Of a stretch of DNA of 64,000 nucleotides, positions 1 to 64,000 are shown one piece after another (position 1 is the stretch's first letter; each line of letters starts with the position of its first letter). The notes beneath the pieces are model-generated. The model saw nothing but the letters and a program-made list of their open reading frames with translations, was not told the origin of the DNA and did not search any database. The translations under genes and the position numbers were made by a program. The DNA comes from Cloacibacillus porcorum (GTDB lineage: Bacteria > Synergistota > Synergistia > Synergistales > Synergistaceae). The DNA is taken from contig NZ_CP016757.1 of NCBI RefSeq assembly GCF_001701045.1, positions 3,312,219 through 3,376,218 on the forward strand. The letters run 5' to 3'.

Positions 1-189
1 CAGGTGCTTAGGCACCCCCTCCTTCGCCCCTTCAAGATCGACGACGTGGATATGGGCGCATCCCGCCGCCATAAATCCCTTCGCCGCCTCAACCGGCGAG
101 AGCTGATATTCGCGCCGCCGCGAATAGTCGCCCTGCGTGAGGCGGACCACTTTGCCGTCATATAGGTCTATCGCCGGCAGGATTATCAT
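1..189 (-). CDS. hisA: HisA, phosphoribosylformimino-AICAR-phosphate isomerase (5' part only)
   Basis: The first 63 codons are present and the rest lies beyond the left edge. The reading starts MIILPAIDLYDGKVVRL, followed by a GDYSRR segment and HIHVVDLEGA. This is the typical first beta-alpha unit of the HisA TIM barrel, with the catalytic Asp in PAIDL. HisA isomerises ProFAR to PRFAR in histidine synthesis. Its ATG overlaps the hisB stop by 4 bp (ATGA), so it is translationally coupled in the hisZGBA operon. Confidence 0.92.
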   Translation of the reverse strand, partial: MIILPAIDLYDGKVVRLTQGDYSRRREYQLSPVEAAKGFMAAGCAHIHVVDLEGAKEGVPKHL

Positions 190-758
190 AACCAGAGCCC
201 CTTTGTGCTGGGGTCGACCTCTGCGGGGACGAGCGCCTCTTTAAGCGCCAGCCCTACCCCCTTAAAAACCGCCTCCGCGGCGTGGTGTGAGTTATCTGCC
301 TCCAGCAGCGCGATGTGAAGCGTCAGCCCCGCCTCGCGCGCAAAACCGGTAAAGAACTCGGGAACCAGTTCCATATCAAAATCGCCGCACCTCTGGGAGG
401 GAAATTCACCCCGCCACCAGAGGCCGCCGCGGCCGCTGAAGTCCAGCGCCACACGCGCGAGCGAACCATCCATCGGCAGGAGCGCGGAGCCGTAGCGGCG
501 TATCGGCGCGGCGCCGGCGATCTTCCTCAGCGCCTGCCCCATCGCGATGCCGATATCCTCCGAAAGATGGTGATAGTCGACCTCGATATCCCCGCGAGCC
601 TTTATACTGACACCCAGCGCCGCACGGTGGCAGAGCAGGTCCAGCATATGCGAGAGAAAACCACAGCCGATGTCAAGCGAGCGTTCCCTTTTATCATTAC
701 TCAGCAGAAGCTCTATCCGCGTCTCTTTAGTGTTCCGCGATATCTTCGCCTCCATCAT
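186..758 (-). CDS. hisB: HisB, imidazoleglycerol-phosphate dehydratase
   Basis: A 190-residue protein of the normal length for monofunctional HisB. It dehydrates imidazoleglycerol phosphate to imidazoleacetol phosphate. Both metal-binding signatures of the duplicated fold are present: YHHLSEDIGIAMG near residue 62 and NSHHAAEAVFKG near residue 155. There is no N-terminal histidinol-phosphatase domain, so that activity must come from another gene. The start overlaps the hisG stop by 4 bp and the stop overlaps the hisA start by 4 bp. Confidence 0.96.
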   Translation of the reverse strand: MMEAKISRNTKETRIELLLSNDKRERSLDIGCGFLSHMLDLLCHRAALGVSIKARGDIEVDYHHLSEDIGIAMGQALRKIAGAAPIRRYGSALLPMDGSLARVALDFSGRGGLWWRGEFPSQRCGDFDMELVPEFFTGFAREAGLTLHIALLEADNSHHAAEAVFKGVGLALKEALVPAEVDPSTKGLWL

Positions 759-1393
759 GCCGCCCTCACCGCTTCCTCTATCGCGTCCACGACGCCAAAG
801 AGTGAGTTCCAGCGAAGCTGCACTGAAGAGATACCGGCGACGAGACGCAGCGAGACGGGCATCGTCTCCTTTATCACGCGCAGGCCGTTAGCCTTCAGCG
901 TACTTCCCGTCTGCACAACGTCGAAGATACAGTCCGCGAGGCCGAGCGCCGGGGCAAGCTCCACCGAACCGTTGAGTTTCAGCAGCTTTATTTGAACGCC
1001 CCATTCCGCGAAGGTCTTCTCCGCGAGGCGCGTATACTTCGTCGCAACCTTGAGCCCCATGAGTCCGGAGACATGTCCGCCGAATTTTTCCGCCATCTCT
1101 CCGGGACCCGCGACCGCCATCACGCAGCGCCCTCTGCCGGTGTCGAGCAGTTCGGTAAGCGCGATGCCCGCCTCCTCTATCACGTCGTTTCCGGCAAGCG
1201 CCAAATCAGCCGCGCCATAGTGGACCATCGCGGGGACGTCGGATGGCTTCGACAACAGATAGCGGAAGCTGGCCTCCTCGATCACCAGATTGCGCCCCGC
1301 CTCTTTCAGCTTCGCGGTGGGCAGTCCCGCGCGCGCCAGAATGTCCACGCAGCTGTCAAGCGAGCGCCCCGTGGGAAGTGCGAATGTCAGCAT
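755..1393 (-). CDS. hisG: HisG, short-form ATP phosphoribosyltransferase catalytic subunit
   Basis: 212 residues, the short HisG form that lacks the C-terminal allosteric domain and works as a complex with HisZ. It carries out the first committed step of histidine synthesis (ATP + PRPP to phosphoribosyl-ATP). The family pattern is clear: a first lobe with LPTGRSLDSC, the phosphate-binding region around DCIFDVVQTGSTLKANGL, and the SSVQLRWNSLF C-terminus. The start overlaps the hisZ end by 7 bp, consistent with equimolar production of the two subunits. Confidence 0.95.
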   Translation of the reverse strand: MLTFALPTGRSLDSCVDILARAGLPTAKLKEAGRNLVIEEASFRYLLSKPSDVPAMVHYGAADLALAGNDVIEEAGIALTELLDTGRGRCVMAVAGPGEMAEKFGGHVSGLMGLKVATKYTRLAEKTFAEWGVQIKLLKLNGSVELAPALGLADCIFDVVQTGSTLKANGLRVIKETMPVSLRLVAGISSVQLRWNSLFGVVDAIEEAVRAA

Positions 1394-2595
1394 GAGAGTA
1401 CCTCCGATTCAAACTTGTTCAATGATATTTCACCGCCGCGGGGAAGCAGAGTCACCTTTCTGCCGCCCAGGTCGATCCACCATTTGTATCCGCGCAGAGA
1501 GGCCGTCGAAAGAGATTCCTCCCTGTCTTTCGTCCAGCTCAGCTCAAAGGCGGTATCCTTCTTTGAAAGCGCGTCCGCGTAGCGCAGCGCCTCCGAATTA
1601 TCGCAGCCGCCGCCCCAGAGCATCATCAGCGGCGCGGGGGCGGGAGAGGCGCAGTGCGCGGCAAGCTCCTTCAGGTTAAGCGCGAAGCCAGCGGCCTGTC
1701 CCTCGATCCCCTCTTTCGCGAGCAGCCCGTCATAACGGCCGCCGCCGCCTAGCAGGACGCCGTCCGCCGCCGAATAGGCGTTGTAGATAGGGCCGCTGTA
1801 GTAGCCGAGATCACGCACAAAGCTCAGGTCAACACGCAGCCGCTCCGCGTAGCCGAGCTTACAGAGGCTGTCGCAGAGACGTTTAAGCGGCATCAGCACC
1901 GAGGGATCGTCAAACAGACCCATCGCCTCGCCCAGCACCGCAACGTCACCCTTTAGCGTGGGCAGCCGCCGAAGCAGACGCGTCTTATCTTCCGAAAGTT
2001 CGAATCCGTCAAGCAGCGCGTTATATTTTGTGTAAGCCCTTTCCTGCAGAGCCTCGATAAGTTTTCCCGCGCAGCTTTCGGGAAGCCCGCCGAGGATGCC
2101 GGCAAGTACGGAGACGTCGCCAAGCACCAGCGCCGAACGCTCGATACTCAGCAGGTCGAGCGTGCGCAGAAGCAGGCCCGCCGTCTCCGCGTCGGCTCCG
2201 GAGTCCTCCCAGCCGATCAGCTCGACGCCGACCTGATTCTCCTCAAGGTTGTACTTCGGAGGCAGCGGCACGGCAAAGACCCGGTCGGCGTATGAGAGGC
2301 GCAGCGGCCTTTCGCTGCGCGCGTGGTGGCTGCCGAGATAGGCGACCGCCGAGAGCGTAAGGTCGCCGCGCAGCACGCAGGGCTCGCCGAGCGGCGACAT
2401 CATCGGAATGAGCCGGCGCGCGCGCGCCGGTGAAATCTTGCTCCACACATCCTCAACCAGCTGAAACTCCGCGGGGCTGAAAGGATGGTATCCGTAAAGG
2501 GAAAAAAGATGCATCGCCGCACCCCTGCAATACTCCATATTGGCCGCGATCGCTCCGCCAATGTTATTACACCCCTTCGGATTTCTGTTCATCAT
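1387..2595 (-). CDS. hisZ: HisZ, ATP phosphoribosyltransferase regulatory subunit
   Basis: About 402 residues, similar to a class II histidyl-tRNA synthetase catalytic core without its tRNA-binding domain. In other bacteria such HisZ proteins bind short HisG and confer histidine feedback control. Visible landmarks are the class II-like GEPCVLRGDLTLSAVAYL segment and GGRYDGLLAKEG near residue 290. The frame opens upstream at 2616, but an AAGGG sits six bases before the ATG at 2595, so that start is preferred. It is the first gene of the minus-strand his operon and diverges from the HAD-hisC unit. Confidence 0.92.
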   Translation of the reverse strand: MMNRNPKGCNNIGGAIAANMEYCRGAAMHLFSLYGYHPFSPAEFQLVEDVWSKISPARARRLIPMMSPLGEPCVLRGDLTLSAVAYLGSHHARSERPLRLSYADRVFAVPLPPKYNLEENQVGVELIGWEDSGADAETAGLLLRTLDLLSIERSALVLGDVSVLAGILGGLPESCAGKLIEALQERAYTKYNALLDGFELSEDKTRLLRRLPTLKGDVAVLGEAMGLFDDPSVLMPLKRLCDSLCKLGYAERLRVDLSFVRDLGYYSGPIYNAYSAADGVLLGGGGRYDGLLAKEGIEGQAAGFALNLKELAAHCASPAPAPLMMLWGGGCDNSEALRYADALSKKDTAFELSWTKDREESLSTASLRGYKWWIDLGGRKVTLLPRGGEISLNKFESEVLSC

Positions 2596-2638
2596 CTTCA
2601 TCCCTTCAGCTATCATTTTACTTAATTAAAGTGATAGC

Positions 2639-2667
2639 TTGATAATTTTGTAAGCGGGTTATATAAT
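2639..2667 (+). promoter_or_regulatory. Sigma-70 type promoter for the HAD phosphatase-hisC unit
   Basis: TTGATA at 2639-2644, a spacer of exactly 17 bp, then a perfect TATAAT at 2662-2667. The site lies in the 180-bp divergent gap between hisZ and the HAD gene and points toward the latter. A second A+T-rich TATAAT-like run occurs near 2725. Confidence 0.7.
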
Positions 2668-2782
2668 AGCACTCGTTTGCCGCTTTTGCAAATGTGAAAC
2701 ACTATAAATCCGGCAAAAACATATAATATAACGGCAGACCGACTGTGAGAGGCTGACAAACGAAATCAAGGAGCCAATAGAT

Positions 2783-3583
2783 ATGGAGAGAGAATTCAAG
2801 GCCGACGCCCTTATATTCGATATAGACGGAGTGCTGCTCGACGTAACCGGATCATTTCCCGAGGTGATACGGCAGGCCGTCTCTACCGGCTGGGAGCGTT
2901 TCTGCGGCGGCGCCTCCGACGTTCCCGGCTACAACGCGGGACACGAACGCGTATTAAAACGTCACGGAGCCTTCAACGACGACTATGATATCGCCTGGAC
3001 GCTTCTTTCAATGGCGGCGGCAAGCGGGGAAAAACTACTCTCGCGGGCGCTGCCCTCGCCCAAAAGGCTGCTTTCCGAGCTGGAGAGCTACCGCGCCCCC
3101 GTCCCGCAATGGGTAACGGCCAGATACGGCTCACTCGTTCCGCGCCCAGAGGTGCGCGCGCTATGCGCCGAACTTTATGGCGGGAAAGGCTGCGGACTGC
3201 ATCTGCTTGAAAGGCCGATGATACAAAAACATTGGCGGGAGCTTGGTCTGCCGGTGGCGATATATTCGGGGCGCAACGGTCTTGAATGGGAGCTAGCCAA
3301 AGATAGCCTCGGATGGAACGACTTTCCCGACGAACTGATAATACACTCCGACAGCGGCATCACGAAGCCCTCGCCGGAGGGCCTTGAAATACTCTGTCGC
3401 CGGCTCGGCGTCTCTTCGCCCGTATTTTTCGGCGATACCGCAAGCGACATGCAGGCGCAGGCGGCCTTCGGAAAGGGACGTTTCGCGGCGGTCGGCCCGC
3501 TGCTGCCGGAGGCGGAGTTCCGTTACGACACCACGGAGGAGGCCGTGAAGGCCGCGATAGCGATAGCCACCGTAAATCCTTAA
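2783..3583 (+). CDS. HAD-superfamily phosphatase, candidate histidinol-phosphatase
   Basis: 266 residues with the HAD core: motif I DIDGVLLD at about residue 13 (nucleophile Asp plus acid/base Asp), motif II in VAIYSGRNG, motif III Lys in GITKPSPEG, and motif IV FFGDTASDM. It belongs to the IA-type HAD group often found beside, or fused to, histidine and phosphonate aminotransferases. ATG follows AAGGAG. Only 18 bp separates it from hisC. HisB here has no phosphatase domain and no HisN or PHP-type HisK is in view. Dephosphorylation of histidinol phosphate is therefore a reasonable inference from context, not shown by sequence. Confidence 0.8.
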   Translation: MEREFKADALIFDIDGVLLDVTGSFPEVIRQAVSTGWERFCGGASDVPGYNAGHERVLKRHGAFNDDYDIAWTLLSMAAASGEKLLSRALPSPKRLLSELESYRAPVPQWVTARYGSLVPRPEVRALCAELYGGKGCGLHLLERPMIQKHWRELGLPVAIYSGRNGLEWELAKDSLGWNDFPDELIIHSDSGITKPSPEGLEILCRRLGVSSPVFFGDTASDMQAQAAFGKGRFAAVGPLLPEAEFRYDTTEEAVKAAIAIATVNP

Positions 3584-3601
3584 AAAGGAGACTATAAAAC
3601 A

Positions 3602-4681
3602 ATGCAGAATATAGAGGAACTTTTTCGCTCGCTGGCGCGCCCCGCGATCCGCGACCTCGAGCCGTACGACGCCTCGGTCAGCGGGAATCCGCTGATACGG
3701 GTATCGGCAAACGAAAATAACGAGGGGCTGCCGGAGTCCGTCCTTACGGCGATGCGAAACGCGCTTGCAGAGGGCAACCGCTATCCCGACAGCCGCAATA
3801 CCTCTCTGCGCGAAAAGCTGGCCGCACGCTTTTCTCTGAGGCCGGAACAGATAATCACCTCCGGCGGTCTGGACGGGCTCTTCACGATGCTCGGACGCGC
3901 CTTCCTAGACCCAGGCGACGAGGTCGTCTGCGGAGAGTGCACCTTCGGCGTCTACGCGGAAACGGCGCTCATCGCCGGCGCCTCCGTTAAAACGGTTCCG
4001 CTCGGCGAGGGATACGTCCAGCTGCCGGCTGACTTCGCCGCCGCCGTGGGCCCCGCGACAAAGATGCTCTTCTTCTGCAACCCCAACAACCCCACCGGTA
4101 CGCTGGCGGAGCCTGCCTCCGTACGTGAGATGCTGAAAAAAATACCGCGGAGGGTCGTCGTGATCCTAGATGAGGCATACCTTGACTTCGCGGACGCCGA
4201 CGGAGATGCCTCCTTCAAACTCCTCGAAGAGTTCCCCAACCTCGTCATCTGCCGCACCTTCTCAAAGATATTCGCCCTCGCGGGGCTGCGTATCGGCTGG
4301 GCGGCGGCGCACCCCGGGCTGCTCGACTGCCTTTACCGCGTGCGCGAACCATACTGCGTCACCGCCGTAGCCGAGGCCGGAGCCTGCGCGGCGCTTGACG
4401 AAGTGGAGCGTCTTCGGAGAACGCGGACAATGGTCATCTGCGAGCGGGATAAGCTCTGCATCCTGCTGCTCCGCCTCGGCGTAAAACATATCCCCTCGCA
4501 GACAAACTTCGTGATGATCTTCCCGCAGGAGAGATACGAGCCGCTGTCCGCCGCCTTCATCCAAGGCGGCATCGCCGTGCGCCACCTCTCGCTGCGCGGC
4601 GAACGCGTGATGCGCATCTCCGTAGGATTACCGCAGGAAAATAGGCAGGTTGAGAGGGTGCTTGAGGAAATTTTCGCCTAG
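3602..4681 (+). CDS. hisC: HisC, histidinol-phosphate aminotransferase
   Basis: 359 residues, normal length for this PLP fold-type I enzyme, which transfers an amino group from glutamate to imidazoleacetol phosphate. Visible features are FFCNPNNPTGT (cofactor and substrate loop), VILDEAYLDFA (Asp to the pyridine nitrogen), and the Schiff-base Lys in RTFSKIFALAGLRIGW. ATG is preceded by AAAAGGAGA. The last 17 codons before the terminal LEEIFA are part of a 50-bp segment repeated perfectly at 12463-12512, which marks the left edge of an apparent insertion. Confidence 0.96.
   Translation: MQNIEELFRSLARPAIRDLEPYDASVSGNPLIRVSANENNEGLPESVLTAMRNALAEGNRYPDSRNTSLREKLAARFSLRPEQIITSGGLDGLFTMLGRAFLDPGDEVVCGECTFGVYAETALIAGASVKTVPLGEGYVQLPADFAAAVGPATKMLFFCNPNNPTGTLAEPASVREMLKKIPRRVVVILDEAYLDFADADGDASFKLLEEFPNLVICRTFSKIFALAGLRIGWAAAHPGLLDCLYRVREPYCVTAVAEAGACAALDEVERLRRTRTMVICERDKLCILLLRLGVKHIPSQTNFVMIFPQERYEPLSAAFIQGGIAVRHLSLRGERVMRISVGLPQENRQVERVLEEIFA
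4613..4662. repeat. 50-bp direct repeat, left copy (inside the hisC 3' end)
   Basis: These 50 bases are identical to 12463-12512, in the same orientation. Just after the repeat the two copies diverge (codons for LEEIFA here, LSDIFG at the right copy), and both reach TAG at the same distance. The arrangement resembles an attachment core inside a gene's 3' end, where the incoming DNA restores the reading frame. Confidence 0.9.
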
Positions 4682-4704
4682 ACGGCGCCAAGGTACAAAA
4701 GATA

Positions 4705-4743
4705 AATATCCCTGGATGACGGCTGCCGTCATCCGGGGATATT
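4705..4743. terminator. Bidirectional hairpin between hisC and the proline racemase gene
   Basis: An 18-bp stem (AATATCCCTGGATGACGG with its complement, one G-T mismatch) and a 3-nt loop, flanked by A-rich sequence on both sides. It lies between two convergent genes and could end transcripts from both. Confidence 0.7.
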
Positions 4744-4766
4744 GAAAAACGTCACTGATATTTCGA

Positions 4767-5771
4767 TCAATTCAACAAAAACCCCGGCAGCAACGGGTCC
4801 CTGCTCTGTTCTATGAGCCAGCTGAAACCGGTGATATTGGCCTCCCCGCTTATATAGGGGATAATAGCATCAAACTCGCCTACTTGGACTTTCTCCGTGT
4901 AGTGACCGTTGAATACAGTGCCGATTATACTTTCATGTTTAAAATTTTCGTTGGCTTTGAGCTTTCCCTGTGCCGCCAATAGTGCCATCTTCGCTGACGT
5001 ACCGGTACCACACGGAGACCGGTCCACATTAGAGGCGCCAAAAACGACGCAGTTTCTTGCGTTTTCATTTTCTTTATGGAGGCCAAATTCAACCAGCAAA
5101 ATCTTATTATTCTGCGGAATCAACGGGTGCTGCACTTTAAATTGCCTGTTTGCCTCATCAAGTATCTCCATCCCTAACTTACTCATGGCCTCCGCTTCGG
5201 AGGGCGTCAGATTGAAGCCAAAGTCTTCCGCATCGAGGAGGGCGAAGAAACTGCCGCCAAAGCAGATATCCATCTTGACGCTCCTGGCAAGCGACGGAAT
5301 ATGGAGCAAACAACCAGAGGTATAAACAAAGGCGGGAACATTACGCAGTGTCGCCCTGACTGCCTCCCCATCCTCTACCTCCACAGATATCGTGACTAAG
5401 CCGGCCGGCGTATCCAGAACAACCATCGTAACAGGTTCCGTCACTGTTACCATCTTCAGATTTACCATCGCTGAGGCCAGGCCGATAGATCCATGTCCGC
5501 ACATTGAAACGCTGCCGCCCGTATCGCAGAATATCACTCCGGTATCCGCCCCCTCCATTACAGGCGGCACCATAATCGCTCCAAACATATTGGAGTGTCC
5601 GCGAGGCTCCATCATGATAAAGCGCCTGAAACTGTTGTGGTTCTCCCGAAAATCTTTCCATTTATCCGCCATATTTCGCCCCTTAAGCACCGGAGCCCCG
5701 CCAACCACGACACGCGTCGGCTCACCGCATGTGTGAGAATCTACAACGGCTACCAGCTTTCCCACCTTCAT
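4767..5771 (-). CDS. Proline racemase / 4-hydroxyproline epimerase family enzyme (paralogue 1)
   Basis: 334 residues. Both catalytic Cys of the two-base racemase mechanism are present: Cys91 in SMCGHGS, with the following His, and Cys254 in DRSPCGTGTSA, with the conserved Asp four residues before it. Family knowledge: retention of the second Cys, rather than Thr, argues against a trans-3-hydroxyproline dehydratase and for racemase or epimerase activity on proline or hydroxyproline. The protein is cytoplasmic and has no signal peptide. It diverges from the GrdE/GrdB-like genes, to which it probably supplies a D-isomer substrate (inference). Confidence 0.9.
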   Translation of the reverse strand: MKVGKLVAVVDSHTCGEPTRVVVGGAPVLKGRNMADKWKDFRENHNSFRRFIMMEPRGHSNMFGAIMVPPVMEGADTGVIFCDTGGSVSMCGHGSIGLASAMVNLKMVTVTEPVTMVVLDTPAGLVTISVEVEDGEAVRATLRNVPAFVYTSGCLLHIPSLARSVKMDICFGGSFFALLDAEDFGFNLTPSEAEAMSKLGMEILDEANRQFKVQHPLIPQNNKILLVEFGLHKENENARNCVVFGASNVDRSPCGTGTSAKMALLAAQGKLKANENFKHESIIGTVFNGHYTEKVQVGEFDAIIPYISGEANITGFSWLIEQSRDPLLPGFLLN

Positions 5772-6030
5772 CTTATCTTCACCTCACCTGTACTTCTGTC
5801 TTCCATAAGGATATTTTCTTGACAGGGACCATATTATTTGCAGCTGAATATAAAGTATTGAATTATTTTGCTGCGTTTTTGTTTTTCGTCAGAGCACAAA
5901 ACTTACAGCAAAATTATTCAAGATTATTCACAAAAATTACCTTATCATTTTTTTCATAAACTTTAGTATGTGTCGTAAAGACCGGCCGGAGACAGATACA
6001 CATCAACCACAACTAAGAGGAGGGAATGCA

Positions 6031-7338
6031 TTGAAACTCGATTTTAAGACCCTCAATATTAAGGGACTTGAATGGGGTAAAAAGACGACTGTGTCAGACG
6101 GCGTTCTTTATATTAACCCGATAGAGGCTGTCGTAGCCTGCGGAACACATCCCTATATTGAGAATATCACCCTTCACATCGCACGTCCCGGTGAAAGCGT
6201 CCGCATCATGCCGGTTAAAGATGTGATAGAACCCCGGTGTAAGACTAGCGAAGAGGGGGCGATGTTCCCCGGCTTTGTTGGGGAGCTCAGGCAGGCTGGT
6301 ACTGGCGGCACGCTGGCCCTTAAAGGAGCGGCCGTCGTCGTGACGGAAAATAACGATACCAACGCTGTATGCCGTACCGGCGGATTCATCGATATGACCG
6401 GTCCGGCCGCCGAATATAGCCCCTTCTCAAGGCTGTTCAATCTCGTAGTTAATGTACGGGTAAACGAAGAGGCACAGAAAAACGACACTCAGGCCGTGGA
6501 CGACGCCTGCAAATTGGCTGGCCTCCGCCTTGCCGTCTATCTGGCCGAACGTTGCAAAGACAACGAGCCAGACGAGGTAAAAGTTTATGAAACTCCGGAA
6601 ACAGATCCCTCGCTCCCCGGTGTAGTCTATGTGATGCAGATGCTGGCGCAGAATCCGCTGATAAAAGATTTTTATATTTACGGGCAGCTTGCCGGCGCGA
6701 CTATGATACCAACGATACTTCACCCCAACGAGATACTGGACGGCGCGCTTGTCTCATTCGTAGGTTCGCATAATACCGTATGTTCGGATAAACAGTACAT
6801 GTATGAGATACAAAACGCACCTGCGGTCGAAGAACTCTATAAACTACACGGAAAATCCGTGCGCTTCCTCGGCGTGATCGTACATAACGAGGTCCTGACA
6901 CTGCCAGGGAAAATCCGCAACTCGCTCTTTACGTCAAAAATCGCGAAAATGCTCGGAGCAGACGGCGCCGTACTCGTCACAGAGGGACACGGGAATCCTG
7001 ATGAGGATATTATGCTCAATGTGAAAAATCTCGAAGAGGCCGGCGTCAAAACCGTCATCATTTCCGATGAACTTGGCGGCAGAGACGGCAAAAGCCCCGG
7101 ACTGGCCGATTGGGTAAAAGAGTGCAGTGCGATGGTAAGTGTGGGGAACACACACGAGTTATTGGCTATCCCTCAAAAGATGGATACCTTTATCGGCAAC
7201 GAGGCCAGCCTGGAGATCCTTCATGTGGCGATAGAGCGACAGCCGGAGGAGGCTGATTACTTCTACACGGAGATGATCCACGTGACCGGCGCCTGCGCCC
7301 AGGCCGGGCTTTGCAATCTTTCCGCCAAATGGATGTAG
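6031..7338 (+). CDS. GrdE/GrdG/GrdI-like reductase subunit precursor (glycine/sarcosine/betaine/D-proline reductase family)
   Basis: 435 residues from a TTG start behind GAGGAGGG. The frame extends upstream to 5968, but this start gives the usual length of GrdE (about 430). The family signature GGFIDMTGPAAEYSPFS is at residues 117-133. Members are proproteins cleaved before a Cys that becomes a pyruvoyl group able to hold the substrate amine. Cys251 in HNTVCSDKQYMYEIQN, followed by a segment ending ELYKLHGK, is the best candidate site. It lies 15 bp upstream of the selenoprotein gene. No grdA, grdC or grdD is nearby, so a thioester/acetyl-phosphate branch is not encoded here. The specific substrate is unknown. 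Confidence 0.88.
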   Translation: MKLDFKTLNIKGLEWGKKTTVSDGVLYINPIEAVVACGTHPYIENITLHIARPGESVRIMPVKDVIEPRCKTSEEGAMFPGFVGELRQAGTGGTLALKGAAVVVTENNDTNAVCRTGGFIDMTGPAAEYSPFSRLFNLVVNVRVNEEAQKNDTQAVDDACKLAGLRLAVYLAERCKDNEPDEVKVYETPETDPSLPGVVYVMQMLAQNPLIKDFYIYGQLAGATMIPTILHPNEILDGALVSFVGSHNTVCSDKQYMYEIQNAPAVEELYKLHGKSVRFLGVIVHNEVLTLPGKIRNSLFTSKIAKMLGADGAVLVTEGHGNPDEDIMLNVKNLEEAGVKTVIISDELGGRDGKSPGLADWVKECSAMVSVGNTHELLAIPQKMDTFIGNEASLEILHVAIERQPEEADYFYTEMIHVTGACAQAGLCNLSAKWM

Positions 7339-7353
7339 GGAGGTGCCTGTATA

Positions 7354-8640
7354 GTGACATATAAAATTCTGCATTACATAAACCAGTTCTTTGCCGGCGT
7401 CGGCGGAGAGGATGCGGCAGACTATGAGCCTGAAATCAAAAAAGGCGCGGTCGGACCCGGGCTCCAGCTGAATAACCTCTTCCATGGAGAGGCAGAGGTG
7501 GTCGCCACCTTCATCTGCGGAGACAACTATTTTGCCACACATACCGGACAGGTTTTGGAGATGTTTGACGGCGCTCTTGAGGAATTCCAGCCAGATATCG
7601 TTATCGCCGGCCCATCGTTTTATGCCGGACGCTACGGCCTCGCCTGCGGGAACGTTATTAAGGAGGCTGCGAAGGTTCTCTGCATCCCCGGCATAGCGGG
7701 AATGAACGTCGAGAGCCCCGCCGTGGAGATGTTCCGCAGCGACGTCTTTATCATCAAGACCGGAGATTCCGCGCGCGATATGAAAAACGCCCTGGAGAAA
7801 ATGACGCGCCTGGCCAGAAAGCTTCTCAATAAAGAGCCAATAAACGGCGCCGATGAGAATGGTTACTTTCACAGAGGGTTTCGGAAAAACTTTCGACTTG
7901 AAGAATGCGGCGGTAAACGTGCCGTAGATATGCTTCTTAAAAAAATGGCCGGGGAGGAATTCATCTCGGAGTATATACAGCCGATTCCTGAGAAGGTCGA
8001 CCCCGCACCCTGCATCAAAGATATGAGTAAAGCTACTGTCGCTCTGCTCACGACCGGCGGAATGGTACCAGCTGGGAATCCTGACCGCATAGAGGGGTCC
8101 GCCGCGACAAAATTTGGAGTATACTCAATGGAAGGGCTCAATGCCCTTGAGAAGGGCAAGGTCGTCTCCGTTCACGGCGGATATGATACCAGCTTTGCTT
8201 ATGAAGATCCCAACAGGATCGTACCCCTTGATGTCCTGAGAGAGCTGGAAACAAATGGAGAGATTGGCAGTGTTCATGAGTTTTTCTACAGTACATCCGG
8301 GACCGGTGCCTCTTTATTGAACGGTGAGGCCTTCGGACGGTCAATTGCGGAAAAGCTGAATAAAGCGGGCGTTGACGCCGCGATTATGGTCTCCACCTGA
8401 GGATCCTGCACACGCTGCGGAGCAGCGATCACCAAAGAAATCGAACGTTCAGGCATCCCCTGTGCACATATCACAGCGATCGACCCGATAGCGCATACCT
8501 TTGGAAGCAACAGGATCATCCACGGCGACGCCATCCCCCATCCCCTCGCTCCACCCGATACAGACCGCAAGGCCGAATATGAGGCGCGTAAAACAACTGT
8601 TATGAAAGCTCTGCATTCGCTGCTGGAGGAGATCAGATAA
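7354..8640 (+). CDS. GrdB/GrdF/GrdH-like reductase selenoprotein (UGA at 8398-8400 = selenocysteine)
   Basis: An apparent stop at 8398 is followed in frame by 79 more codons that continue the family perfectly: VST-U-GSCTRCG, then ITKEIERSGIP, and a closing NRIIHGDAIPHPLAPP. Total length with Sec349 is 428, matching GrdB (about 436). The redox motif is U-x-x-C-x-x-C (Sec349, Cys352, Cys355). The N-terminus (HYINQFFAGVGGEDAAD) also matches the family. GTG start after GGGAGGTG. In the known enzymes Sec attacks the substrate bound to the pyruvoyl subunit and reductively cleaves a C-N bond. Together with the gene upstream it forms a complete substrate-specific protein B. The Sec-insertion genes (selA, selB, selC) are not in the window. 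Confidence 0.93.
8413..8427 (+). promoter_or_regulatory. Candidate bacterial SECIS hairpin
   Basis: A perfect 6-bp stem CGCTGC/GCAGCG with loop GGA begins 12 nt after the UGA at 8398-8400. Bacterial SECIS elements lie immediately downstream of the UGA inside the coding region, with a G-rich apical loop read by SelB. The placement and loop fit, but the fold was judged by eye. Confidence 0.55.
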
Positions 8641-8646
8641 AAGAAC

Positions 8647-8705
8647 GATAACTGCATTTAGGTTCTGTGGCATCATTGCGGGACCTAAATGTTCGTTATC
8701 ATTTT
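8647..8705 (+). terminator. Long hairpin after the selenoprotein gene
   Basis: Starting 7 nt past the TAA, GATAAC pairs with GTTATC, then CATTTAGGT pairs with ACCTAAATG, and the stem continues through G-U pairs (TCTGTG with TGCGGG) to a short loop near 8671-8677. A run ATTTTT follows. The length and T-run suggest a Rho-independent terminator or a partial terminator that lowers expression of the araC-like gene downstream. Confidence 0.65.
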
Positions 8706-8738
8706 TCGCGGAATTTTAATATCTGGAGGGATCATAAA

Positions 8739-9584
8739 ATGGCTGGGAAACGTTCTTCACAGTTAAAAAAAATCATTAAGCGTTACTGGAGATCTCATCT
8801 TAGTGACGACATACGTTTCTTAGCCGCGGCATCTGCCGACGATTTGCAGAGAGATAATCTCCCCAAGCCTCATTTTCACAACACCTTTACGATGAGCGCG
8901 CTGGAAGACGGCAGTCTGCCGATCTCATTTCATAACGGGACCGTGATTCTACACCCTGGGGAAATATTGATCATCGGTCATAATATTCCGCATATGGTCG
9001 ATTTGGCCCATATAGACGATGCCTGTTACTACAGGACGGCAACGATAAACGAAAATCTCCTCGACAGTTCTCTCCTCGCCAAGATAAAAGAGGCGGAAAA
9101 CACCGTTTCGAAGATATCCGATAAGAGCCTGTGGGAAAAGTTCGTCAGCGAACAGAGGAATATTGAAAGCGGTGATTCCTATGAGATCAACGCCATGAGA
9201 CATCTCTCTGAAACTATGCTCTCTGAGATCTCAAAAAATGTCCTTCTGCGTTTTCAAGTAAGTTCCCCGTATATAAGACAGATAATGAGATATATGGAAG
9301 ATAACTATATGTCCTCCATTAGCATCGAAGAATTATCAAAAGTTGTTAATCTGAGCCCTTTTCACTTTACCAGGCTATTTAAGCAGGAGGCGGGAATGTC
9401 TCCTCACGCCTATATTACGCAGCTTCGCGTAAACAGGGCGCAGGATTTGATACTTCGCGGCGAGTCGCTGCTTGGCATCGCCTATGAACTCGGGTTCGCG
9501 GATCAAAGCCATTTTTCACGGACCTTTTTGAAGCTGACCGGAGTCTCGCCGGTAAAGTTTAATACCGCATCCAAGGCAGACTGA
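8739..9584 (+). CDS. AraC-family transcriptional regulator with cupin-like sensor domain
   Basis: 281 residues from the ATG behind TGGAGGG. The frame opens at 8667, but that region overlaps the hairpin. The N-terminus has a cupin-like pattern (PHFHNTFTMSAL, then LHPGEILIIGHNIPHMV). The C-terminal 100 residues hold two helix-turn-helix units (SIEELSKVVNLSPFHFTRLFKQEAG and LLGIAYELGFADQSHFSRTFLKLTGVSP). AraC proteins of this design bind a small ligand and usually activate. Its position between the reductase genes and the second racemase makes it the likely local regulator. Confidence 0.9.
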   Translation: MAGKRSSQLKKIIKRYWRSHLSDDIRFLAAASADDLQRDNLPKPHFHNTFTMSALEDGSLPISFHNGTVILHPGEILIIGHNIPHMVDLAHIDDACYYRTATINENLLDSSLLAKIKEAENTVSKISDKSLWEKFVSEQRNIESGDSYEINAMRHLSETMLSEISKNVLLRFQVSSPYIRQIMRYMEDNYMSSISIEELSKVVNLSPFHFTRLFKQEAGMSPHAYITQLRVNRAQDLILRGESLLGIAYELGFADQSHFSRTFLKLTGVSPVKFNTASKAD

Positions 9585-9609
9585 TATTAATACAGGGAGG
9601 TATAAAATT

Positions 9610-10620
9610 ATGAACGCAAAACGTATGGCGGCAGTAGTAGATACACATACCAGCGGAGCGCCGACAAGGATCATCGTTGGCGGCGGACCGCTTCTCAAAG
9701 GGGAGACTTTCGCCGACCGCTGGCTTGATTTCAAAGAAAACCACGATGATTTTCGCCGTTTTGTAATGTGGGAACCTCACGGACATGACAATATGTTCGG
9801 CGCCCTCCTGACACGTCCCGTAAATCCGGAAGCGCATTACGGAATAGTCTTTATGGACAGCGACAGCAGCGTGTCAATGTGCGGGCACGGCTCCATCGGT
9901 GTCTCCCGCACATTGATCGATCTCGGTATGATAAAGAAAAAAGAGCCCTATACCGAGGTCGTGTTAGAGGCGCCTGCTGGGCTGGTGAAGGTCAAAGTCG
10001 AGGTAAAAGACGGCGTAGTCGGAGATGTTATCCTGCAAAACGTTCCTTGCTTCGTGCAGCAAAAAGACGTTGAGATAACCCTTCCTTCCACCTGTCAGAA
10101 GGTCAAGCTGGATATCGCCTTTGGCGGGAATTATACGGCGATGGTCCCAGCGGACCAGTTCGGCTTCAACATCGACCCCGACGAGATCAAAAAGATGATC
10201 CCGCTCGGAATAGAAATCCGCGACGCTGTCAACGACCAAATAACATTCCAACACCCGACCAATCCGGCCCTGAATAAAATAATCCTCACAGAATTCACCC
10301 TTGACGCTCCCCAGGGCGAGCCTAAACGCAATCTGGTAACGTGGGCCGCCGGGCAACTTGCCCGTTCCGCCTGCGGCACGGGCACCAGCGCGCGCCTAGC
10401 CTGTCTGGCAGACAAACGCCAGCTCGCTCCCGGCGTATGGTTTGATCATGCCGGCGTCACCGGCAGTATCTTCAACGGTTCATATGAACCAGGCCCTAAA
10501 GTAGGTGAGTTTGATACCGTCATACCCTACATAAAGGGACGTTCCTATATAACAGGCTTCAACTGGCTCATCCAGCAGGAGGAGGACGAGCTAGCAGACG
10601 GATTCTTCATCAAGAGATAA
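9610..10620 (+). CDS. Proline racemase-fold enzyme (paralogue 2, conserved Asp replaced by Ala)
   Basis: 336 residues, same fold and length as the protein at 4767-5771, with Cys91 (SMCGHGS) and Cys255 (ARSACGTGTSA). The residue four before the second Cys is Asp in proline racemases and in paralogue 1 (DRSPC) but Ala here (Ala251, codon GCC), and the Pro before the Cys is also Ala. In the well-studied trypanosomal proline racemase that Asp is part of the active site. This copy may thus act on another substrate or catalyse a different step. It starts 26 bp after the AraC gene and precedes the symporter. Confidence 0.88.
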   Translation: MNAKRMAAVVDTHTSGAPTRIIVGGGPLLKGETFADRWLDFKENHDDFRRFVMWEPHGHDNMFGALLTRPVNPEAHYGIVFMDSDSSVSMCGHGSIGVSRTLIDLGMIKKKEPYTEVVLEAPAGLVKVKVEVKDGVVGDVILQNVPCFVQQKDVEITLPSTCQKVKLDIAFGGNYTAMVPADQFGFNIDPDEIKKMIPLGIEIRDAVNDQITFQHPTNPALNKIILTEFTLDAPQGEPKRNLVTWAAGQLARSACGTGTSARLACLADKRQLAPGVWFDHAGVTGSIFNGSYEPGPKVGEFDTVIPYIKGRSYITGFNWLIQQEEDELADGFFIKR

Positions 10621-10731
10621 TTCTATATTTATAAAACACTATATAACACAGATCATATATCTCTACAGAGATATACTGTTGGTTTATTGTTTCCTGAAAT
10701 AAAGGCAAAAAAACCGAGAGGAAGTGAATTT

Positions 10732-12363
10732 ATGGATTATTTAGTCGTTAAGAATCTTGATATTGCGGTGATAGTTATATACTTTATGGCAGTTATCGGC
10801 AACGGTATCTACTGGAGCAGAAAGGCAAAACAAAGCAATGACTTTTTGCTGGGGGGAAAATCTTTTGGCATATTCTCGACCCTCTGTACACAGGGGGCAA
10901 CTATGAAGGGCTCGGGAGCCCTGATGGGATACAGCGCGGGCGCTTACGTCAACGGAACCGGAGTCCTCATCTCCAGTCAATGTTACAGCCTTGGGGCATG
11001 GGGGGCTATTCTCTCCGGCATCGCGCGTAAGCTGAAAAAATGCTCCAATATTATAGATATACGCAGCTCGGGTGACCTTTTCTTGAGAAGATTCGACAGC
11101 CCCCTATTGAAAAAACTGTCTGGGCTTGGCGGGGCGTGGCTGGCGCTGTCGATAATGAGCGGAAACATGGCGGCTGTGGGGCTGCTCATCCACCTGTTAT
11201 TTAACAAATACGGACTCACATTTGAAGCTTCACTCATTATCGGAATGACGATAACCATCATCTACACAACGCTCGGCGGATTAGTCTCCGTCGTCCACAA
11301 TGACGTGCTGCAATGGCTGATAATGACGCCGCTCATATTTATCGTCGTTCCGGCGATGCTCATAATATATGGCGGGGCAACACCCACGGCGATTCACAAT
11401 GCTTTGAATGCGGAACAATACTTCTCCCTGAGGCCGAATATCTGGTGGCTGGGTTATCTGTTAAGCGGCGTGCTGGCCGCCTGCTGCGACGTAAACCATC
11501 TGACACGATTTATAACCGCTAAAGACGAGAAGACTGCCGTCAAGGGAAGTATGCTCGGCTTTACCTTCTGTACCCTGCTTGCCGGGCTGGTCATTTTCTT
11601 TGGTCTTACTGCGGCAATGCTCATCGAACCCTCCGTCGTCGCTTCAAATAAAGACGGCGTCATACTCGCCCTCGTTTCAAGAATTCTGCCAGCCGGCCTG
11701 GTTGGTCTCTTTATCGCAGCCACCCTCGCCATGACCATCTCCACGATCGACTCCAACCTTAATACCTCAGTCCTCTGCGTGATGGTCGATATCGTAGAAC
11801 CATCACTTTCTCAAAATACAACGGAAAAGCAGAAACTTTTATACTGCCGCGTCATTAACTTCATCATCGCCGCACTTTCCATATTTTTCGTTCTCAAAGT
11901 AAAAGGTATCGTAGCAATAATGGGAATGGGATTCAATGTCTATTCTTCGGCGTTCTTTGTCCCGCTCATGTCCTGCATGTTCTGGAAAAAAGCGACAAAA
12001 AACGGCTGCCTCGCAGGAATAATATCGGGCGGCATTATGGCAGTAGCAGCCATTAACATGAAGCTGCCCTTACCCGTCGTTTGGGGCGTGGCAGTCTCAC
12101 TTGTGCTGACTGTCTCCGTATCTCTTTTCATCTGCCGTGACAGCGCCGAAAGAGACCTGCTGCCTGGATTCAGCGAAAGCGGCCAGAAGATCGATCGCCA
12201 GGTATTTACCGCCTGCATACTCGGCGCCTCAGGTTCGCTCGTATTCTCCATTGGTGTAGGAATGTGGATAAACTGGATCTGCATCATCATCGGCGCGGCG
12301 GCGATGTACTCCTGCATACGTATCCTTAACAGAGCATTTTCAGAGTATCAGCCAACCGCCTAA
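10732..12363 (+). CDS. Sodium:solute symporter (SSS family)
   Basis: 543 residues from the ATG after GAGAGGAAGTG; the longer frame from 10687 lacks a ribosome site. About 13 hydrophobic segments. The start YFMAVIGNGIYWSRKAKQSNDFLLGGKSFG is typical of SSS transporters (proline, pantothenate, solute carriers), as is the conserved TISTIDSNLNTS region near residue 340. Na+-driven uptake at the cytoplasmic membrane. By position it should import the substrate of the racemase/reductase enzymes, perhaps proline, hydroxyproline or a betaine derivative (inference). Confidence 0.87.
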   Translation: MDYLVVKNLDIAVIVIYFMAVIGNGIYWSRKAKQSNDFLLGGKSFGIFSTLCTQGATMKGSGALMGYSAGAYVNGTGVLISSQCYSLGAWGAILSGIARKLKKCSNIIDIRSSGDLFLRRFDSPLLKKLSGLGGAWLALSIMSGNMAAVGLLIHLLFNKYGLTFEASLIIGMTITIIYTTLGGLVSVVHNDVLQWLIMTPLIFIVVPAMLIIYGGATPTAIHNALNAEQYFSLRPNIWWLGYLLSGVLAACCDVNHLTRFITAKDEKTAVKGSMLGFTFCTLLAGLVIFFGLTAAMLIEPSVVASNKDGVILALVSRILPAGLVGLFIAATLAMTISTIDSNLNTSVLCVMVDIVEPSLSQNTTEKQKLLYCRVINFIIAALSIFFVLKVKGIVAIMGMGFNVYSSAFFVPLMSCMFWKKATKNGCLAGIISGGIMAVAAINMKLPLPVVWGVAVSLVLTVSVSLFICRDSAERDLLPGFSESGQKIDRQVFTACILGASGSLVFSIGVGMWINWICIIIGAAAMYSCIRILNRAFSEYQPTA

Positions 12364-12391
12364 AAAGCTAAGCGTCAATTTATTCCTTACA

Positions 12392-12439
12392 GGCTCGTAT
12401 CATACCGGGAGATTATCTCCGCGGCAACTGATACGAGCC
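12392..12439 (+). terminator. Hairpin after the symporter gene
   Basis: GGCTCGTATCA (12392-12402) pairs with TGATACGAGCC (12429-12439), and an inner stem GGAGAT/ATCTCC fills most of the loop. ATTTCTTTATA follows. It probably ends the symporter transcript just before the right-hand direct repeat. Confidence 0.65.
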
Positions 12440-12462
12440 ATTTCTTTATACGTCGGTAAAAA

Positions 12463-12512
12463 CGCATCTCCGTAGGATTACCGCAGGAAAATAGGCAGGT
12501 TGAGAGGGTGCT
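12463..12512. repeat. 50-bp direct repeat, right copy
   Basis: Identical over all 50 bases to 4613-4662 within hisC. It sits in otherwise noncoding DNA between the symporter terminator and the DUF805 gene, 7,850 bp from the left copy. It marks the right edge of the apparent insertion. Confidence 0.9.
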
Positions 12513-12531
12513 CTCCGATATATTCGGCTAG
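12463..12531 (+). pseudogene. Stranded hisC C-terminal fragment
   Basis: Read in the hisC frame, this fragment encodes RISVGLPQENRQVERVLSDIFG and then TAG, a complete HisC-like C-terminus with no start or upstream gene body. The intact hisC at 3602 ends LEEIFA. The simplest reading is that this is the original end of hisC, pushed 7.8 kb downstream when the intervening module arrived with its own replacement tail. Confidence 0.82.
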
Positions 12532-12570
12532 AATCGTCATACGAATATAAGATCCGGGGAGGAATTGAAG

Positions 12571-12915
12571 ATGGAAGATTTCATATATTCCTATAAAAAG
12601 ATGTTCGCCAATTACTTCATATTTGAGGGGCGGACGTCGCGAAACGATTACTGGCAGGCGATCGCGATAAACATAATCATCGGAGCCGTCCTTATGATGC
12701 TGAGCCGCCTGCTGCCGATATTCGGCACTTTAAGTTACATCTACGGCGTCGCCGCCATTGTGCCGGTCCTGGCGATGACGGTACGCCGCCTGCATGATAC
12801 GGACAAAAGCGGCTGGTGGGCACTGGCGGCGTTTTTCCCGGCGCTCAACATAATTTTAGTGGCCTACTGCTGTATGGCGGAGCCCCAGCGCGGCGGAAAC
12901 AGATTCGGATATTAA
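12571..12915 (+). CDS. DUF805 small inner-membrane protein
   Basis: 114 residues from the ATG behind GGGGAGG. The DUF805 pattern is clear: YFIFEGRTSRNDYW near residue 17, three to four hydrophobic segments, VRRLHDTDKSGWWAL near residue 73, and a C-terminal GGNRFGY. Function is not known; members are small integral membrane proteins. It was probably the original neighbour of hisC before the insertion. Confidence 0.88.
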   Translation: MEDFIYSYKKMFANYFIFEGRTSRNDYWQAIAINIIIGAVLMMLSRLLPIFGTLSYIYGVAAIVPVLAMTVRRLHDTDKSGWWALAAFFPALNIILVAYCCMAEPQRGGNRFGY

Positions 12916-12940
12916 GGCGTCGCCGCCAATTCAAAACCAT

Positions 12941-12972
12941 AAAAAATCCGGCCCCGAAAGGCCGGATTTTTT
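12941..12972. terminator. Bidirectional Rho-independent terminator
   Basis: AAAAAATCCGGCC and GGCCGGATTTTTT form a stem with a short CCGAAA loop, with A and T runs on opposite flanks. It lies between the convergent DUF805 and BMP-protein genes and fits termination of both. Confidence 0.88.
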
Positions 12973-12990
12973 ATCTATTAAACGGAATTT

Positions 12991-14070
12991 TTATTTAGGA
13001 ATCGTTCCCTCAACACCCTCGACGAACCAGTTCATCGAAAGCATCTCTCCGTCGCTGAGCTTTTTGCCCTGCGGCACTACGACCTTACCGTCCTGTCCCT
13101 TGATCGGGCCGGTGAAGACGTCCCACTTGCCGTCAAGGATCTTCTGCTTCTCCGCCGCGACGAGTTTTTTCGTATCCTCTTTGACATCCTTGCCGAACTT
13201 CGAGAGGTCTACCATACCGTCCTTCATGCTCCACCACACCTGCTGCGACTTCCAGGTACCGTTGGCGATCGCCTTTGTGGAGTAGTCGTAATATTTGCCC
13301 CAGTTCCATACGGGGGTTACGAGGTGGCGCGTCGGCGCGTACTTGTCCATCGGGTAGTTGTAGCCGACGACCCACATGCCGAGCTCTTCCGCGGCCTGCG
13401 GCGCGCCGCCGGTATCGGCGTGCATCGCTATTGTGTCACACTTAGCGTCGAAGAGGGCCTTTGTGGCCTCCTTTTCCTTTGCCGGGTCATGCCATGTGTA
13501 AATCCAGACGACCTTGACCTTTGCCTGTGGGTTCACCTTGCGCACACCGAGCGTGAAGGCGTTGATGCCGCGGATGACCTCAGGGATAGGATAGGCGGCG
13601 ACAAAACCGATGAGGTTGGACTTCGTAGCCTTGCCCGCGACGATGCCTGAAAGATAGCGCGGCTGGTACATACGGCCAAAATATGTGCTGGCGTTGGGGG
13701 CGACTTTATAGCCTGAGCAGTGGTTGAAGTAGACGTCGGGATACTTCTTTGCGACGTTGATGACGTGGTCCATATAGCCGAAGGAGTTTGCGTAAACAAC
13801 CTTCGCTCCGTTGCGGATAGCCGTCTCCATGACGCGTTCAGCGTCCGGTCCCTCGGGAACGGACTCGACTATCGACCCCTTCACTCCGGGGTTGGCCTTC
13901 TCCATTGCCTGACGGCCAAGGTCGTGCATGTAGTTGTACCCGCCGTCGGCGACGGGGCCGACATAGATAAATACCGGTTTCTGATCCTCAAGCTTGATCG
14001 GAGCCAGGGCAAAAGCCGAGGCCGAAAAAGCCATTACAAGCAGCAGCGCGAGCAAAATGCCTTTTTTCAT
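12991..14070 (-). CDS. BMP-family (PnrA-type) ABC transporter substrate-binding protein
   Basis: 359 residues with a signal peptide (MKKGILLALLLVMAF..., cleavage near AFALA) and no lipobox Cys, so it is soluble in the periplasm. The family body is visible in VFIYVGPVADGGYNYMHDLGRQAM near residue 33, VYANSFGYMD, and the central MHADTGGAPQAAEELGMWVVGYN. BMP proteins bind purine nucleosides or related compounds. No permease lies beside it. A matching two-domain ATPase is encoded 40 kb away at 53069-54604. ATG follows GGGGAGG. Confidence 0.9.
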   Translation of the reverse strand: MKKGILLALLLVMAFSASAFALAPIKLEDQKPVFIYVGPVADGGYNYMHDLGRQAMEKANPGVKGSIVESVPEGPDAERVMETAIRNGAKVVYANSFGYMDHVINVAKKYPDVYFNHCSGYKVAPNASTYFGRMYQPRYLSGIVAGKATKSNLIGFVAAYPIPEVIRGINAFTLGVRKVNPQAKVKVVWIYTWHDPAKEKEATKALFDAKCDTIAMHADTGGAPQAAEELGMWVVGYNYPMDKYAPTRHLVTPVWNWGKYYDYSTKAIANGTWKSQQVWWSMKDGMVDLSKFGKDVKEDTKKLVAAEKQKILDGKWDVFTGPIKGQDGKVVVPQGKKLSDGEMLSMNWFVEGVEGTIPK

Positions 14071-14239
14071 TACAAATTTCCTCCCCAGATATTTTCGTTA
14101 GAGCCAGTGGCTAACATTTGTTTAGAATAGCACAGCGAGATAATTTTTTCCATATTTTTCAACAAGACGGGCACCGCACCTGATGATTACAGCAGAGGTA
14201 AACAAACGAAAAATCTTTTTGCGCGTATTAGAAAATAGC

Positions 14240-14288
14240 TTTCCAAAAATGGGCGGGCCTGATATTATATTAGACAATATCTAATATA
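14240..14288 (+). promoter_or_regulatory. Promoter with overlapping palindromic operator upstream of padR-like gene
   Basis: TTTCCA (14240-14245), a 17-bp spacer, and TATTAT (14263-14268) form a plausible sigma-70 promoter. TATATTAGA (14266-14274) and TCTAATATA (14280-14288) make a perfect 9-bp inverted repeat with a 5-bp spacer overlapping the -10 and start site. This is a typical place for a PadR-type repressor to bind its own promoter. Confidence 0.6.
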
Positions 14289-14305
14289 AGATGAGGTCAA
14301 ACAAT

Positions 14306-14671
14306 ATGAAAAAATGCGCCTGCCGCGGCTCCTTTCTGGAAAGATTCATTCAACCCTCAATTCTTCTGCTTTTAAATGAAGAGCCTATGCACGGCTTTTC
14401 AATATTAAAAAGGCTCTACAAAAGCGACATTATGGACTACAGCAGCATAGACCCCACCGGACTCTACCGCACGCTGAAAAAGATGGAGGAGGCGGGGCTG
14501 CTCGCTTCGCGTCTGGAGACGGAAAATCCGCTCCAGACCAAACGTATCTATGAGATAACCCAGGAGGGGCGTATCTGCCTCGTCTTCTGGAAGTCAACTC
14601 TGCTTGATTACATGGCCAAAATAGAACGGCTGGCGAACGCCATTCCCGATAAAATCGAGGACGGCATGTAA
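14306..14671 (+). CDS. PadR-family transcriptional regulator
   Basis: 121 residues from the second in-frame ATG, chosen for its spacing behind GAGG; an ATG at 14291 is in frame. The winged-helix PadR pattern is present: ILLLLNEEPMHGFSILKRL, then DPTGLYRTLKKMEEAGLL, ending with the wing around TKRIYEITQEG. A CxC near the N-terminus (KKCACRGSF) could sense metal or redox state (speculative). It is the first gene of an operon with DUF5714 and an ABC transporter and likely represses it through the palindrome at 14266-14288. Confidence 0.88.
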   Translation: MKKCACRGSFLERFIQPSILLLLNEEPMHGFSILKRLYKSDIMDYSSIDPTGLYRTLKKMEEAGLLASRLETENPLQTKRIYEITQEGRICLVFWKSTLLDYMAKIERLANAIPDKIEDGM

Positions 14672-14704
14672 ATAACAGGCAAACAAAAACGGGAGATGAG
14701 TCAA

Positions 14705-15310
14705 ATGGCGGCAAACTGCGGCAATGAAAGAAGTTTTGAAGTCATAACGGAGAGATGTCTGGCCTATTACAACGCTCCAGCGGGGAGAAAACCGCTGGAG
14801 ATAATCTCCGAGGTCATGGACGACGTGAATTTCCCCATGCACAACTTCGCGCATCACTACCTGGTCCCAGCGGTGCTGCTGACGGCGGTCTGCGTAAAGG
14901 AGGGCACGCCCCCGGAAATATATCAGAAGAAAATGGCTGAGGTTGCCGCACGCGCGAAAAACGTGCTGCCAGCCTTCTGCGGCCTCTACGGGGCCTGCGG
15001 CGCCGCCGTCGGCTGCGGTATCTTCATGAGCGTACAGACCGGCACCACCCCTCTGTCAAGAGAGACGTGGGGACTCTGCAACCACGCGACCGCCGGCGCG
15101 CTCGAAAAGATGGCGGATATGGGCGGCCCTCGCTGCTGCAAAAGAAACACCTTCGCGGCCCTCGCCTACATGAAAGGATATCTCGCGGAGAAACTCTCCG
15201 TCGACCTTGAGATACCAAACGAGATCAAATGCGCCTACAGCAAGTTCAACAACGAATGCCTGAAAGAAGACTGCCCCTATTACGACGACAAAAAGGAGGT
15301 GGCCAAATAA
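14705..15310 (+). CDS. DUF5714-domain Cys-rich protein
   Basis: 201 residues; the ATG at 14705 is preferred over 14696, which touches the GGGAG. It is rich in Cys and His, with NFPMHNFAHHYLVPAVLLTA near residue 45, a central glycine-rich GLYGACGAAVGCGIF, GGPRCCKRNTFAAL, and a C-terminal CLKEDCPYY. This matches the DUF5714 family, whose function is not established. The Cys pattern suggests a metal or Fe-S cofactor. Its stop overlaps the next start (TAATG), so it is tightly coupled to the ABC transporter genes. Confidence 0.75.
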   Translation: MAANCGNERSFEVITERCLAYYNAPAGRKPLEIISEVMDDVNFPMHNFAHHYLVPAVLLTAVCVKEGTPPEIYQKKMAEVAARAKNVLPAFCGLYGACGAAVGCGIFMSVQTGTTPLSRETWGLCNHATAGALEKMADMGGPRCCKRNTFAALAYMKGYLAEKLSVDLEIPNEIKCAYSKFNNECLKEDCPYYDDKKEVAK

Positions 15311-16344
15311 TGAAGAAACTTCTTTATTTGACATTTATTCTCACTCTTGCGGCGCTCATCCAGACAGGCGGCGCAGATGCCGCCGAGAAACTCACGGTCG
15401 GCAATACCGGCAGCAGCATCAAGCCGGCGATGGTGGTGCTCGCGCACCAGATGGGATACTACAAAGACGAGGGGCTCGACGTCGAGATAAAACAGATATC
15501 GAATCTCAACGAGGGCGTCACCGCCGTACAGATGGGCAAGCTCGACATCCTGCCGCTCGGAATAATCCCCTCGCTAACCTTCATCGCCAAAGGCGCGGAC
15601 CTCGTCATCTACGGCGGCACAATCGCCGAGGGCGGCCAGGGAATAACTCTGCCGCAAAACAAAGGCAAGTACAAGGATATGAAAAGCTTCAAAGGCAGGA
15701 AGATCGGCGTCCACCGCCCGGAGACCGGCCACATGATCGCCAAGGCGAAGATGCGCGAGGCGGGGCTGGATCTTGAGAAGGATGTGGAGATAATCCGCAT
15801 CGACGGCTTCCAGTCGATCATTGAAGCCGTCTCCAAGGGCATCGTCGACATCGGTTTCGTCAACAGCGGCTTCGGCCTCATCGCCGAGAAGAGGGGGCTC
15901 GCCGTCGCCTTCAACATCGGCGGCATCGCGCCAAACGCGGTATGCTGCCGCCAGACCACCTCGCGCGCCGTCTATGATTCCAAACGCGGCGCGCTCGTGA
16001 AATTCCAGATCGCCAACCTGCGCGCCTATAAGCTCATGATGGACGACCCCGGTACGGCGGTCAAAAAACTCATGGAATACTCGGGGCAGCCGGAGGACTA
16101 TGTAAAATACTGTCTATATTCAAACGTCATGGTGATCACGATGGACCCCGCGGTCAACCGTATCAGGGACTTTTATGAAATTATGGATAAAAACGGCGAT
16201 CTTCCGAAAAATCCTAAAAAAGAGATCACGAACAATATCGACGCCTCAATCTACCGTGCGGCGCTGGACGAGATGCTCAAGCGCTATCCCAAGGACGCCT
16301 CCTTCAAAAGGATGGACAGGGAGTTCACGGTCAACAACCTCTGA
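15310..16344 (+). CDS. NMT1/SsuA/TauA-type ABC substrate-binding protein
   Basis: 344 residues with a signal peptide (MKKLLYLTFILTLAALIQTGGADA). The family fold is evident from KLTVGNTGSSIKPAMVVLAHQMGYYKDEGLDVEI, LGIIPSLTFIAKGADL and GRKIGVHRPETGHM. Such proteins bind sulfonates, nitrate, thiamine precursors or aromatic acids, and nothing here picks one. Its start overlaps the DUF5714 stop, and its stop overlaps the ATPase start (TGATG). The longer frame from 15229 would overlap DUF5714 and is rejected. Confidence 0.88.
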   Translation: MKKLLYLTFILTLAALIQTGGADAAEKLTVGNTGSSIKPAMVVLAHQMGYYKDEGLDVEIKQISNLNEGVTAVQMGKLDILPLGIIPSLTFIAKGADLVIYGGTIAEGGQGITLPQNKGKYKDMKSFKGRKIGVHRPETGHMIAKAKMREAGLDLEKDVEIIRIDGFQSIIEAVSKGIVDIGFVNSGFGLIAEKRGLAVAFNIGGIAPNAVCCRQTTSRAVYDSKRGALVKFQIANLRAYKLMMDDPGTAVKKLMEYSGQPEDYVKYCLYSNVMVITMDPAVNRIRDFYEIMDKNGDLPKNPKKEITNNIDASIYRAALDEMLKRYPKDASFKRMDREFTVNNL

Positions 16345-17126
16345 TGGACGAGAGATACGCAATCGAAGCTGACGACATATCGTTCAGCTACGCCACGGAG
16401 AGCCCCGCCCTCCGTGGTCTTTCGCTGCGCGTGCGGCGCGGAGAATTCGTCTGCGTCCTCGGACACAGCGGCTGCGGCAAGAGCACGCTGCTCAGCCTTC
16501 TCATGGGCCTTCTCGATCCCTCCTCGGGTTCAATAAAGATCGAAGGTGAACCGATGCGCGGGCCGGCAACCGACAGGGCGATCGTCTTTCAGGACTACTC
16601 GCTTTTTCCCTGGATGACGGCGCGGCAAAATGTCGCCTTCGGTATCGAGCACTCGCGCGGGCTGGCGAAAAAGGCGGCGCTGGAGCGCGCCGACGGCTAT
16701 CTGGCACAGGTGGGGCTCTATGAGAGCCGCGGAAAGTATCCCCACCAGCTGTCGGGAGGTATGCGCCAGCGGGCCGCCATCGCGCGCGCACTGGCGATGG
16801 ACTCCGCCATTTGGCTCTTCGACGAACCCTTCAGCGCGCTTGATCCGCAGATGCGCGGCTCGCTGCAGGCCCTTGTGATGGAGCTGGCAAAAACGGAGCG
16901 TCACCGAACCGTCCTCTTCGTCACCCACAACGTCGACGAGGCGGTGCTGCTCGGGGAAAGAATACTCTTTATGGCCGGGGGACGCATCTGCCGCGAGGCG
17001 GCGGTACCCTTCGATTACCCGAGGGCGAAAAACGAAATCCTGCGCACGCCGGAATATTTCTCGCTCGCCAACAGCCTCGCGGAGCTCTTTTACGAGACCC
17101 GCGGGGAGAGGGAGAGGGCGGGATGA
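16344..17126 (+). CDS. ABC transporter ATPase (SsuB/TauB type)
   Basis: 260 residues with Walker A GHSGCGKST near residue 40, the Q-loop in VFQDYSLFPWMT, ABC signature LSGGMRQRAAIARAL, Walker B WLFDEPFSALD and the switch His in FVTHNVDEA. It powers import together with the binding protein before it and the permease after it. The start and stop both overlap neighbours, which marks a single coupled operon. Confidence 0.95.
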   Translation: MDERYAIEADDISFSYATESPALRGLSLRVRRGEFVCVLGHSGCGKSTLLSLLMGLLDPSSGSIKIEGEPMRGPATDRAIVFQDYSLFPWMTARQNVAFGIEHSRGLAKKAALERADGYLAQVGLYESRGKYPHQLSGGMRQRAAIARALAMDSAIWLFDEPFSALDPQMRGSLQALVMELAKTERHRTVLFVTHNVDEAVLLGERILFMAGGRICREAAVPFDYPRAKNEILRTPEYFSLANSLAELFYETRGERERAG

Positions 17127-18025
17127 GGCGCGCGCTGCCAGCGACCCAGCTTATCTTCGCGGCGCTGACGGCGCTGGTCCTCCACAACCACAGCGGCTCG
17201 CTCGCCGACTGCCGTATGTTCCTTGCTGCCCTCGCGCTAATCGAGGCCGTCTATCTGATAAGGATATACCGCGAACCGCGGCGCTGCGCGGCCCTCTCCG
17301 TGATAACCTCGCTGATACTGATAATCCTTTTCACCTGGGAGCTCGCGGCGGTCAACCTAAAGATCGCCAACCCCATCCTGCTGCCGCCGCCGGACGAAGT
17401 ATTCGAGGTCTTCGCCGACTGCCGCGCGCTCATGCTCAAGGGCGTTTTTTCGTCACTTACGCTGCTCGGCTTCAGCATGTCGTCCGCCCTCATATCCGGT
17501 GTCGTTCTCGGCCTCGCCGTCGGCCGGGTGCCGTTCCTGCGCGACATTTTCCTGCCGGTCGCCAAGGTGCTGAGCCCGGTGCCGCCGATAATCTACAGCC
17601 CCTACGCCGTGGCGGTGATGCCGACCTTCCGCAGCGCGGCGGCATTGATAATAATTCTCGGAATCTTCTGGCCCACATTCATGGGGATAATCAACCGCGT
17701 CGCCGCGATGGACAGGCGTATCGCCGATTCGGCGCGCGCCCTGGGGCTCTCGCCAAGGGAGATGATCTTCCGTGTAATGCTGCCCTATCTATTCCCAGGC
17801 ATCATGTCCGGACTGCACGTGACGCTCTCGACCTCCTTCCTGCTGCTGACGATGGCGGAGATGATGGGAGCCTCCAGCGGCCTCGGATACTTCATAAAAA
17901 ATTATTCCGACTACGCCAACTACACCAACGTCATCGCGGGAATAATCCTCATCGGTGTCGTCGTCAGCCTCTTGAACGCGCTGCTGAGCTTCGCCGAGAA
18001 GAGGCTGGTACGCTGGAAGGAATAA
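17123..18025 (+). CDS. ABC transporter permease (SsuC/TauC type)
   Basis: 300 residues with about seven hydrophobic segments. The BPD-type coupling loop is visible in DRRIADSARALGLSPREMIFRVMLPYLFPGIMSG near residue 200, the region that docks on the ATPase. The N-terminal three segments are an extension beyond the usual six-helix SsuC core. It overlaps the ATPase gene by 4 bp and is the last gene of the padR-DUF5714-ABC operon. Confidence 0.9.
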   Translation: MRRALPATQLIFAALTALVLHNHSGSLADCRMFLAALALIEAVYLIRIYREPRRCAALSVITSLILIILFTWELAAVNLKIANPILLPPPDEVFEVFADCRALMLKGVFSSLTLLGFSMSSALISGVVLGLAVGRVPFLRDIFLPVAKVLSPVPPIIYSPYAVAVMPTFRSAAALIIILGIFWPTFMGIINRVAAMDRRIADSARALGLSPREMIFRVMLPYLFPGIMSGLHVTLSTSFLLLTMAEMMGASSGLGYFIKNYSDYANYTNVIAGIILIGVVVSLLNALLSFAEKRLVRWKE

Positions 18026-18028
18026 GAA

Positions 18029-18059
18029 GCGCGGCTCCGCCTGCCAAGGGGAGCCGCGC
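18029..18059. terminator. Hairpin after the ABC operon
   Basis: GCGCGGCTCC pairs with GGAGCCGCGC around an 11-nt loop, followed by CCTTTCTATC. It lies between the convergent permease and G3E GTPase genes. Confidence 0.72.
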
Positions 18060-18084
18060 CTTTCTATCTATCTCTGCGGTAAAC

Positions 18085-19074
18085 CTAGAAACGCAGTTCG
18101 AGCAGTTTTATCCCCGCATCCTGGAAGAGTCCGGGAATTTCACGCCTTGCCCGCTTTCTTCTGATGAAGATCGCGAGGTTGCGCGGCTGGCTGAAATCCT
18201 CCGCCGCCGCAGAATAGACGGGTCTGCCGCTGCCGACGATGTCAAACACCTTCCACCGTCCGTCAGTATCGATGAAATAACCCTTTGAACGCACGATATC
18301 GTCGGGCAGTTTCTCCAGCACCTCTTTGAACTTTTCCGGATCGCCCTCCCAGAAGACGCTGAGCGAGGCGAGATTGTCCGGCGGAGCCATGTGGGGCGTC
18401 ATATTACTGAGCGTATCGTCAATGAACTTCTCCCACTCCGCCATCTCAGGAATCTCTTCGGTCTTCTCTTCGGCCTCCGCCGCGGGACGGAATATCTCCC
18501 AGGGGACGTTGCCGAAGGCGGCCCGCGTGATACGCGCCGCGGGGTTGAGCTGCCGCAGATGCGCCTCAAGGGCATCCGCCTCCTCGGCGGAAACCAGGTC
18601 CGTCTTGTTGATGATGAGATCGGTCGCCGCCTCCGTCTGGCGGATGACGGCGTTGAAGAGGTCGAGCCAATCCTCAAAATGGACCGCGTCGATCACACAG
18701 ATATTGCCCGCCATCTGATAATAGTCATGGAGCATCCCGTGGGACAGGTCCTTTTTCATATCGGTGGTGTCGGCGACGCCGCTCGCCTCGACAAGCAGGA
18801 TCGTCGGCTGATAGTCCTTAAGTATCGTGTAGAGGCCGCGCAGGAAATCACCCTTTGCGCAGGCGCAGAAGATCGAACCGCGGCTGATCTCGATAATCTC
18901 AAGGCCGTTTTTGCGCACCACGTCGCCGTCGACTCCGGCCTTGCCGAATTCGTTCATCAGAACGGCGATCCGCTCCCCCTCGGGGTGCGTCTCAAGGAGA
19001 TGCTTAAGCAGCGTCGTCTTTCCGCTGCCAAGAAACCCCGACAAAAGGAATACCTTGCATTTACTCTCTTTCAT
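18085..19074 (-). CDS. G3E-family GTPase (CobW/HypB/UreG-like metal or cofactor chaperone)
   Basis: 329 residues. Walker A GFLGSGKTT at residues 13-21, the Glu-containing switch VLMNEFGKAGVDGD, a CxC in SIFCACAKGDF where many CobW proteins carry CxCC, LLVEASGVADT, and the guanine-specificity motif NKTDLV near residue 156. A variable C-terminal domain follows. These GTPases deliver metals or B12-type cofactors to target enzymes. The partner is not identified; it is convergent with the DUF5714/ABC operon. ATG follows GGAGAG. Confidence 0.87.
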   Translation of the reverse strand: MKESKCKVFLLSGFLGSGKTTLLKHLLETHPEGERIAVLMNEFGKAGVDGDVVRKNGLEIIEISRGSIFCACAKGDFLRGLYTILKDYQPTILLVEASGVADTTDMKKDLSHGMLHDYYQMAGNICVIDAVHFEDWLDLFNAVIRQTEAATDLIINKTDLVSAEEADALEAHLRQLNPAARITRAAFGNVPWEIFRPAAEAEEKTEEIPEMAEWEKFIDDTLSNMTPHMAPPDNLASLSVFWEGDPEKFKEVLEKLPDDIVRSKGYFIDTDGRWKVFDIVGSGRPVYSAAAEDFSQPRNLAIFIRRKRARREIPGLFQDAGIKLLELRF

Positions 19075-19248
19075 TCTCTCTCCGCTCCTCCGCGGTCAGC
19101 GATCCGCAAAATTTTTATTGCAGTTTATTGAAGACTACCACACCTATTAGACATTATCAACTATATTCAAAGTAATCTATAGATAAAAAAAGACGGCTTT
19201 ATGTCCCTATCACATATCATTCATTATATTCGTTTAGATATCGGAAAA

Positions 19249-19283
19249 GGCCCGCTGGGACGAGACACTTTCCCTCGCGGGCC
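19249..19283 (-). terminator. Terminator of the BTAD regulator gene
   Basis: On the minus strand GGCCCGC pairs with GCGGGCC across a 21-nt loop, followed by TTTTCC. It lies 58 bp beyond the regulator's stop. Confidence 0.6.
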
Positions 19284-19340
19284 ATTCATTTTAAGTATAC
19301 GCCTGTAAAATGATCTGGCTTTTTTAGTATCAGAACACCT

Positions 19341-22298
19341 TTACCGCTCGTCCCTTTTTATCCAGCCGACCTTATGTCTAAGCAGTTCGAGCTGCTCTTC
19401 ATACCACTCCTGCGAGTGCTTCAGCACGCTTTCCGCAAATTCGCGCGGCATATCGCCGCGCATTTTGAAAAGTTCCAGCTTCGCCCAGTAAAGCGTCGCC
19501 TGCCAGATGGGACGCCGCGTTTCGCTCACAAGCCGTTTAGCCACTGTGAAACAGATGCCTGCGTGGTACCAGTCTTTTTTAAGGGAGTTTATCAGCCCCA
19601 TGAGGCTGAAAGCGATCCCGCCGCCCTGGAGACCGTCTTCCCAGTCCGTGTGCATGATGTTGCAGATCTTGCCCATACGCTGCAGGTAAACCTCGGCCTC
19701 TTTATATCTTCCGAGCAGCATGAGGCAGAAGGCCGCCTTCGCGAGTGAGAGCCCCAGGGCCCGGAACAGCGCCACCGATTCTCCGATATTGACGCAGTTT
19801 TCGTAAAATGAGAGCGCCTCCTCGATCTTACCCTGGGCGAGCTTCCAGTCACCGCGGAAGTGTTCGGCGGCAATGAGACAGACGGTGTAATTCTGCCCCT
19901 TTTCCTCAAGTTTTTCAAAGACCAGCGTCGACATCAGCAGATATTTTTCAACCTCGTCATGGCGTCCCGCAAGTATCCGCGCGATGGCGATGAAGCGCAG
20001 CGCGATCCCCTCCCAGTGGCGGTAACCGGCCTTTTTTGCGTATTTGTAGAGCTTTTCCGCGCAGAAGGAGAGGCGCTTAGCGTCGTCACGCTGGATCGCG
20101 AGGTAACACATCTGTACGCCGGCCTTTATCACCGGCTCCGGCTCACCGATGGCCATCGCCTTGCGCACGGCGCCGCGCAGCATATAGTCGGCGTCGTCAT
20201 AGCGTCCGCTCCACCACAGATAACCACCCTTTAAAATATAGAGGTCGCGCTCCATGCGCAGAAGGCCGGGGCTGCCGCCCTCAGTGCGGAAGAGGCGGTT
20301 CATTATCTCCCAGGCGTCGGCCAGCGCCTTCTGCGTGTAATTGACGTCTTCGGCGGTGGGGATATAGTGCATAAGGTCCTGGTCGACAAGCGTCGGGAAC
20401 ACCTCGTGAACGGCCATAAAGTGCAGCTCAAGCTCGCGTATGCGCCAGAAAAGCTCTCTCTCCGTCAGCTTCGCCTCGTGGCAGTGATAGTAGAGCCGGG
20501 AGCATATCTTCTTATGGCGGTACTGGAGAACGGGCGGCGTCAGCGCTTCGAGTATCTCCATATTTTTCGCGTGGAGCGCCACCTTGCGGGAGACGGACAT
20601 CCCATCAAGAAGCGCCTCGCGTATCTTCGTATGGGTAAAATAGTAAAGCACGTCGCCCTCGCCGGACTCCTGCTCGCGCAGGAAACCGTGCAGTCTGAGG
20701 TTGTTGAAAAATTTAGAGACCTGCAGCGGCGATATCTCCAATACCCGTGAGATCTCTTTCATTGAGGCGCACTCGGGACAGACGGCGATCGCCTCAAGAA
20801 AAAGCCTTTCGTTTTCGTCGAGAAGCTCTATCATCGACAGATAGGCGTTCTTATAGGGGGCGGCGCCGTCGATTATGCCGTCCAGCTTATATTTCAGCAG
20901 TTCTTTGATGAAGAAGGGATTACCCTCCGTCTGCATATAGACGTCGTGTATCCGTTCGTTGGACCATTCCTCGTCAGGAGCCATCTCATGGCAGATGCGG
21001 CCCGTCTCCTCAAGGTTGAATCTCCGCAGCGTTATCTCAAACTTTTCAAAAGGTTCGTCCGCGAGCGCCGTGCGCAGCATAAAGGCCGAGCGGATCTCCT
21101 CGAAGCCGGTGACGAGCATGTGGCGCGGCGCGCTGTTGTCGCACATCAGCGATTCGATGATGTTCCAAGATGCGTCATCCATCCACTGGATGTTCTCGAT
21201 CACGAGCAGGCGGTGTACCCCCTCCGCGGTCTCGGCGGTGCGCTGGTAGATAAGGTCAGCGATATAGGAGTAGCTGAGCTCGGAGAGCGATTTGATATTC
21301 TCCTGCTGTGCGGGAGAGATATGGAGGGATTTCAGAAGACGCATGACGGGAGCCAGCGGATACGACTTCTCCTCCTGCCAGCAGTCGACAGAGAAGCATT
21401 CCCACCCTCTTTCCGTGAGACAGGAGATGATCTCGTTCACAAATACCGTCTTGCCGATCCCCTGTTCGCCCCAAACCAAGCCGCAGAGGGAGCGGCCCGG
21501 CACCGCGCCGGAAAAGAAATCGAGCATCCGCAGGATCTCATCGTTGCGGGCCAGCGGACTCTCCTCGCTGTTATGAGCCGACGCCCTGATGTTGGGAGTC
21601 TCTTTCTTTCGCCTCATCAGCGTCGAGATATCGGAAAGGTTGGCTTCGATGCCGAAGTCGCTCTCTATACGCGCGGAGAAGGAGCGGGCCATGTCAACGG
21701 CCTTGATCTTCTGGTTGGTTTTTATATAGAGCCGCACCAGCTCTCCATGTATCTTTTCATCATAGGGCTCGCACTCCGTAAGTTTTTCATAGCATAGTAT
21801 GGCGTCGTCAAAGCGGCTTTCTGCAAAACCGGCCAGCTGCGCCTGCGCCCGTTTTTTAAGATTACGCACAAGCATGTTATGATAATGCTGTCTCTTCGGC
21901 AGCAGCCAGTCGCTGAAGGAGGCCCAGTCGTCTATCTCCGCGATATCAAAAAAGGGGCTGCAGAGTCCCGAGATCTCGGGCCAGCCGAGAGAGTCTATAC
22001 GAGGCAGAAGGTCTATGTCGCGTTCTATCTTGAATTTTGCGTCAAGAACGACGGAACCTCCGCTGCTGAGATTCACAGGCAGGATTTTCTTTATATGGCT
22101 CAGCGCGTTGCTCAGATTCCGGCGCGCCTTTTCCATCGTTTTGTCGGCCCACAGATATTCGCAGATCTTATCCTTAGACAGAGTCTTTTCCTCAATCAGC
22201 ATCAGCGCCAGTATCTGCGCCTTTTTAAACGGGAAAATATGAGGCGTCCCATCGATGAAAAGTTCCGGCGTTCCGAGAAAACGAGCCTTAAATTTCAT
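19341..22298 (-). CDS. Large BTAD/SARP-type transcriptional activator with AAA ATPase and TPR region
   Basis: 985 residues. Residues 1-100 form an OmpR-like winged helix (LGTPELFIDG..., KDKICEYLWADKTMEKARRNLSNALSHIKK). Residues 100-250 match the BTAD region (AILCYEKLTECEPYDEKIHGELVRLY). An AAA/STAND ATPase follows, with Walker A GEQGIGKT near residue 282 and LLVIENIQWMDDASW as the Walker B region. The remaining half is helical, TPR-like repeats. Such proteins are ligand- or ATP-gated activators. It diverges across a 503-bp A+T-rich gap from the YfcC-M20 genes, its most likely targets. Confidence 0.88.
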   Translation of the reverse strand: MKFKARFLGTPELFIDGTPHIFPFKKAQILALMLIEEKTLSKDKICEYLWADKTMEKARRNLSNALSHIKKILPVNLSSGGSVVLDAKFKIERDIDLLPRIDSLGWPEISGLCSPFFDIAEIDDWASFSDWLLPKRQHYHNMLVRNLKKRAQAQLAGFAESRFDDAILCYEKLTECEPYDEKIHGELVRLYIKTNQKIKAVDMARSFSARIESDFGIEANLSDISTLMRRKKETPNIRASAHNSEESPLARNDEILRMLDFFSGAVPGRSLCGLVWGEQGIGKTVFVNEIISCLTERGWECFSVDCWQEEKSYPLAPVMRLLKSLHISPAQQENIKSLSELSYSYIADLIYQRTAETAEGVHRLLVIENIQWMDDASWNIIESLMCDNSAPRHMLVTGFEEIRSAFMLRTALADEPFEKFEITLRRFNLEETGRICHEMAPDEEWSNERIHDVYMQTEGNPFFIKELLKYKLDGIIDGAAPYKNAYLSMIELLDENERLFLEAIAVCPECASMKEISRVLEISPLQVSKFFNNLRLHGFLREQESGEGDVLYYFTHTKIREALLDGMSVSRKVALHAKNMEILEALTPPVLQYRHKKICSRLYYHCHEAKLTERELFWRIRELELHFMAVHEVFPTLVDQDLMHYIPTAEDVNYTQKALADAWEIMNRLFRTEGGSPGLLRMERDLYILKGGYLWWSGRYDDADYMLRGAVRKAMAIGEPEPVIKAGVQMCYLAIQRDDAKRLSFCAEKLYKYAKKAGYRHWEGIALRFIAIARILAGRHDEVEKYLLMSTLVFEKLEEKGQNYTVCLIAAEHFRGDWKLAQGKIEEALSFYENCVNIGESVALFRALGLSLAKAAFCLMLLGRYKEAEVYLQRMGKICNIMHTDWEDGLQGGGIAFSLMGLINSLKKDWYHAGICFTVAKRLVSETRRPIWQATLYWAKLELFKMRGDMPREFAESVLKHSQEWYEEQLELLRHKVGWIKRDER

Positions 22299-22801
22299 AT
22301 CATCTCTCCTGGGTATCTATAATTATTATCGTGTAATATCTTTTATATTTTATTTAAAAATAATTTTATAATGATTTAATGGTGCTTACTTTATTTTATA
22401 TCATTTTTCATAATAAGAAAAATATCCGCAAATGTGCAAAAAGACACTCAAATTATAAACTCAGTTAAATCTTGTGCATCAGAAAGAATTCTTATTCATT
22501 ATATTTCCGGAGGTCAAAAAAAATGCAAAAAAGCTCGTAACACAAATTTTAATTATTCCATCTTTAAAACGTAAAAGTTCATTATTTTGCATGGTTTTTA
22601 CAGTTCGATGCTACCCTTCAAAGTACTAATATTAATTTTGCACATTAAATATAAATTAATATAAATAAATTATGCATAATTATTATTAGAATACGCCGTC
22701 AGAACCGAGATGATGCCCTGCCACCCAGCCAACCAGCTTTTAACACCACCCCGCGTTACTGCCGCCTTGTGAAAATTATTATGCTTGAAGGAGTGATTTA
22801 A
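22299..22801. other. A+T-rich divergent intergenic region
   Basis: Five hundred bases between the BTAD regulator and the YfcC transporter. It is strongly A+T-rich up to about 22680, then a G+C-rich stretch of about 80 bases (22690-22770) precedes the ribosome site. No gene is supported; frames here lack ribosome sites. It probably holds both divergent promoters and the activator's binding site. The G+C-rich part could be a structured leader, but no known riboswitch consensus was recognised. Confidence 0.5.
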
Positions 22802-24208
22802 GTGGAAGAAAAGAGTGCAAAAAGAAAGTTTTCCATGCCCAATACGTTTGTTGTAATTTCGATCTTTATTATGCTGGCTACGGCGCTCACCTGGCTGATC
22901 CCCTCGGGGAGCTTTGAGCGCGCCTTCGACGAAGCTACCGGCAGGACGCTGGTCGTGCCTGGAACTTTCAAACTGCTTCCGCACACGCCGGTCAGCCTGC
23001 CACAGATGGTCATGTCGATCTATGAGGGAATGGTAGACGCGGCGAACATCATCTTCTTCACCTTTTTCTCCTATGGTTTTATGGTGATGCTGATCAAGGT
23101 CGGCGCCTTCGACGCCGGCGTCGGCGCTATGATACGGAAGCTCAAAGACAAAGACCATTACGCGATGCCGCTGATCGCCATCATATTTTCACTGATGGGG
23201 GCGGCCTTTGGAATATATGAAGAGACGTACGGCTTCGTTCCGGTGGTGATGAGCCTTGGCGTCGCGCTGGGCTACGACCCCTTCTACGGCGCCATTACGG
23301 TCCTCGGAGGCATGGCGACGGGATACGCGGCGGCCTCGATCAACCCATACACCGTCGCCATCGCGCAGACCATCGGCGAACTGCCGCTGTTTTCCGGCAT
23401 GGCCTTTCGCTGGATCTGCTATTTGTGTTTCATGTCGTTCTTCCTCACCTATATGTGCCGCTATGGCCGCATGGTAAAGGCCGACCCTACAAAAAGCTAC
23501 GTCTACGGCGTAGAGTTCCCCTTTTTATCAACCTCCTCATCTTCCGAACTCGCGGGCAAGGATTTTAGTACAAGACATAAGATATCGCTGGTACTCTGCT
23601 TCTCAACCGTTTTCATCTTCGCCTACGGCGCGATCAAATACGGCTGGTACTTCTCGGAACTTTCAGCGATCTTTATCGTTATGATGTTCGTCATCGGCGC
23701 CGTCAACAAACAGAGTATCAACGAAACCTGCGAAGCCTTTGTCGACATCTCAAAGAACATCCTCTTCGCGGCCTTCGTCATCGGTCTATCCCGCGCCATC
23801 CTCGTCGTGCTGCAGAAGGGACAGATAATTGACACCGTCTGTTATTATTTCTCCAACAGCCTCAGCGACATGCCTAAGGTCGTCGCGGCGGAGGCCATGT
23901 TCGGATTCCAGACGCTGCTGAATCTGTTCATCCCCTCCGGCAGCGGTCAGGCCGTCACCTCGATGCCGCTCATGATACCGCTTGCCGACCTTCTGGGTAT
24001 CAACCGCCAGATCGCCGTGCTGACCTTCCAGTTCGGAGACGGATTTTCCAACATCTTCTGGCCCACGGCCTGCGCCACACTCTGCGCCGTCTCAGGCGTT
24101 CCGATCAACCGGTGGTGGAAATTTTTCGCTCCCTACTGCCTTTATGTCACGATAATCGCGGTCGCGCTGATAGCGGTCGCAGTCTCGATAAATTACGGTC
24201 CCTTCTAA
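22802..24208 (+). CDS. YfcC/DcuC-type membrane transporter
   Basis: 468 residues, GTG start after GAAGGAG. Eleven to twelve hydrophobic segments. The YfcC family pattern is visible in FSMPNTFVVISIFIMLATALTWLIPSG, AAFGIYEETYGFVPVVMSLGVALGYDP, ASINPYTVAIAQTIGELPLFSGMAFRWI and the FIPSGSGQAV loop near residue 378. Family members carry amino acids, dipeptides or C4-dicarboxylates. It is followed 27 bp later by an M20 hydrolase, an arrangement suggesting uptake of an N-acyl or peptide-linked compound that is then cleaved. Confidence 0.88.
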   Translation: MEEKSAKRKFSMPNTFVVISIFIMLATALTWLIPSGSFERAFDEATGRTLVVPGTFKLLPHTPVSLPQMVMSIYEGMVDAANIIFFTFFSYGFMVMLIKVGAFDAGVGAMIRKLKDKDHYAMPLIAIIFSLMGAAFGIYEETYGFVPVVMSLGVALGYDPFYGAITVLGGMATGYAAASINPYTVAIAQTIGELPLFSGMAFRWICYLCFMSFFLTYMCRYGRMVKADPTKSYVYGVEFPFLSTSSSSELAGKDFSTRHKISLVLCFSTVFIFAYGAIKYGWYFSELSAIFIVMMFVIGAVNKQSINETCEAFVDISKNILFAAFVIGLSRAILVVLQKGQIIDTVCYYFSNSLSDMPKVVAAEAMFGFQTLLNLFIPSGSGQAVTSMPLMIPLADLLGINRQIAVLTFQFGDGFSNIFWPTACATLCAVSGVPINRWWKFFAPYCLYVTIIAVALIAVAVSINYGPF

Positions 24209-24235
24209 ACGGGGATCTCAGGAGGTGTGTCTTAA

Positions 24236-25387
24236 TTGAAAAACATTACCGAAATTTTGGAGACAAAGAAGGATTCTATCCTGGAATTGGAAAAATTCCT
24301 CTATAACAACCCGGAGATCGAGATGGAGGAATTCAAAGCGAAGGAAAAGTTTATTACGCTCCTGCGGCGGGAGAATTTCACAGTCGAAAGCGATATCGCG
24401 GGCCTGCCGACCGCCTTCGTAGCCCATAAGAGCAGCGGCGCGGGGCCAAGTATCGGGATCATGGCCGAATACGACGCCCTGCCGGGAATGGGACACGCCT
24501 GCGGGCATAACCTCATCGGCGCCATGGGCTTCGGAACCGCGGTCGTGCTGGCGGAAATGCTTGAAGAGCTGAATGGAAGCGTCTATCTCTTCGGAAGTCC
24601 GGCGGAGGAGACTGGCAGAGGTAAGCCCGGACTTTTACGGGAGGGCTGGCTCAAAAAGGCGGACGTGGCCATGATGGTGCATCCGATGAAATTTTCCGCC
24701 CTCACCTCCAACATGGTCAATCTTGAAGGTTACGACATCACCTTTCACGGACGCGCCTCGCACGCGGCGGGTTCGCCGGAAAACGGCGTCAACGCGCTTG
24801 ATGCCGCGGTGATATTCTATAACTCCGTCGGCCTTTTAAGGCAGCAGACGCTCGATGGTTCGCGCGTGCACATGATAATCACAAACGGCGGCGCTGCGGT
24901 GAATATCATTCCCGATACGGCGGCGCTGCGCGTCGAGATACGCCACGAAAACCTCAACTATTTCCGTGGACTCGTGGATAAGGTCCTCGGTATCGCGCAC
25001 GCGGCGGCACAGGCCGCCGGCTGTACGGTAGACATAGAGATGTTCGAACCGCCGATAGCCTGCATGAAAAACAACGGGGTGATGATAGAGCTCTTCAAAA
25101 AACATCTGCACGAGGTTGGTATTACGGAATATGTGGAGGAGTTCAGCACCGGCGGCTGTACCGATATGGGCAACGTGAGTCAGGAGGTCCCCTCCATTCA
25201 CCCATTTATGAAGATGGTCCGCCCTGACTCTGATGAGCATACCCTAGAATTTTTAAAGGACGTCGACGAACCTTACGCGATAGAACAAATGTATAAGATC
25301 ATCGAGTGCATGGCCGGAGTTGGCGCTGACATTCTCAAAGAACCGCGGCTGCTGCAGGAGATAAAAGACGATTTCGCAAAGGCATAG
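24236..25387 (+). CDS. M20-family amidohydrolase (AbgB/IAA-amino-acid hydrolase type)
   Basis: 383 residues from a TTG start with AGGAGGTG ten bases upstream. Metal-site motifs of M20D enzymes are present: GMGHACGHNLIGAMG near residue 82, SPAEETGRGKPGL near residue 121 and a late His in PSIHPFMK. The small dimerisation domain begins at YDITFHGRASHAAGSPENGVNALDAAV. These cytoplasmic enzymes split N-acyl amino acids or aminobenzoyl-glutamate. It lies in an operon with the YfcC carrier and is closed by a strong terminator at 25425. Confidence 0.9.
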   Translation: MKNITEILETKKDSILELEKFLYNNPEIEMEEFKAKEKFITLLRRENFTVESDIAGLPTAFVAHKSSGAGPSIGIMAEYDALPGMGHACGHNLIGAMGFGTAVVLAEMLEELNGSVYLFGSPAEETGRGKPGLLREGWLKKADVAMMVHPMKFSALTSNMVNLEGYDITFHGRASHAAGSPENGVNALDAAVIFYNSVGLLRQQTLDGSRVHMIITNGGAAVNIIPDTAALRVEIRHENLNYFRGLVDKVLGIAHAAAQAAGCTVDIEMFEPPIACMKNNGVMIELFKKHLHEVGITEYVEEFSTGGCTDMGNVSQEVPSIHPFMKMVRPDSDEHTLEFLKDVDEPYAIEQMYKIIECMAGVGADILKEPRLLQEIKDDFAKA

Positions 25388-25424
25388 CGCATAGGATATA
25401 GGTCTATAAATATCGCGGCCCATC

Positions 25425-25461
25425 AAAAAGGGTACGGCTCTAAAAAAGCCGTACCCTTTTT
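25425..25461 (+). terminator. Strong Rho-independent terminator
   Basis: AAAAAGGGTACGGCT and AGCCGTACCCTTTTT form a perfect 15-bp stem around a 7-nt loop, ending in a T-run. It separates the YfcC-M20 operon from the corrinoid methyltransferase operon, which must therefore have its own promoter. Confidence 0.92.
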
Positions 25462-25567
25462 ACGGTGATATACGATAAGATCTGCCGTCTTTATACTCCG
25501 CTCAATAAAATAAATGTAAAACTTATCTGAGTGTTTTTTCATATTTTCAAAATCATTCAAGAATAGG

Positions 25568-25584
25568 TCGGAATAGTTTTTGCA
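25568..25584 (+). promoter_or_regulatory. Possible sigma-54 (-24/-12) promoter for the corrinoid operon
   Basis: TCGGAATAGTTTTTGCA has GG (25570-25571), exactly 10 bp, then GC (25582-25583) inside a perfect TTGCA. It lies 95 bp before the corrinoid-protein ATG. The -24 half is weaker than consensus (TCGGAAT instead of TGGCAC). No sigma-54 activator gene is in the window, so this is only a candidate. Confidence 0.35.
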
Positions 25585-25678
25585 TCCCTTTTGCAGAGGG
25601 GTGGTATCTTGTACCCATCAAGTGAAATTCAAGTTGCAAACAAAAAAACTAAATCAAAGAAAGACGGAGGTAGTAACT

Positions 25679-26308
25679 ATGTCAATAGCACAGGTTCGCC
25701 AGTATATGGTTGATGGTGATGGAGATGCGGCGGTCGCCCTTGTAAACGATTTACTCGCCAAAGGCACGGCTGCACAGGAGGTCATGAACGGTCTTACCGA
25801 AGAGATGGGCATACTCGGACAGAAGTTTGAAAACTTTGAAGTATTCCTTCCCGACCTGATGATCGCGGGCGACGCCTTTATGCAGATCATGTCCGTCCTG
25901 AAAGAACACCTTGTCGCCGCCACCGACGGCACCGCGGCCAAGACGGTGATCATCGGCACAGTCAAGGGCGACTATCACGACATAGGAAAGAACATCGTCG
26001 GCATAGTCCTCCAGGCCAACGGATTCAACGTCGTCGACCTCGGCGCGGATGTGGACCCTGTAGCGTACCTCGACGCGGCCCGCAAGGAAAAGGCCGACGT
26101 AGTCGGTCTCTCCGCCCTGATGACCACGACGATGCCCGGACAGGAAGAGTTCATCAAGCTCGTTAAGGATGCCGGAGAGAAGGGCAAGTACCTCGTCTGC
26201 GTAGGCGGAGCCCCGACCTCAGTCGAATGGGCCGAGCGCATCGGCGCCGACGTATGGTCCTTCGACGCCTTCGAGTGCGCGGCGAAACTTAAGAAGCTTC
26301 TCGGATAG
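25679..26308 (+). CDS. Methyltransferase corrinoid protein (MtmC/MttC/MtgC-like)
   Basis: 209 residues from the ATG behind GACGGAGG; a longer frame from 25580 has no ribosome site. The N-terminal four-helix cap domain (residues 1-85) is followed by a Rossmann B12 domain with D-x-H-x-x-G at 98-103 (His100 is the lower cobalt ligand), VVGLSALMTTT near residue 141 and VGGAPTS near residue 175. It carries the methyl group as methyl-Co(III) between the two methyltransferases encoded next. It is the only corrinoid protein in the window, so it may also serve the MttB-like enzyme at 48910. Confidence 0.95.
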   Translation: MSIAQVRQYMVDGDGDAAVALVNDLLAKGTAAQEVMNGLTEEMGILGQKFENFEVFLPDLMIAGDAFMQIMSVLKEHLVAATDGTAAKTVIIGTVKGDYHDIGKNIVGIVLQANGFNVVDLGADVDPVAYLDAARKEKADVVGLSALMTTTMPGQEEFIKLVKDAGEKGKYLVCVGGAPTSVEWAERIGADVWSFDAFECAAKLKKLLG

Positions 26309-26340
26309 TTTTTAATATCAGGATAATGGGGGAATAGACA

Positions 26341-27732
26341 ATGTCAACATTCAGAATGTGGGAAGTATTCGCGAAGGCCGATGACGGCCCGTTCTACAAG
26401 GACCAGGGAGAGTGGATGATCAAGAGCTTCATCCCCAACATGAGAAGGGTCGTTAAAGAGCACAACATCAAGTACGACGGAAAGACGATCGTCAACCAGG
26501 ACGACGACCTCGCCGACAGAGTATGGGAGGCCGCGAAGGACTTCTTCGTATCAGTCGGCGTGTATAACCAGGATACCCACCGCGTTATGAAGTTTACGGA
26601 GCGCGAAGTCAACGAAGTGCTCTACACAAAGCGCCCCAAGTATATGATCGGCGCCGGCCATGATCAGCGCTGGCTCCAGGTCCGCGCGGTAGAGGATAAG
26701 GAACGCCGTCCCTTCCACCTCTTCAGCCCCGACGCCAACTTCAGCACCGACATCCACAAGAAGGCCTGCATGGCTTACCTGAAGGAACCCCTTCTTGACG
26801 GTCTCTGCGCTCCTCTGCTTGAGGATTTCATGGGCCGCAAGGCGACCTCCCAGAGCCCGACCGAAGTGGCGGCGGCGATGGAGCACGCGATGAACCTCAG
26901 AGACGCCCAGCGCCTCGTCGGCAGACCCGACGTCTGGACGGTCTCCGTCGGCACCGCGGAATCGGCTCAGGCCCAGATCGCGGCGGGAAACCCCGTCTGG
27001 GGCGTACGCCAGTCACATCTCGACGGCCGCATGGTCTCCATCCTCACGGAGATGACGACCAACAACGCGATGCTCAACAAGTCGCTCCACTACCGTTCAT
27101 ACGGCAACGTATTCGGTAACCTCTGCGGCGCCATCTTCGGCGGACACGCGGGCGGCACCGAAGGCACGCTCGTCCTCCAGACGGCTTACAATATCGAAGG
27201 CGCGTGCCTCTACGGTTCATGCTGGGCGCTGAACTTCCCCTTCCATCTCAAGTGGCAGTCGACGACCACCAGAGAGCTCCTCTGGCTCCAGAGCGTACTG
27301 AGCCAGGCGATGTCACGCAACTCGAACCTCATCTTCCTCAACAACCTCTTCGCGAACGCCGGCCCCGGAACGGAGCAGCTTTACTGGGAGTGCGCGAACC
27401 ACGCCATCGCCCTTGAATCCTCGGGCGGCAACCCGTGGGGCGCCGCGACCTGCCGCAACAAGTTCACCGACATGGCGACGCCGCTCGAATCACGCTTCTA
27501 CCATGAGACCAATGAGGCCTCCTTCAAGATGCGTCTGAGCAGGGCAAAAGCGGAAGAGATCTGCCAGAAGATCATGGAGAAGTACGAGAAACTCATCCCC
27601 ATCGACAACTACGGCAAGCATATCCAGGAAGTCTACGATATGGACCGTCTCGCGCCGCGTCAGGAATACCTTGACCAGTATGAGCGCATGAGGGACGAAC
27701 TCAGCAAACTCGGCGTCGAATACGCCTATTAA
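26341..27732 (+). CDS. Non-pyrrolysine MtmB (monomethylamine methyltransferase) homologue
   Basis: 463 residues, against 458 for methanogen MtmB, aligning over the full length. Compared from memory: VYNQDTHRVMKFTE with the family's CTDTHRIVKYTE, LVGRPDVWTV with MAGRPGMGV-Pyl, GGHAGGTEGT with GGYAGGIEET, HLKWQSTTTRELLW with HIRWGSTNTRETL, and a matching C-terminus. Where MtmB has pyrrolysine 202 (amber codon), this protein has Val201 (GTC at 26941-26943); there is no in-frame TAG. It should transfer a methyl group to the corrinoid protein 32 bp upstream, but without pyrrolysine the substrate is unlikely to be monomethylamine. A quaternary or otherwise activated N-methyl compound is possible, as for non-Pyl MttB enzymes. 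Confidence 0.85.
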   Translation: MSTFRMWEVFAKADDGPFYKDQGEWMIKSFIPNMRRVVKEHNIKYDGKTIVNQDDDLADRVWEAAKDFFVSVGVYNQDTHRVMKFTEREVNEVLYTKRPKYMIGAGHDQRWLQVRAVEDKERRPFHLFSPDANFSTDIHKKACMAYLKEPLLDGLCAPLLEDFMGRKATSQSPTEVAAAMEHAMNLRDAQRLVGRPDVWTVSVGTAESAQAQIAAGNPVWGVRQSHLDGRMVSILTEMTTNNAMLNKSLHYRSYGNVFGNLCGAIFGGHAGGTEGTLVLQTAYNIEGACLYGSCWALNFPFHLKWQSTTTRELLWLQSVLSQAMSRNSNLIFLNNLFANAGPGTEQLYWECANHAIALESSGGNPWGAATCRNKFTDMATPLESRFYHETNEASFKMRLSRAKAEEICQKIMEKYEKLIPIDNYGKHIQEVYDMDRLAPRQEYLDQYERMRDELSKLGVEYAY

Positions 27733-27748
27733 TAACACTGTCCGGCCG

Positions 27749-27779
27749 GATGAAGAGGCGCCCCAAGCGCCTCTTCATC
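27749..27779 (+). terminator. Intercistronic hairpin between the two methyltransferase genes
   Basis: A perfect 13-bp stem (GATGAAGAGGCGC and its complement) with a 5-nt loop CCCAA and no T-run. It may stabilise the upstream corrinoid/MtmB-like mRNA or act as a weak attenuator setting a lower level for the next gene. Confidence 0.65.
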
Positions 27780-27814
27780 TATAAACATTCAAATACTATG
27801 AACGGGGTGAATAC

Positions 27815-29182
27815 ATGAACGGAAAAGAGAGAGTTTTGAAGGCTCTGCGTTTTGAAGAGGTAGACCGCGTACCGTGGGTTCCCTTCACCGGCGTCCATGT
27901 GGCGAAGCTCGTAGACTCCAACGCCGAAGAGCTTTTAAAGAACGGAGATATTCTTGTAAAGGCCGTCAGCGCGGCCGCCGAACGTTATTATGCGGACGGC
28001 GTCTGCTCGGCATTTGACCTGCAGGCCGAGGCCGAAGTCCTCGGGTGCGCTCTGCACTGGAGCAAGAACAACCCGCCGGCGGTTACCGGGCACGTACTCG
28101 CGCAGGGCAAAACGCTGGAAGATCTGCCTGAGTTTACAAAGGATAAGGGCCGTCTGCCAATGTTCTTCGAGGCGACGAGAAAACTAGTGGAAAAAGTCGG
28201 CGACGAGAAGGCCGTCTTCGCACTCTGCTGCGGACCCTTTACGCTCGCGCTCCATCTGCGCGGCTCGGCCTTCATCATGGACATGATGAAAAAGCCGGAC
28301 GAGGCCCATAAGGTTCTTGAATACTGCGCCGAGATCACGCGCCGTATGGGCGAGTGGTATATGGAGACCGGCGCGCATGTCGTGGCGGTCGTCGACCCGA
28401 TGACAAGCCAGATCGCCCCGAAACACTTCGAGGCCTTCGTCACGCCCTACGTGAAACCCGTAATTGACGAGGTGCACGGCAAGGGCGGCATCGTCACGCT
28501 CTTCTGCTGCGGCAACGCGACAAAGAACATCGAACTCATGATGAAGAGCAAGCCCGACGCGATCGCCTTCGACGAACAGGTCGATCTTCAGTTCGTCAAG
28601 GACCTCGCCGATCAATATCACGTCTCCTTCGAAGGCAACATTCCGCTGACGACGACCCTGCTCTTCGGCTCTCCGCGCGAATGCGTCGCGGATATTAAGA
28701 AGAGGATAGAGATCGGCGGCCGCCGCGGATATATCCTCTCACCGGGCTGCGACCTGCCCTACGACACCCCGTTCTACAACCTTGAGGCCGTAGGCAAGTA
28801 TGCCGCGACCGGCGAAGAGCCCTCGGAGACCTCCGGTTTCATGTCGCTCGAAGAGGCGCTCAACAGCGCCGAAGAGTCGGGAGACATATTCGAAGACGTG
28901 AAGATAGAGCCAGGCAAGGTATTCATCGAGATAGTCACCCTCGACTCGGAGGGCTGCGCTCCCTGCCAGTATATGTGCGAGGCTGTAAAGAACGTGGCCC
29001 CGATCTACGGAGACAAACTCTCCTGGCGCGAGTCGCTGATCAAGAGCGCCGCCGGCATCAAGCGCACGATGTCACTCGGCGTCTCAACGCTGCCGACGCT
29101 TCTTATCAACAACGAGGTCGTCTTCGACAACATTACGCCGACGGCGGACGCGCTTATCAAAGAGATAGACAAGAGACTGTAA
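27815..29182 (+). CDS. MtbA/MtaA (UroD-family) methylcobamide methyltransferase fused to a thioredoxin-like domain
   Basis: 455 residues. Residues 1-335 follow the UroD-type methylcobamide:thiol methyltransferases (MNGKERVLKALRFEEVDRVPWVPF, DGVCSAFDLQAEAEVLGC, SPGCDLPYDTPFYNLEA). The usual zinc motif H-x-C-G reads F230-C231-C232-G233 here; Cys312 is the likely second Cys ligand. After an acidic linker, residues 365-455 look like a thioredoxin/glutaredoxin fold with C381-A-P-C384 and a cis-Pro loop STLPTL near 427. It should remove the methyl from the corrinoid protein. The acceptor is unknown, since coenzyme M is not expected in this bacterium. Confidence 0.85.
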   Translation: MNGKERVLKALRFEEVDRVPWVPFTGVHVAKLVDSNAEELLKNGDILVKAVSAAAERYYADGVCSAFDLQAEAEVLGCALHWSKNNPPAVTGHVLAQGKTLEDLPEFTKDKGRLPMFFEATRKLVEKVGDEKAVFALCCGPFTLALHLRGSAFIMDMMKKPDEAHKVLEYCAEITRRMGEWYMETGAHVVAVVDPMTSQIAPKHFEAFVTPYVKPVIDEVHGKGGIVTLFCCGNATKNIELMMKSKPDAIAFDEQVDLQFVKDLADQYHVSFEGNIPLTTTLLFGSPRECVADIKKRIEIGGRRGYILSPGCDLPYDTPFYNLEAVGKYAATGEEPSETSGFMSLEEALNSAEESGDIFEDVKIEPGKVFIEIVTLDSEGCAPCQYMCEAVKNVAPIYGDKLSWRESLIKSAAGIKRTMSLGVSTLPTLLINNEVVFDNITPTADALIKEIDKRL

Positions 29183-29191
29183 CCCACAGGA

Positions 29192-29220
29192 GGCGCCCTG
29201 CTTCGGCACGGGCGCCCTTT
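29192..29220 (+). terminator. Terminator after the methyltransferase operon
   Basis: GGCGCCC (29192-29198) pairs with GGGCGCC (29210-29216) across an 11-nt loop, followed by CTTTAAA. It closes the corrinoid-MtmB-MtbA transcript. Confidence 0.7.
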
Positions 29221-29382
29221 AAAGGCCGCGGTCACCCGGCCTTGGCCTTCAAAACAGGCGTAAGCAGCAGGCGGTTCTTACGGGGGTATCCCGCCAGCTG
29301 GATGTTTTATTAACTTTTTTAATATATTGCAGTAAAAGCACCAGAACCAAAAACCAGAAACAGAAGCGGAGGAATAAGAAAT

Positions 29383-30930
29383 ATGGAAAGCAGCACAAAA
29401 AGACCGTCCTTCCCCGTCGCCCTGGGGACCTTCATCTGTATCGCGGGAATCATAAGTTTTGGATTGCTCGGCCTCGGCCTTGACGCCCATGTGCCGATCG
29501 CGGTGGCCGCGGCGGTGGCGGCTCTCGTCGGCAAATTTATTGTAGGCATAACCTGGGAAGAGATGGAAATCTCCATCTGCAATGCCATATCTTCGTCGAT
29601 CGGCGCCCTTCTCATCCTCATCGCGATCGGCATGCTCGTTGGTTCGTGGGTACAGGCCGGAGTTGTACCCGGTCTCATCTATTATGGATTCGACGTGCTC
29701 TCACCCGGCATTTTCCTCTTCGCCACGCTCATTATCTGCTCCATCGTATCGGTAGCCATCGGCGCCTCATGGGGAGTCGGCGGCACGATCGGCGTCGCCC
29801 TTATCGGCATCGCCGCCGGACTTGGCATCCCCGCCCCTCTCGCGGCCGGCGTAATAATCTCCGGCGCCTATTTCGGCGATAAGATGTCGCCCCTCTCCGA
29901 TACGACGAATCTGGCCCCCGCGGTCTCAGGTTCTAACCTCTTCGACCATATCCGCGCGATGATGTGGACGACGATCCCCTCTTATCTCATCGTCGTCGTG
30001 ATAACGATCGTCCTCGGATTCTCCTTCTCCGGCGGCGCAAACGGAGCCTTTGACGCAAGCCGTATCGAGGCGTTTCAGAAGATACTCTCGGCGGAATTCC
30101 AGATCAATCCTATCTTCGTGGCCCTGCCTCCAATTATCGTTCTCGGCCTGGTCATGATGAAATGCCCCGCGCTGCCCGGTATGATCGCTGGCGCCGCTGC
30201 GGCTTCGTGTATCGCCATGTTCCAGGGCAAGACCCTCGCCGAGGCGCTGGGCGCCATCCATTACGGATATGAGTCAACGATCGCCGCAAAGCTCTCGGAG
30301 ACAAGCGTAGAGGCGCTGCCAGCCCTTATGAACGAGCTCGGCATCCACGGAGTCTCCGCGGATATGGCGCACGAGGTCAGCTCCATGGTCGTAGAACTCC
30401 TTAACAGAGGCGGACTGGACAGCATGATGTGGTCCCTCTCCCTAATTATGATCGCCCTGGTTCTCGGCGGCGTAATGGAGAGCTGCAACTACCTCACCGT
30501 CCTGCTCAACCCGCTGCTTTACAAGGTCCGCTCCGTCGGCGGCTTCGTAAGCCTCGTTGTCGCCTCCTGCTTCGTAAGCAACGTCTTCCTCGGGGACCAG
30601 TACCTCGCGATCGTCGTTCCCGGCCGTATGTTCAAATCCGCTGTCGCGAGAACCGACCTTTCGCCGCGTATGCTCTCGCGCACGCTGGAAGACTGCGGCA
30701 CGCTCACGGCGGTCCTCATCCCCTGGACGGGATGCGGCGCCTTCCAGTCGAGCGCCTTGGGCGTTCCTACTCTGGCATACGCCCCATACTGCTTCCTCAA
30801 CTATATCAACCCATTCGTCGCGATAGCCCTCTCCTATCTCGGCATAGGCAACTACTGGGGTAAGGACAAGGCTGACAAGGTCGAGAAGAGAACCGCGCTC
30901 GTATTCCCGAGGGAAGAAGTCGAAGCATAA
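29383..30930 (+). CDS. NhaC-family Na+/H+ antiporter (copy 1)
   Basis: 515 residues with about 12 hydrophobic segments. NhaC-family landmarks: ASWGVGGTIGVALIGIAAGLGIP near residue 126, GAYFGDKMSPLSDTTNLAPAVSG near residue 163, and GVMESCNYLTVLLNPLL. Members exchange cations, and some carry malate/lactate or amine substrates. ATG is preceded by GGAGGAATAAG. It lies between the MtbA-like gene and the aminotransferase, so it may import the methylated substrate or export the product. Confidence 0.88.
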   Translation: MESSTKRPSFPVALGTFICIAGIISFGLLGLGLDAHVPIAVAAAVAALVGKFIVGITWEEMEISICNAISSSIGALLILIAIGMLVGSWVQAGVVPGLIYYGFDVLSPGIFLFATLIICSIVSVAIGASWGVGGTIGVALIGIAAGLGIPAPLAAGVIISGAYFGDKMSPLSDTTNLAPAVSGSNLFDHIRAMMWTTIPSYLIVVVITIVLGFSFSGGANGAFDASRIEAFQKILSAEFQINPIFVALPPIIVLGLVMMKCPALPGMIAGAAAASCIAMFQGKTLAEALGAIHYGYESTIAAKLSETSVEALPALMNELGIHGVSADMAHEVSSMVVELLNRGGLDSMMWSLSLIMIALVLGGVMESCNYLTVLLNPLLYKVRSVGGFVSLVVASCFVSNVFLGDQYLAIVVPGRMFKSAVARTDLSPRMLSRTLEDCGTLTAVLIPWTGCGAFQSSALGVPTLAYAPYCFLNYINPFVAIALSYLGIGNYWGKDKADKVEKRTALVFPREEVEA

Positions 30931-31002
30931 TATTTTTCGACATCAAGAGGGTGGAGGGGCAGTGCGCCCTTCCCCCTCTCTCCGTCATAGCCCGACCATT
31001 TC

Positions 31003-31043
31003 GAGGACGAAGCCTTTGCCCAGAAAAGCCTTCGTCCTCTATT
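31003..31043 (+). terminator. Hairpin after nhaC-like gene
   Basis: GAGGACGAAG (31003-31012) pairs with CTTCGTCCTC (31030-31039) around a 17-nt loop, followed by TATTT. The T-run is weak. Confidence 0.5.
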
Positions 31044-31062
31044 TAAGTATCATCTTTACGAA

Positions 31063-31080
31063 TTGACGGCTGGCCGTCAA
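31063..31080 (+). promoter_or_regulatory. Perfect inverted repeat next to the aminotransferase ribosome site
   Basis: TTGACGGC-TG-GCCGTCAA, a perfect 8-bp inverted repeat ending just before the AAGGAGG ribosome site at about 31081-31087. It could be an operator, or an RNA hairpin that controls translation start of the aminotransferase operon. Confidence 0.45.
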
Positions 31081-31096
31081 AAGGAGGTCCCGCCCG

Positions 31097-32443
31097 ATGA
31101 AAAATATCCAGAAATCCCTCGCCGTTGTGGCCCGTGATGAAAAGGCGATCTCGCCCTCGTCACGTTCGCCATATTATCCATTCGCCGCCGCCTCCGGAGC
31201 CGGAGCACTATTGAAAGACGCCGACGGCAACGAATACATTGACTTCTCGGCAGGCGCCGCCTCGCTGAACACCGGCACCTGCCATCCGCGCATCGTCGCC
31301 GCGATAAAAGAGCAGGCGGAAAAGCTGCTCTGTTACACCATCGGCTACATGTACGAAGAATCATCAGTGGAACTCGCCGAAAAACTGATCTCCATAACGC
31401 CGGGAGATTTTCCGAAAAAGGTCGCCTACGGACTCTCCGGCTCCGACGCCATAGACGGCGCGATAAAATTCGCGCGCAAATACACGGGACGCAGCGAAAT
31501 CATAACTTTTCAGACGGCCTACCACGGCTGCACCTACGGAGCGCTGTCGGCCTCTGCAATCTGCCTCAACATGCGCCGCGGCATCGGCCCGATGCTGTCG
31601 GGCTTCCACCATTTCCCCTATCCGCATTGCAGCCGCTGTCCCTGGAAGGAAGAGCCCGCCACCTGCTCGCTCGCCTGCCTCAAAGAGATAAAAAAAGCCT
31701 TCTCGCTCTATCTGCCGCCGGAAGAGGTGGCGGCGGTAATCATCGAGCCGGTCGGAGGGGATATCGGCATCGTAGTCCCGCCGGCGCGTTATGTGCGGGC
31801 GCTCGCGGAGCTCTGCCGCGAACATGGGATACTCTTCGTCTCAGACGAAGTCCAGCAGGGCATGGGACGTACCGGCAAATGGTTCGCGATAGAACATTTT
31901 GGGATAGAGCCCGATATTATCGCGGTATCCAAGTCGCTCGCTTCGGGAATGCCGCTCAGCGCGCTCATCATGCGTTCGGAGATCGCCGATTCGCTCAAAG
32001 ACCCGGGACATTGTTTCACTCTCGCGGCAAACGCAGTCTGCTGTAAAGCGGCGCTGGCGACAATTGAAGTCATAGAAGACGAGCGGCTTATAGAGAGAAG
32101 CACAAAACTCGGGAGAAACATATGCAGCCGGCTGAACGCCATGAAAAGAGAGAACCCTCTGCTCGGCGAGACGCGCAGCCTGGGGCTGACGATCGGGCAG
32201 GAAATAATAAAAGCGGACGGCGGCCCCGACAGGGACGCCTGCGCGAAAATATGCTACCGCTGCTGGGAAAAGGGGCTTATCCTGACATTTCTCAGCGACA
32301 ACGTATTGAGAATCCAGCCGCCGCTCGTCATAAGCGACCAAGAAGCGGAAAAAGGGCTTAAAATAATAGAGGAATCCCTCGAGGATTACAAAAACGGAGC
32401 CATCAGCGACGAAGCGCTCCTATTCGCAAAGGGGTGGTCGTAG
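31097..32443 (+). CDS. Class III (GabT/ornithine-type) PLP aminotransferase
   Basis: 448 residues, full length. The Schiff-base Lys is K279 in DIIAVSKSLASGMPLSAL. Asp250 in LFVSDEVQQGMGRTG contacts the pyridine nitrogen, and GLSGSDAIDGAIKFARKYTG is the phosphate loop. A Cys-rich insert (HCSRCPWKEEPATCSLAC, residues 178-194) is seen in a subset of omega-amino acid transaminases. The likely substrate is an omega-amine or amino acid released after demethylation (inference from context). The stop overlaps the next start (TAGTG). Confidence 0.9.
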   Translation: MKNIQKSLAVVARDEKAISPSSRSPYYPFAAASGAGALLKDADGNEYIDFSAGAASLNTGTCHPRIVAAIKEQAEKLLCYTIGYMYEESSVELAEKLISITPGDFPKKVAYGLSGSDAIDGAIKFARKYTGRSEIITFQTAYHGCTYGALSASAICLNMRRGIGPMLSGFHHFPYPHCSRCPWKEEPATCSLACLKEIKKAFSLYLPPEEVAAVIIEPVGGDIGIVVPPARYVRALAELCREHGILFVSDEVQQGMGRTGKWFAIEHFGIEPDIIAVSKSLASGMPLSALIMRSEIADSLKDPGHCFTLAANAVCCKAALATIEVIEDERLIERSTKLGRNICSRLNAMKRENPLLGETRSLGLTIGQEIIKADGGPDRDACAKICYRCWEKGLILTFLSDNVLRIQPPLVISDQEAEKGLKIIEESLEDYKNGAISDEALLFAKGWS

Positions 32444-34059
32444 TGGGTGAGACAGACGAAAAGATCACAATAACCTTTATGCCAGACAATATAAGGGCCG
32501 AGGCGCACAGCGGCGAACTCGCGGCGGACGCCGCGTCGTCGGCAGGCGTCAGGATCGGACGGCACTGCGGCGGCGCGGGAGTCTGCGGCAAGTGCCGGGT
32601 AATGGCCGGAGAAGAGAACCCCTTCGCTCCGTTGACCAAGACCGAAGAAAACCTTCTGACGCCCGAGGAGATAGAAAAGGGCGTTCGGCTGTCGTGCTGT
32701 GCCAAAGTTATAAAAAACGGCACCATACATGTTGTGGATCGGGTAAAATCCGCGGGGCACAGTATCCTTGAGGGCTTTTCACGTAACATATCCGAATGGG
32801 CCCCGGACTGCGGCGGCTACGGGGTCGCTGTGGACATCGGCACAACCACCGTCGTATGCTATCTCCTGGCACTCTCCGGCAATGAGGTCGTCGACAGGAT
32901 ATCATTCCTAAACCCCCAGGTCGCCTTCGGAGACGACGTCATCTCAAGAATAGCATATTCTTCAAGCCAGCCGGAAGCGCTGGAACGTATCCAGAGAACG
33001 CTCACCGGCGAAATGGATAAAAACATCGGCACGATGGCCAAAAGAAACGGCATCTTCAAAGAAGATATAACCGAAATAATGATCGCGGCAAATACCGTTA
33101 TGGAACATCTGTTCGCCGGCGTCTCGCCAAAGAGCATCGGCCACAGCCCTTACATGCCGGAATTCTTTCTGATGCCGCCCTTTAAGGCCTCCGCCGTCGG
33201 CATAAACATCAACGAAGCGGGCATCGTGAAGATGATACCAAACGTCGCGGGCTACGTGGGAGCGGACATCGTCGCGGGCGTCGCCGCCCTTGATATGGAC
33301 CGGCAGAACAAAATAAGACTGCTCGTCGACATCGGCACCAACAACGAAATAGTGATCGGCGGCAGCGAAGGGATGTTCTGCTGCGCGACGGCCGCGGGAC
33401 CGGCGCTGGAGGGGGCCAGGATACAATACGGCATGCGCGCCAGCGTCGGGGCGATAGACAAGGTCACCCTCGAAAACGGCCTCCTCAAATGTCAAACCAT
33501 CGGCGGCGAAGCGCCGAAGGGGTTATGCGGCTCGGGACTCATCGACGCCATCGCCCTGCTGCTAAACGAAGGGATCATAAATGAAAGCGGGCGCTTCGAA
33601 TACCCGGAAAAATGCCGCGACGAGCGCTTCATGACACGGCTCGGGCGCAGCGAAAGCGGCATGGTGCGCCTGCTCCTGACGGACGAAGAACATCCCGTCT
33701 ACCTGACGCAGAAAGACATCCGCGAGGTACAGCTCGCCGTCGGCGCGGTGAAGGTGGGCGTCGAGGTGATGCTCGAACAGGTGGGAATCACTAAGGACAA
33801 GATCGCGGAGGTCTGTCTCGCTGGGGCGTTCGGCAACAACATAGACATTGAAAGCGCCGCGCGCGTCGGTCTGATACCGGACATCGAACGCTCCAAGATA
33901 CACGGCGTAAAGAACACCTCGGGGCTCGGCGCCTGCCTCTCGCTCGCCTCCGAGAAATTTTACGAGAGGACAAAGGAGACCGCGCAGAAGATGTCATACG
34001 TCGAATTATCCTCCCTGCCTGATTTCCAGAAACGTTTCGTGAAGGCGATGTCCTTCTGA
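32443..34059 (+). CDS. Corrinoid-protein reductive activator (RACE/RamA-like, 2Fe-2S ferredoxin + ASKHA ATPase, DUF4445)
   Basis: 538 residues from the GTG overlapping the previous stop; a GTG at 32434 is also in frame. Residues 1-95 are a plant-type ferredoxin with Cys42, Cys48, Cys51 and Cys85/86. The C-terminal part is an ASKHA ATPase (GVAVDIGTTTVVCYLLALSG near residue 126, LLVDIGTNNEIVIGG near residue 292, CLAGAFGNNIDIESA near residue 461). These enzymes use ATP and an electron donor to reduce Co(II) to Co(I) in methyltransferase corrinoid proteins. This is the expected repair enzyme for the system at 25.7-29.2 kb. Confidence 0.93.
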   Translation: MGETDEKITITFMPDNIRAEAHSGELAADAASSAGVRIGRHCGGAGVCGKCRVMAGEENPFAPLTKTEENLLTPEEIEKGVRLSCCAKVIKNGTIHVVDRVKSAGHSILEGFSRNISEWAPDCGGYGVAVDIGTTTVVCYLLALSGNEVVDRISFLNPQVAFGDDVISRIAYSSSQPEALERIQRTLTGEMDKNIGTMAKRNGIFKEDITEIMIAANTVMEHLFAGVSPKSIGHSPYMPEFFLMPPFKASAVGININEAGIVKMIPNVAGYVGADIVAGVAALDMDRQNKIRLLVDIGTNNEIVIGGSEGMFCCATAAGPALEGARIQYGMRASVGAIDKVTLENGLLKCQTIGGEAPKGLCGSGLIDAIALLLNEGIINESGRFEYPEKCRDERFMTRLGRSESGMVRLLLTDEEHPVYLTQKDIREVQLAVGAVKVGVEVMLEQVGITKDKIAEVCLAGAFGNNIDIESAARVGLIPDIERSKIHGVKNTSGLGACLSLASEKFYERTKETAQKMSYVELSSLPDFQKRFVKAMSF

Positions 34060-34080
34060 TATTAGGCGGACGGTGATGTG

Positions 34081-34851
34081 ATGAACGAGATGAAAAGCAT
34101 AAAAATCTATCATTCCTCCTACGGCGAGAACGATTTCCATATTTCGGAGAGTGCCGGCATTGACGTAGACCTCTCCGCGCTGGAAAAATTTTACGCCTCC
34201 ATGGGAGATAAACACCTGCGCTCACTCCTGAAATTCATCGACTACTGGAAGGACGAGGGGTATGAAAAATTTTTCAGCCCCCAGGCGGTCATGCGGGTGC
34301 TGCCCCTTGAAACCGCGGCCGACGCCTTCGGCACGGAGACCCTGTCGCTCAACGACTCGGTGGACAAGGTCGTCATGGCGGTATGGACCATCGGCGCGGA
34401 GCTCGAAAAAGAGGCGAGCGAGATGATGTCCTCCATAGGAAATCTTATGACCGGTTTTCTGCTTGACGTCGCCGGTTCGATCGCGCTTTACAACATGCAC
34501 ACGGAACTCATCACGTGGATCAAAGAAAATATCGCCGCCTCCGACGGCAAATTCATCAACGGCGAATTCTATCCCGGTATGGGAAGCATGAGGCAGGACC
34601 TCATGGAACGGGTCGTAACGCTCGGAGAGACGGAGCGCATGATCGGCGTCAGCGCCAGCGGCAACTCCCTTCTGCGCCCGAGAAAATCGCAGTGTTCCTT
34701 TACCGCCCTTGGAGCCCTCGAACACAAAATAGAGGTCAAAATGGAGCGCTGCCATCCGTGTACGGGAAAGAAGTGCCTCTACTACCAGCTCGGAGGCTGC
34801 CACATGATGACCGGCGGCTCGCAGGACGTCCCCGGCGATACAGGCAAATAA
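34081..34851 (+). CDS. Vitamin B12-dependent methionine synthase activation-domain-like protein
   Basis: 256 residues, 21 bp after the activator gene. It resembles the free-standing MetH-activation-type proteins often found beside corrinoid methyltransferase genes. Helical segment DKVVMAVWTIGAELEKEASEMMSS lies in the middle, then GEFYPGMGSMRQDLMERVVTLGE and ISASGNSLLRPRKSQ-type residues (here VSASGNSLLRPRKSQCS), and a C-terminal Cys cluster (CHPCTGKKCLYYQLGGC). In MetH the related domain binds SAM for reductive methylation. Its job here is presumably in corrinoid activation, but this is unproven. Confidence 0.7.
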   Translation: MNEMKSIKIYHSSYGENDFHISESAGIDVDLSALEKFYASMGDKHLRSLLKFIDYWKDEGYEKFFSPQAVMRVLPLETAADAFGTETLSLNDSVDKVVMAVWTIGAELEKEASEMMSSIGNLMTGFLLDVAGSIALYNMHTELITWIKENIAASDGKFINGEFYPGMGSMRQDLMERVVTLGETERMIGVSASGNSLLRPRKSQCSFTALGALEHKIEVKMERCHPCTGKKCLYYQLGGCHMMTGGSQDVPGDTGK

Positions 34852-34860
34852 CGACAAAAA

Positions 34861-34890
34861 GGCGGACTGTCACACTATAGTCCGCCTCTT
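34861..34890. terminator. Rho-independent terminator
   Basis: GGCGGACT pairs with AGTCCGCC around a 10-nt loop, followed by TCTTTCCTTTTTTC. It ends the aminotransferase-activator operon and also faces the convergent 730-aa gene. Confidence 0.85.
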
Positions 34891-34940
34891 TCCTTTTTTC
34901 GTTTTGTGCACTCATTTTTTGTATGAATACCAAATACTGC

Positions 34941-37133
34941 CTAACCCACAATAAATTCGGCCACATCTTTCATAATAGTATCTCCGTCATAGACGCTTAC
35001 CAACCTGGGGCGGGCATACTCCGTGGCCCTTCGTTTATAGACAGCCGTATTGTACGGCACCCCCTTGCTTTCACTGTGGCGAAACGCGACAAAGCAGTCT
35101 CCAGTTTCGCTAAGTCGCACCTTGATACCGGCCTTGTCCACCGCGGTACATTCAATATATGTAATACCAAGCTGTTTAAGAAAATCTTCCAAATACCATC
35201 CCTCGTAGCGGTACATGACCAGATTGCCGTAACCAAATGGCGTGGTTTTATCCGCAATACCGCGCTTATCGATGAACAAATTCCTTTTAGGCCGACCGAT
35301 CACGTCGCTATCATCGTAAAGGATCAGAGCGTCACCAGACAAAACTAAGGACTCAACCTCCCCAAGCGATTCCGGAATAACCGTGCGGTACCTTTTCAAC
35401 TTGCTCGCATAGACCGTCCGGCGGATGCCCTGCGCGGAGACATCTACAAATCCTTTCTCCCTGTACAAAAATCTCACCGCCGCATCTTCACCAACATTCA
35501 GGACACGACCGCTCACATCCACCGCTTCAAACCGCGCGAGACACGGCGGCCTTACTCCTATCCGCATCCCGTCCAGGGCACCCCTCACCGCAGCCTCCTT
35601 GATGACAGAACCATCGTCACCTTCATTCAAGAGGATTAGCTTATACCCCTTAGGTGCTAATGTTGAGGCCCGCTCCCTTATTATTACCCCCATGACCCCT
35701 TTTACTGCCGCCTCGTTCGCAGACATCGCGTTTCTATAGACAGAGGGCAGTTCAAGCGAGCGAAAGGTCCCTTCGTTTTCATGATAACGGTCGGGACGGA
35801 CAAAGCACTCCTTCTTTTCAAAGGCCAGAAGAGCTCTGTTATAACCGCGAAGATCGGATAACCTGTCAATATAGGTCGGCGTATCGGTATGATAGGCATC
35901 CTCTTCCATATATTGTATCTGCCAGTCCTCCGGCAGGGCAAGTCTTTTCCCTGTCTCATCACAGAGGCTGTCCATCATATCTGAGAGCAAAAGCCCGCGG
36001 CAATTCACTATCTTTTCCACTTGGTGGTCATCGTACTGATAGCGAACCTCGCTCAAAGCGTATCGATTACGCATCTCTTCCTGTGAAAAATAATAATAGT
36101 ACCGCTGATCTTCCCTCTCAACGGCACAATAGAAAGAAGCGGAGGATATTTCCGCTTCCGTCCCCCAAGGCATCTTTACCGGCAAGGGACCGCCGGAAGA
36201 AATCCGGGGAGGCATATGCAGTGAGATAAAATCATCAAGAATTATTCCGTCCCCATAAAGCTTGAGATCCGTGTAGTTCTCTATTACAGCCTCTTTCGTC
36301 TCATATGCAGAATACCAGGTCAAAAGATATCTGCCCTTTTCAACGGGACCAAGCTGCGTCCGCTTACCCGCCGCATCCTTCGCATATACCTGTGAAAGCT
36401 CTGTATCGATACCATAACTGACAAGCAGCGTGTAAAGGTCGATCCCGTAACATCTATGAGAACCACCTGAACCACCGTCATATATCCTGCGCTCGCAGCC
36501 TTTCACAATAAGATCGGCAAGGCTTAGGGATATCCACAGCCTTTGTCCGAGATACAGCGTAAACGCCGGCGGGAGATCCACAGGTTGTATTCTGCATAGC
36601 CCGTGAACGAAAGAGCACTGGTTTATCTCCTCTCTATCTCGCTGTCCGAAAAAAAGTTTTGGGTATATTTTCCGGGCCTTCGAAGCAATTGTTGTTCCGC
36701 CCGCTGTTATTTGCATGCTTTCAAGCGCTATTATGGCCGGAGTCTCATCCTTATGTCCGTTTTTATCGAAAAAATAACGCCCGCTCAGAGGATGATCCAC
36801 TACCGCCATGTAATTCGGCGCGGCAAAGACCAATCTTCCACACTTTTCCTCTTCGCTTAATCCGGCAAAATCAAGCAGTCTCTTCAAATCAAGGCCTCCG
36901 GCCAGATAATTATGCTCCGCCACCATGCCATGATCTTCGCGGGCGGAATATTTGCGCCAACGCCAGCACCGCCCCCATCTTGCGTCATTTTCTTTTTTAC
37001 CGGCAAGTGAGAATAATTCTCTTCCCCCTATCATAAACAGGCGTTTGGAGTAGGTATGGATGGAACCTTCCTCTCCCATACCTGACTTTCTGCCTATTAC
37101 CAATCCATTTAGCATCAAACCTGTGTCATTCAT
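34941..37133 (-). CDS. Large uncharacterised protein next to mobAB, with repeated domains
   Basis: 730 residues from the ATG two bases beyond the mobA stop; an upstream in-frame ATG at 37160 overlaps mobA. There is no signal peptide or membrane segment. By eye it contains three to four diverged units, each with a pattern of Y-G then L-x-x-L/F-L then G-I (LDLKRLLDFAGLS, YGIDLYTLLVSYGID, YEGWYLEDFLKQLGI) followed by beta-rich sequence. This loosely recalls the sulfite-oxidase-type molybdopterin fold, but no family could be assigned. It heads off from the same transcript as mobA and mobB, so a role with molybdenum cofactor is plausible. Confidence 0.75.
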   Translation of the reverse strand: MNDTGLMLNGLVIGRKSGMGEEGSIHTYSKRLFMIGGRELFSLAGKKENDARWGRCWRWRKYSAREDHGMVAEHNYLAGGLDLKRLLDFAGLSEEEKCGRLVFAAPNYMAVVDHPLSGRYFFDKNGHKDETPAIIALESMQITAGGTTIASKARKIYPKLFFGQRDREEINQCSFVHGLCRIQPVDLPPAFTLYLGQRLWISLSLADLIVKGCERRIYDGGSGGSHRCYGIDLYTLLVSYGIDTELSQVYAKDAAGKRTQLGPVEKGRYLLTWYSAYETKEAVIENYTDLKLYGDGIILDDFISLHMPPRISSGGPLPVKMPWGTEAEISSASFYCAVEREDQRYYYYFSQEEMRNRYALSEVRYQYDDHQVEKIVNCRGLLLSDMMDSLCDETGKRLALPEDWQIQYMEEDAYHTDTPTYIDRLSDLRGYNRALLAFEKKECFVRPDRYHENEGTFRSLELPSVYRNAMSANEAAVKGVMGVIIRERASTLAPKGYKLILLNEGDDGSVIKEAAVRGALDGMRIGVRPPCLARFEAVDVSGRVLNVGEDAAVRFLYREKGFVDVSAQGIRRTVYASKLKRYRTVIPESLGEVESLVLSGDALILYDDSDVIGRPKRNLFIDKRGIADKTTPFGYGNLVMYRYEGWYLEDFLKQLGITYIECTAVDKAGIKVRLSETGDCFVAFRHSESKGVPYNTAVYKRRATEYARPRLVSVYDGDTIMKDVAEFIVG

Positions 37134-37135
37134 CG

Positions 37136-37756
37136 TCAGCTGAGCCCCTTTTCTCCGCAAAAAATATGCAGCCGCCTCTTATATCTGCGCGAACTATTTT
37201 CTTTTGCCGTACAAACGCTATCGGCATCTTCAGGGTAATTTATGTTGAAGAAGCAGTTTTCAGCCTCAAGATAATGAACCGGGATCATCTCATACATATC
37301 AAGGATACAATTACTATCCATAGAGAGCATCTTCTCCGCAAAAGGAAGACAATCTATATGGTATAGGGCACACAATGGTTCGATGATCCCGTTATGATAT
37401 GGCAAAATTACTCGGCTGTCGCCGGAAACCGCATCGAAAAGCCTCTGAATGAAAATTTTTTCTATACTTGGCATATCACAGGCGGCAACAAAAATCCATT
37501 GGTTGCGCACAGCCGTAAGCCCTGCGTGAACTCCACCCAGCGGACCTCTGCAAGGATAAATATCCCGCACTTCGGTAACTCCGGCTATATCAAATTTACA
37601 GCCGCTGTCGCTTACTATAACGACTTCGTCGAACATATCCCCCCATCTGCGCAGAGAACGTTCCAAAAGCAGCTCATTATTTACCCTCAGCAGACTTTTG
37701 TCGCGGCCGAACCGACTGCTCCTGCCGCCAGCCAGGATAACCGCGGAGGCCTTCAA
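37136..37756 (-). CDS. mobA: MobA, molybdenum cofactor guanylyltransferase
   Basis: 206 residues from a TTG start that overlaps the mobB stop (TTGA) and has GGAGG six bases upstream; the frame opens further upstream without a better site. The nucleotidyltransferase signature VILAGGRSSRFGRDKSLL is at the N-terminus, with PCRGPLGGVHAGL and FVAACDMPSI following. It attaches GMP to molybdopterin, giving the bis-MGD form used by the DMSO-reductase-type enzyme encoded at 44997. Coupled to mobB. Confidence 0.92.
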   Translation of the reverse strand: MKASAVILAGGRSSRFGRDKSLLRVNNELLLERSLRRWGDMFDEVVIVSDSGCKFDIAGVTEVRDIYPCRGPLGGVHAGLTAVRNQWIFVAACDMPSIEKIFIQRLFDAVSGDSRVILPYHNGIIEPLCALYHIDCLPFAEKMLSMDSNCILDMYEMIPVHYLEAENCFFNINYPEDADSVCTAKENSSRRYKRRLHIFCGEKGLS

Positions 37757-38280
37757 TATACGCCTCCGCTGCGCCCCGCAATCATGAACGGATCGCGCCA
37801 AGCCATATCCAAAGCCAGCTCCGTCAGTCTGTCTGTATCCTCAAAACAGTTGATTACCGGAAGAGACCGGTAGCTTACCGCTGACGCGGCAAGCTTACCG
37901 GAAAATGCAAATGTGTTTGGAGTATATTTTGTATCCGCGTCAACAAACGAAGCTGCCGTTACTATTTTAGGAATATCAAGAGCGCCAAAGCCCTCCAGTA
38001 TTACGATGTCATAGTCTATGCCAATCAGCAACTCTTCCAGCGATAGTTGTTTTTTTCGCACTATCGCCGTTATATCCGGACTTCTCAATATAGTGGCAAC
38101 TGCCCCCGCCTCTCTGTGACGGGCGGTATCCGCCCCCGAATTCTCCACGGTAAGGTTTTTACAGGCGCTGTTCTTTATCGTCGCTACGTTGAAACCTTTA
38201 GTGGAATAGCTGCGGACCATTGCCTCCACGACAGTTGTCTTTCCCGTCTTTGAGAGGCCGCTGACTGCAAAGATATACAT
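37753..38280 (-). CDS. mobB: MobB, molybdopterin-guanine dinucleotide biosynthesis adaptor
   Basis: 175 residues. Walker A GLSKTGKTTV at residues 8-17, then VATIKNSAC and a late DYDIVILEGFGALDIPKI segment as in MobB GTPases. MobB binds GTP and supports MobA. It overlaps mobA by 4 bp and starts 25 bp after the NhaC-like gene, forming a minus-strand operon nhaC-mobB-mobA-(730-aa gene). Confidence 0.9.
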   Translation of the reverse strand: MYIFAVSGLSKTGKTTVVEAMVRSYSTKGFNVATIKNSACKNLTVENSGADTARHREAGAVATILRSPDITAIVRKKQLSLEELLIGIDYDIVILEGFGALDIPKIVTAASFVDADTKYTPNTFAFSGKLAASAVSYRSLPVINCFEDTDRLTELALDMAWRDPFMIAGRSGGVY

Positions 38281-38305
38281 AACATACTCCAGATATCAGA
38301 AAAAC

Positions 38306-39733
38306 CTATCTGTCCACCGGAGGCCTTTTACCTGAAAAGAACCTATTAGGCTGTCCCTGCCAGAAAATTGCCATTCCAAGATAGGCAAATATAATCGAAA
38401 GAAGCGGCGTCAAATAATTAAGAAACGCAAAAGGCGCGTAATCCCATGTCGCGACACCAAGCGTACCGGCGATAAAAGCCCCCATCGTCGTCCAGGGGAT
38501 CATTGATCCCATACAGGTCGACCCCTCCTCGGTGAGACGGCTCAGCATCGCCGGTTTAAGCCCCTTCTCTTCAAAACATTTCTTATAGACCGTACCGTTA
38601 AGGATTATTCCCAGATAGACCTCCGCCATGGCCGCGGTCGATATGGTACTGGTGACGATCACGGTAAAGACTAAGGCACCGGCGCTGTGGATGCGCACCA
38701 TCAGCCCGTTTATAAGCGTCTTCAGAAAACCGGCTTCTTCCAGCACCCCGCCAAGTGCCAGCGCAATGAAAGAGAGGGAAAAAGTCCACATCATGCTCTG
38801 GATCCCGCCGCGCATGAGTATCTTATCGACTAGCGGTATCCCACTGGCCGTACTGTAACCGTAATTCATAGCCGTCAGCACCTGAGCGATCGACATTCCC
38901 TGAAAAATCAACCCAACCAAAGATCCCGCGAGGGCGCCGATAAACATTGCCGCCGTTGCCGGAACCTTCATAAGGCTCAAACCAAGCAGGACAAAAAATG
39001 GCAGCATGACAAGAGGATTAAGATTGAAACTCTTTTCCAGCGTAGAGGTGATCAGATCTACATCTTTCAGATCAAGTTCACCTCCGGCATATTGCAGTCC
39101 CAATATGGTGTAGAGCACTATCGCAATCGTAAAGGCCGGCACGGTTGTATAAAGCATCGCTTTGATATGGTCGTAAAGATCCGCCCCTGCGGAGACAGAG
39201 GCAAGAACCGTCGTGTCAGAGATCGGAGACATCTTATCTCCGAATACCGCACCAGAGACTACAGCGCCAGCAACCCACGCAGGCGGCATACCCAACCCCA
39301 TGCCCATACCCATCATCGCAACTCCCATCGTCCCCGCAGTCCCCCACGACGTTCCCGTACAGAGAGAGGTAAGCGAACAGAGAAGAAAGGCCATTGGTAG
39401 AAAAATAGATGGAGATATGACCTTAAGACCATAATACATCAAGGCTGGAACCGTCCCCGCAGATATCCAGGAACCGATTAACACTCCTATGAGTATAAAG
39501 ATAAACATCGCAGGCAGGCCGCGTGTAACACCTCCGGCCATCGCATCTGAAAGTTTTCCAAAACCGATACCCTGCGACATTCCAATCAGGATTGTGGACA
39601 GCAAACCGAGGATCAATAATATGTGTAAATCAACATGAAAAACAAGTATTCCAACCATAAGGATTGCAATAATTGCTATCAGCGCTAAGAACGACGAACC
39701 AAAACTTGGAGCTTTGCATTCCGAACTCGACAT
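38306..39733 (-). CDS. NhaC-family Na+/H+ antiporter (copy 2)
   Basis: 475 residues, about 12 hydrophobic segments. It carries the same NhaC landmarks as the copy at 29383: GTSWGTAGTMGVAMMGMGMGLGMP near residue 127, GAVFGDKMSPISDTTVLASVSAG near residue 161, and VTSTISTAAMAEVYLGIILNG. It is only moderately similar to the first copy, so it is not a recent duplicate. It diverges from the GAF-PucR regulator and leads the mobBA transcript. It probably transports the compound used by the molybdoenzyme locus. Confidence 0.88.
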   Translation of the reverse strand: MSSSECKAPSFGSSFLALIAIIAILMVGILVFHVDLHILLILGLLSTILIGMSQGIGFGKLSDAMAGGVTRGLPAMFIFILIGVLIGSWISAGTVPALMYYGLKVISPSIFLPMAFLLCSLTSLCTGTSWGTAGTMGVAMMGMGMGLGMPPAWVAGAVVSGAVFGDKMSPISDTTVLASVSAGADLYDHIKAMLYTTVPAFTIAIVLYTILGLQYAGGELDLKDVDLITSTLEKSFNLNPLVMLPFFVLLGLSLMKVPATAAMFIGALAGSLVGLIFQGMSIAQVLTAMNYGYSTASGIPLVDKILMRGGIQSMMWTFSLSFIALALGGVLEEAGFLKTLINGLMVRIHSAGALVFTVIVTSTISTAAMAEVYLGIILNGTVYKKCFEEKGLKPAMLSRLTEEGSTCMGSMIPWTTMGAFIAGTLGVATWDYAPFAFLNYLTPLLSIIFAYLGMAIFWQGQPNRFFSGKRPPVDR

Positions 39734-39903
39734 TTACAATAACATCCTCTCTTAATAAAATGGATTACAACAGCGCATGCGCAATAGTCAACTATATCAT
39801 GATATAATTTATTGTATTATCTGTACCTTTTATCCACAATGTGTGTATTTCCACATACAAAACATCTTATATGTGCAGGAGTATATAGGGAGGTAGTCAT
39901 TCC

Positions 39904-41718
39904 ATGAATAGAAATTTTGACCAATTCGTTACAAAAGCAACATCGCTGATTAAAAAGTTTGGTTCCGCTGATTTTTATCAGTGGGCCTTTTCCCTCCTTG
40001 TCGAGCAAATAACATGTATAAACGCAATCATGCTTTATCTTTACGACGACAAAAAAAATCTTTTACAAGTGGAACATGCTTTCGGTTTTGAACGCAACGT
40101 TCGTGGGATACATTCGTTCAATACCTCCGAGGGGATCTGCGGTAAAGTTTTTTCTTCAGGCAAAGGCGAGCTCATACTGGACCAGTATCAATTGAAATCT
40201 TTCGCACAAAACATAGAAGAGCTGGTAGATATCGTACATTTTGACGATGGTAACATCTCGCCGGTACCATCTTCTCTAATCGCCGTGCCGATTATGCTTG
40301 AAAATACGCCTGTTGGAGTTCTTGTTATTATGGATTTCTCTTCACAACATCTGCTTACGCTGCGGCATTTAAATTATGCTGAAAACGTCACAAAGATTAT
40401 CGCGTTACACCGGCACTTTGAAAATATCAATATGGAGAACTACGATCTGCACGAAGAATTATCCCTTATAAAAAACGTATTGGAGCGTGACGGAGACATG
40501 CTTCTTTATGCTGGGGTCGTCTCATCCGCATTCAGCTCCATTTTTCTTAAGGGACAGGAATTTGACGAAATGCTCAAGCAGGCGTATTCATATACATCCT
40601 TTCCTATGGTACTTTATAATATATTCCTTGAGAAAATGAGCTGTACAGATGACACATACGACATAGAACTTCCCGAAAATACCATTGATATGATACAGCC
40701 ACACGGACTTCTCAAAAAAGAATGGCGATGCGTGACACAGCGTGGAAAATGCCTTTATTTGCTCCCTGTGCAATACGGCGGTACGATAAGGGGCATACTG
40801 GCCGTGTGCTCCCATCATAGCCAACTATCAATAAAGGAACGTGTTGTACTGGAGACACTATCTTTTTATCTGTCGTTTGTCTGGCTCAAAAAAGCGGCAG
40901 TCAACGAAAGAAACAAAAGTCTAAAAAGTGAATTGCTGACAGGAATACTCTCCGGCAAAAAAGACGACACACTTCTGACCAAGGCCAAGATACTCGGGCT
41001 CACGAAAAACGGAAAGTTTTTTGTCATACTTCTGGCGGTTCCAGATGTAGACAATCACCTCGACTACTGCGAAAAACAGGAGGGTGCGGAGCTGCTGCAT
41101 ACACTCGAAGACATCATGAAAGCTAGAACGCGGGGAATTATAATCGTGCCGGAATATAACGATATCTGCATAATAGCCTCCTGTAACGCGGAGAACTGCA
41201 GTAACAAACGTTATGCCAACATCGTTGCCAACGTCATAGAGGCTATAACGAAAGCCCGGCCGGATATCACCGTAAGCGGCAGCCGTGTCTATGAGACAAT
41301 TTATAACGTACGCAAATGTTATTGGGAGGCCAACCAGTGCCTCACCATAATTCATAAGTACTTCATCCACCGCAAAAGTTTCAACTACCTTGATATGGGC
41401 GCGCTGCGTCTGCTGCTCACGCAGAGGAGAGAAGATATTGAGGCATATATGGAAGACATCCTGCGCCCCATCATCGAATATGACAAAAACAAAGGCACCG
41501 ACTTGATCATGACGCTTTTTTATTACTCAAGGTTTAACAAGTCGGTGAGCTATGTGTCTAAAAAGCTCAATATACACACCAATACGCTTTATCAAAGAGT
41601 TAAGAAGATAGAAGAGCTGCTGGGATACAGCCTTGACGATCCTATGGACTGGTTTGACATACAAGCTGCCAGTATTATGTACGGCCTCATATATACGGAC
41701 CTAATAACAAAGCTATAA
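39904..41718 (+). CDS. GAF-domain PucR/CdaR-family transcriptional regulator
   Basis: 604 residues, ATG after GGGAGG. Residues 1-175 form a GAF-like sensor (INAIMLYLYDDKKNLLQVEHAFGFE..., SLIAVPIMLENTPVGVLVIMDF). The middle is a second GAF-like or linker region. The end is a PucR helix-turn-helix (DLIMTLFYYSRFNKSVSYVSKKLNIHTNTLYQRVKKIEELLGYSLDDP). PucR proteins activate purine, amino-acid or polyol catabolic genes. It lies between divergent NhaC/mob and amidohydrolase/molybdoenzyme genes and probably controls both. Confidence 0.88.
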   Translation: MNRNFDQFVTKATSLIKKFGSADFYQWAFSLLVEQITCINAIMLYLYDDKKNLLQVEHAFGFERNVRGIHSFNTSEGICGKVFSSGKGELILDQYQLKSFAQNIEELVDIVHFDDGNISPVPSSLIAVPIMLENTPVGVLVIMDFSSQHLLTLRHLNYAENVTKIIALHRHFENINMENYDLHEELSLIKNVLERDGDMLLYAGVVSSAFSSIFLKGQEFDEMLKQAYSYTSFPMVLYNIFLEKMSCTDDTYDIELPENTIDMIQPHGLLKKEWRCVTQRGKCLYLLPVQYGGTIRGILAVCSHHSQLSIKERVVLETLSFYLSFVWLKKAAVNERNKSLKSELLTGILSGKKDDTLLTKAKILGLTKNGKFFVILLAVPDVDNHLDYCEKQEGAELLHTLEDIMKARTRGIIIVPEYNDICIIASCNAENCSNKRYANIVANVIEAITKARPDITVSGSRVYETIYNVRKCYWEANQCLTIIHKYFIHRKSFNYLDMGALRLLLTQRREDIEAYMEDILRPIIEYDKNKGTDLIMTLFYYSRFNKSVSYVSKKLNIHTNTLYQRVKKIEELLGYSLDDPMDWFDIQAASIMYGLIYTDLITKL

Positions 41719-41791
41719 TTAAAAGCGAGCTTTTAAATTATTCGCGGCACTCCGATCTTGGTCGGAATAATATGGCTGGGGATGTGAGGCA

Positions 41792-42982
41792 ATGAAAAGA
41801 AAACTTTTCTTAAATGCAATACTGATCGACGGCAATGGCGGGAAACCTATACACAACAGCGGAATGCTGGTGGAAGGCCATCATATCTTATCAGTCGGGG
41901 GCGCTGAAGATTTTTCACGGTGTGATGGCGATATAGAGATTTTCGACTGTTGTGGCAAGACAATCATGCCGGGAATGATAAACGGGCATGTACACATATT
42001 CATGGAACCGTACACATGGGACAGAGTAGCCTATCTCCAGAATCCGATCTCCTCCGTCTGTATAGAAATCATAAAAAATCTTGAAAAGACGCTGCACTCA
42101 GGAGTTACATATATCCGTGATCTCGGCGGCGTCTTCGATCTTGATATTCAGTTCCGTGAGTATGTCAATGACGGAAAGGTCCAGGGACCAGGAATGATCT
42201 GCGCGAGGCATCCTTTGACGATTACTGGAGGCCATGGCGCCGACTTTAGTCTCTGCTGCGACGGGCCACAGGAATTCATAAAAGGAGTCAGGGAACAGAT
42301 CGCAGGCGGCGCCGATTTGATCAAGATCATGCCCACCGCTGGTTACTCCAGGCCAAAAATGAGAGTCAACCATAACATTATTGAGGATACGGTATATATG
42401 TCTTCCTCAGAGATAAAGGCTGCCGCCGATGAGGCACACAAAATGGGCAAGATCATCGCCGCGCACTGCTACGGTTTCGCCGGTATATATAATTCTGTGA
42501 TGAATGGCGCCGACACTATAGAGCACGGCCAATTCCGCGCCCCATATAAAGACGAGGCGCGGACTCTGGCCGATGAGATGGCATTACGCGGTACATGGCT
42601 AGTACCTACGCTTTCTGCCTTTTTTAAAGAATACAACCGTTACGAAGTGGAAGAGAAATACACCTCCGTCATAGAATCTTTCCGCCTTTGCCACAAGGCC
42701 GGCGTAAAAATAGCGATGGGAACCGACGCCGGCGTACCATGGGTCGGACATGACAAAGCAGCGCTTGAGTTGGAACATATGACCCTCTACGGCATGAGCA
42801 GCATGGAGGCCATCTGTGCCTCGACGAAGAGCGCCGCGGAGATGCTCGGCATCATAAAAGAATACGGAACGCTTGAAAGCGGCAAATTCGCCGACTTTCT
42901 TATCCTCGACGGTAATCCTCTGGAAGATATTAAAGTATTGCAGGGGAAATTAAGGGTCTGCAAACACGGAACCCTTATCTGA
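41792..42982 (+). CDS. Metal-dependent amidohydrolase (imidazolonepropionase/prolidase-like)
   Basis: 396 residues of the amidohydrolase superfamily. Metal-site motifs: GHVHIF near residue 65, Lys in ADLIKIM (residue 173, possibly carboxylated), AAHCYG near residue 227, IEHGQ near residue 247 and GTDAGVPW near residue 310. Close relatives hydrolyse cyclic amides, imidazolones or Xaa-Pro dipeptides. It is cytoplasmic. It starts 73 bp after the PucR gene and lies upstream of the redox genes, so it likely opens or deacylates the compound handled by this locus. Confidence 0.88.
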   Translation: MKRKLFLNAILIDGNGGKPIHNSGMLVEGHHILSVGGAEDFSRCDGDIEIFDCCGKTIMPGMINGHVHIFMEPYTWDRVAYLQNPISSVCIEIIKNLEKTLHSGVTYIRDLGGVFDLDIQFREYVNDGKVQGPGMICARHPLTITGGHGADFSLCCDGPQEFIKGVREQIAGGADLIKIMPTAGYSRPKMRVNHNIIEDTVYMSSSEIKAAADEAHKMGKIIAAHCYGFAGIYNSVMNGADTIEHGQFRAPYKDEARTLADEMALRGTWLVPTLSAFFKEYNRYEVEEKYTSVIESFRLCHKAGVKIAMGTDAGVPWVGHDKAALELEHMTLYGMSSMEAICASTKSAAEMLGIIKEYGTLESGKFADFLILDGNPLEDIKVLQGKLRVCKHGTLI

Positions 42983-43252
42983 TCACAACCCCGCCTATGA
43001 ATGTGAAAAATCACTATATGAAGAGGGTTAAAAAGTCCTATCGTACATTTTTTCTTCTGATTCCATGCTATACCACATTTTTTAGTTATGTGTAAACACA
43101 CACTAAAAGCCTATAAAGGTTGTATTACATCATATATTCAGCAGAACGCCAACGCTGTTATAATTCAAAACATACGATATTTAGTCCACATCTATAGAAC
43201 TAAAGTTTCTTTGACTATAGACTATTATTTGCTTCTGTAAGGGGTGATGCTA

Positions 43253-44479
43253 TTGAAAACCATCATTATAGGAAATGGCGCGGCAGGTCTTTCGGCCGTC
43301 AGGTCTTTCAGAAAATATGATTCTGCGAGTCCAATAACGATCATTTCAAAAGAGGGCGGCGATGCCTATTCAAGAGTGCTTCTGCCCTATATCCTTCGCG
43401 GAAAGCTCCCCTACGATAAGCTGTTTCTGCCATACGCGAAAGAACTTAGAAGGTTGGGCGTGGAATATATCGAGGGCGAGGTCTTATCGCTGGATGAGAA
43501 GGCTGGAATCATATCTCTTACCGGAGAAGAGACACTGACCTACGACAATCTGCTCATCGCCAGCGGCTCCAGCGCTCTCTGGCCTCCGGTAAAAGGTATC
43601 GAACAGCCAGGCATATACCATCTCTGGACGAGACGTGATCTGGATTCGCTCATGGAAGAATTCAGGACAAAAAAAGAGGTCCTGATCATCGGCTCTGGTT
43701 TCGTATCTCTGCAGGCTGCATGGTCGGCTCGCTCTATCGGTCTCGGCGTCACGCTTGTGGAAATCGCCGACCGGCTGATGCCTCTCGTCCTTGACACTCG
43801 CGCCAGCGCGATAATGGCGGAGCAGATGGAACGGTTTGGCGTAGAAGTCCACACCTCTACAATAACTGAGGAGATCAAGAAAGACGGCGGTCGTTTCTTT
43901 ATAAAGCTAAAGGATAAAGAGCCGGTAAAAGCCGATTTTATAATCGTGGGAGCTGGCGTGGGAGCTAATATTGGATTTCTCAAAGGCAGCGGCGTTGAGT
44001 ACGGACGTACAATACCGGTGGACAGCCGCATGCGTACCAACATTTCCAATATATACGCGGCAGGAGATGCCGCCGCCGGCCCCTCAGCCTTCGGAGACGA
44101 GCATGTGACACACGCGCTGTGGCCAACCGCGGTGGAGATGGGCGCTGTTGCCGGAGCCAATATGGCCGGAAAAGATATCGCCTACGGCGGAAGCCTGAAT
44201 ATGAACGTCACGCAGATGTTCAATGTGACGGTGGCCTCGATGGGTAAGTTCAACGACGCCGATATCGACGATTCATACACCTACGACGCGGAGGCAGGAC
44301 ACGGTTATTGTAAGCTGTGCTATAAGAACGGCTTTATCGTAGGAATATGCCTTGTCGGGACATCGGAGGCTGTGAGTCTGTTTGGAAAACTGAGGCCTGT
44401 CATCCGCAAACATCTTTCAGTAAAGTGCCCTCCGGCAAAGATGGACACTTTCCTCAACGTAAGACTTTTCGAAAAATAA
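43253..44479 (+). CDS. FAD-dependent NAD(P)H oxidoreductase (NirB-N/rubredoxin-reductase-like)
   Basis: About 408 residues from a TTG spaced 8 bp behind AAGGGG; ATG at 43247 is the alternative. Two Rossmann motifs: GNGAAGLSAV for FAD at the N-terminus and GSGFVSLQAAWSARSIG for NAD(P) near residue 145. IYAAGDAAAG is the C-terminal FAD-binding motif near residue 265. A C-terminal domain follows. It probably passes electrons between NAD(P)H and the ferredoxin encoded 18 bp downstream. Confidence 0.88.
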   Translation: MKTIIIGNGAAGLSAVRSFRKYDSASPITIISKEGGDAYSRVLLPYILRGKLPYDKLFLPYAKELRRLGVEYIEGEVLSLDEKAGIISLTGEETLTYDNLLIASGSSALWPPVKGIEQPGIYHLWTRRDLDSLMEEFRTKKEVLIIGSGFVSLQAAWSARSIGLGVTLVEIADRLMPLVLDTRASAIMAEQMERFGVEVHTSTITEEIKKDGGRFFIKLKDKEPVKADFIIVGAGVGANIGFLKGSGVEYGRTIPVDSRMRTNISNIYAAGDAAAGPSAFGDEHVTHALWPTAVEMGAVAGANMAGKDIAYGGSLNMNVTQMFNVTVASMGKFNDADIDDSYTYDAEAGHGYCKLCYKNGFIVGICLVGTSEAVSLFGKLRPVIRKHLSVKCPPAKMDTFLNVRLFEK

Positions 44480-44497
44480 GTGGCTGGAGGTGCCGTT

Positions 44498-45007
44498 ATG
44501 AAAGTAATAACAATGGATACATCAAAATGCGTAGGCTGCCGTAACTGCGAACTGGCCTGTGCCTTTGCTAATTCGAAAGAGACCTGTGAGCGCAAAGCCT
44601 CCATGATACGAGTAAACCATTATATTGAAGAGCACGCCGTTATCCCCATGACCTGTCTGCACTGCGAAGAGCCATGGTGTATGGCCGTCTGTCCCTCCGG
44701 CGCCATCATACGTGATCCGCAGAGCAACGCGGTCATAATTCAAAAAGAAAAATGCGCCGGCTGTAAAATGTGTATCCTTGCCTGCCCTTACGGCAATATA
44801 CATTTCGACGCGGAACTCCAGGTAAGCCGCAAGTGCGACCTCTGCGGCGGAAAACCGCGCTGCGTCGGCCATTGTATCGCCGGAGCGCTTAACTTTGAGG
44901 AGATAGAGGATTATACAGACCGCTCAAGGAGAAGGACCGACCTGCAGCTCGCCAAACAGATGATACGTAAATGCGCCGGCAGGGAGGCGGCAAAGGATGC
45001 CAGATAG
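44498..45007 (+). CDS. HycB-like polyferredoxin (four [4Fe-4S] clusters)
   Basis: 169 residues; the frame opens at 44480 but the ATG at 44498 has GGAGG at the right distance. Four Cys clusters are in order: CVGCRNCELAC, CLHCEEPWCMAVCP, CAGCKMCILACP and CDLCGGKPRCVGHC, typical of the electron-transfer subunit of DMSO-reductase-family enzymes. No Tat signal, so it is cytoplasmic. Its 3' end overlaps the molybdoenzyme gene by 11 bp, which argues for a fixed complex. Confidence 0.93.
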   Translation: MKVITMDTSKCVGCRNCELACAFANSKETCERKASMIRVNHYIEEHAVIPMTCLHCEEPWCMAVCPSGAIIRDPQSNAVIIQKEKCAGCKMCILACPYGNIHFDAELQVSRKCDLCGGKPRCVGHCIAGALNFEEIEDYTDRSRRRTDLQLAKQMIRKCAGREAAKDAR

Positions 45008-47063
45008 AAAAAGTGTCAACACTACCTGCCGCATGTGCGGCACCCTATGCGGCATAACCGCCCATATCGAAAACAACAGGGTCGTTGATATCGAAGGCAA
45101 TCCTGAGCATCTATTCAGTAAAGGACGTACCTGTATAAAGGGAAGCTCCGCCGTCACCTGGCTCAACCGGCCAGACCGCATCTTCAAGCCGCTCAAACGC
45201 AATATGGCAGGAGAATTTGAGGAGATAGAGCTGGAGCGGGCGATGGATGAGATCGCCGCCAAACTGATCGAAATACAAAAAAAATATGGCGACAACGCAA
45301 TCGGAATCTGGAAGGGCGAGGGAATAGATTTCGCGCAGCAGGAGAACCTAGCGCGCCGCTTCGCGCACGCGGTAGGAACACCAAATTATTTTTCCAATGA
45401 CACACAATGCTACGCTTCGCGCCATATTGCTTTTCATCTCGTATACGGATGCTGGCCGCTGGCGGATTATGCCAACGCGGATCTGATAATCAACTGGGGA
45501 ACTAACGCGCCGATATCACATTCACACTGGATGCAGGCCATCAACGAAGGACGGGAAAAGGGTGCCAAATTGATGGTCGTGGACACACGCTACACGGAGA
45601 TAGCACGCCAGGCGGACCTCTACGTACAGATCCGTCCAGGCACCGACGGGGCGCTTGCGTGGGGAATCATCCGCGAAATGATAGAGCACGACGAAATTGA
45701 CCATGACTTCGTCGATAATTTTACCGTTGGATACGATAAAGTCGTGGAATACGCGCAGGGCTTCTCCCGTGAGCGTGTTTCGCAGATAACCGGCGTATCT
45801 GAGTCTCTCATCTCAAGAATCACCGACGAGATCGCGCAGGCACGGCCGCGCCTTGCGAGCTGGGCCGGATGCGGGCTTGAGCATCAGATCAACGGCGTCA
45901 ACAACATCAGGACGATAACGATGATAGACGCCCTCGCGGGAGCTACCGACCGTAAAGGAGGTATGAGGATCCCAATGGGTTTTGGCCTCCCCGAACTCAC
46001 ACTTTATAAAGAAAAACCGCTTACGGAGCTTGACCCAATCGGTGCCAAGCGTTTCCCCGTCCTATATGAGATGCGGCAGGAATGCCACACAGGCCTGCTG
46101 ATGGACCAGATAATCAGCGAAAAACCTTATCCCTTCAAAGGACTTGTGATGACCGCTGCCAACCCGGCGCTGACGAACGCAAACTCGGCAAAGGTGCGCA
46201 AGGCCCTCTCAAAGCTGGAGCTTCTGGTGGTAAAGGATCTCTTTATAACCGAAACGGCGCTGCTTGCTGATTATGTAATCCCGGCGGCCTCCTATCTTGA
46301 GCGCGAGGAGATGTTCTTCAACGGGGCGTTGAGGGCCGCCTTCATTACGGGTAAATATCTTGACTACGGACTGCAGACTGAATATGAATTTGTCAAAGGA
46401 CTCGCGGAACGGATGGGCGCCGGTGAATATTTCCCCTGGAAAGACGATCATGAGCTTAACGAATGGCTGCTGAAACCAACCGGATACACTACGGCGGATC
46501 TGCACACCGCGCCAGGAGGATTTATCTTCGGGGAGAACCCCTGCGAAAAGCATTTAAACAAACTAACAACGGGTGAGAAAAGATTTTTCGACACCCCAAC
46601 CGGAAAGATAGAATTTTACAGCGCTCATCTGGAGGCAAAAAATATCCCCGGCATTGACGGACTGCCGCAATACCATCCACCGCACTACCTGGCGGAACCG
46701 GACCCGGATTATCCGATACTGTTATCCACGGGAGCACGTAAACAGAAATTTTTCCACGGAAGATACCGAAACATTCCCCAGCTCTATAAGGCGGAGCCAC
46801 ATGGACATCTGGAGATGCATCCCGAGGATGCTAAAACACTGGGATTAAAAGATGGAGACAGAGTACGCGTCACCTCCAGAATAGGAAGTTTCGAGACTCT
46901 CGCGCAGGTAATGCACGAGAAGGAGATCGTTAGGGGCACAATGCAGCACACACATGGATTTGCCGATGAAAATGTAAATGAAGTAACCTATGACGACGTC
47001 TCCGATCCCATCTCCGGCTTTCCGGTACTAAAATCTATCCAGGTGCGCGTAGAAAAACTTTAA
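44997..47063 (+). CDS. Molybdopterin oxidoreductase, DMSO-reductase family catalytic subunit
   Basis: 688 residues, no Tat signal. An N-terminal [4Fe-4S] site is formed by Cys11, Cys14, Cys18 and Cys46. The bis-MGD binding domains follow (LIINWGTNAPISHSHW, MVVDTRYTEIARQADLYVQIRPGTDGALAWG, and a C-terminal beta-barrel from about residue 570). Cys138 in NDTQCYASRH is a candidate molybdenum ligand. It resembles formate dehydrogenase, thiosulfate/polysulfide reductase or hydroxylase-type members without a clear match. With the ferredoxin and FAD protein it forms a soluble NAD(P)H-linked complex. The substrate is unknown. Confidence 0.9.
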   Translation: MPDRKSVNTTCRMCGTLCGITAHIENNRVVDIEGNPEHLFSKGRTCIKGSSAVTWLNRPDRIFKPLKRNMAGEFEEIELERAMDEIAAKLIEIQKKYGDNAIGIWKGEGIDFAQQENLARRFAHAVGTPNYFSNDTQCYASRHIAFHLVYGCWPLADYANADLIINWGTNAPISHSHWMQAINEGREKGAKLMVVDTRYTEIARQADLYVQIRPGTDGALAWGIIREMIEHDEIDHDFVDNFTVGYDKVVEYAQGFSRERVSQITGVSESLISRITDEIAQARPRLASWAGCGLEHQINGVNNIRTITMIDALAGATDRKGGMRIPMGFGLPELTLYKEKPLTELDPIGAKRFPVLYEMRQECHTGLLMDQIISEKPYPFKGLVMTAANPALTNANSAKVRKALSKLELLVVKDLFITETALLADYVIPAASYLEREEMFFNGALRAAFITGKYLDYGLQTEYEFVKGLAERMGAGEYFPWKDDHELNEWLLKPTGYTTADLHTAPGGFIFGENPCEKHLNKLTTGEKRFFDTPTGKIEFYSAHLEAKNIPGIDGLPQYHPPHYLAEPDPDYPILLSTGARKQKFFHGRYRNIPQLYKAEPHGHLEMHPEDAKTLGLKDGDRVRVTSRIGSFETLAQVMHEKEIVRGTMQHTHGFADENVNEVTYDDVSDPISGFPVLKSIQVRVEKL

Positions 47064-47103
47064 GGCTATATCCGATATCAATAGGGTCAAGCAGTCATAA
47101 AAG

Positions 47104-47142
47104 AGCGCCTCTCGGAGAGTATATCAACGAGAGGCGCTTTTT
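47104..47142 (+). terminator. Rho-independent terminator after the molybdoenzyme operon
   Basis: AGCGCCTCTC (47104-47113) pairs with GAGAGGCGCT (47129-47138) around a 15-nt loop, followed by a TTTT run. Confidence 0.88.
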
Positions 47143-47223
47143 ATAAAATCTATGCTGTAAAATCTCCTAAAACGACTATTCACCGGAATACTTTTTGTGT
47201 ATCATAATTAAAATGGAGATGAA

Positions 47224-47892
47224 ATGCGGATGAGATCAGATACGCCCAACAACCTGGTAAACGACATTTATGTTTCCCTCAAGCAGGACATCCTCTGGCT
47301 GCGGCTCAAGCCGAAGACTATGCTGACGGAAACCTATCTGGCCGAGATATACAAGACCAGCAAGACGCCGATACGGGAGGCGCTGTCAATGCTCGTGCGC
47401 GACGAACTCGTAAGCGTCTTTCCGCGCAAGGGGTACATGGTCACCGACGTCTCTATGAGCGATATGCGCGACATGCACCAGTACCGCTACATACTGGAAA
47501 ACGCCAACCTCGTCCACGCCGTGAAGTACGCCACCAAAGAACAGCTCGCCCACCTTGACGAGCTCGCGGAGATGGACCGTTATTATACGGAGGACGATCC
47601 GCACTTTTCCAAAGAGGTGGTCTGCAACAACGCCTTTCATTTTTATCTCGCGGAGATGACCGGCAACCGTATCCTTCTCAAACAGCTGACCGACACTCTG
47701 GAAAAATTGCAGCGCATAATGTACTTTGTCGCGGAGAAAGATTACATGTTCCGCGGCTGCGAGGAACATCATCAGCTTGTGCGGCACATCGCCGACAAAG
47801 AGCTGGAAAAGGCGCAGATCATCCTCCACCACCATATAAGCGAGGTGCTGGAACACATCTCGAAGATGCGCGGCATCTCCAAACTATTCTAA
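47224..47892 (+). CDS. GntR-family regulator, FCD type (copy 1)
   Basis: 222 residues. An N-terminal winged helix (LKQDILWLRLKPKTMLTETYLAEIYKTSKTPIREALSMLVRDELVSVFPRKGY) is followed by an all-helical FCD ligand domain with the metal-site histidines in AFHFYLAEMTGNR, CEEHHQLVRHIAD and ILHHHISEVLEH. It is a close paralogue of the protein encoded at 48182 (both end ISKLF). It has its own gap and no terminator-separated partner, so it may control the mttB-like locus or itself. Confidence 0.9.
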   Translation: MRMRSDTPNNLVNDIYVSLKQDILWLRLKPKTMLTETYLAEIYKTSKTPIREALSMLVRDELVSVFPRKGYMVTDVSMSDMRDMHQYRYILENANLVHAVKYATKEQLAHLDELAEMDRYYTEDDPHFSKEVVCNNAFHFYLAEMTGNRILLKQLTDTLEKLQRIMYFVAEKDYMFRGCEEHHQLVRHIADKELEKAQIILHHHISEVLEHISKMRGISKLF

Positions 47893-48086
47893 CCCACAGA
47901 CGATTGCCTTTCTGTAGGAGGGACTGACGTGTCCCTCTTTTTTGCCGTTAAAAATTTTACTCCTGCTGATAGATTCTGTTTTTGCCTTTTCTCCTTGTTT
48001 TTATTTACTGCCAACTGAATTTTAAAATTAAAAATAAACCAATATCTCCAATAACCCTATTTTTTAACGATAAATCAAAATATGGG

Positions 48087-48134
48087 TTGATTATTTTTCT
48101 ATGTTTGCTAGAATATCTGTAATATATTACAGAT
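48087..48134 (+). promoter_or_regulatory. Promoter plus perfect 20-bp palindromic operator before gntR copy 2
   Basis: TTGATT (48087-48092), a 16-bp spacer and TAGAAT (48109-48114) are followed immediately by the palindrome ATCTGTAATA/TATTACAGAT at 48115-48134. A perfect palindrome over the expected transcription start suits repression by one or both GntR proteins. The position is 48 bp before the gntR start. Confidence 0.7.
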
Positions 48135-48181
48135 TTATTACAAAAATATCACAGGCATTTCACCAACGGAGGTGAACTGAG

Positions 48182-48871
48182 ATGGCTCACAGGGAATACG
48201 ACCCAAGCGAAAAGAACAACCTGTTCAATAATATTTATCTGTCTCTGAAACAGGATATTTTATGGCTTCGTCTAAAACCGGGAACGCTTTTAACCGAGGC
48301 CTATCTGGCGGACAAATTCGAGATCAGCAAGACCCCCATCCGCGAGGCGCTCATGCGCCTCTCATACGACGGTCTGGTGACGATCTTTCCGCGCAAGGGA
48401 TACTGCGTCAGCGAAATATCCTTTTCCGATATTCAGGACATGCACGAGTACCGGTATATTTTGGAAAACACCTGCCTGAGCAAGGTGATAGACAGCGCCA
48501 CGGAAGAGGAGCTGGAACATCTGGACAGCCTTTCGTACAGCGACCGGGTCGTTTACCGCGACGAGGAGCCGCTTTTTTCCAAAGAACCGTCAAACAAAGA
48601 GCGCGACAGCGAATTTCACATATATCTGGCCGAGATGGCGGGAAATCGGATCATTTACAACCAGCTTGTGGATGTTTTGGAAAAATTACAGCGTCCCATG
48701 CTCTGCGTCGCCGAAAAGGAATATATGACGCGCGGCTTGGACGAACATCATCAGCTTGTCGAACTCATAAGGGCCAGGGACCTTTCGGCGGCGCAGTCTC
48801 TGCTCCGCGGACATATAAACGAAGTCTACGAACACTGCGCAAGGATAAGCACCATCAGCAAGCTTTTTTAA
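48182..48871 (+). CDS. GntR-family regulator, FCD type (copy 2)
   Basis: 229 residues, ATG after GGAGGTG. Same architecture as copy 1: winged helix (LSLKQDILWLRLKPGTLLTEAYLADKFEISKTPIREAL, FPRKGYCVSEI) and FCD domain (EFHIYLAEMAGNR, DEHHQLVELIRARD). Long stretches are shared with the neighbouring copy, indicating tandem duplication and divergence. It lies 38 bp before the MttB-like gene and so is probably its direct regulator, responding to the substrate or product. Confidence 0.92.
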   Translation: MAHREYDPSEKNNLFNNIYLSLKQDILWLRLKPGTLLTEAYLADKFEISKTPIREALMRLSYDGLVTIFPRKGYCVSEISFSDIQDMHEYRYILENTCLSKVIDSATEEELEHLDSLSYSDRVVYRDEEPLFSKEPSNKERDSEFHIYLAEMAGNRIIYNQLVDVLEKLQRPMLCVAEKEYMTRGLDEHHQLVELIRARDLSAAQSLLRGHINEVYEHCARISTISKLF

Positions 48872-48909
48872 CGGCAAAAAACATAATCACCCTAAGGGAG
48901 GCTTCACGT

Positions 48910-50346
48910 ATGTATATCGGCAAAAGGTATTACAGTAACGAATCAACCTATCACGTATTCGGCGCTAAGGAGGCGGCGGAGGTCCACGCGGCCAGCTGCC
49001 GCGTGCTGCAGGAGCAGGGAATGCTCGTCAAACACGAGGAGGCCCGTGAACTGCTGAAGCAGGCCGGAGCCCTCGTCGAGGACGAGAAGGTCTTTATCGG
49101 CGCCTCGCTTGTCGAGCGCTCTCTGAAACAGCTTCCCTCGCGGGTGGCGGTCTTTGACCGCGACGGCGAACCGGCGATGTTCCTCGAGGGACGCAACGTC
49201 TACTACGGCAGCGGCTCCGACACCGTCAACCTGCTCGATTACGAAAGCCGCGGCAGAAGAGCCTGGACGAAGGCCGACGTGCAGAATGCCGTGAGAATAT
49301 GCGACGCGCTGCCCAATATAGACTTTATCATGTCGATGGGGATAATCTCCGACGTGCCCTTCGAGGTTAACACGCGCGAGCAGTACAGCCAGATGATACT
49401 CAACTCGACAAAGCCCCACGTCGTCGTTGCCGACAACGCGCGCGACCTTGAAGATATCTTCAAAATGTACATCGCCGTGAGAGGCGGCGCGGAGGCCCTG
49501 CGGATGAAGCCCTTCGCCGTCGTCTATAACGAACCGACCTCCCCGCTGCTGCATTCTTTCGAGGCGATCGACAAACTCATGCTCTGCGCGAGATACGGCG
49601 TGCCGACGAACTACGCCGCCGGCGGAATGGCGGGCGCCACCACACCAATATCGCCCGCCGGTACCGTGGTACTCAACAACGCAGAATGTCTGATGGGCAT
49701 CGTCATCCACCAGCTGACAAGTCCGGGCGCGCCGTTCGTTTACGGCTTCGGCAACTCGCCGATGGATATGCGTACGCTCCAGTGCTGCTACGCCCTGCCC
49801 GGCGCGATCAGGATACAGAGCGGCATGTGCGAGATGGCCCACTATTACAATCTGCCCTGCTGGGGCGAGGCTGGCAACGGCTGCTCGAAGATCTGCGACG
49901 AACAGGCCGTCGAAGAGGCGGCTCAGTTTATCCAGATGGCCGCTTTGCAGGGCTGCAACCTGACACACGATATCGGCTACCTTGATTTTGGCCTCAGCTA
50001 CTCCCTCGAGCTGCTCGTGATCTCGGACGACATTATCGCCCGCACAAAAGAGGTGATGGCGGGTGTGGAGATAAACGAGGCGGCGTTGTCCGTCGACGAG
50101 ATCAAGCAGGCCGGATACAACGGCAACTACCTGCGCGCCGCCTCAACGAGAAGGGCCGCCAAGGAGGACTGGCGCAGCGACCTCGGTGACTATATGACAT
50201 ACGACAACTGGTCGGCGGCCGGCTCAAAATCGATGGGCGAACGCGCCCACGCGAAGGTCTTAAAGATCATAGAGGAATACAGACCCAAAGAACTTGACAA
50301 CACCGTGAAAGAAAAGATAGACGAAATCGTCAGACAGGCATACTGA
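48910..50346 (+). CDS. Non-pyrrolysine MttB-family methyltransferase
   Basis: 478 residues from the ATG behind AAGGGAGG; an open frame extends back through gntR but is a shadow. Features of the MttB family: MYIGKRYYSNESTYHVF start, EGRNVYYGSGSDTVNLLDYESRGRRAWTKADV near residue 97, the TIM-barrel segments NYAAGGMAGATTPISPAGTVVLNNAE and SPGAPFVYGFGNSP. There is no in-frame amber codon, so no pyrrolysine. Characterised non-Pyl members demethylate quaternary amines (glycine betaine, proline betaine, carnitine). The BCCT carrier next door supports a betaine-like substrate. No corrinoid protein is adjacent. Confidence 0.92.
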   Translation: MYIGKRYYSNESTYHVFGAKEAAEVHAASCRVLQEQGMLVKHEEARELLKQAGALVEDEKVFIGASLVERSLKQLPSRVAVFDRDGEPAMFLEGRNVYYGSGSDTVNLLDYESRGRRAWTKADVQNAVRICDALPNIDFIMSMGIISDVPFEVNTREQYSQMILNSTKPHVVVADNARDLEDIFKMYIAVRGGAEALRMKPFAVVYNEPTSPLLHSFEAIDKLMLCARYGVPTNYAAGGMAGATTPISPAGTVVLNNAECLMGIVIHQLTSPGAPFVYGFGNSPMDMRTLQCCYALPGAIRIQSGMCEMAHYYNLPCWGEAGNGCSKICDEQAVEEAAQFIQMAALQGCNLTHDIGYLDFGLSYSLELLVISDDIIARTKEVMAGVEINEAALSVDEIKQAGYNGNYLRAASTRRAAKEDWRSDLGDYMTYDNWSAAGSKSMGERAHAKVLKIIEEYRPKELDNTVKEKIDEIVRQAY

Positions 50347-50384
50347 ATAAATCAATATAAGGCATCGAAGGAGGAAAGTTATCA

Positions 50385-51917
50385 ATGAACAAGATCAGGC
50401 CATACGCGTTCTTCCCACCGTTTATACTGCTTATCATCGTCGCCGCTTACAGTCTCATCGTAGGAATGCAGGATGAGACACAGACCGTCAAGGTGATGGC
50501 GGATTTATTCAACCTTGCACTCGACAAGCTGGGCTGGCTCTATGCCGCCGCCGCGCTTTTCGTCTGTATCCTCAGCTTTTTCTTCACCTTTTCCAAGTAT
50601 GGGAACATAAAATTCGGCGGCAAGGACGCCGTGCCGGAGTTTTCTTACTGGAACTGGTTCGCCATGACGCTCTGCGCCGGTATCGCGATCGGTATCGTAT
50701 TCTGGGGCGTCGCCGAACCGATAATGCAGTTTCAGAATCCTCCCGAATCATTCGGCATAGCGCCCTTTTCGGAGGCGGCGGCGCGCTTCTCGCTCGCGCA
50801 GATATTCCTCGAATGGACCTTCACTCCCTACGCGATGTACACCGTATGCGGGATATCATGCGCCTACGCCTTTTACAATATGAAGGAGCCGAAGACGATA
50901 AGCTCCGCCTTCATCCCCTTCTTCGGCGATAAGATAAAGGGCTTCTGGGGACAGATACTTGACGCTTTCATCATCTTCGCGCTGGTCGGCGGCGTCGTCA
51001 CCTCCCTCGGCGAGGGCGTCCTTCAGGTCGCCAGCGGCCTGGAATCCCAGTTCGGCCTGCCTTCCTCGAAGATATCGTGGGGCATCATCTCGCTCGTCAT
51101 GGTGGTCATGTATACGATCTCCAGCTATACCGGCATCAACAAGGGCATCAGGATACTGAGCGATATCAACGGCAAGCTCTTTTTCCTGCTGCTGGCCTTC
51201 GTTATCGTCGTCGGCCCGACGATATTCAACATCAACCTCGGCCTTGAGGGTTTTGCCAACTACGTGGAATCATTCTTCAGCCGTCATCTCTTCCTCGCCC
51301 CCGTCAGCGGCGACCCCTTCCCGCGCATCTGGACGCTCTTCTTCTTCGCGATCTGGTACGCCTGGGCTCCCGTAACGGGAATGTTCCTCGCGCGCATGGC
51401 CTATGGCCGCACGGTGCGCGAATTCACAATGATGAACCTCATACTTCCGTCGGTATTCGGCATCGTCTGGTTCTCCTTCTTCGGCGGCACCGCGATGCAC
51501 ATGGAGATAGTCCAGAAGCTGGGAATCGCCAAGATACTCAACGACAAGGGCGTGGAGGCGGCGATGTTCGCCTTCCTGAACTTCCTGCCGCTGGCGAAGA
51601 TCACGGTCCCGATTTTCTTTGTGGTCATCGTGCTCTCCTTCTCCACCGCCGCCGACTCCATGACCTCCACCGTCGCCCTGATGTGCACGGCACCAGACGC
51701 AGTCCAGGAGGGAGAAGAGGCTCCGGCTGTGATAAAGCTTGCCTGGGGCATCCTTATGGGATTTATCGCCTGGCTGGTGATAACTTTCGCGAAGATCGAC
51801 GGGCTGCGCACCGTCGTAACGCTGGCCGCCGCCCCCGCGGCCCTGATAGTCATCGCCCAGGCGGTATCCTCATATCTGATGCTGAAGGGAGACGCGGGAA
51901 AGTCCGCCGTAAAATAG
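50385..51917 (+). CDS. BCCT-family betaine/carnitine/choline transporter
   Basis: 510 residues with 12 hydrophobic segments, ATG after AAGGAGGAAAG. The BCCT core is clear: YWNWFAMTLCAGIAIGIVFWGVAEPIMQF near residue 85, LEWTFTPYAMYTVCGISCAY and the signature IWYAWAPVTGMFLARMAYGRTVREF near residue 325. It imports quaternary ammonium compounds by Na+, H+ or exchange. It lies 38 bp after the MttB-like gene, which makes it the feeding step for that enzyme. Confidence 0.94.
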   Translation: MNKIRPYAFFPPFILLIIVAAYSLIVGMQDETQTVKVMADLFNLALDKLGWLYAAAALFVCILSFFFTFSKYGNIKFGGKDAVPEFSYWNWFAMTLCAGIAIGIVFWGVAEPIMQFQNPPESFGIAPFSEAAARFSLAQIFLEWTFTPYAMYTVCGISCAYAFYNMKEPKTISSAFIPFFGDKIKGFWGQILDAFIIFALVGGVVTSLGEGVLQVASGLESQFGLPSSKISWGIISLVMVVMYTISSYTGINKGIRILSDINGKLFFLLLAFVIVVGPTIFNINLGLEGFANYVESFFSRHLFLAPVSGDPFPRIWTLFFFAIWYAWAPVTGMFLARMAYGRTVREFTMMNLILPSVFGIVWFSFFGGTAMHMEIVQKLGIAKILNDKGVEAAMFAFLNFLPLAKITVPIFFVVIVLSFSTAADSMTSTVALMCTAPDAVQEGEEAPAVIKLAWGILMGFIAWLVITFAKIDGLRTVVTLAAAPAALIVIAQAVSSYLMLKGDAGKSAVK

Positions 51918-51930
51918 CAGCAGAGGCAGC

Positions 51931-51981
51931 AAAAGCAGAGTATGGACCGGCTTCCGCTTCGCCGGTCCATACTCTGCTTTT
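51931..51981. terminator. Strong bidirectional terminator
   Basis: A perfect 21-bp stem between 51931-51951 and 51961-51981 with a 9-nt loop and A and T tracts at the ends. It separates the convergent BCCT and DMT transporter genes. Confidence 0.92.
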
Positions 51982-52000
51982 GTATATTCGTCCTTAATCG

Positions 52001-52888
52001 TCAATGAATCTTCTGCGAGATGTAGACACCGGCCAGTATCAGCAGTCCTCCCGCGACCGCGAAGAGAGTTATCCGTTCGTCCAGTATCAGCGCCGAAAAG
52101 AGCATCGTTATCGGCGGCGTAAGATAGATAAGATTGTTGGCCTTGACCGCGCCGAGGTTCCAGATGACGATGTTCCAGCCCCAGGTGCAGAAGGCAGAGG
52201 CGAAGAGGCCGAGGAACAGGATATTTCCAGCTACGGCGGGGCGCATCAGCTGCGACGGATGGAGCCGCACCACCGGCGTGAGCGTCAGCAGCAGCAGGGA
52301 GATCAGCGTATAGAAGAGCATCTTGCGCGCTATCTGCGCCGGCGTATAATCACACTTCACGTCGCGGATGACCACGGAATATCCGGCGAAGGTGAGGGCG
52401 GCCAAGAGCGCAATCATATCGCCTAGCGGATTGAGCTTCAGGACGAAACGTCCGTTAAAGATGATGAAGAATATCCCAATCAGGCAAAAGACGCTGCCGA
52501 GGACAAAACGGCGCGACATTTTCTCGCTGGAGGTGAAGATATGGGATACGACCCCCGTCAACAGGGGAGCGGTGGAACAGAGAAGCGCGACATTGGAGGC
52601 GGTGCTGAAGGAGAGCGCCGTATTTTCACAGAGAAAATAGAGCGTTATCCCGAGAAAACCGGCCGCGGCGATCTTTAACTCCGTCATCAGATCCAGCGGC
52701 GGAAGACGGTGAGGGTCAGCGGCCACAAAAATAACATAGGCGACGGCGACGCGGTAGAGGAGTATTTCTCCGGGAGAGAGATAGCCAAGCAGATATTTTG
52801 TGGCGACGAAGGTGATGCTCCAGATAAACGTCACCGCGGCGGCGAGCATATAGCTGGAAAGCTTTCCACGCCCTTTGAACATTTTCAT
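52001..52888 (-). CDS. EamA/DMT-superfamily transporter
   Basis: 295 residues, ten hydrophobic segments in two five-helix repeats (SYMLAAAVTFIWSITFVATKYLL at the start, then GDMIALLAALTFAGYSVVIRDV at the second repeat, ending ILDERITLFAVAGGLLILAGVYI). Typical DMT exporters handle amino acids or metabolites; the substrate cannot be assigned. ATG follows GCGGAGGAG. It diverges from the ABC ATPase gene. Confidence 0.9.
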   Translation of the reverse strand: MKMFKGRGKLSSYMLAAAVTFIWSITFVATKYLLGYLSPGEILLYRVAVAYVIFVAADPHRLPPLDLMTELKIAAAGFLGITLYFLCENTALSFSTASNVALLCSTAPLLTGVVSHIFTSSEKMSRRFVLGSVFCLIGIFFIIFNGRFVLKLNPLGDMIALLAALTFAGYSVVIRDVKCDYTPAQIARKMLFYTLISLLLLTLTPVVRLHPSQLMRPAVAGNILFLGLFASAFCTWGWNIVIWNLGAVKANNLIYLTPPITMLFSALILDERITLFAVAGGLLILAGVYISQKIH

Positions 52889-53068
52889 AAAAATTCTCCT
52901 CCGCTGATCAAATCTCGTGCAATTATATACTCTCTCAAACTTATTGTCTTGAAAGATATTTCCTGTTACTATTTACCTGACAGACAGGCTAAGCTCGAAT
53001 ACGGGAATCAAAGATTTCCTTTCTCTCTTAAAAGATTTCCTATCTCACTGATGTCGAACGGGAGCGTT

Positions 53069-54604
53069 ATGATGACTGAGACAAAAAAAACACTTGTGTC
53101 AATGCGCGGCATAGATAAGATCTTCTACGGGCGGCACGCCAACAGGGGCGTCGACTTTGACCTGTTTGCCGGCGAGGTGCACAGCATCCTCGGGGAAAAC
53201 GGCGCGGGTAAGACCACCCTTATGAACTGCCTTGCGGGAATATACCTTCCAGACGCCGGATCAATATACATCGGCGGAGAGCCGGTCTTTCTGCCCAACC
53301 CCAAAGCGGCCATCGACAACGGCATCGGCATGGTGCATCAGCACTTTATGCTCGTCCCCGTATTTACCGTCTGGGAAAACATCATCCTCGGACTCAGCGA
53401 CATCCCCCTCGTCATCAATAAAGAGGAGATCATCGCGCGCATCCGCGAAATATCCGACCGCTACGGCCTCGCCGTCAACCCCGAGGCAAAGGTCTGGCAG
53501 CTCTCCATCGGCGAGCAGCAGCGCGTGGAGATACTGAAAATGCTCTACCGCGGTACCAAGGTCCTGATACTCGACGAGCCAACCTCCGTCCTCACGCCGC
53601 AGGAGACACGCGAATTCTTCAAGACCCTAAAAAACATGGTGGCGGCGGGACACGGTATCGTCCTGATCTCCCACAAAATAGAGGAGATCATGGAAATCTC
53701 CGACCGCCTTACAGTGCTGCGCAGGGGCGAGCGCGTGGCGACCCGCCGGGCCGCCGGCATCTCGAAAGAGGAGATCGCGGAGATGATGGTCGGCCACTGC
53801 CTTGAGGGCGCCTCACTTTCGGAGGAGCGCAGGGAACCGGGAGAGGTGGTCTTCGTCTGTTCCCGCATCTCACTGAAAGACGAGCGCGGCGCGGCGGCGC
53901 TGAAAGAGGTCTCTCTCTCTGTACGAGGCGGCGAGATACTCGGTATCGCCGGCGTCGACGGAAACGGCCAGGATGAGCTCTGCGAAGTTCTCGCGGGGCT
54001 GCGCTCCCCCGATTCCGGTTCGGTATCCATCGAGGGGAACGATATTACGCATCAGAGGGCGCGCGGCTACATTGAGAAAGGCATCAGCTACATCCCCGCC
54101 GACCGTAAGGGCGTGGGGCTCGTCGCCAACATGAGCGTCGTTGAAAACATCGCTTTGAAGGGTTACTGCCGCCCGCCGATGGAGAGGGGACGCCTCTTCA
54201 TGGACTGGGCTTACATCACGGATTTTGCCGCGGAGCGCGTCAAAGATTACGATGTCCAGATACCGGACCTATTTGCGCCTGTGCGCGTGCTTTCGGGCGG
54301 AAATCTGCAAAAGCTGATGCTCTCCCGCGAGATAACCGATACGACAAAGGTCATCATCGCGATGCAGCCCACCTGGGGGCTCGACGTCGGCGCGGCGGAG
54401 TTCGTCCATAAGAGGCTGCTCGAGGCGCGCGAGGCGGGAGCCGCCGTAATCCTCATCTCAAAGGACCTGCAGGAGCTGACCTCTCTCTCCGACCGCATCG
54501 CCGTCATGTACGGCGGCGAGATAAGCGGCGTTGTGGAAGGTCCGCAAAAGACCGACGTAGAAAAGATCGGCCTGCTGATGGCGGGGATCAGGGAGAGGGC
54601 TTAG
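53069..54604 (+). CDS. Two-domain ABC ATPase of the BMP/nucleoside (YufO) or sugar type
   Basis: 511 residues; the long open frame upstream is not coding. ATG follows GGGAGC, with a second ATG three bases on. Domain 1: Walker A GENGAGKTT near residue 43, signature LSIGEQQRVEILK, Walker B LILDEPTSVLT. Domain 2: degenerate Walker A GVDGNGQDE, signature LSGGNLQKLMLSREI, and MQPTWGLDVGA in place of the usual Walker B, as in nucleoside importer ATPases. No permease follows, so it is an orphan here. The BMP-type binding protein at 12991 is a possible partner. Confidence 0.9.
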   Translation: MMTETKKTLVSMRGIDKIFYGRHANRGVDFDLFAGEVHSILGENGAGKTTLMNCLAGIYLPDAGSIYIGGEPVFLPNPKAAIDNGIGMVHQHFMLVPVFTVWENIILGLSDIPLVINKEEIIARIREISDRYGLAVNPEAKVWQLSIGEQQRVEILKMLYRGTKVLILDEPTSVLTPQETREFFKTLKNMVAAGHGIVLISHKIEEIMEISDRLTVLRRGERVATRRAAGISKEEIAEMMVGHCLEGASLSEERREPGEVVFVCSRISLKDERGAAALKEVSLSVRGGEILGIAGVDGNGQDELCEVLAGLRSPDSGSVSIEGNDITHQRARGYIEKGISYIPADRKGVGLVANMSVVENIALKGYCRPPMERGRLFMDWAYITDFAAERVKDYDVQIPDLFAPVRVLSGGNLQKLMLSREITDTTKVIIAMQPTWGLDVGAAEFVHKRLLEAREAGAAVILISKDLQELTSLSDRIAVMYGGEISGVVEGPQKTDVEKIGLLMAGIRERA

Positions 54605-55241
54605 GCGATGAGAGAGGCCTGCTTATACCGTTCGGCGACGCGTTAAGCGCGGCGGGAATTTTTTTGAGACGTTCAATGAGAGGGCAGGGATCCTTACCCG
54701 GCCTCTCATCTTTTATATGCGCCATGATCAGCATCTCGCCCTCTTCGGAGGGCACGGGAGAGAAGAGCTGCACAACGACGCCCTCCGCTTCGGCGGCGGT
54801 CCTTTCCGCGATCTCCCTCATCGCCGCGCGTGATTTCTCCGGCTCGGCGGCATAATCCGCGGAGGTTATCCCGCTTTTTATCAGCGCTATCGCCTCTCCC
54901 GAGACGCGGCGCGCCGAGACACGCACAGGCCGGTAGTCCTTCGCCGCCGGCAGCGGCGCGGGCTCGCCCTCCCTGTAAGGCACGCCGAGCGAAACCAGAC
55001 GCCCCTCCTTTGAGACGGCGAAATACCACCATTTCGTATTCGCGTCGTAAAGCAGCGCGTAGGCGCCCTTCGCGCTTTCGTACCAGCTTCCGCGCTCGTC
55101 GCCGCGCTTGCGTATCTCGATCACCGAGCCGTCCGGCTGCGTCACGCGTATGGGGGCGTCAAACGCGGGCCCGGCGTATGAACGGAGGCCGAAGAGGCAA
55201 ACCGCCAGAGGCAGCAGCGCGGCAAGAAATATTTTTTTCAT
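54588..55241 (-). CDS. Secreted protein resembling a free-standing M6 protease propeptide
   Basis: 217 residues with a signal peptide (MKKIFLAALLPLAVCLFGLRSYAGPAFDAP). Residues 30-90 (VTQPDGSVIEIRKRGDERGSWYESAKGAYALLYD..., WWYFAVSKEGRLVSLGVPY) match the N-terminal region of the M6 protease encoded just upstream (TLTQPDG..., KRGDEFMNWYETAEGYAVL, YWVFALR). There is no HExxH and no sorting tail. It could be an inhibitor or chaperone of the protease, or a decayed duplicate. Its 3' end overlaps the ABC ATPase 3' end by 17 bp on opposite strands. Confidence 0.75.
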   Translation of the reverse strand: MKKIFLAALLPLAVCLFGLRSYAGPAFDAPIRVTQPDGSVIEIRKRGDERGSWYESAKGAYALLYDANTKWWYFAVSKEGRLVSLGVPYREGEPAPLPAAKDYRPVRVSARRVSGEAIALIKSGITSADYAAEPEKSRAAMREIAERTAAEAEGVVVQLFSPVPSEEGEMLIMAHIKDERPGKDPCPLIERLKKIPAALNASPNGISRPLSSPKPSP

Positions 55242-55259
55242 CGGGTCGCCCTCCTTTAC

Positions 55260-55291
55260 AAAAGGCGGGGAATGACAGGTTATCCCCCGCC
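55260..55291 (-). terminator. Hairpin between the M6 protease gene and its propeptide-like paralogue
   Basis: On the minus strand GGCGGGG pairs with CCCCGCC around a 14-nt loop, followed by TTTTGTAAAGGAGG, where the next gene's ribosome site begins. Probably a partial terminator. Confidence 0.6.
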
Positions 55292-55300
55292 GCCGATATC

Positions 55301-57121
55301 TTATCTTCTCTTCCTAAATACCAGCGGAAGCGCGCCAAACAGCAGAAGCAGTGGAAATGCCGCCGCCGAGCAGCCGCTGCCGCCGGTTTCCGCCCGCGTT
55401 ACGCTGGAAGAGACGACCTCTCCCGACGGTGAAAAGCCAGAAAAAACGATGCCCGAGAACCGCTTGGCTATATTGGTATCGCGCGTTCCGTAGAAGTATG
55501 TATCCGGCTCCGTGCCGTTGCCGGCGTACCAGAGCGAGAGATAGCTGCCCTGTCCCGCGCCTTTTTCGCGGGAATCGCCGTCGGCCCAAATAGCCATGTT
55601 GCCCTGGTGGCCCTCCTCCGTATAGACGTTGAAGTCATTTCCGGCGCTCAGCGAGCCGGAACCGGATCTTTCGTCGATATGCTGCAGCAGGACGCCGCCT
55701 TTGAACGACTCCGGCATGTCTTTTATACTGCCGCCGATACCTCCGTCCCAGTCGTCCGCGTTGGGGTTTCTGACCTCGGCAAGTATATATTCATAGGTGG
55801 AATCGACATAGGGCGAATTTATCCGCGCGACCGGATAATTACCGTTTCTAGGTGTGCCGCAGGTAAGTACGACCGACGCGGCGCTAGAAGTCAGCGTTTG
55901 GGGGACGTCCCAGCCAAGATATTTTCTGCTCCAGGCGTCAAGGTTGGGCGGCGTCTTTCCGTGGATTTCACCTGTTTTATGGCCCCACGAGCCGCCCGCC
56001 ATCACGGAAAACAGGCCGAGGCCATTATTGGTGTAGCTGGTGTCATAGAGGTCGGGCAATTTGCATATCTGGTGACCCAGTTCATGTACTATGCCGCCGA
56101 CGAGCGGCAGGGGAACATCCCCAGATTTTACAAGAATGTCGGAAAGCTCTCCCCCGCAGGACCAATGCCCCAGGATTATGTCGTCCGAGACATAGACGAT
56201 GTGCTCGTTGCCTTCGTCTTCCCACGAACTCCAGGCGTGCATCCAGACAGCGGGACGACCTTCCTTCGAAGAACACGATTCCTCGTAGCCCGCGAAGAGC
56301 AGATAGACAACCAGCTCGTCCGCCTCGATAATACCGTCGCCGTTTTTGTCAAAACCGCTGAAGTCAAGGCCGGTACGATTCAGGACGCCCGTTACGAAAT
56401 CGACCTCGTTTTTATGCGATATGCGATAATCGCCGGTCGCGTCGTTGTTCAGCAGCCGGTCGGGATGTTTCCCCCCATTATAATCGGCGGAGGTCATGGT
56501 GATTTCGATGATGTCTCTTTTGCCCTGACCGCCGAAATCCGCGGAGACGATATTCAGCTTTCCGTGCGACTGGTCAAGGTAATAGCTGCGGACGGAATGC
56601 TCCGCGCCCCATATCTCGTCTTTGGTATGCTCCAACTCTGATTTAAGTTCAACGTCCTGAAAGTTGATGCGGATAAACACCGCCTCGCGCTCGCCGGAGA
56701 TAGGATTCGAGGTCCATGTCTTCGCGGCGGCGGATCTGGCGGAGCTTGCCTTTGCGGCGGCGGAGCCGTCGTATCTTTCCCGCAGACGCTCAACCGTATC
56801 TTTGGCGGGGATAAAGTTCTTTACCGCGCCCTCGGGAACCGCGGCCCCTGCCGAATAGTGAACACCGGAGGGCGCAAGGAGACCTGCAGCCGTACGCAGG
56901 GCAAACACCCAGTACCCGCTCTCGCCGTCTTTCAGCACGGCATACCCCTCCGCCGTCTCATACCAGTTCATAAACTCATCGCCGCGCTTCATCGCGGAAA
57001 AACTCTCTCCGTCTGGCTGTGTCAGAGTAAAATCCCTCTGCAGCGCCGGACCGGCAAAGGCCGCGGCGGCAGTGATAGAAATTATAAAGAATATGATCAG
57101 GACTCTGCGCAAATTTTTCAT
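55301..57121 (-). CDS. M6-family (immune inhibitor A-like) secreted metalloprotease with Synergistota C-terminal anchor
   Basis: 606 residues from the ATG behind AGGAGC; the frame opens at 57166. Signal peptide (MKNLRRVLIIFFIISITAAAAFAGP), a propeptide-like region to about 130, then the catalytic domain with the zinc motif HELGHQICKLPDLYDTS near residue 358 and downstream GLGLFSVMAGGSWG (the Met-turn region). It ends GGSGCSAAAFPLLLLFGALPLVFRKRR, a sorting signal of the phylum (SGCSAA, hydrophobic helix, basic end). It likely acts at the cell surface on host or dietary protein. Confidence 0.9.
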   Translation of the reverse strand: MKNLRRVLIIFFIISITAAAAFAGPALQRDFTLTQPDGESFSAMKRGDEFMNWYETAEGYAVLKDGESGYWVFALRTAAGLLAPSGVHYSAGAAVPEGAVKNFIPAKDTVERLRERYDGSAAAKASSARSAAAKTWTSNPISGEREAVFIRINFQDVELKSELEHTKDEIWGAEHSVRSYYLDQSHGKLNIVSADFGGQGKRDIIEITMTSADYNGGKHPDRLLNNDATGDYRISHKNEVDFVTGVLNRTGLDFSGFDKNGDGIIEADELVVYLLFAGYEESCSSKEGRPAVWMHAWSSWEDEGNEHIVYVSDDIILGHWSCGGELSDILVKSGDVPLPLVGGIVHELGHQICKLPDLYDTSYTNNGLGLFSVMAGGSWGHKTGEIHGKTPPNLDAWSRKYLGWDVPQTLTSSAASVVLTCGTPRNGNYPVARINSPYVDSTYEYILAEVRNPNADDWDGGIGGSIKDMPESFKGGVLLQHIDERSGSGSLSAGNDFNVYTEEGHQGNMAIWADGDSREKGAGQGSYLSLWYAGNGTEPDTYFYGTRDTNIAKRFSGIVFSGFSPSGEVVSSSVTRAETGGSGCSAAAFPLLLLFGALPLVFRKRR

Positions 57122-57200
57122 CGTAACGCTCCTCATAAACAAAAAGTGTTTATGATATTCTATCATTTTTGGACTAATTTCAATGCAAAAAATAAATTTA

Positions 57201-57270
57201 AGAGGTCAGACTACACCTGACCTCTTCGGAGAAGAACAAAAACGGCGGGAGGCTCAAAAGCCCCCCGCCG
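57201..57270 (-). terminator. Two tandem hairpins after the beta-helix surface-protein gene
   Basis: On the minus strand the first hairpin (57243-57270, CGGCGGG with its complement plus an inner AGGCT/AGCC pair) is followed by TTTTTGTTC. The second (57201-57225, AGAGGTCAG/CTGACCTCT) is followed by TTAAATTTATTTTTT. Confidence 0.85.
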
Positions 57271-57288
57271 ATCCGTATCAGCGATATA

Positions 57289-59127
57289 TTACCTCTTTTT
57301 CCTGAACAGCGGCATCGCTGCCAGCAGTACCAGCGCTCCCCAGCCCGCGGCGCTGCATCCGCTCGACGACGAGCCATGCGGCTGTGGTTTGGGCGTTGGC
57401 GCGGTCGTAGAGACGATTGCCACCGGGTCGACTACCCTGCCGGCTTCATCCTTGCAGAGGTCAAAATCGCCGTTGTCTTCTATGAAGAGCACCAGCTTAT
57501 AGGTCCCCTCCGGCACGATCGGCGATTCCGCAGAGAGGACTTTATTCTCGTCTGCAGCCTGTATCGCAAAGTGTTTATCAGTGAAATCCTCCGGGACCGC
57601 CGCAAGCGTGAAGAACTCGCCCATTTCCGCGGACATGACCTTCATCACCTTAACATCTTTGACAAGCGCCGCCTTCAACACCTCGCCCTTTAGTTCGAAA
57701 GCTATGGCGGCAACATTGCCCGCGCTCACAGTGGCATCGGTAATCGGCAGGGGGGCGATATCTTCCGGTTCGACAGTCGTACCATCCGGCAGTTCCGCCA
57801 GCTTAACCGCGCTCACAGCCGCAGAGGCGATGATCTTTTCCGAGAGCGCCGCCTGTCCGTTCTGGTCAAATTCGATATCCGAAGGGGTTACGCCCTCGGC
57901 ATTGATCATATCAGCAGTCTTTTCCCTGGCCGCCGCTTTGTCGTCCTCCGTAGCCGTAGTAATATCCACCGATATCACTTTGGGGGCAATCGTTTCGACA
58001 TTCGCCGGTATTTCGTCAAGCTTGGGGGCAACGGGCTTTGCGTTTGGATCGTTCTCCTTGATTAATGTCTCAACGTTAACATACTCTTCGTTGTCAAGCT
58101 TAGCCGTTATTTTATATTTCGCGCCGCCCTCTTCAAGCATGATAATACCCCTGCCGCCGGAGGCACAGTCTTTGCCGCCTTCTGGCTGATATGCGCCGTA
58201 AAGCCTGCCGAACGAGACCCTGTCCAGTAATTTATCGGAACCCTGCGAACTCTCTATTTTATTTCCTTTCAGATAGAAAGTTCCCTCCATGCGGTGATAG
58301 ACGACCTTTTTATAATCTGCGGGCAGGTTTTTGAATATATTGTTCTCAACATAGACCGGCCCCATCTTGTCACTTGGAGGATTGGCCCAGGTATTATTAC
58401 CGATAAAGTAAGTATCTCCCTGCGGAGAGTCAAAGGTATTGCCGCTGATGGTTATGACGCCGGCAGGGTCGGCATCGCAGAATACCACGTAACAGTCTTT
58501 AAACGTTGAGTCAGTGACTGTGATGTTCTCTTTTGCCCCGTTAAAGAAGAGAGCCCCGCCATTTTCCGTCTTCCTTCCGTCGCCAAGGTCATTCACCTCT
58601 ATCGTACAACCCTCCATCGTAAATGAAGCGCCCCACACCTCAACGGTTTTATTCGCATAACCATCGGAATAATATGAATTATAGTTGGGAAGTATCGCTA
58701 CATTTTTGAAGGTGACGCCGTCGCCCTCGACGTGTACAGTGCTCTGAAGCCCGCCCATACCGCCAAGGTCCTGAGAATTCACATCCACGGGACAATAGAC
58801 TGCAGCATCCGCCGTCTTCCCCTCCACCACCACGTTATCATGGCTCAGCACCCAGGTAAAATCAGGATATTTGGGGTCCGTACCCTCTCTTATAATGAGA
58901 GGCAGCTTTACCTTGCCGTATACCTCTATAGTTGCGCCGTCCTTAACTACAGAGGAATCCGGCTTCGTTATCTCTTTTATATCTTCCTCCGTAGCGTACT
59001 TTTCACCATTGACCATAAAGTACCCGTCATCCGCAATCGCCGCGCAGGACTGCACCAGCAGAACGGCGACCACGGCCATGCAGGCAAATAACGCCGCCAG
59101 CAACTTTCCATAACTCTTCATCTTCAT
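57289..59127 (-). CDS. Surface protein with parallel beta-helix region and Synergistota C-terminal anchor
   Basis: 612 residues. N-terminal signal (MKMKSYGKLLAALFACMAVVAVLLVQSCAA; a Cys close to the end of the hydrophobic part could be lipidated). Residues 60-300 contain short beta-helix-like turns (DGVTFKNVAILPN, ASFTMEGCTIEVND, ENITVTDSTFKDC, GVITISGNTFDS). A later region is rich in Ala, Glu and Pro. The end, SSSSGCSAAGWGALVLLAAMPLFRKKR, is the phylum's sorting signal. Function unknown; beta-helix surface proteins often bind or cut polysaccharide. Confidence 0.85.
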   Translation of the reverse strand: MKMKSYGKLLAALFACMAVVAVLLVQSCAAIADDGYFMVNGEKYATEEDIKEITKPDSSVVKDGATIEVYGKVKLPLIIREGTDPKYPDFTWVLSHDNVVVEGKTADAAVYCPVDVNSQDLGGMGGLQSTVHVEGDGVTFKNVAILPNYNSYYSDGYANKTVEVWGASFTMEGCTIEVNDLGDGRKTENGGALFFNGAKENITVTDSTFKDCYVVFCDADPAGVITISGNTFDSPQGDTYFIGNNTWANPPSDKMGPVYVENNIFKNLPADYKKVVYHRMEGTFYLKGNKIESSQGSDKLLDRVSFGRLYGAYQPEGGKDCASGGRGIIMLEEGGAKYKITAKLDNEEYVNVETLIKENDPNAKPVAPKLDEIPANVETIAPKVISVDITTATEDDKAAAREKTADMINAEGVTPSDIEFDQNGQAALSEKIIASAAVSAVKLAELPDGTTVEPEDIAPLPITDATVSAGNVAAIAFELKGEVLKAALVKDVKVMKVMSAEMGEFFTLAAVPEDFTDKHFAIQAADENKVLSAESPIVPEGTYKLVLFIEDNGDFDLCKDEAGRVVDPVAIVSTTAPTPKPQPHGSSSSGCSAAGWGALVLLAAMPLFRKKR

Positions 59128-59503
59128 TGATGCTCAGCTCCCTTCAATTTTGTAAAAACGGATAAAATCAGCGCCGCTAATGTAAAAAAACTGCGATCAC
59201 CCCTCTGATTTACGTGATTTATTTGCCGATCATCAAAAAACGTGCCTCACCGCAGTCACAAGGCAATAATCCATCAGTATGCGGATATACAATAAAAGGC
59301 TTCTCATTGTATGATCTGCATTTACAGCCGACTGACACCTACAGTCACGGCACGCTCTTTGAATTTATCGTTGTGACTTATTTTATCGATTTTAATTATA
59401 AGTCTCAAAATATTATTGTCAAGTATACATGTCATTATGACTTTTTTACTTGCTTTTATCTTTTCCCATTGACTGTATGTTTTTAGCGTGAGGTGATGGA
59501 ATA
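59128..59503. other. A+T-rich intergenic region with promoters for divergent genes
   Basis: 376 bp between the beta-helix protein and the XRE regulator. The part from 59370 to 59470 is very A+T-rich with repeated TGTCA/TGACTT words that could be regulator half-sites. No gene is supported. Confidence 0.45.
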
Positions 59504-59941
59504 ATGTCTGTAGGAAAACGGATTCGCGCGCTGCGTGCAAAAAGCGGCATTTCCAATCAAGAGGAGCTGGCCTATCTTGTAGGGACGGCAAGGCAGACTG
59601 TTTCGTCATGGGAACGCGACATATTTTTACCGGACGGCGCCAATCTGATAAAGCTCTCGAAGGTATTGAATACCTCCATCGCATATATCATGGGCGAGAC
59701 GCTGGACCCCGGCACAGCTGAAAGAAATGGGGAAAAATCACTTGAAGGAGAGCGGATGACGGCGGCCTCTCCCGTATATACGCTGAAGGCGGGGGGCCCG
59801 TCGGCGCTTTTCCTATCGGTCGAAAGGAGCGAAGGCGGCAAGACGGTGCGTTACGATCTGCCTCCCGAACTCTCGGCAAGAATGCTGCCATTTATAGAAG
59901 AGTTGTGGGAACGGATAGAGAGGGAAATGGAGAGTAAATAA
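59504..59941 (+). CDS. XRE-family helix-turn-helix regulator
   Basis: 145 residues. The HTH is at residues 4-60 (GKRIRALRAKSGISNQEELAYLVGTARQTVSSWERDIFLPDGANLIKLSKVLNTSIAYIMGE). A C-terminal half rich in Leu and Glu (DLPPELSARMLPFIEELWERIEREM) may dimerise. ATG follows GAGGTGATGG. The target is unknown; the nearest candidate is the divergent beta-helix protein gene. Confidence 0.9.
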   Translation: MSVGKRIRALRAKSGISNQEELAYLVGTARQTVSSWERDIFLPDGANLIKLSKVLNTSIAYIMGETLDPGTAERNGEKSLEGERMTAASPVYTLKAGGPSALFLSVERSEGGKTVRYDLPPELSARMLPFIEELWERIEREMESK

Positions 59942-59973
59942 AAAATCCTCCGCTGGGTGCCGGGAGGATTTTT
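59942..59973. terminator. Bidirectional Rho-independent terminator
   Basis: AAAATCCTCC pairs with GGAGGATTTTT around a 12-nt loop, with A and T tracts. It separates the convergent XRE and lpxL-like genes. Confidence 0.9.
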
Positions 59974-59981
59974 CTCTTGTT

Positions 59982-60869
59982 TCAGTCGGTTATTATTTCG
60001 CGGAATCTTCTGTGCTGCCAGAGCCACTGGCCGGGATTTTCGCGGATCATCCGTTCGTATTCCTCGTTCATGCGTATCGTGAGGCAGCGCACGGCTTCGT
60101 CGCGTTTCATCTCTTTGGGATGTTCAAGCGGCTTACCCACGATAAGGCGGAATTTAAACGGCTCAAGGCGCGTGAATGAGACGGGGATCATCGGCGCCCC
60201 CGTGAGCATGGAAAAGGCCGCCGGCCCTGGAGCCGTCGAGGTCTCCTGTCCGAAAAAGGGCACCATCATGCCGCCGTCGCCCCAATGCTGGTCCGCAAGA
60301 GCTCCTATCATTTCATTGTTTTTGAGCAGCGTCACCACATGTTTCATCGATGAATCTTTCGATATTGTACGAAGTCCGGAACGTTCGCGCAGCGTTTCTA
60401 TAAGTTCGCGCTGGAAGGGGCTGTCCGAATGACGTACGAGCCCGTAGAACGGAAAGTGGCGCGAGCACCAGGCGGCTCCAAGCTCCCAGCTGCCGAGGTG
60501 TGCGGAGAACAGCACCGCGCCCCGACCGTCCCGCAGAGCCTTTTCCACATGTTCCCTGCCGCTTATCTCCACGACCATACGGTCGATCAGCGACGGGTCG
60601 TGCTGCCAGGCAAGCATCTCCACACCGGTCCAGATCATGCTTTCGTATGACTCGGCGAGGATTTTTTCCCGCTCTTTTTTGCCTTTCTCCGGCAGGCAGA
60701 GCATGATATTGCGGCGCGCCACGTCCTTGCGCACGCCTGCCAGCTTCAGCAACGGTATTATCGCGCCGGCAAGCAGGTTCGCGCGCCAGCCGGGACGGAT
60801 GCTCTCGGCAAAGGCCATAAAGGCGCGTACCTGACAGTTTGTGATTTTTTTTCTTGTCTCTTCTTTCAA
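59982..60869 (-). CDS. LpxL/HtrB-type lipid A acyltransferase
   Basis: 295 residues from a TTG start behind GGAAGG. The acyltransferase motif HLGSWE (catalytic His with Glu four residues later) lies near residue 125, followed by GLVRHSDSPFQRELIETLRERSGL, ADQHWGDGGMMVPFFGQ and FTRLEPFKFRL. The protein adds secondary acyl chains to lipid A at the inner face of the membrane, so the organism has an outer membrane with lipid A. Confidence 0.93.
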   Translation of the reverse strand: MKEETRKKITNCQVRAFMAFAESIRPGWRANLLAGAIIPLLKLAGVRKDVARRNIMLCLPEKGKKEREKILAESYESMIWTGVEMLAWQHDPSLIDRMVVEISGREHVEKALRDGRGAVLFSAHLGSWELGAAWCSRHFPFYGLVRHSDSPFQRELIETLRERSGLRTISKDSSMKHVVTLLKNNEMIGALADQHWGDGGMMVPFFGQETSTAPGPAAFSMLTGAPMIPVSFTRLEPFKFRLIVGKPLEHPKEMKRDEAVRCLTIRMNEEYERMIRENPGQWLWQHRRFREIITD

Positions 60870-61001
60870 ATGTTTCAGCCTTCCGTAATGCGGCGGTCCG
60901 TAACGGCCGGACCGACCGGATGTATTATGAACATTCTAATGCAAGGGGGCCGGATGTGAAAGCGCCGCGGTCAAAATTCAAATGTTTCCATCTCAAATAA
61001 A

Positions 61002-61037
61002 GGCGGAGGGGGGCACACATTATCGCCTCCCTCCGCC
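61002..61037 (-). terminator. Terminator of tyrS
   Basis: On the minus strand GGCGGAGGG pairs with CCCTCCGCC around an 18-nt loop, followed by TTTATTT. It lies 30 bp beyond the tyrS stop. Confidence 0.8.
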
Positions 61038-61066
61038 ATTCTGTCTCTGCTTTACTCTTTTCCCGC

Positions 61067-62344
61067 CTATTTGAACTTGAGCAGGCGGAAGTCTTTCTTT
61101 CCAACGTTGAGCTGGATATAGCGGCCCGCAAGCAGGTCCTCTTCGGCAACCAGGCGCCCCGCGTCGGCGATCTTTTCACCGTTGAGGTATGCCCCGCCCT
61201 CTTTGATCTTCTTCTTCGCGTTGCCCTTTGAATCACAGGCTCCGCTGAGGACGAGCAGGTCGGTGACGCCGTTCGTCTCCGCGAGGTCGGCCTCGGCGCA
61301 GGGTATCTCCGCCGCGAGCGTCTCAAGGACGTCGGCGGGGGCATCTTTGATGTTCGTCTCTCCAAAGAGGACGGCGCTGGCATCCAGCACCCTTTTAGCG
61401 GCCTCTTCTCCGTGAACGCGGCAGGTCATCTCCCAGGCAAGCTCCTTCTGAGCCTTGCGAAGGTGAGGAGCCTTGGCGTGCTCTTCAAGCAGTGCCTTGA
61501 TCTCGTCGAGCTCACGGAAGGTAAAGAGCTTATAGAGCTTCTCAAGATCTTTATCATCGACGTTTATCCAGAACTGGTAAAATTTGTAGACGCTTGTGCG
61601 CTTCGGCGAGAGGTAGACCGCGCCGCTCTCCGATTTACCGAATTTCTGCCCCTGCGCGTTGAGCAGCAGAGGGAAGGTGATGCCGTAGCACTGCCCGCCG
61701 GACTTTTTGCGCGCGAGGTCCATACCGGCGATGATGTTCACCTGCTGGTCGTTGCCGCCCATCTGAAGGGTGCAGCCGTATTCGTTGTAGAGGTGGTTGT
61801 AGTCAAAGGCCTGCAGCAGTATATATGAAAGCTCGGTATAGGTGATCGACTTGTCGGGGTCCAGCACGCGGCTGCGCACGTATTCACGGTTGACGAGGAA
61901 GCTGACCGAGAAATACTTGCCCGTATCGCGCAGGAATTCGATGTAGTTTTCCTTCTTGAGCCAGTCGTTGTTGTTGACGAGCAGGGCGCTGTTTTCACCG
62001 CTTTCAAAGTTGAGGAAGTGTTTGAGCTGCTCCGCAATGCAGGAGACGTTGTGAAGTATCTGTTCCTCGGAGAGCAGGTTGCGCTCCGCGCTCTTTCCCG
62101 AGGGATCGCCGATGCGTCCCGTGCCGCCGCCGGCGATGGCGATCGGCCGGTGGCCAAGACGCTGGAGCCACGCAAGCCCCATGATGGCGACGAGGTTCCC
62201 GACGTGGAGGCTGTCGGCGCTCGGGTCGAAGCCGATATAACCAGTTACCATATCTTTCATGAAGTGCTCTTCGAGCTCTTCGTTATGGCTGCTCCACTCG
62301 ACAAAACCGCGTTCCCTCAAAATTTTAAGTGCGTTCGTATGCAT
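61067..62344 (-). CDS. tyrS: TyrS, tyrosyl-tRNA synthetase
   Basis: 425 residues, normal for bacterial TyrRS. Class I motifs: the HIGH equivalent in DPSADSLHVGNLVAI near residue 47, the tyrosine-binding QAFDYNHLYNEYGCTLQMGGNDQQVNI, and KFGKS near residue 234. A C-terminal S4-type RNA-binding domain (KIKEGGAYLNGEKIADAGRLV) follows. The ATG has GGAGG seven bases upstream. A housekeeping gene; no T-box leader was seen in the 58-bp gap before it. Confidence 0.97.
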   Translation of the reverse strand: MHTNALKILRERGFVEWSSHNEELEEHFMKDMVTGYIGFDPSADSLHVGNLVAIMGLAWLQRLGHRPIAIAGGGTGRIGDPSGKSAERNLLSEEQILHNVSCIAEQLKHFLNFESGENSALLVNNNDWLKKENYIEFLRDTGKYFSVSFLVNREYVRSRVLDPDKSITYTELSYILLQAFDYNHLYNEYGCTLQMGGNDQQVNIIAGMDLARKKSGGQCYGITFPLLLNAQGQKFGKSESGAVYLSPKRTSVYKFYQFWINVDDKDLEKLYKLFTFRELDEIKALLEEHAKAPHLRKAQKELAWEMTCRVHGEEAAKRVLDASAVLFGETNIKDAPADVLETLAAEIPCAEADLAETNGVTDLLVLSGACDSKGNAKKKIKEGGAYLNGEKIADAGRLVAEEDLLAGRYIQLNVGKKDFRLLKFK

Positions 62345-62402
62345 AAAAAAACCTCCAGAGTTTTTTAGAAAGTTCTTATTTTACGTCAGTGCAGCGGCGG
62401 TT

Positions 62403-63977
62403 CTATTTAGCCGCCGTTTTATACCAGTTGATGCGGCCGGAGAGCGGCTTTTCCCATACAATGAGCACGCGTCCGAGCCGTTTCAGGACATTGCCGAAGG
62501 AGTCGGTGATCCCCTGGTCGAAGGGCGACAGCGAAAGCTCAGGCTGTAAAGGTTCCGCGAGCGGTTCTTCTTCGCCGTATCCGGAATCGCCGTCATCGTA
62601 GGGCTCCGCGTCCTCAGCGCTCTCTTCCCCTAGGAAGCTGCTCATCTTCGTCATTTCTGAAAGAGCGCCCCCTATGCGCGGCAGATCCGCGAGCATCCAG
62701 CCGACGACCGATTCGTCATCTTTGAGGAATTTACCCAGCCGGTTCTTCGCGTTTATGGACTGCGGCGTGGTCAGACCCAGCACCGCGATGCCGTCGCGCC
62801 CCGCGCCGATCACGGAAAAGGGCACGTTGGTCGTGCCGCCGAAGGTGAAACCGGGGATAGGCTTCGGCTCGGCGCCGAAGAAGAGATTTTTCCAGAAGGA
62901 ATCCACAAGTTCGTTCATCAGCGCGGAACGGCCGGAGAACTCGACGAGGAATCCCGGCAGTGAGAACCAAAGTATGCGGTTCTGTCCGCCGAGGGAGAAT
63001 ACCGTCTGCCCAGAGAGTATCTCACGTATCTGATCGTCCTTCATGTCGAGATTCTCCGCTATCTCTCCCAGAGACGACAGCGGGAAGGGCCAGTCTTTCG
63101 GGTCTCCGCCGAGCGGCGGCAGGTCGATCCCCATCGAAAGCAGGAGCGGTTCGGGGATGATGCAGTCCGCCGTATCCCATTTCCTTGCCTTCAGTGTCGA
63201 GGAGAGATAGGCCTCCACAGGTTTTCCGAGGTTCACGAGCGCCCAGCGTATTTCACCGGCCGGGTCGGATGGACTCTTAGGGTCAAGGCTGCGCCAGGCG
63301 GCCTCCACCGTTATCGGGAATTTATGCTCCGCGTTGGCGGTGATCGCGCCGCCGTCCGATATCTCAATATGCGCGGGCCAGCTCTTTTCCTGGTTCCATT
63401 TCTTGCCGCCAAGGTTTGCTGATGATTTTTTCGAAGCCTCTTCCATGCGCCGCAGCACCGAAAGCTCCGCAGCCATCACGACGTTCTTGCCCTTCACGGT
63501 GTAGTAGACGGGAGAGGAGAGTCCGCCCGACTCTATAACGAAGACGCCCTTTTCGCCGCCGGCACGCACGGAAGCCTCTTTGAAGGCCCCTTTCAGGATA
63601 TCAGGCAGAAGCCCCTTTTTCAGCGCCGCGGTATCGGAGGGCGTGAAGCGGAATGAGGCGTAGACCTCAGTCATGCCAGCGCCGCCGTCCACCACGAGCA
63701 GCGCCGCCTCTTTTGCCGCGGAGGCCGCTGTAAGAAGCGCGTTGCGCGGCGTGCCGTCCTTAAGCAGCGCGTAGACGCCGTCGGTGAGCAGCGCGGAAAG
63801 GGCTTTGGGATAGCTGCCCTCTTTCGTCTCCGTCAGCACATAGGGCTGCGACTCTTCTGGCCTGGGGATCATCGTCAGGATGCCGGAAGAATTCCACAGC
63901 GTGTATGTGAAAAACAGCGCCGCCACTATCACCGCCGCCACAGCGGTGACTACGGCGTATTTGGCCTTTCCCGTCAT
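62403..63977 (-). CDS. Membrane-anchored protein of unknown function
   Basis: About 524 residues; an ATG at 63989 is in frame but touches its AAGG, so the one at 63977 is preferred. One N-terminal membrane helix (YAVVTAVAAVIVAALFFTYTLW) and then a large soluble domain facing the periplasm. It is rich in beta and alpha segments without motifs I recognise, and has an acidic stretch (EESAEDAEPYDDGDSGYGEEEP) near the C-terminus. It is upstream of tyrS on the same strand, with 58 bp between. It resembles large secreted DUF3352-like proteins only in general layout. Confidence 0.75.
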   Translation of the reverse strand: MTGKAKYAVVTAVAAVIVAALFFTYTLWNSSGILTMIPRPEESQPYVLTETKEGSYPKALSALLTDGVYALLKDGTPRNALLTAASAAKEAALLVVDGGAGMTEVYASFRFTPSDTAALKKGLLPDILKGAFKEASVRAGGEKGVFVIESGGLSSPVYYTVKGKNVVMAAELSVLRRMEEASKKSSANLGGKKWNQEKSWPAHIEISDGGAITANAEHKFPITVEAAWRSLDPKSPSDPAGEIRWALVNLGKPVEAYLSSTLKARKWDTADCIIPEPLLLSMGIDLPPLGGDPKDWPFPLSSLGEIAENLDMKDDQIREILSGQTVFSLGGQNRILWFSLPGFLVEFSGRSALMNELVDSFWKNLFFGAEPKPIPGFTFGGTTNVPFSVIGAGRDGIAVLGLTTPQSINAKNRLGKFLKDDESVVGWMLADLPRIGGALSEMTKMSSFLGEESAEDAEPYDDGDSGYGEEEPLAEPLQPELSLSPFDQGITDSFGNVLKRLGRVLIVWEKPLSGRINWYKTAAK

Positions 63978-64000
63978 AGAGTATCCCATCCTTTTTGTGT

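Follow-up and report, generated by a model that had tools for sequence, protein, structure and literature searches.

A racemase-linked protein B pair of Cloacibacillus porcorum without the pyruvoyl-forming cysteine: a possible reductase for proline or a proline derivative

Introduction

Protein B is the substrate-recognising part of glycine reductase. A protein B-like gene pair of Cloacibacillus porcorum, a gut-type bacterium that ferments amino acids, lies between two genes of the proline racemase family, and the locus raises the question of which electron acceptor such a pair would serve and whether it would act alone or together with the other glycine reductase proteins. The stretch of DNA analysed (64,000 nucleotides, hereafter the window) covers positions 3312219-3376218 of a genome that is assembled in one contig of 3,585,187 bases and is 99.98% complete. 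An earlier note on this DNA had read the pair as a pyruvoyl-type and a selenocysteine-containing subunit that might work alone on a D-proline or D-hydroxyproline derivative.

Results

Gene content of the cluster

Analysis of window positions 4767-12363 recovered all six genes listed in the earlier note, the ProR1 gene on the minus strand being followed by the grdE-like, grdB-like, AraC, ProR2 and SSF symporter genes (Table 1). The four enzyme genes matched their families with E-values of 1e-98 to 1e-140. The entire cluster, with the racemases beside protein B, was syntenic in a congener (L126), and the dN/dS ratios against this congener ranged from 0.03 to 0.10 (ProR2 0.03, GrdE 0.05, GrdB 0.08, ProR1 0.10). 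Open frames, family E-values, low dN/dS and synteny in the congener place the cluster far beyond chance.

The likely start of grdE is the TTG at 6031, located behind AGGAGG, rather than the ATG at 5968; the frame of the AraC gene is open from 8667 and has an ATG at 8739 behind GGAGG. The divergent promoter region of ProR1 and grdE contains an inverted repeat that is kept in the congener and is a possible AraC operator. The symporter scored 108 bits against the PutP equivalog TIGR02121, under the cut-off of 515 bits. Further along the window (14696-15310) lies the gene of a DUF5714 protein that partially matches the MbdU family of double selenoproteins (86 of 600 bits); a NitT/TauT-like ABC transporter follows it.

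Table 1. Features of the racemase-linked protein B cluster, in window positions.
Feature	Position	Strand	Evidence
ProR1, proline racemase family, canonical active site (MCGHG, EPRGH, Phe at site 5, DRSPCGTG)	4767..5771	-	PF05544 359 bits
Possible operator, imperfect inverted repeat GAATTATTTTGCTG (5860-5873) / CAGCAAAATTATTC (5906-5919)	5860..5919		alignment with congener L126
GrdE-like (protein B alpha-type) subunit, without pyruvoyl-forming Cys	6031..7338	+	PF09338 424 bits; tree
AAT codon, Asn in place of pyruvoyl-forming Cys242, motif GSHNTVCSDK	6772..6774	+	alignment; Cys242 site according to PMC9908766
GrdB-like selenoprotein, 428 aa	7354..8640	+	PF07355 467 bits; TIGR01918 511 bits over cut-off 65
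TGA, selenocysteine in STUGSCTRCGA	8398..8400	+	conserved motif; SECIS-like element after it
Terminator- or attenuator-like hairpin with closing T run, between grdB and araC	8641..8706	+	-28.2 kcal/mol, z -6.5
AraC-family regulator	8739..9584	+	PF12833, PF00165, PF02311
ProR2, proline racemase family, substituted pocket	9610..10620	+	PF05544 329 bits; alignment to AsProR/TcPRAC; tree
Na+/solute symporter, SSF family, PutP-like	10687..12363	+	PF00474 112 bits

The GrdB-like subunit is a selenoprotein

The selenocysteine-containing subunit of the earlier note was borne out, since the protein is a full-length member of the GRDB family and the in-frame TGA falls within its conserved STUGxCTRCGA motif. 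This protein spans the whole 347-position GRDB domain, while the PrdB profile aligned to residues 204-389 alone. Directly 3' of the TGA, at 8401-8438, a sub-threshold match to SECIS_4 was detected (25.2 bits against a gathering score of 38, E 0.0026); the Rfam search at the gathering threshold returned no match, and folding of the element by itself gave a z of -1.6, too little to decide the matter. The genome carries a tRNA-Sec gene (77 bits). Chance UGA readthrough in grdB was ruled out by the motif, the homologous sequence downstream and the dN/dS. The adjacent PF09338 and PF07355 subunits, with 424 and 467 bits against cut-offs of 22, belong to the broad protein B family. A phmmer search found no solved structures of GrdE or GrdB.

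Phylogenetic position of GrdE and GrdB

In the IQ-TREE phylogenies, the GrdE and GrdB of the cluster each belonged to an eight-member clade (support 100/98 and 100/100, respectively), which for both subunits is separate from the groups for glycine, sarcosine, betaine and fluoroacetate. The phylogeny that the earlier note had called for thus places the pair outside the characterised groups and not inside the betaine or sarcosine reductases. Scores against the curated models remained below their cut-offs: 456 of 602 bits for GrdE with the glycine reductase model TIGR01917, 334 of 780 and 532 of 800 bits with the sarcosine models NF040793 and NF040794, 472 of 775 bits with the betaine model NF040795, and 169 of 675 bits for GrdE with the fluoroacetate model NF053623. 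The window GrdE also differs from the glycine type by Asn at the Cys242 position and from the betaine type by GSHNTVCSDK in place of the GSFMPxSSK motif. Membership in the known protein B groups was ruled out by the trees and the curated cut-offs, and GrdEB is a full protein B architecture in its own well-supported lineage.

Two types were distinguished within the clade by the residue aligned to Cys242. The Asn type, formed by the window, the congener L126 and the contig L031, was monophyletic (100/98 for GrdE and 100/99 for GrdB). The Cys type comprises the genome's own paralogue at C1:38 kb (L025), L127, L128/L032, L129 and L130/L033; L128 and L032, whose contigs are equally long, are apparently the same genome region, and likewise L130 and L033. 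In the GrdB tree the Asn type was nested within the Cys type, so that Cys is the older state there. A search of 188 Synergistota genomes found the lineage in only five of them and the Asn type in two.

The Cys-type clusters (own paralogue, L127, L128, L129 and L130) showed the arrangement grdE-grdB-araC-SSF with no racemases, and their symporters were homologous to those of the Asn-type clusters. Both observations would suit a protein B for a simple, unrelated acceptor that this sister lineage also uses, the racemases being mere neighbours engaged, for example, in D-proline or hydroxyproline turnover. We consider this improbable, because the racemase-bearing copies form one lineage that shares the loss of the pyruvoyl Cys, so that its specificity has probably shifted, and because ProR2 sits between araC and the symporter gene in both the window and the congener.

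Loss of the pyruvoyl site in GrdE

The GrdE of Clostridioides difficile carries a Cys-derived pyruvoyl at residue 242 (PMC9908766), which in our alignment corresponds to the Cys of GNCVSACDK in clostridial GrdE. This column contained Cys in all glycine- and sarcosine-type rows, Phe in every betaine-partnered GrdE row and Trp in FarE. Asn was found in the window GrdE (GSHNTVCSDK), L126 and L031, while the racemase-free sister lineage has Cys (GAHCTVCSDK). Three residues past the Asn site, the window and L126 share a second Cys, where L031 has Ser; this position is not the canonical one. The description of this protein as a pyruvoyl-type subunit is therefore not upheld by the alignment. The same applies to a pyruvoyl mechanism as in D-proline reductase, which uses a Cys-derived pyruvoyl in its large subunit (PMC9908766). 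Since the role of the GrdE pyruvoyl is debated, and it may keep GrdB active instead of binding glycine (PMC9908766), the loss of Cys alone does not exclude an amine substrate.

Another GrdE of this genome without the pyruvoyl Cys, with Gly aligned, is encoded at C1:2745210-2747585 (L024:4953-7610) as part of a divergent betaine-like protein B pair that adjoins a glycine-type pair.

The two racemases

ProR1 contains both catalytic Cys as well as the DRSPCGTG motif, and Phe occupies sites 1 and 5; its best solved relative is AsProR (7pb3, E 4.6e-95), and it scored 383 bits against the equivalog NF010576, below the cut-off of 556 bits. ProR2 keeps both catalytic Cys (MCGHG, SACGTG) and carries three substitutions, Trp245 for Phe at site 5, Ala251 for the motif Asp (LARSACGTG versus DRSPCGTG) and EPHGH for EPRGH. 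Of the listed Synergistota rows with a racemase fold, only ProR2 of the window and of the congener had Ala in place of the motif Asp. Three relatives from another family (L186, L187 and L188 of genomes G010, G007 and G009), which form a small subfamily near ProR2 in the tree, share Trp at site 5 and EPHGH and have kept Asp. No grd genes were found in the two readable flanks of the closest ProR2 relatives (L214 and L215); L186 is a 3.1-kb contig.

Conserved motifs of the racemases contact the substrate carboxyl group or the pyrrolidine nitrogen, and Trp at site 5 of the bifunctional TlProR matters for hydroxyproline (PMC4364671). ProR2 was the most constrained of the four genes measured (94% identical to that of the congener, dN/dS 0.03), and this strong purifying selection indicates that the altered pocket is maintained and not decaying.

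The altered ProR2 and the pyruvoyl-free GrdE could both follow from an N-quaternary substrate, which would explain the missing pyruvoyl and the missing Asp together. The pair would then be a protein B for proline betaine (stachydrine) or hydroxyproline betaine, ProR2 would racemise the betaine and GrdEB would open the ring, a Schiff base being unnecessary. The pyruvoyl Cys is lost here as it is in the betaine subunits (Phe) and FarE (Trp), whereas all glycine and sarcosine rows keep it, and the combination of Trp at site 5 with an Ala unique among the listed Synergistota rows is held at a dN/dS of 0.03. On the contrary, a search for convergence of the Asn type with betaine protein B found none past one strict column per subunit, and the GrdE residues were of glycine type in seven cases against one of betaine type, which weakens the betaine idea. 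Moreover, the literature consulted contained no report of a racemase-fold enzyme that acts on a betaine, the active site of ProR1 is normal for a proline racemase, and the cluster contains no BCCT/OpuD transporter. We regard this explanation as unlikely. A reductase of N-methylated or quaternary proline (e.g. proline betaine), in which a racemase adapted by Asp to Ala and Trp is combined with a pyruvoyl-free protein B feeding GrdA/GrdCD, appears rather unlikely.

GrdA, GrdC, GrdD and the other protein B pairs of the genome

The earlier note had reported GrdA, GrdC and GrdD as absent, which holds for the neighbourhood of the cluster but not for the genome. Single copies, all above the curated cut-offs, were located at C1:2452235 (GrdA, with in-frame TGA), C1:2732716-2734242 (GrdC) and C1:2731538-2732701 (GrdD); the frame of GrdD is open over 403 codons, although one internal TAG was first listed. 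The genome gave eight GrdE matches and nine GRDB matches, eight of the latter with in-frame TGA and one a Cys version of the C-terminal part. Presumably the eight GrdE/GrdB pairs share one GrdA/GrdC/GrdD set; PMC10838667 likewise holds that one protein A/C set serves several protein Bs, farEB of C. porcorum included.

Outside the genus, the closest relative was L031, whose GrdB is 78% identical to the window GrdB; on this contig grdC-grdD lie directly upstream of the orthologous grdE-grdB. L031, which is 5 kb long and of low coverage, had been binned as Caldisericia. Compared with the proteins of the window genome, its GrdD shows 69% identity and its partial GrdC 85%, so that the contig is probably from a Synergistaceae relative and likely mis-binned. 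The position of grdCD beside the orthologous grdEB argues that the window-type protein B works with protein C.

These data bear on the idea of a stand-alone analogue of D-proline reductase, in which GrdEB and a dithiol would convert D-proline to 5-aminovalerate without GrdA, GrdC and GrdD. The racemases and the PutP-like transporter would suit such an enzyme. So would the result of the genome-wide search for prdAB proposed in the earlier note: no PrdA or PrdB scored over the equivalog cut-off anywhere in the genome. However, the Cys-derived pyruvoyl of D-proline reductase (PMC9908766) is missing here, GrdA, GrdC and GrdD are encoded in the genome, and grdCD adjoin the same type of grdEB in L031. 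A protein B working alone is thus not supported, and the stand-alone analogue seems improbable.

The farE/farB genes were found at C1:3477295-3479596 (L027:7287-9867), FarE scoring 883 bits against a cut-off of 675. Near them, at C1:3480911-3481411 (L027:10816-11688), a 290-aa protein that is equivalent to GrdB's C-terminal half carries Cys for Sec (STCGTSSRCG) and is possibly a split or regulatory remnant. A long-branch protein B at C1:2538521-2540884 (L026) grouped with FarEB.

Discussion

The cluster resembles the D-proline reductase PrdA/PrdB of Acetoanaerobium sticklandii and Clostridioides difficile in that a selenoenzyme is genomically linked to a proline racemase. It differs by its protein B architecture, the lack of prd genes and the lack of a pyruvoyl-forming Cys (site by alignment to GrdE Cys242); GrdB is only distantly homologous to PrdB (92 of 300 bits), and GrdE to PrdA (26.5 of 700 bits). 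With GrdEB, GrdGF and GrdIH the pair shares the two-subunit architecture (PF09338 and PF07355), the Sec motif STUGxCTRCG and the GrdA and GrdCD of the genome. In contrast to these, it stands outside all three groups and below the curated cut-offs, has Asn for Cys242 and adjoins racemases, AraC and an SSF symporter. The farACEB system of C. porcorum, present in the same genome, also contains a protein B paralogue without the pyruvoyl Cys that is thought to feed the shared GrdA/GrdC (PMC10838667). It belongs to another lineage and includes an MFS transporter along with a radical SAM protein, but no racemase; FarB has SSRGG where the window GrdB has SCTRCG.

The earlier note had presented the combination as possibly new. 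Leong et al. 2023 (PMC10838667) already assign protein Bs of C. porcorum MFA1 to glycine, proline, betaine and sarcosine, the 'proline' protein B being a grdB/grdE pair assigned from a nearby proline racemase alone; the clusters mapped there include a symporter annotated as putP. This is probably the same cluster type as that of the window. Relative to the text and legends of that paper, the lost pyruvoyl site, the altered ProR2, the sister lineage and the linkage to grdCD in L031 are new.

The most likely electron acceptor is proline or a proline derivative, a substrate read from the gene neighbourhood only. As the best explanation, to which we assign about even confidence, we propose a protein B of new specificity (D-proline or a proline derivative) that has its own uptake, stereochemistry and regulation and feeds the shared GrdA/GrdCD. 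The symporter would import proline or a close derivative and ProR1 and ProR2 would supply the D-form; the GrdB selenol would attack C-alpha with cleavage of the C-N bond, the selenium-bound carboxyalkyl group would pass to GrdA, and GrdC/GrdD would release it as acyl-phosphate. If the substrate is unfit for protein C, the release may take place directly by a dithiol. Since GrdE lacks the pyruvoyl, no Schiff base at this position would activate the substrate nitrogen.

Several points speak against the proposed proline-specific protein B. With a secondary-amine substrate such as D-proline, one would not expect the pyruvoyl Cys to be lost, and the relative L031 is the low-coverage contig described above. 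In the genome's own paralogue and the four other genomes of the sister lineage, the grdEB-araC-SSF core has no racemases, so that the racemases are not essential to the unit. Finally, neither proline nor glycine, given alone, supported growth of C. porcorum CL-84; its growth was better on serine, threonine and proline together than on serine or threonine alone (PMC3709534), which is weakly consistent with proline as acceptor.

If the proposal of a proline-specific protein B is true, protein B would accept, in addition to glycine, sarcosine, betaine and fluoroacetate, a class of substrates whose stereochemistry has to be prepared first, and a proline-type fermentation would be tied to the acyl-phosphate (ATP-yielding) branch and not to the non-phosphorylating D-proline reductase. 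If instead the substrate is an N-methylated or quaternary proline, the cluster would represent a new selenium-dependent gut route for plant or diet betaine, together with a new racemase specificity. Together with the sister lineage that keeps the pyruvoyl Cys, the three that lack it (betaine, fluoroacetate and the window type) form a natural test of the function of the pyruvoyl in GrdE.
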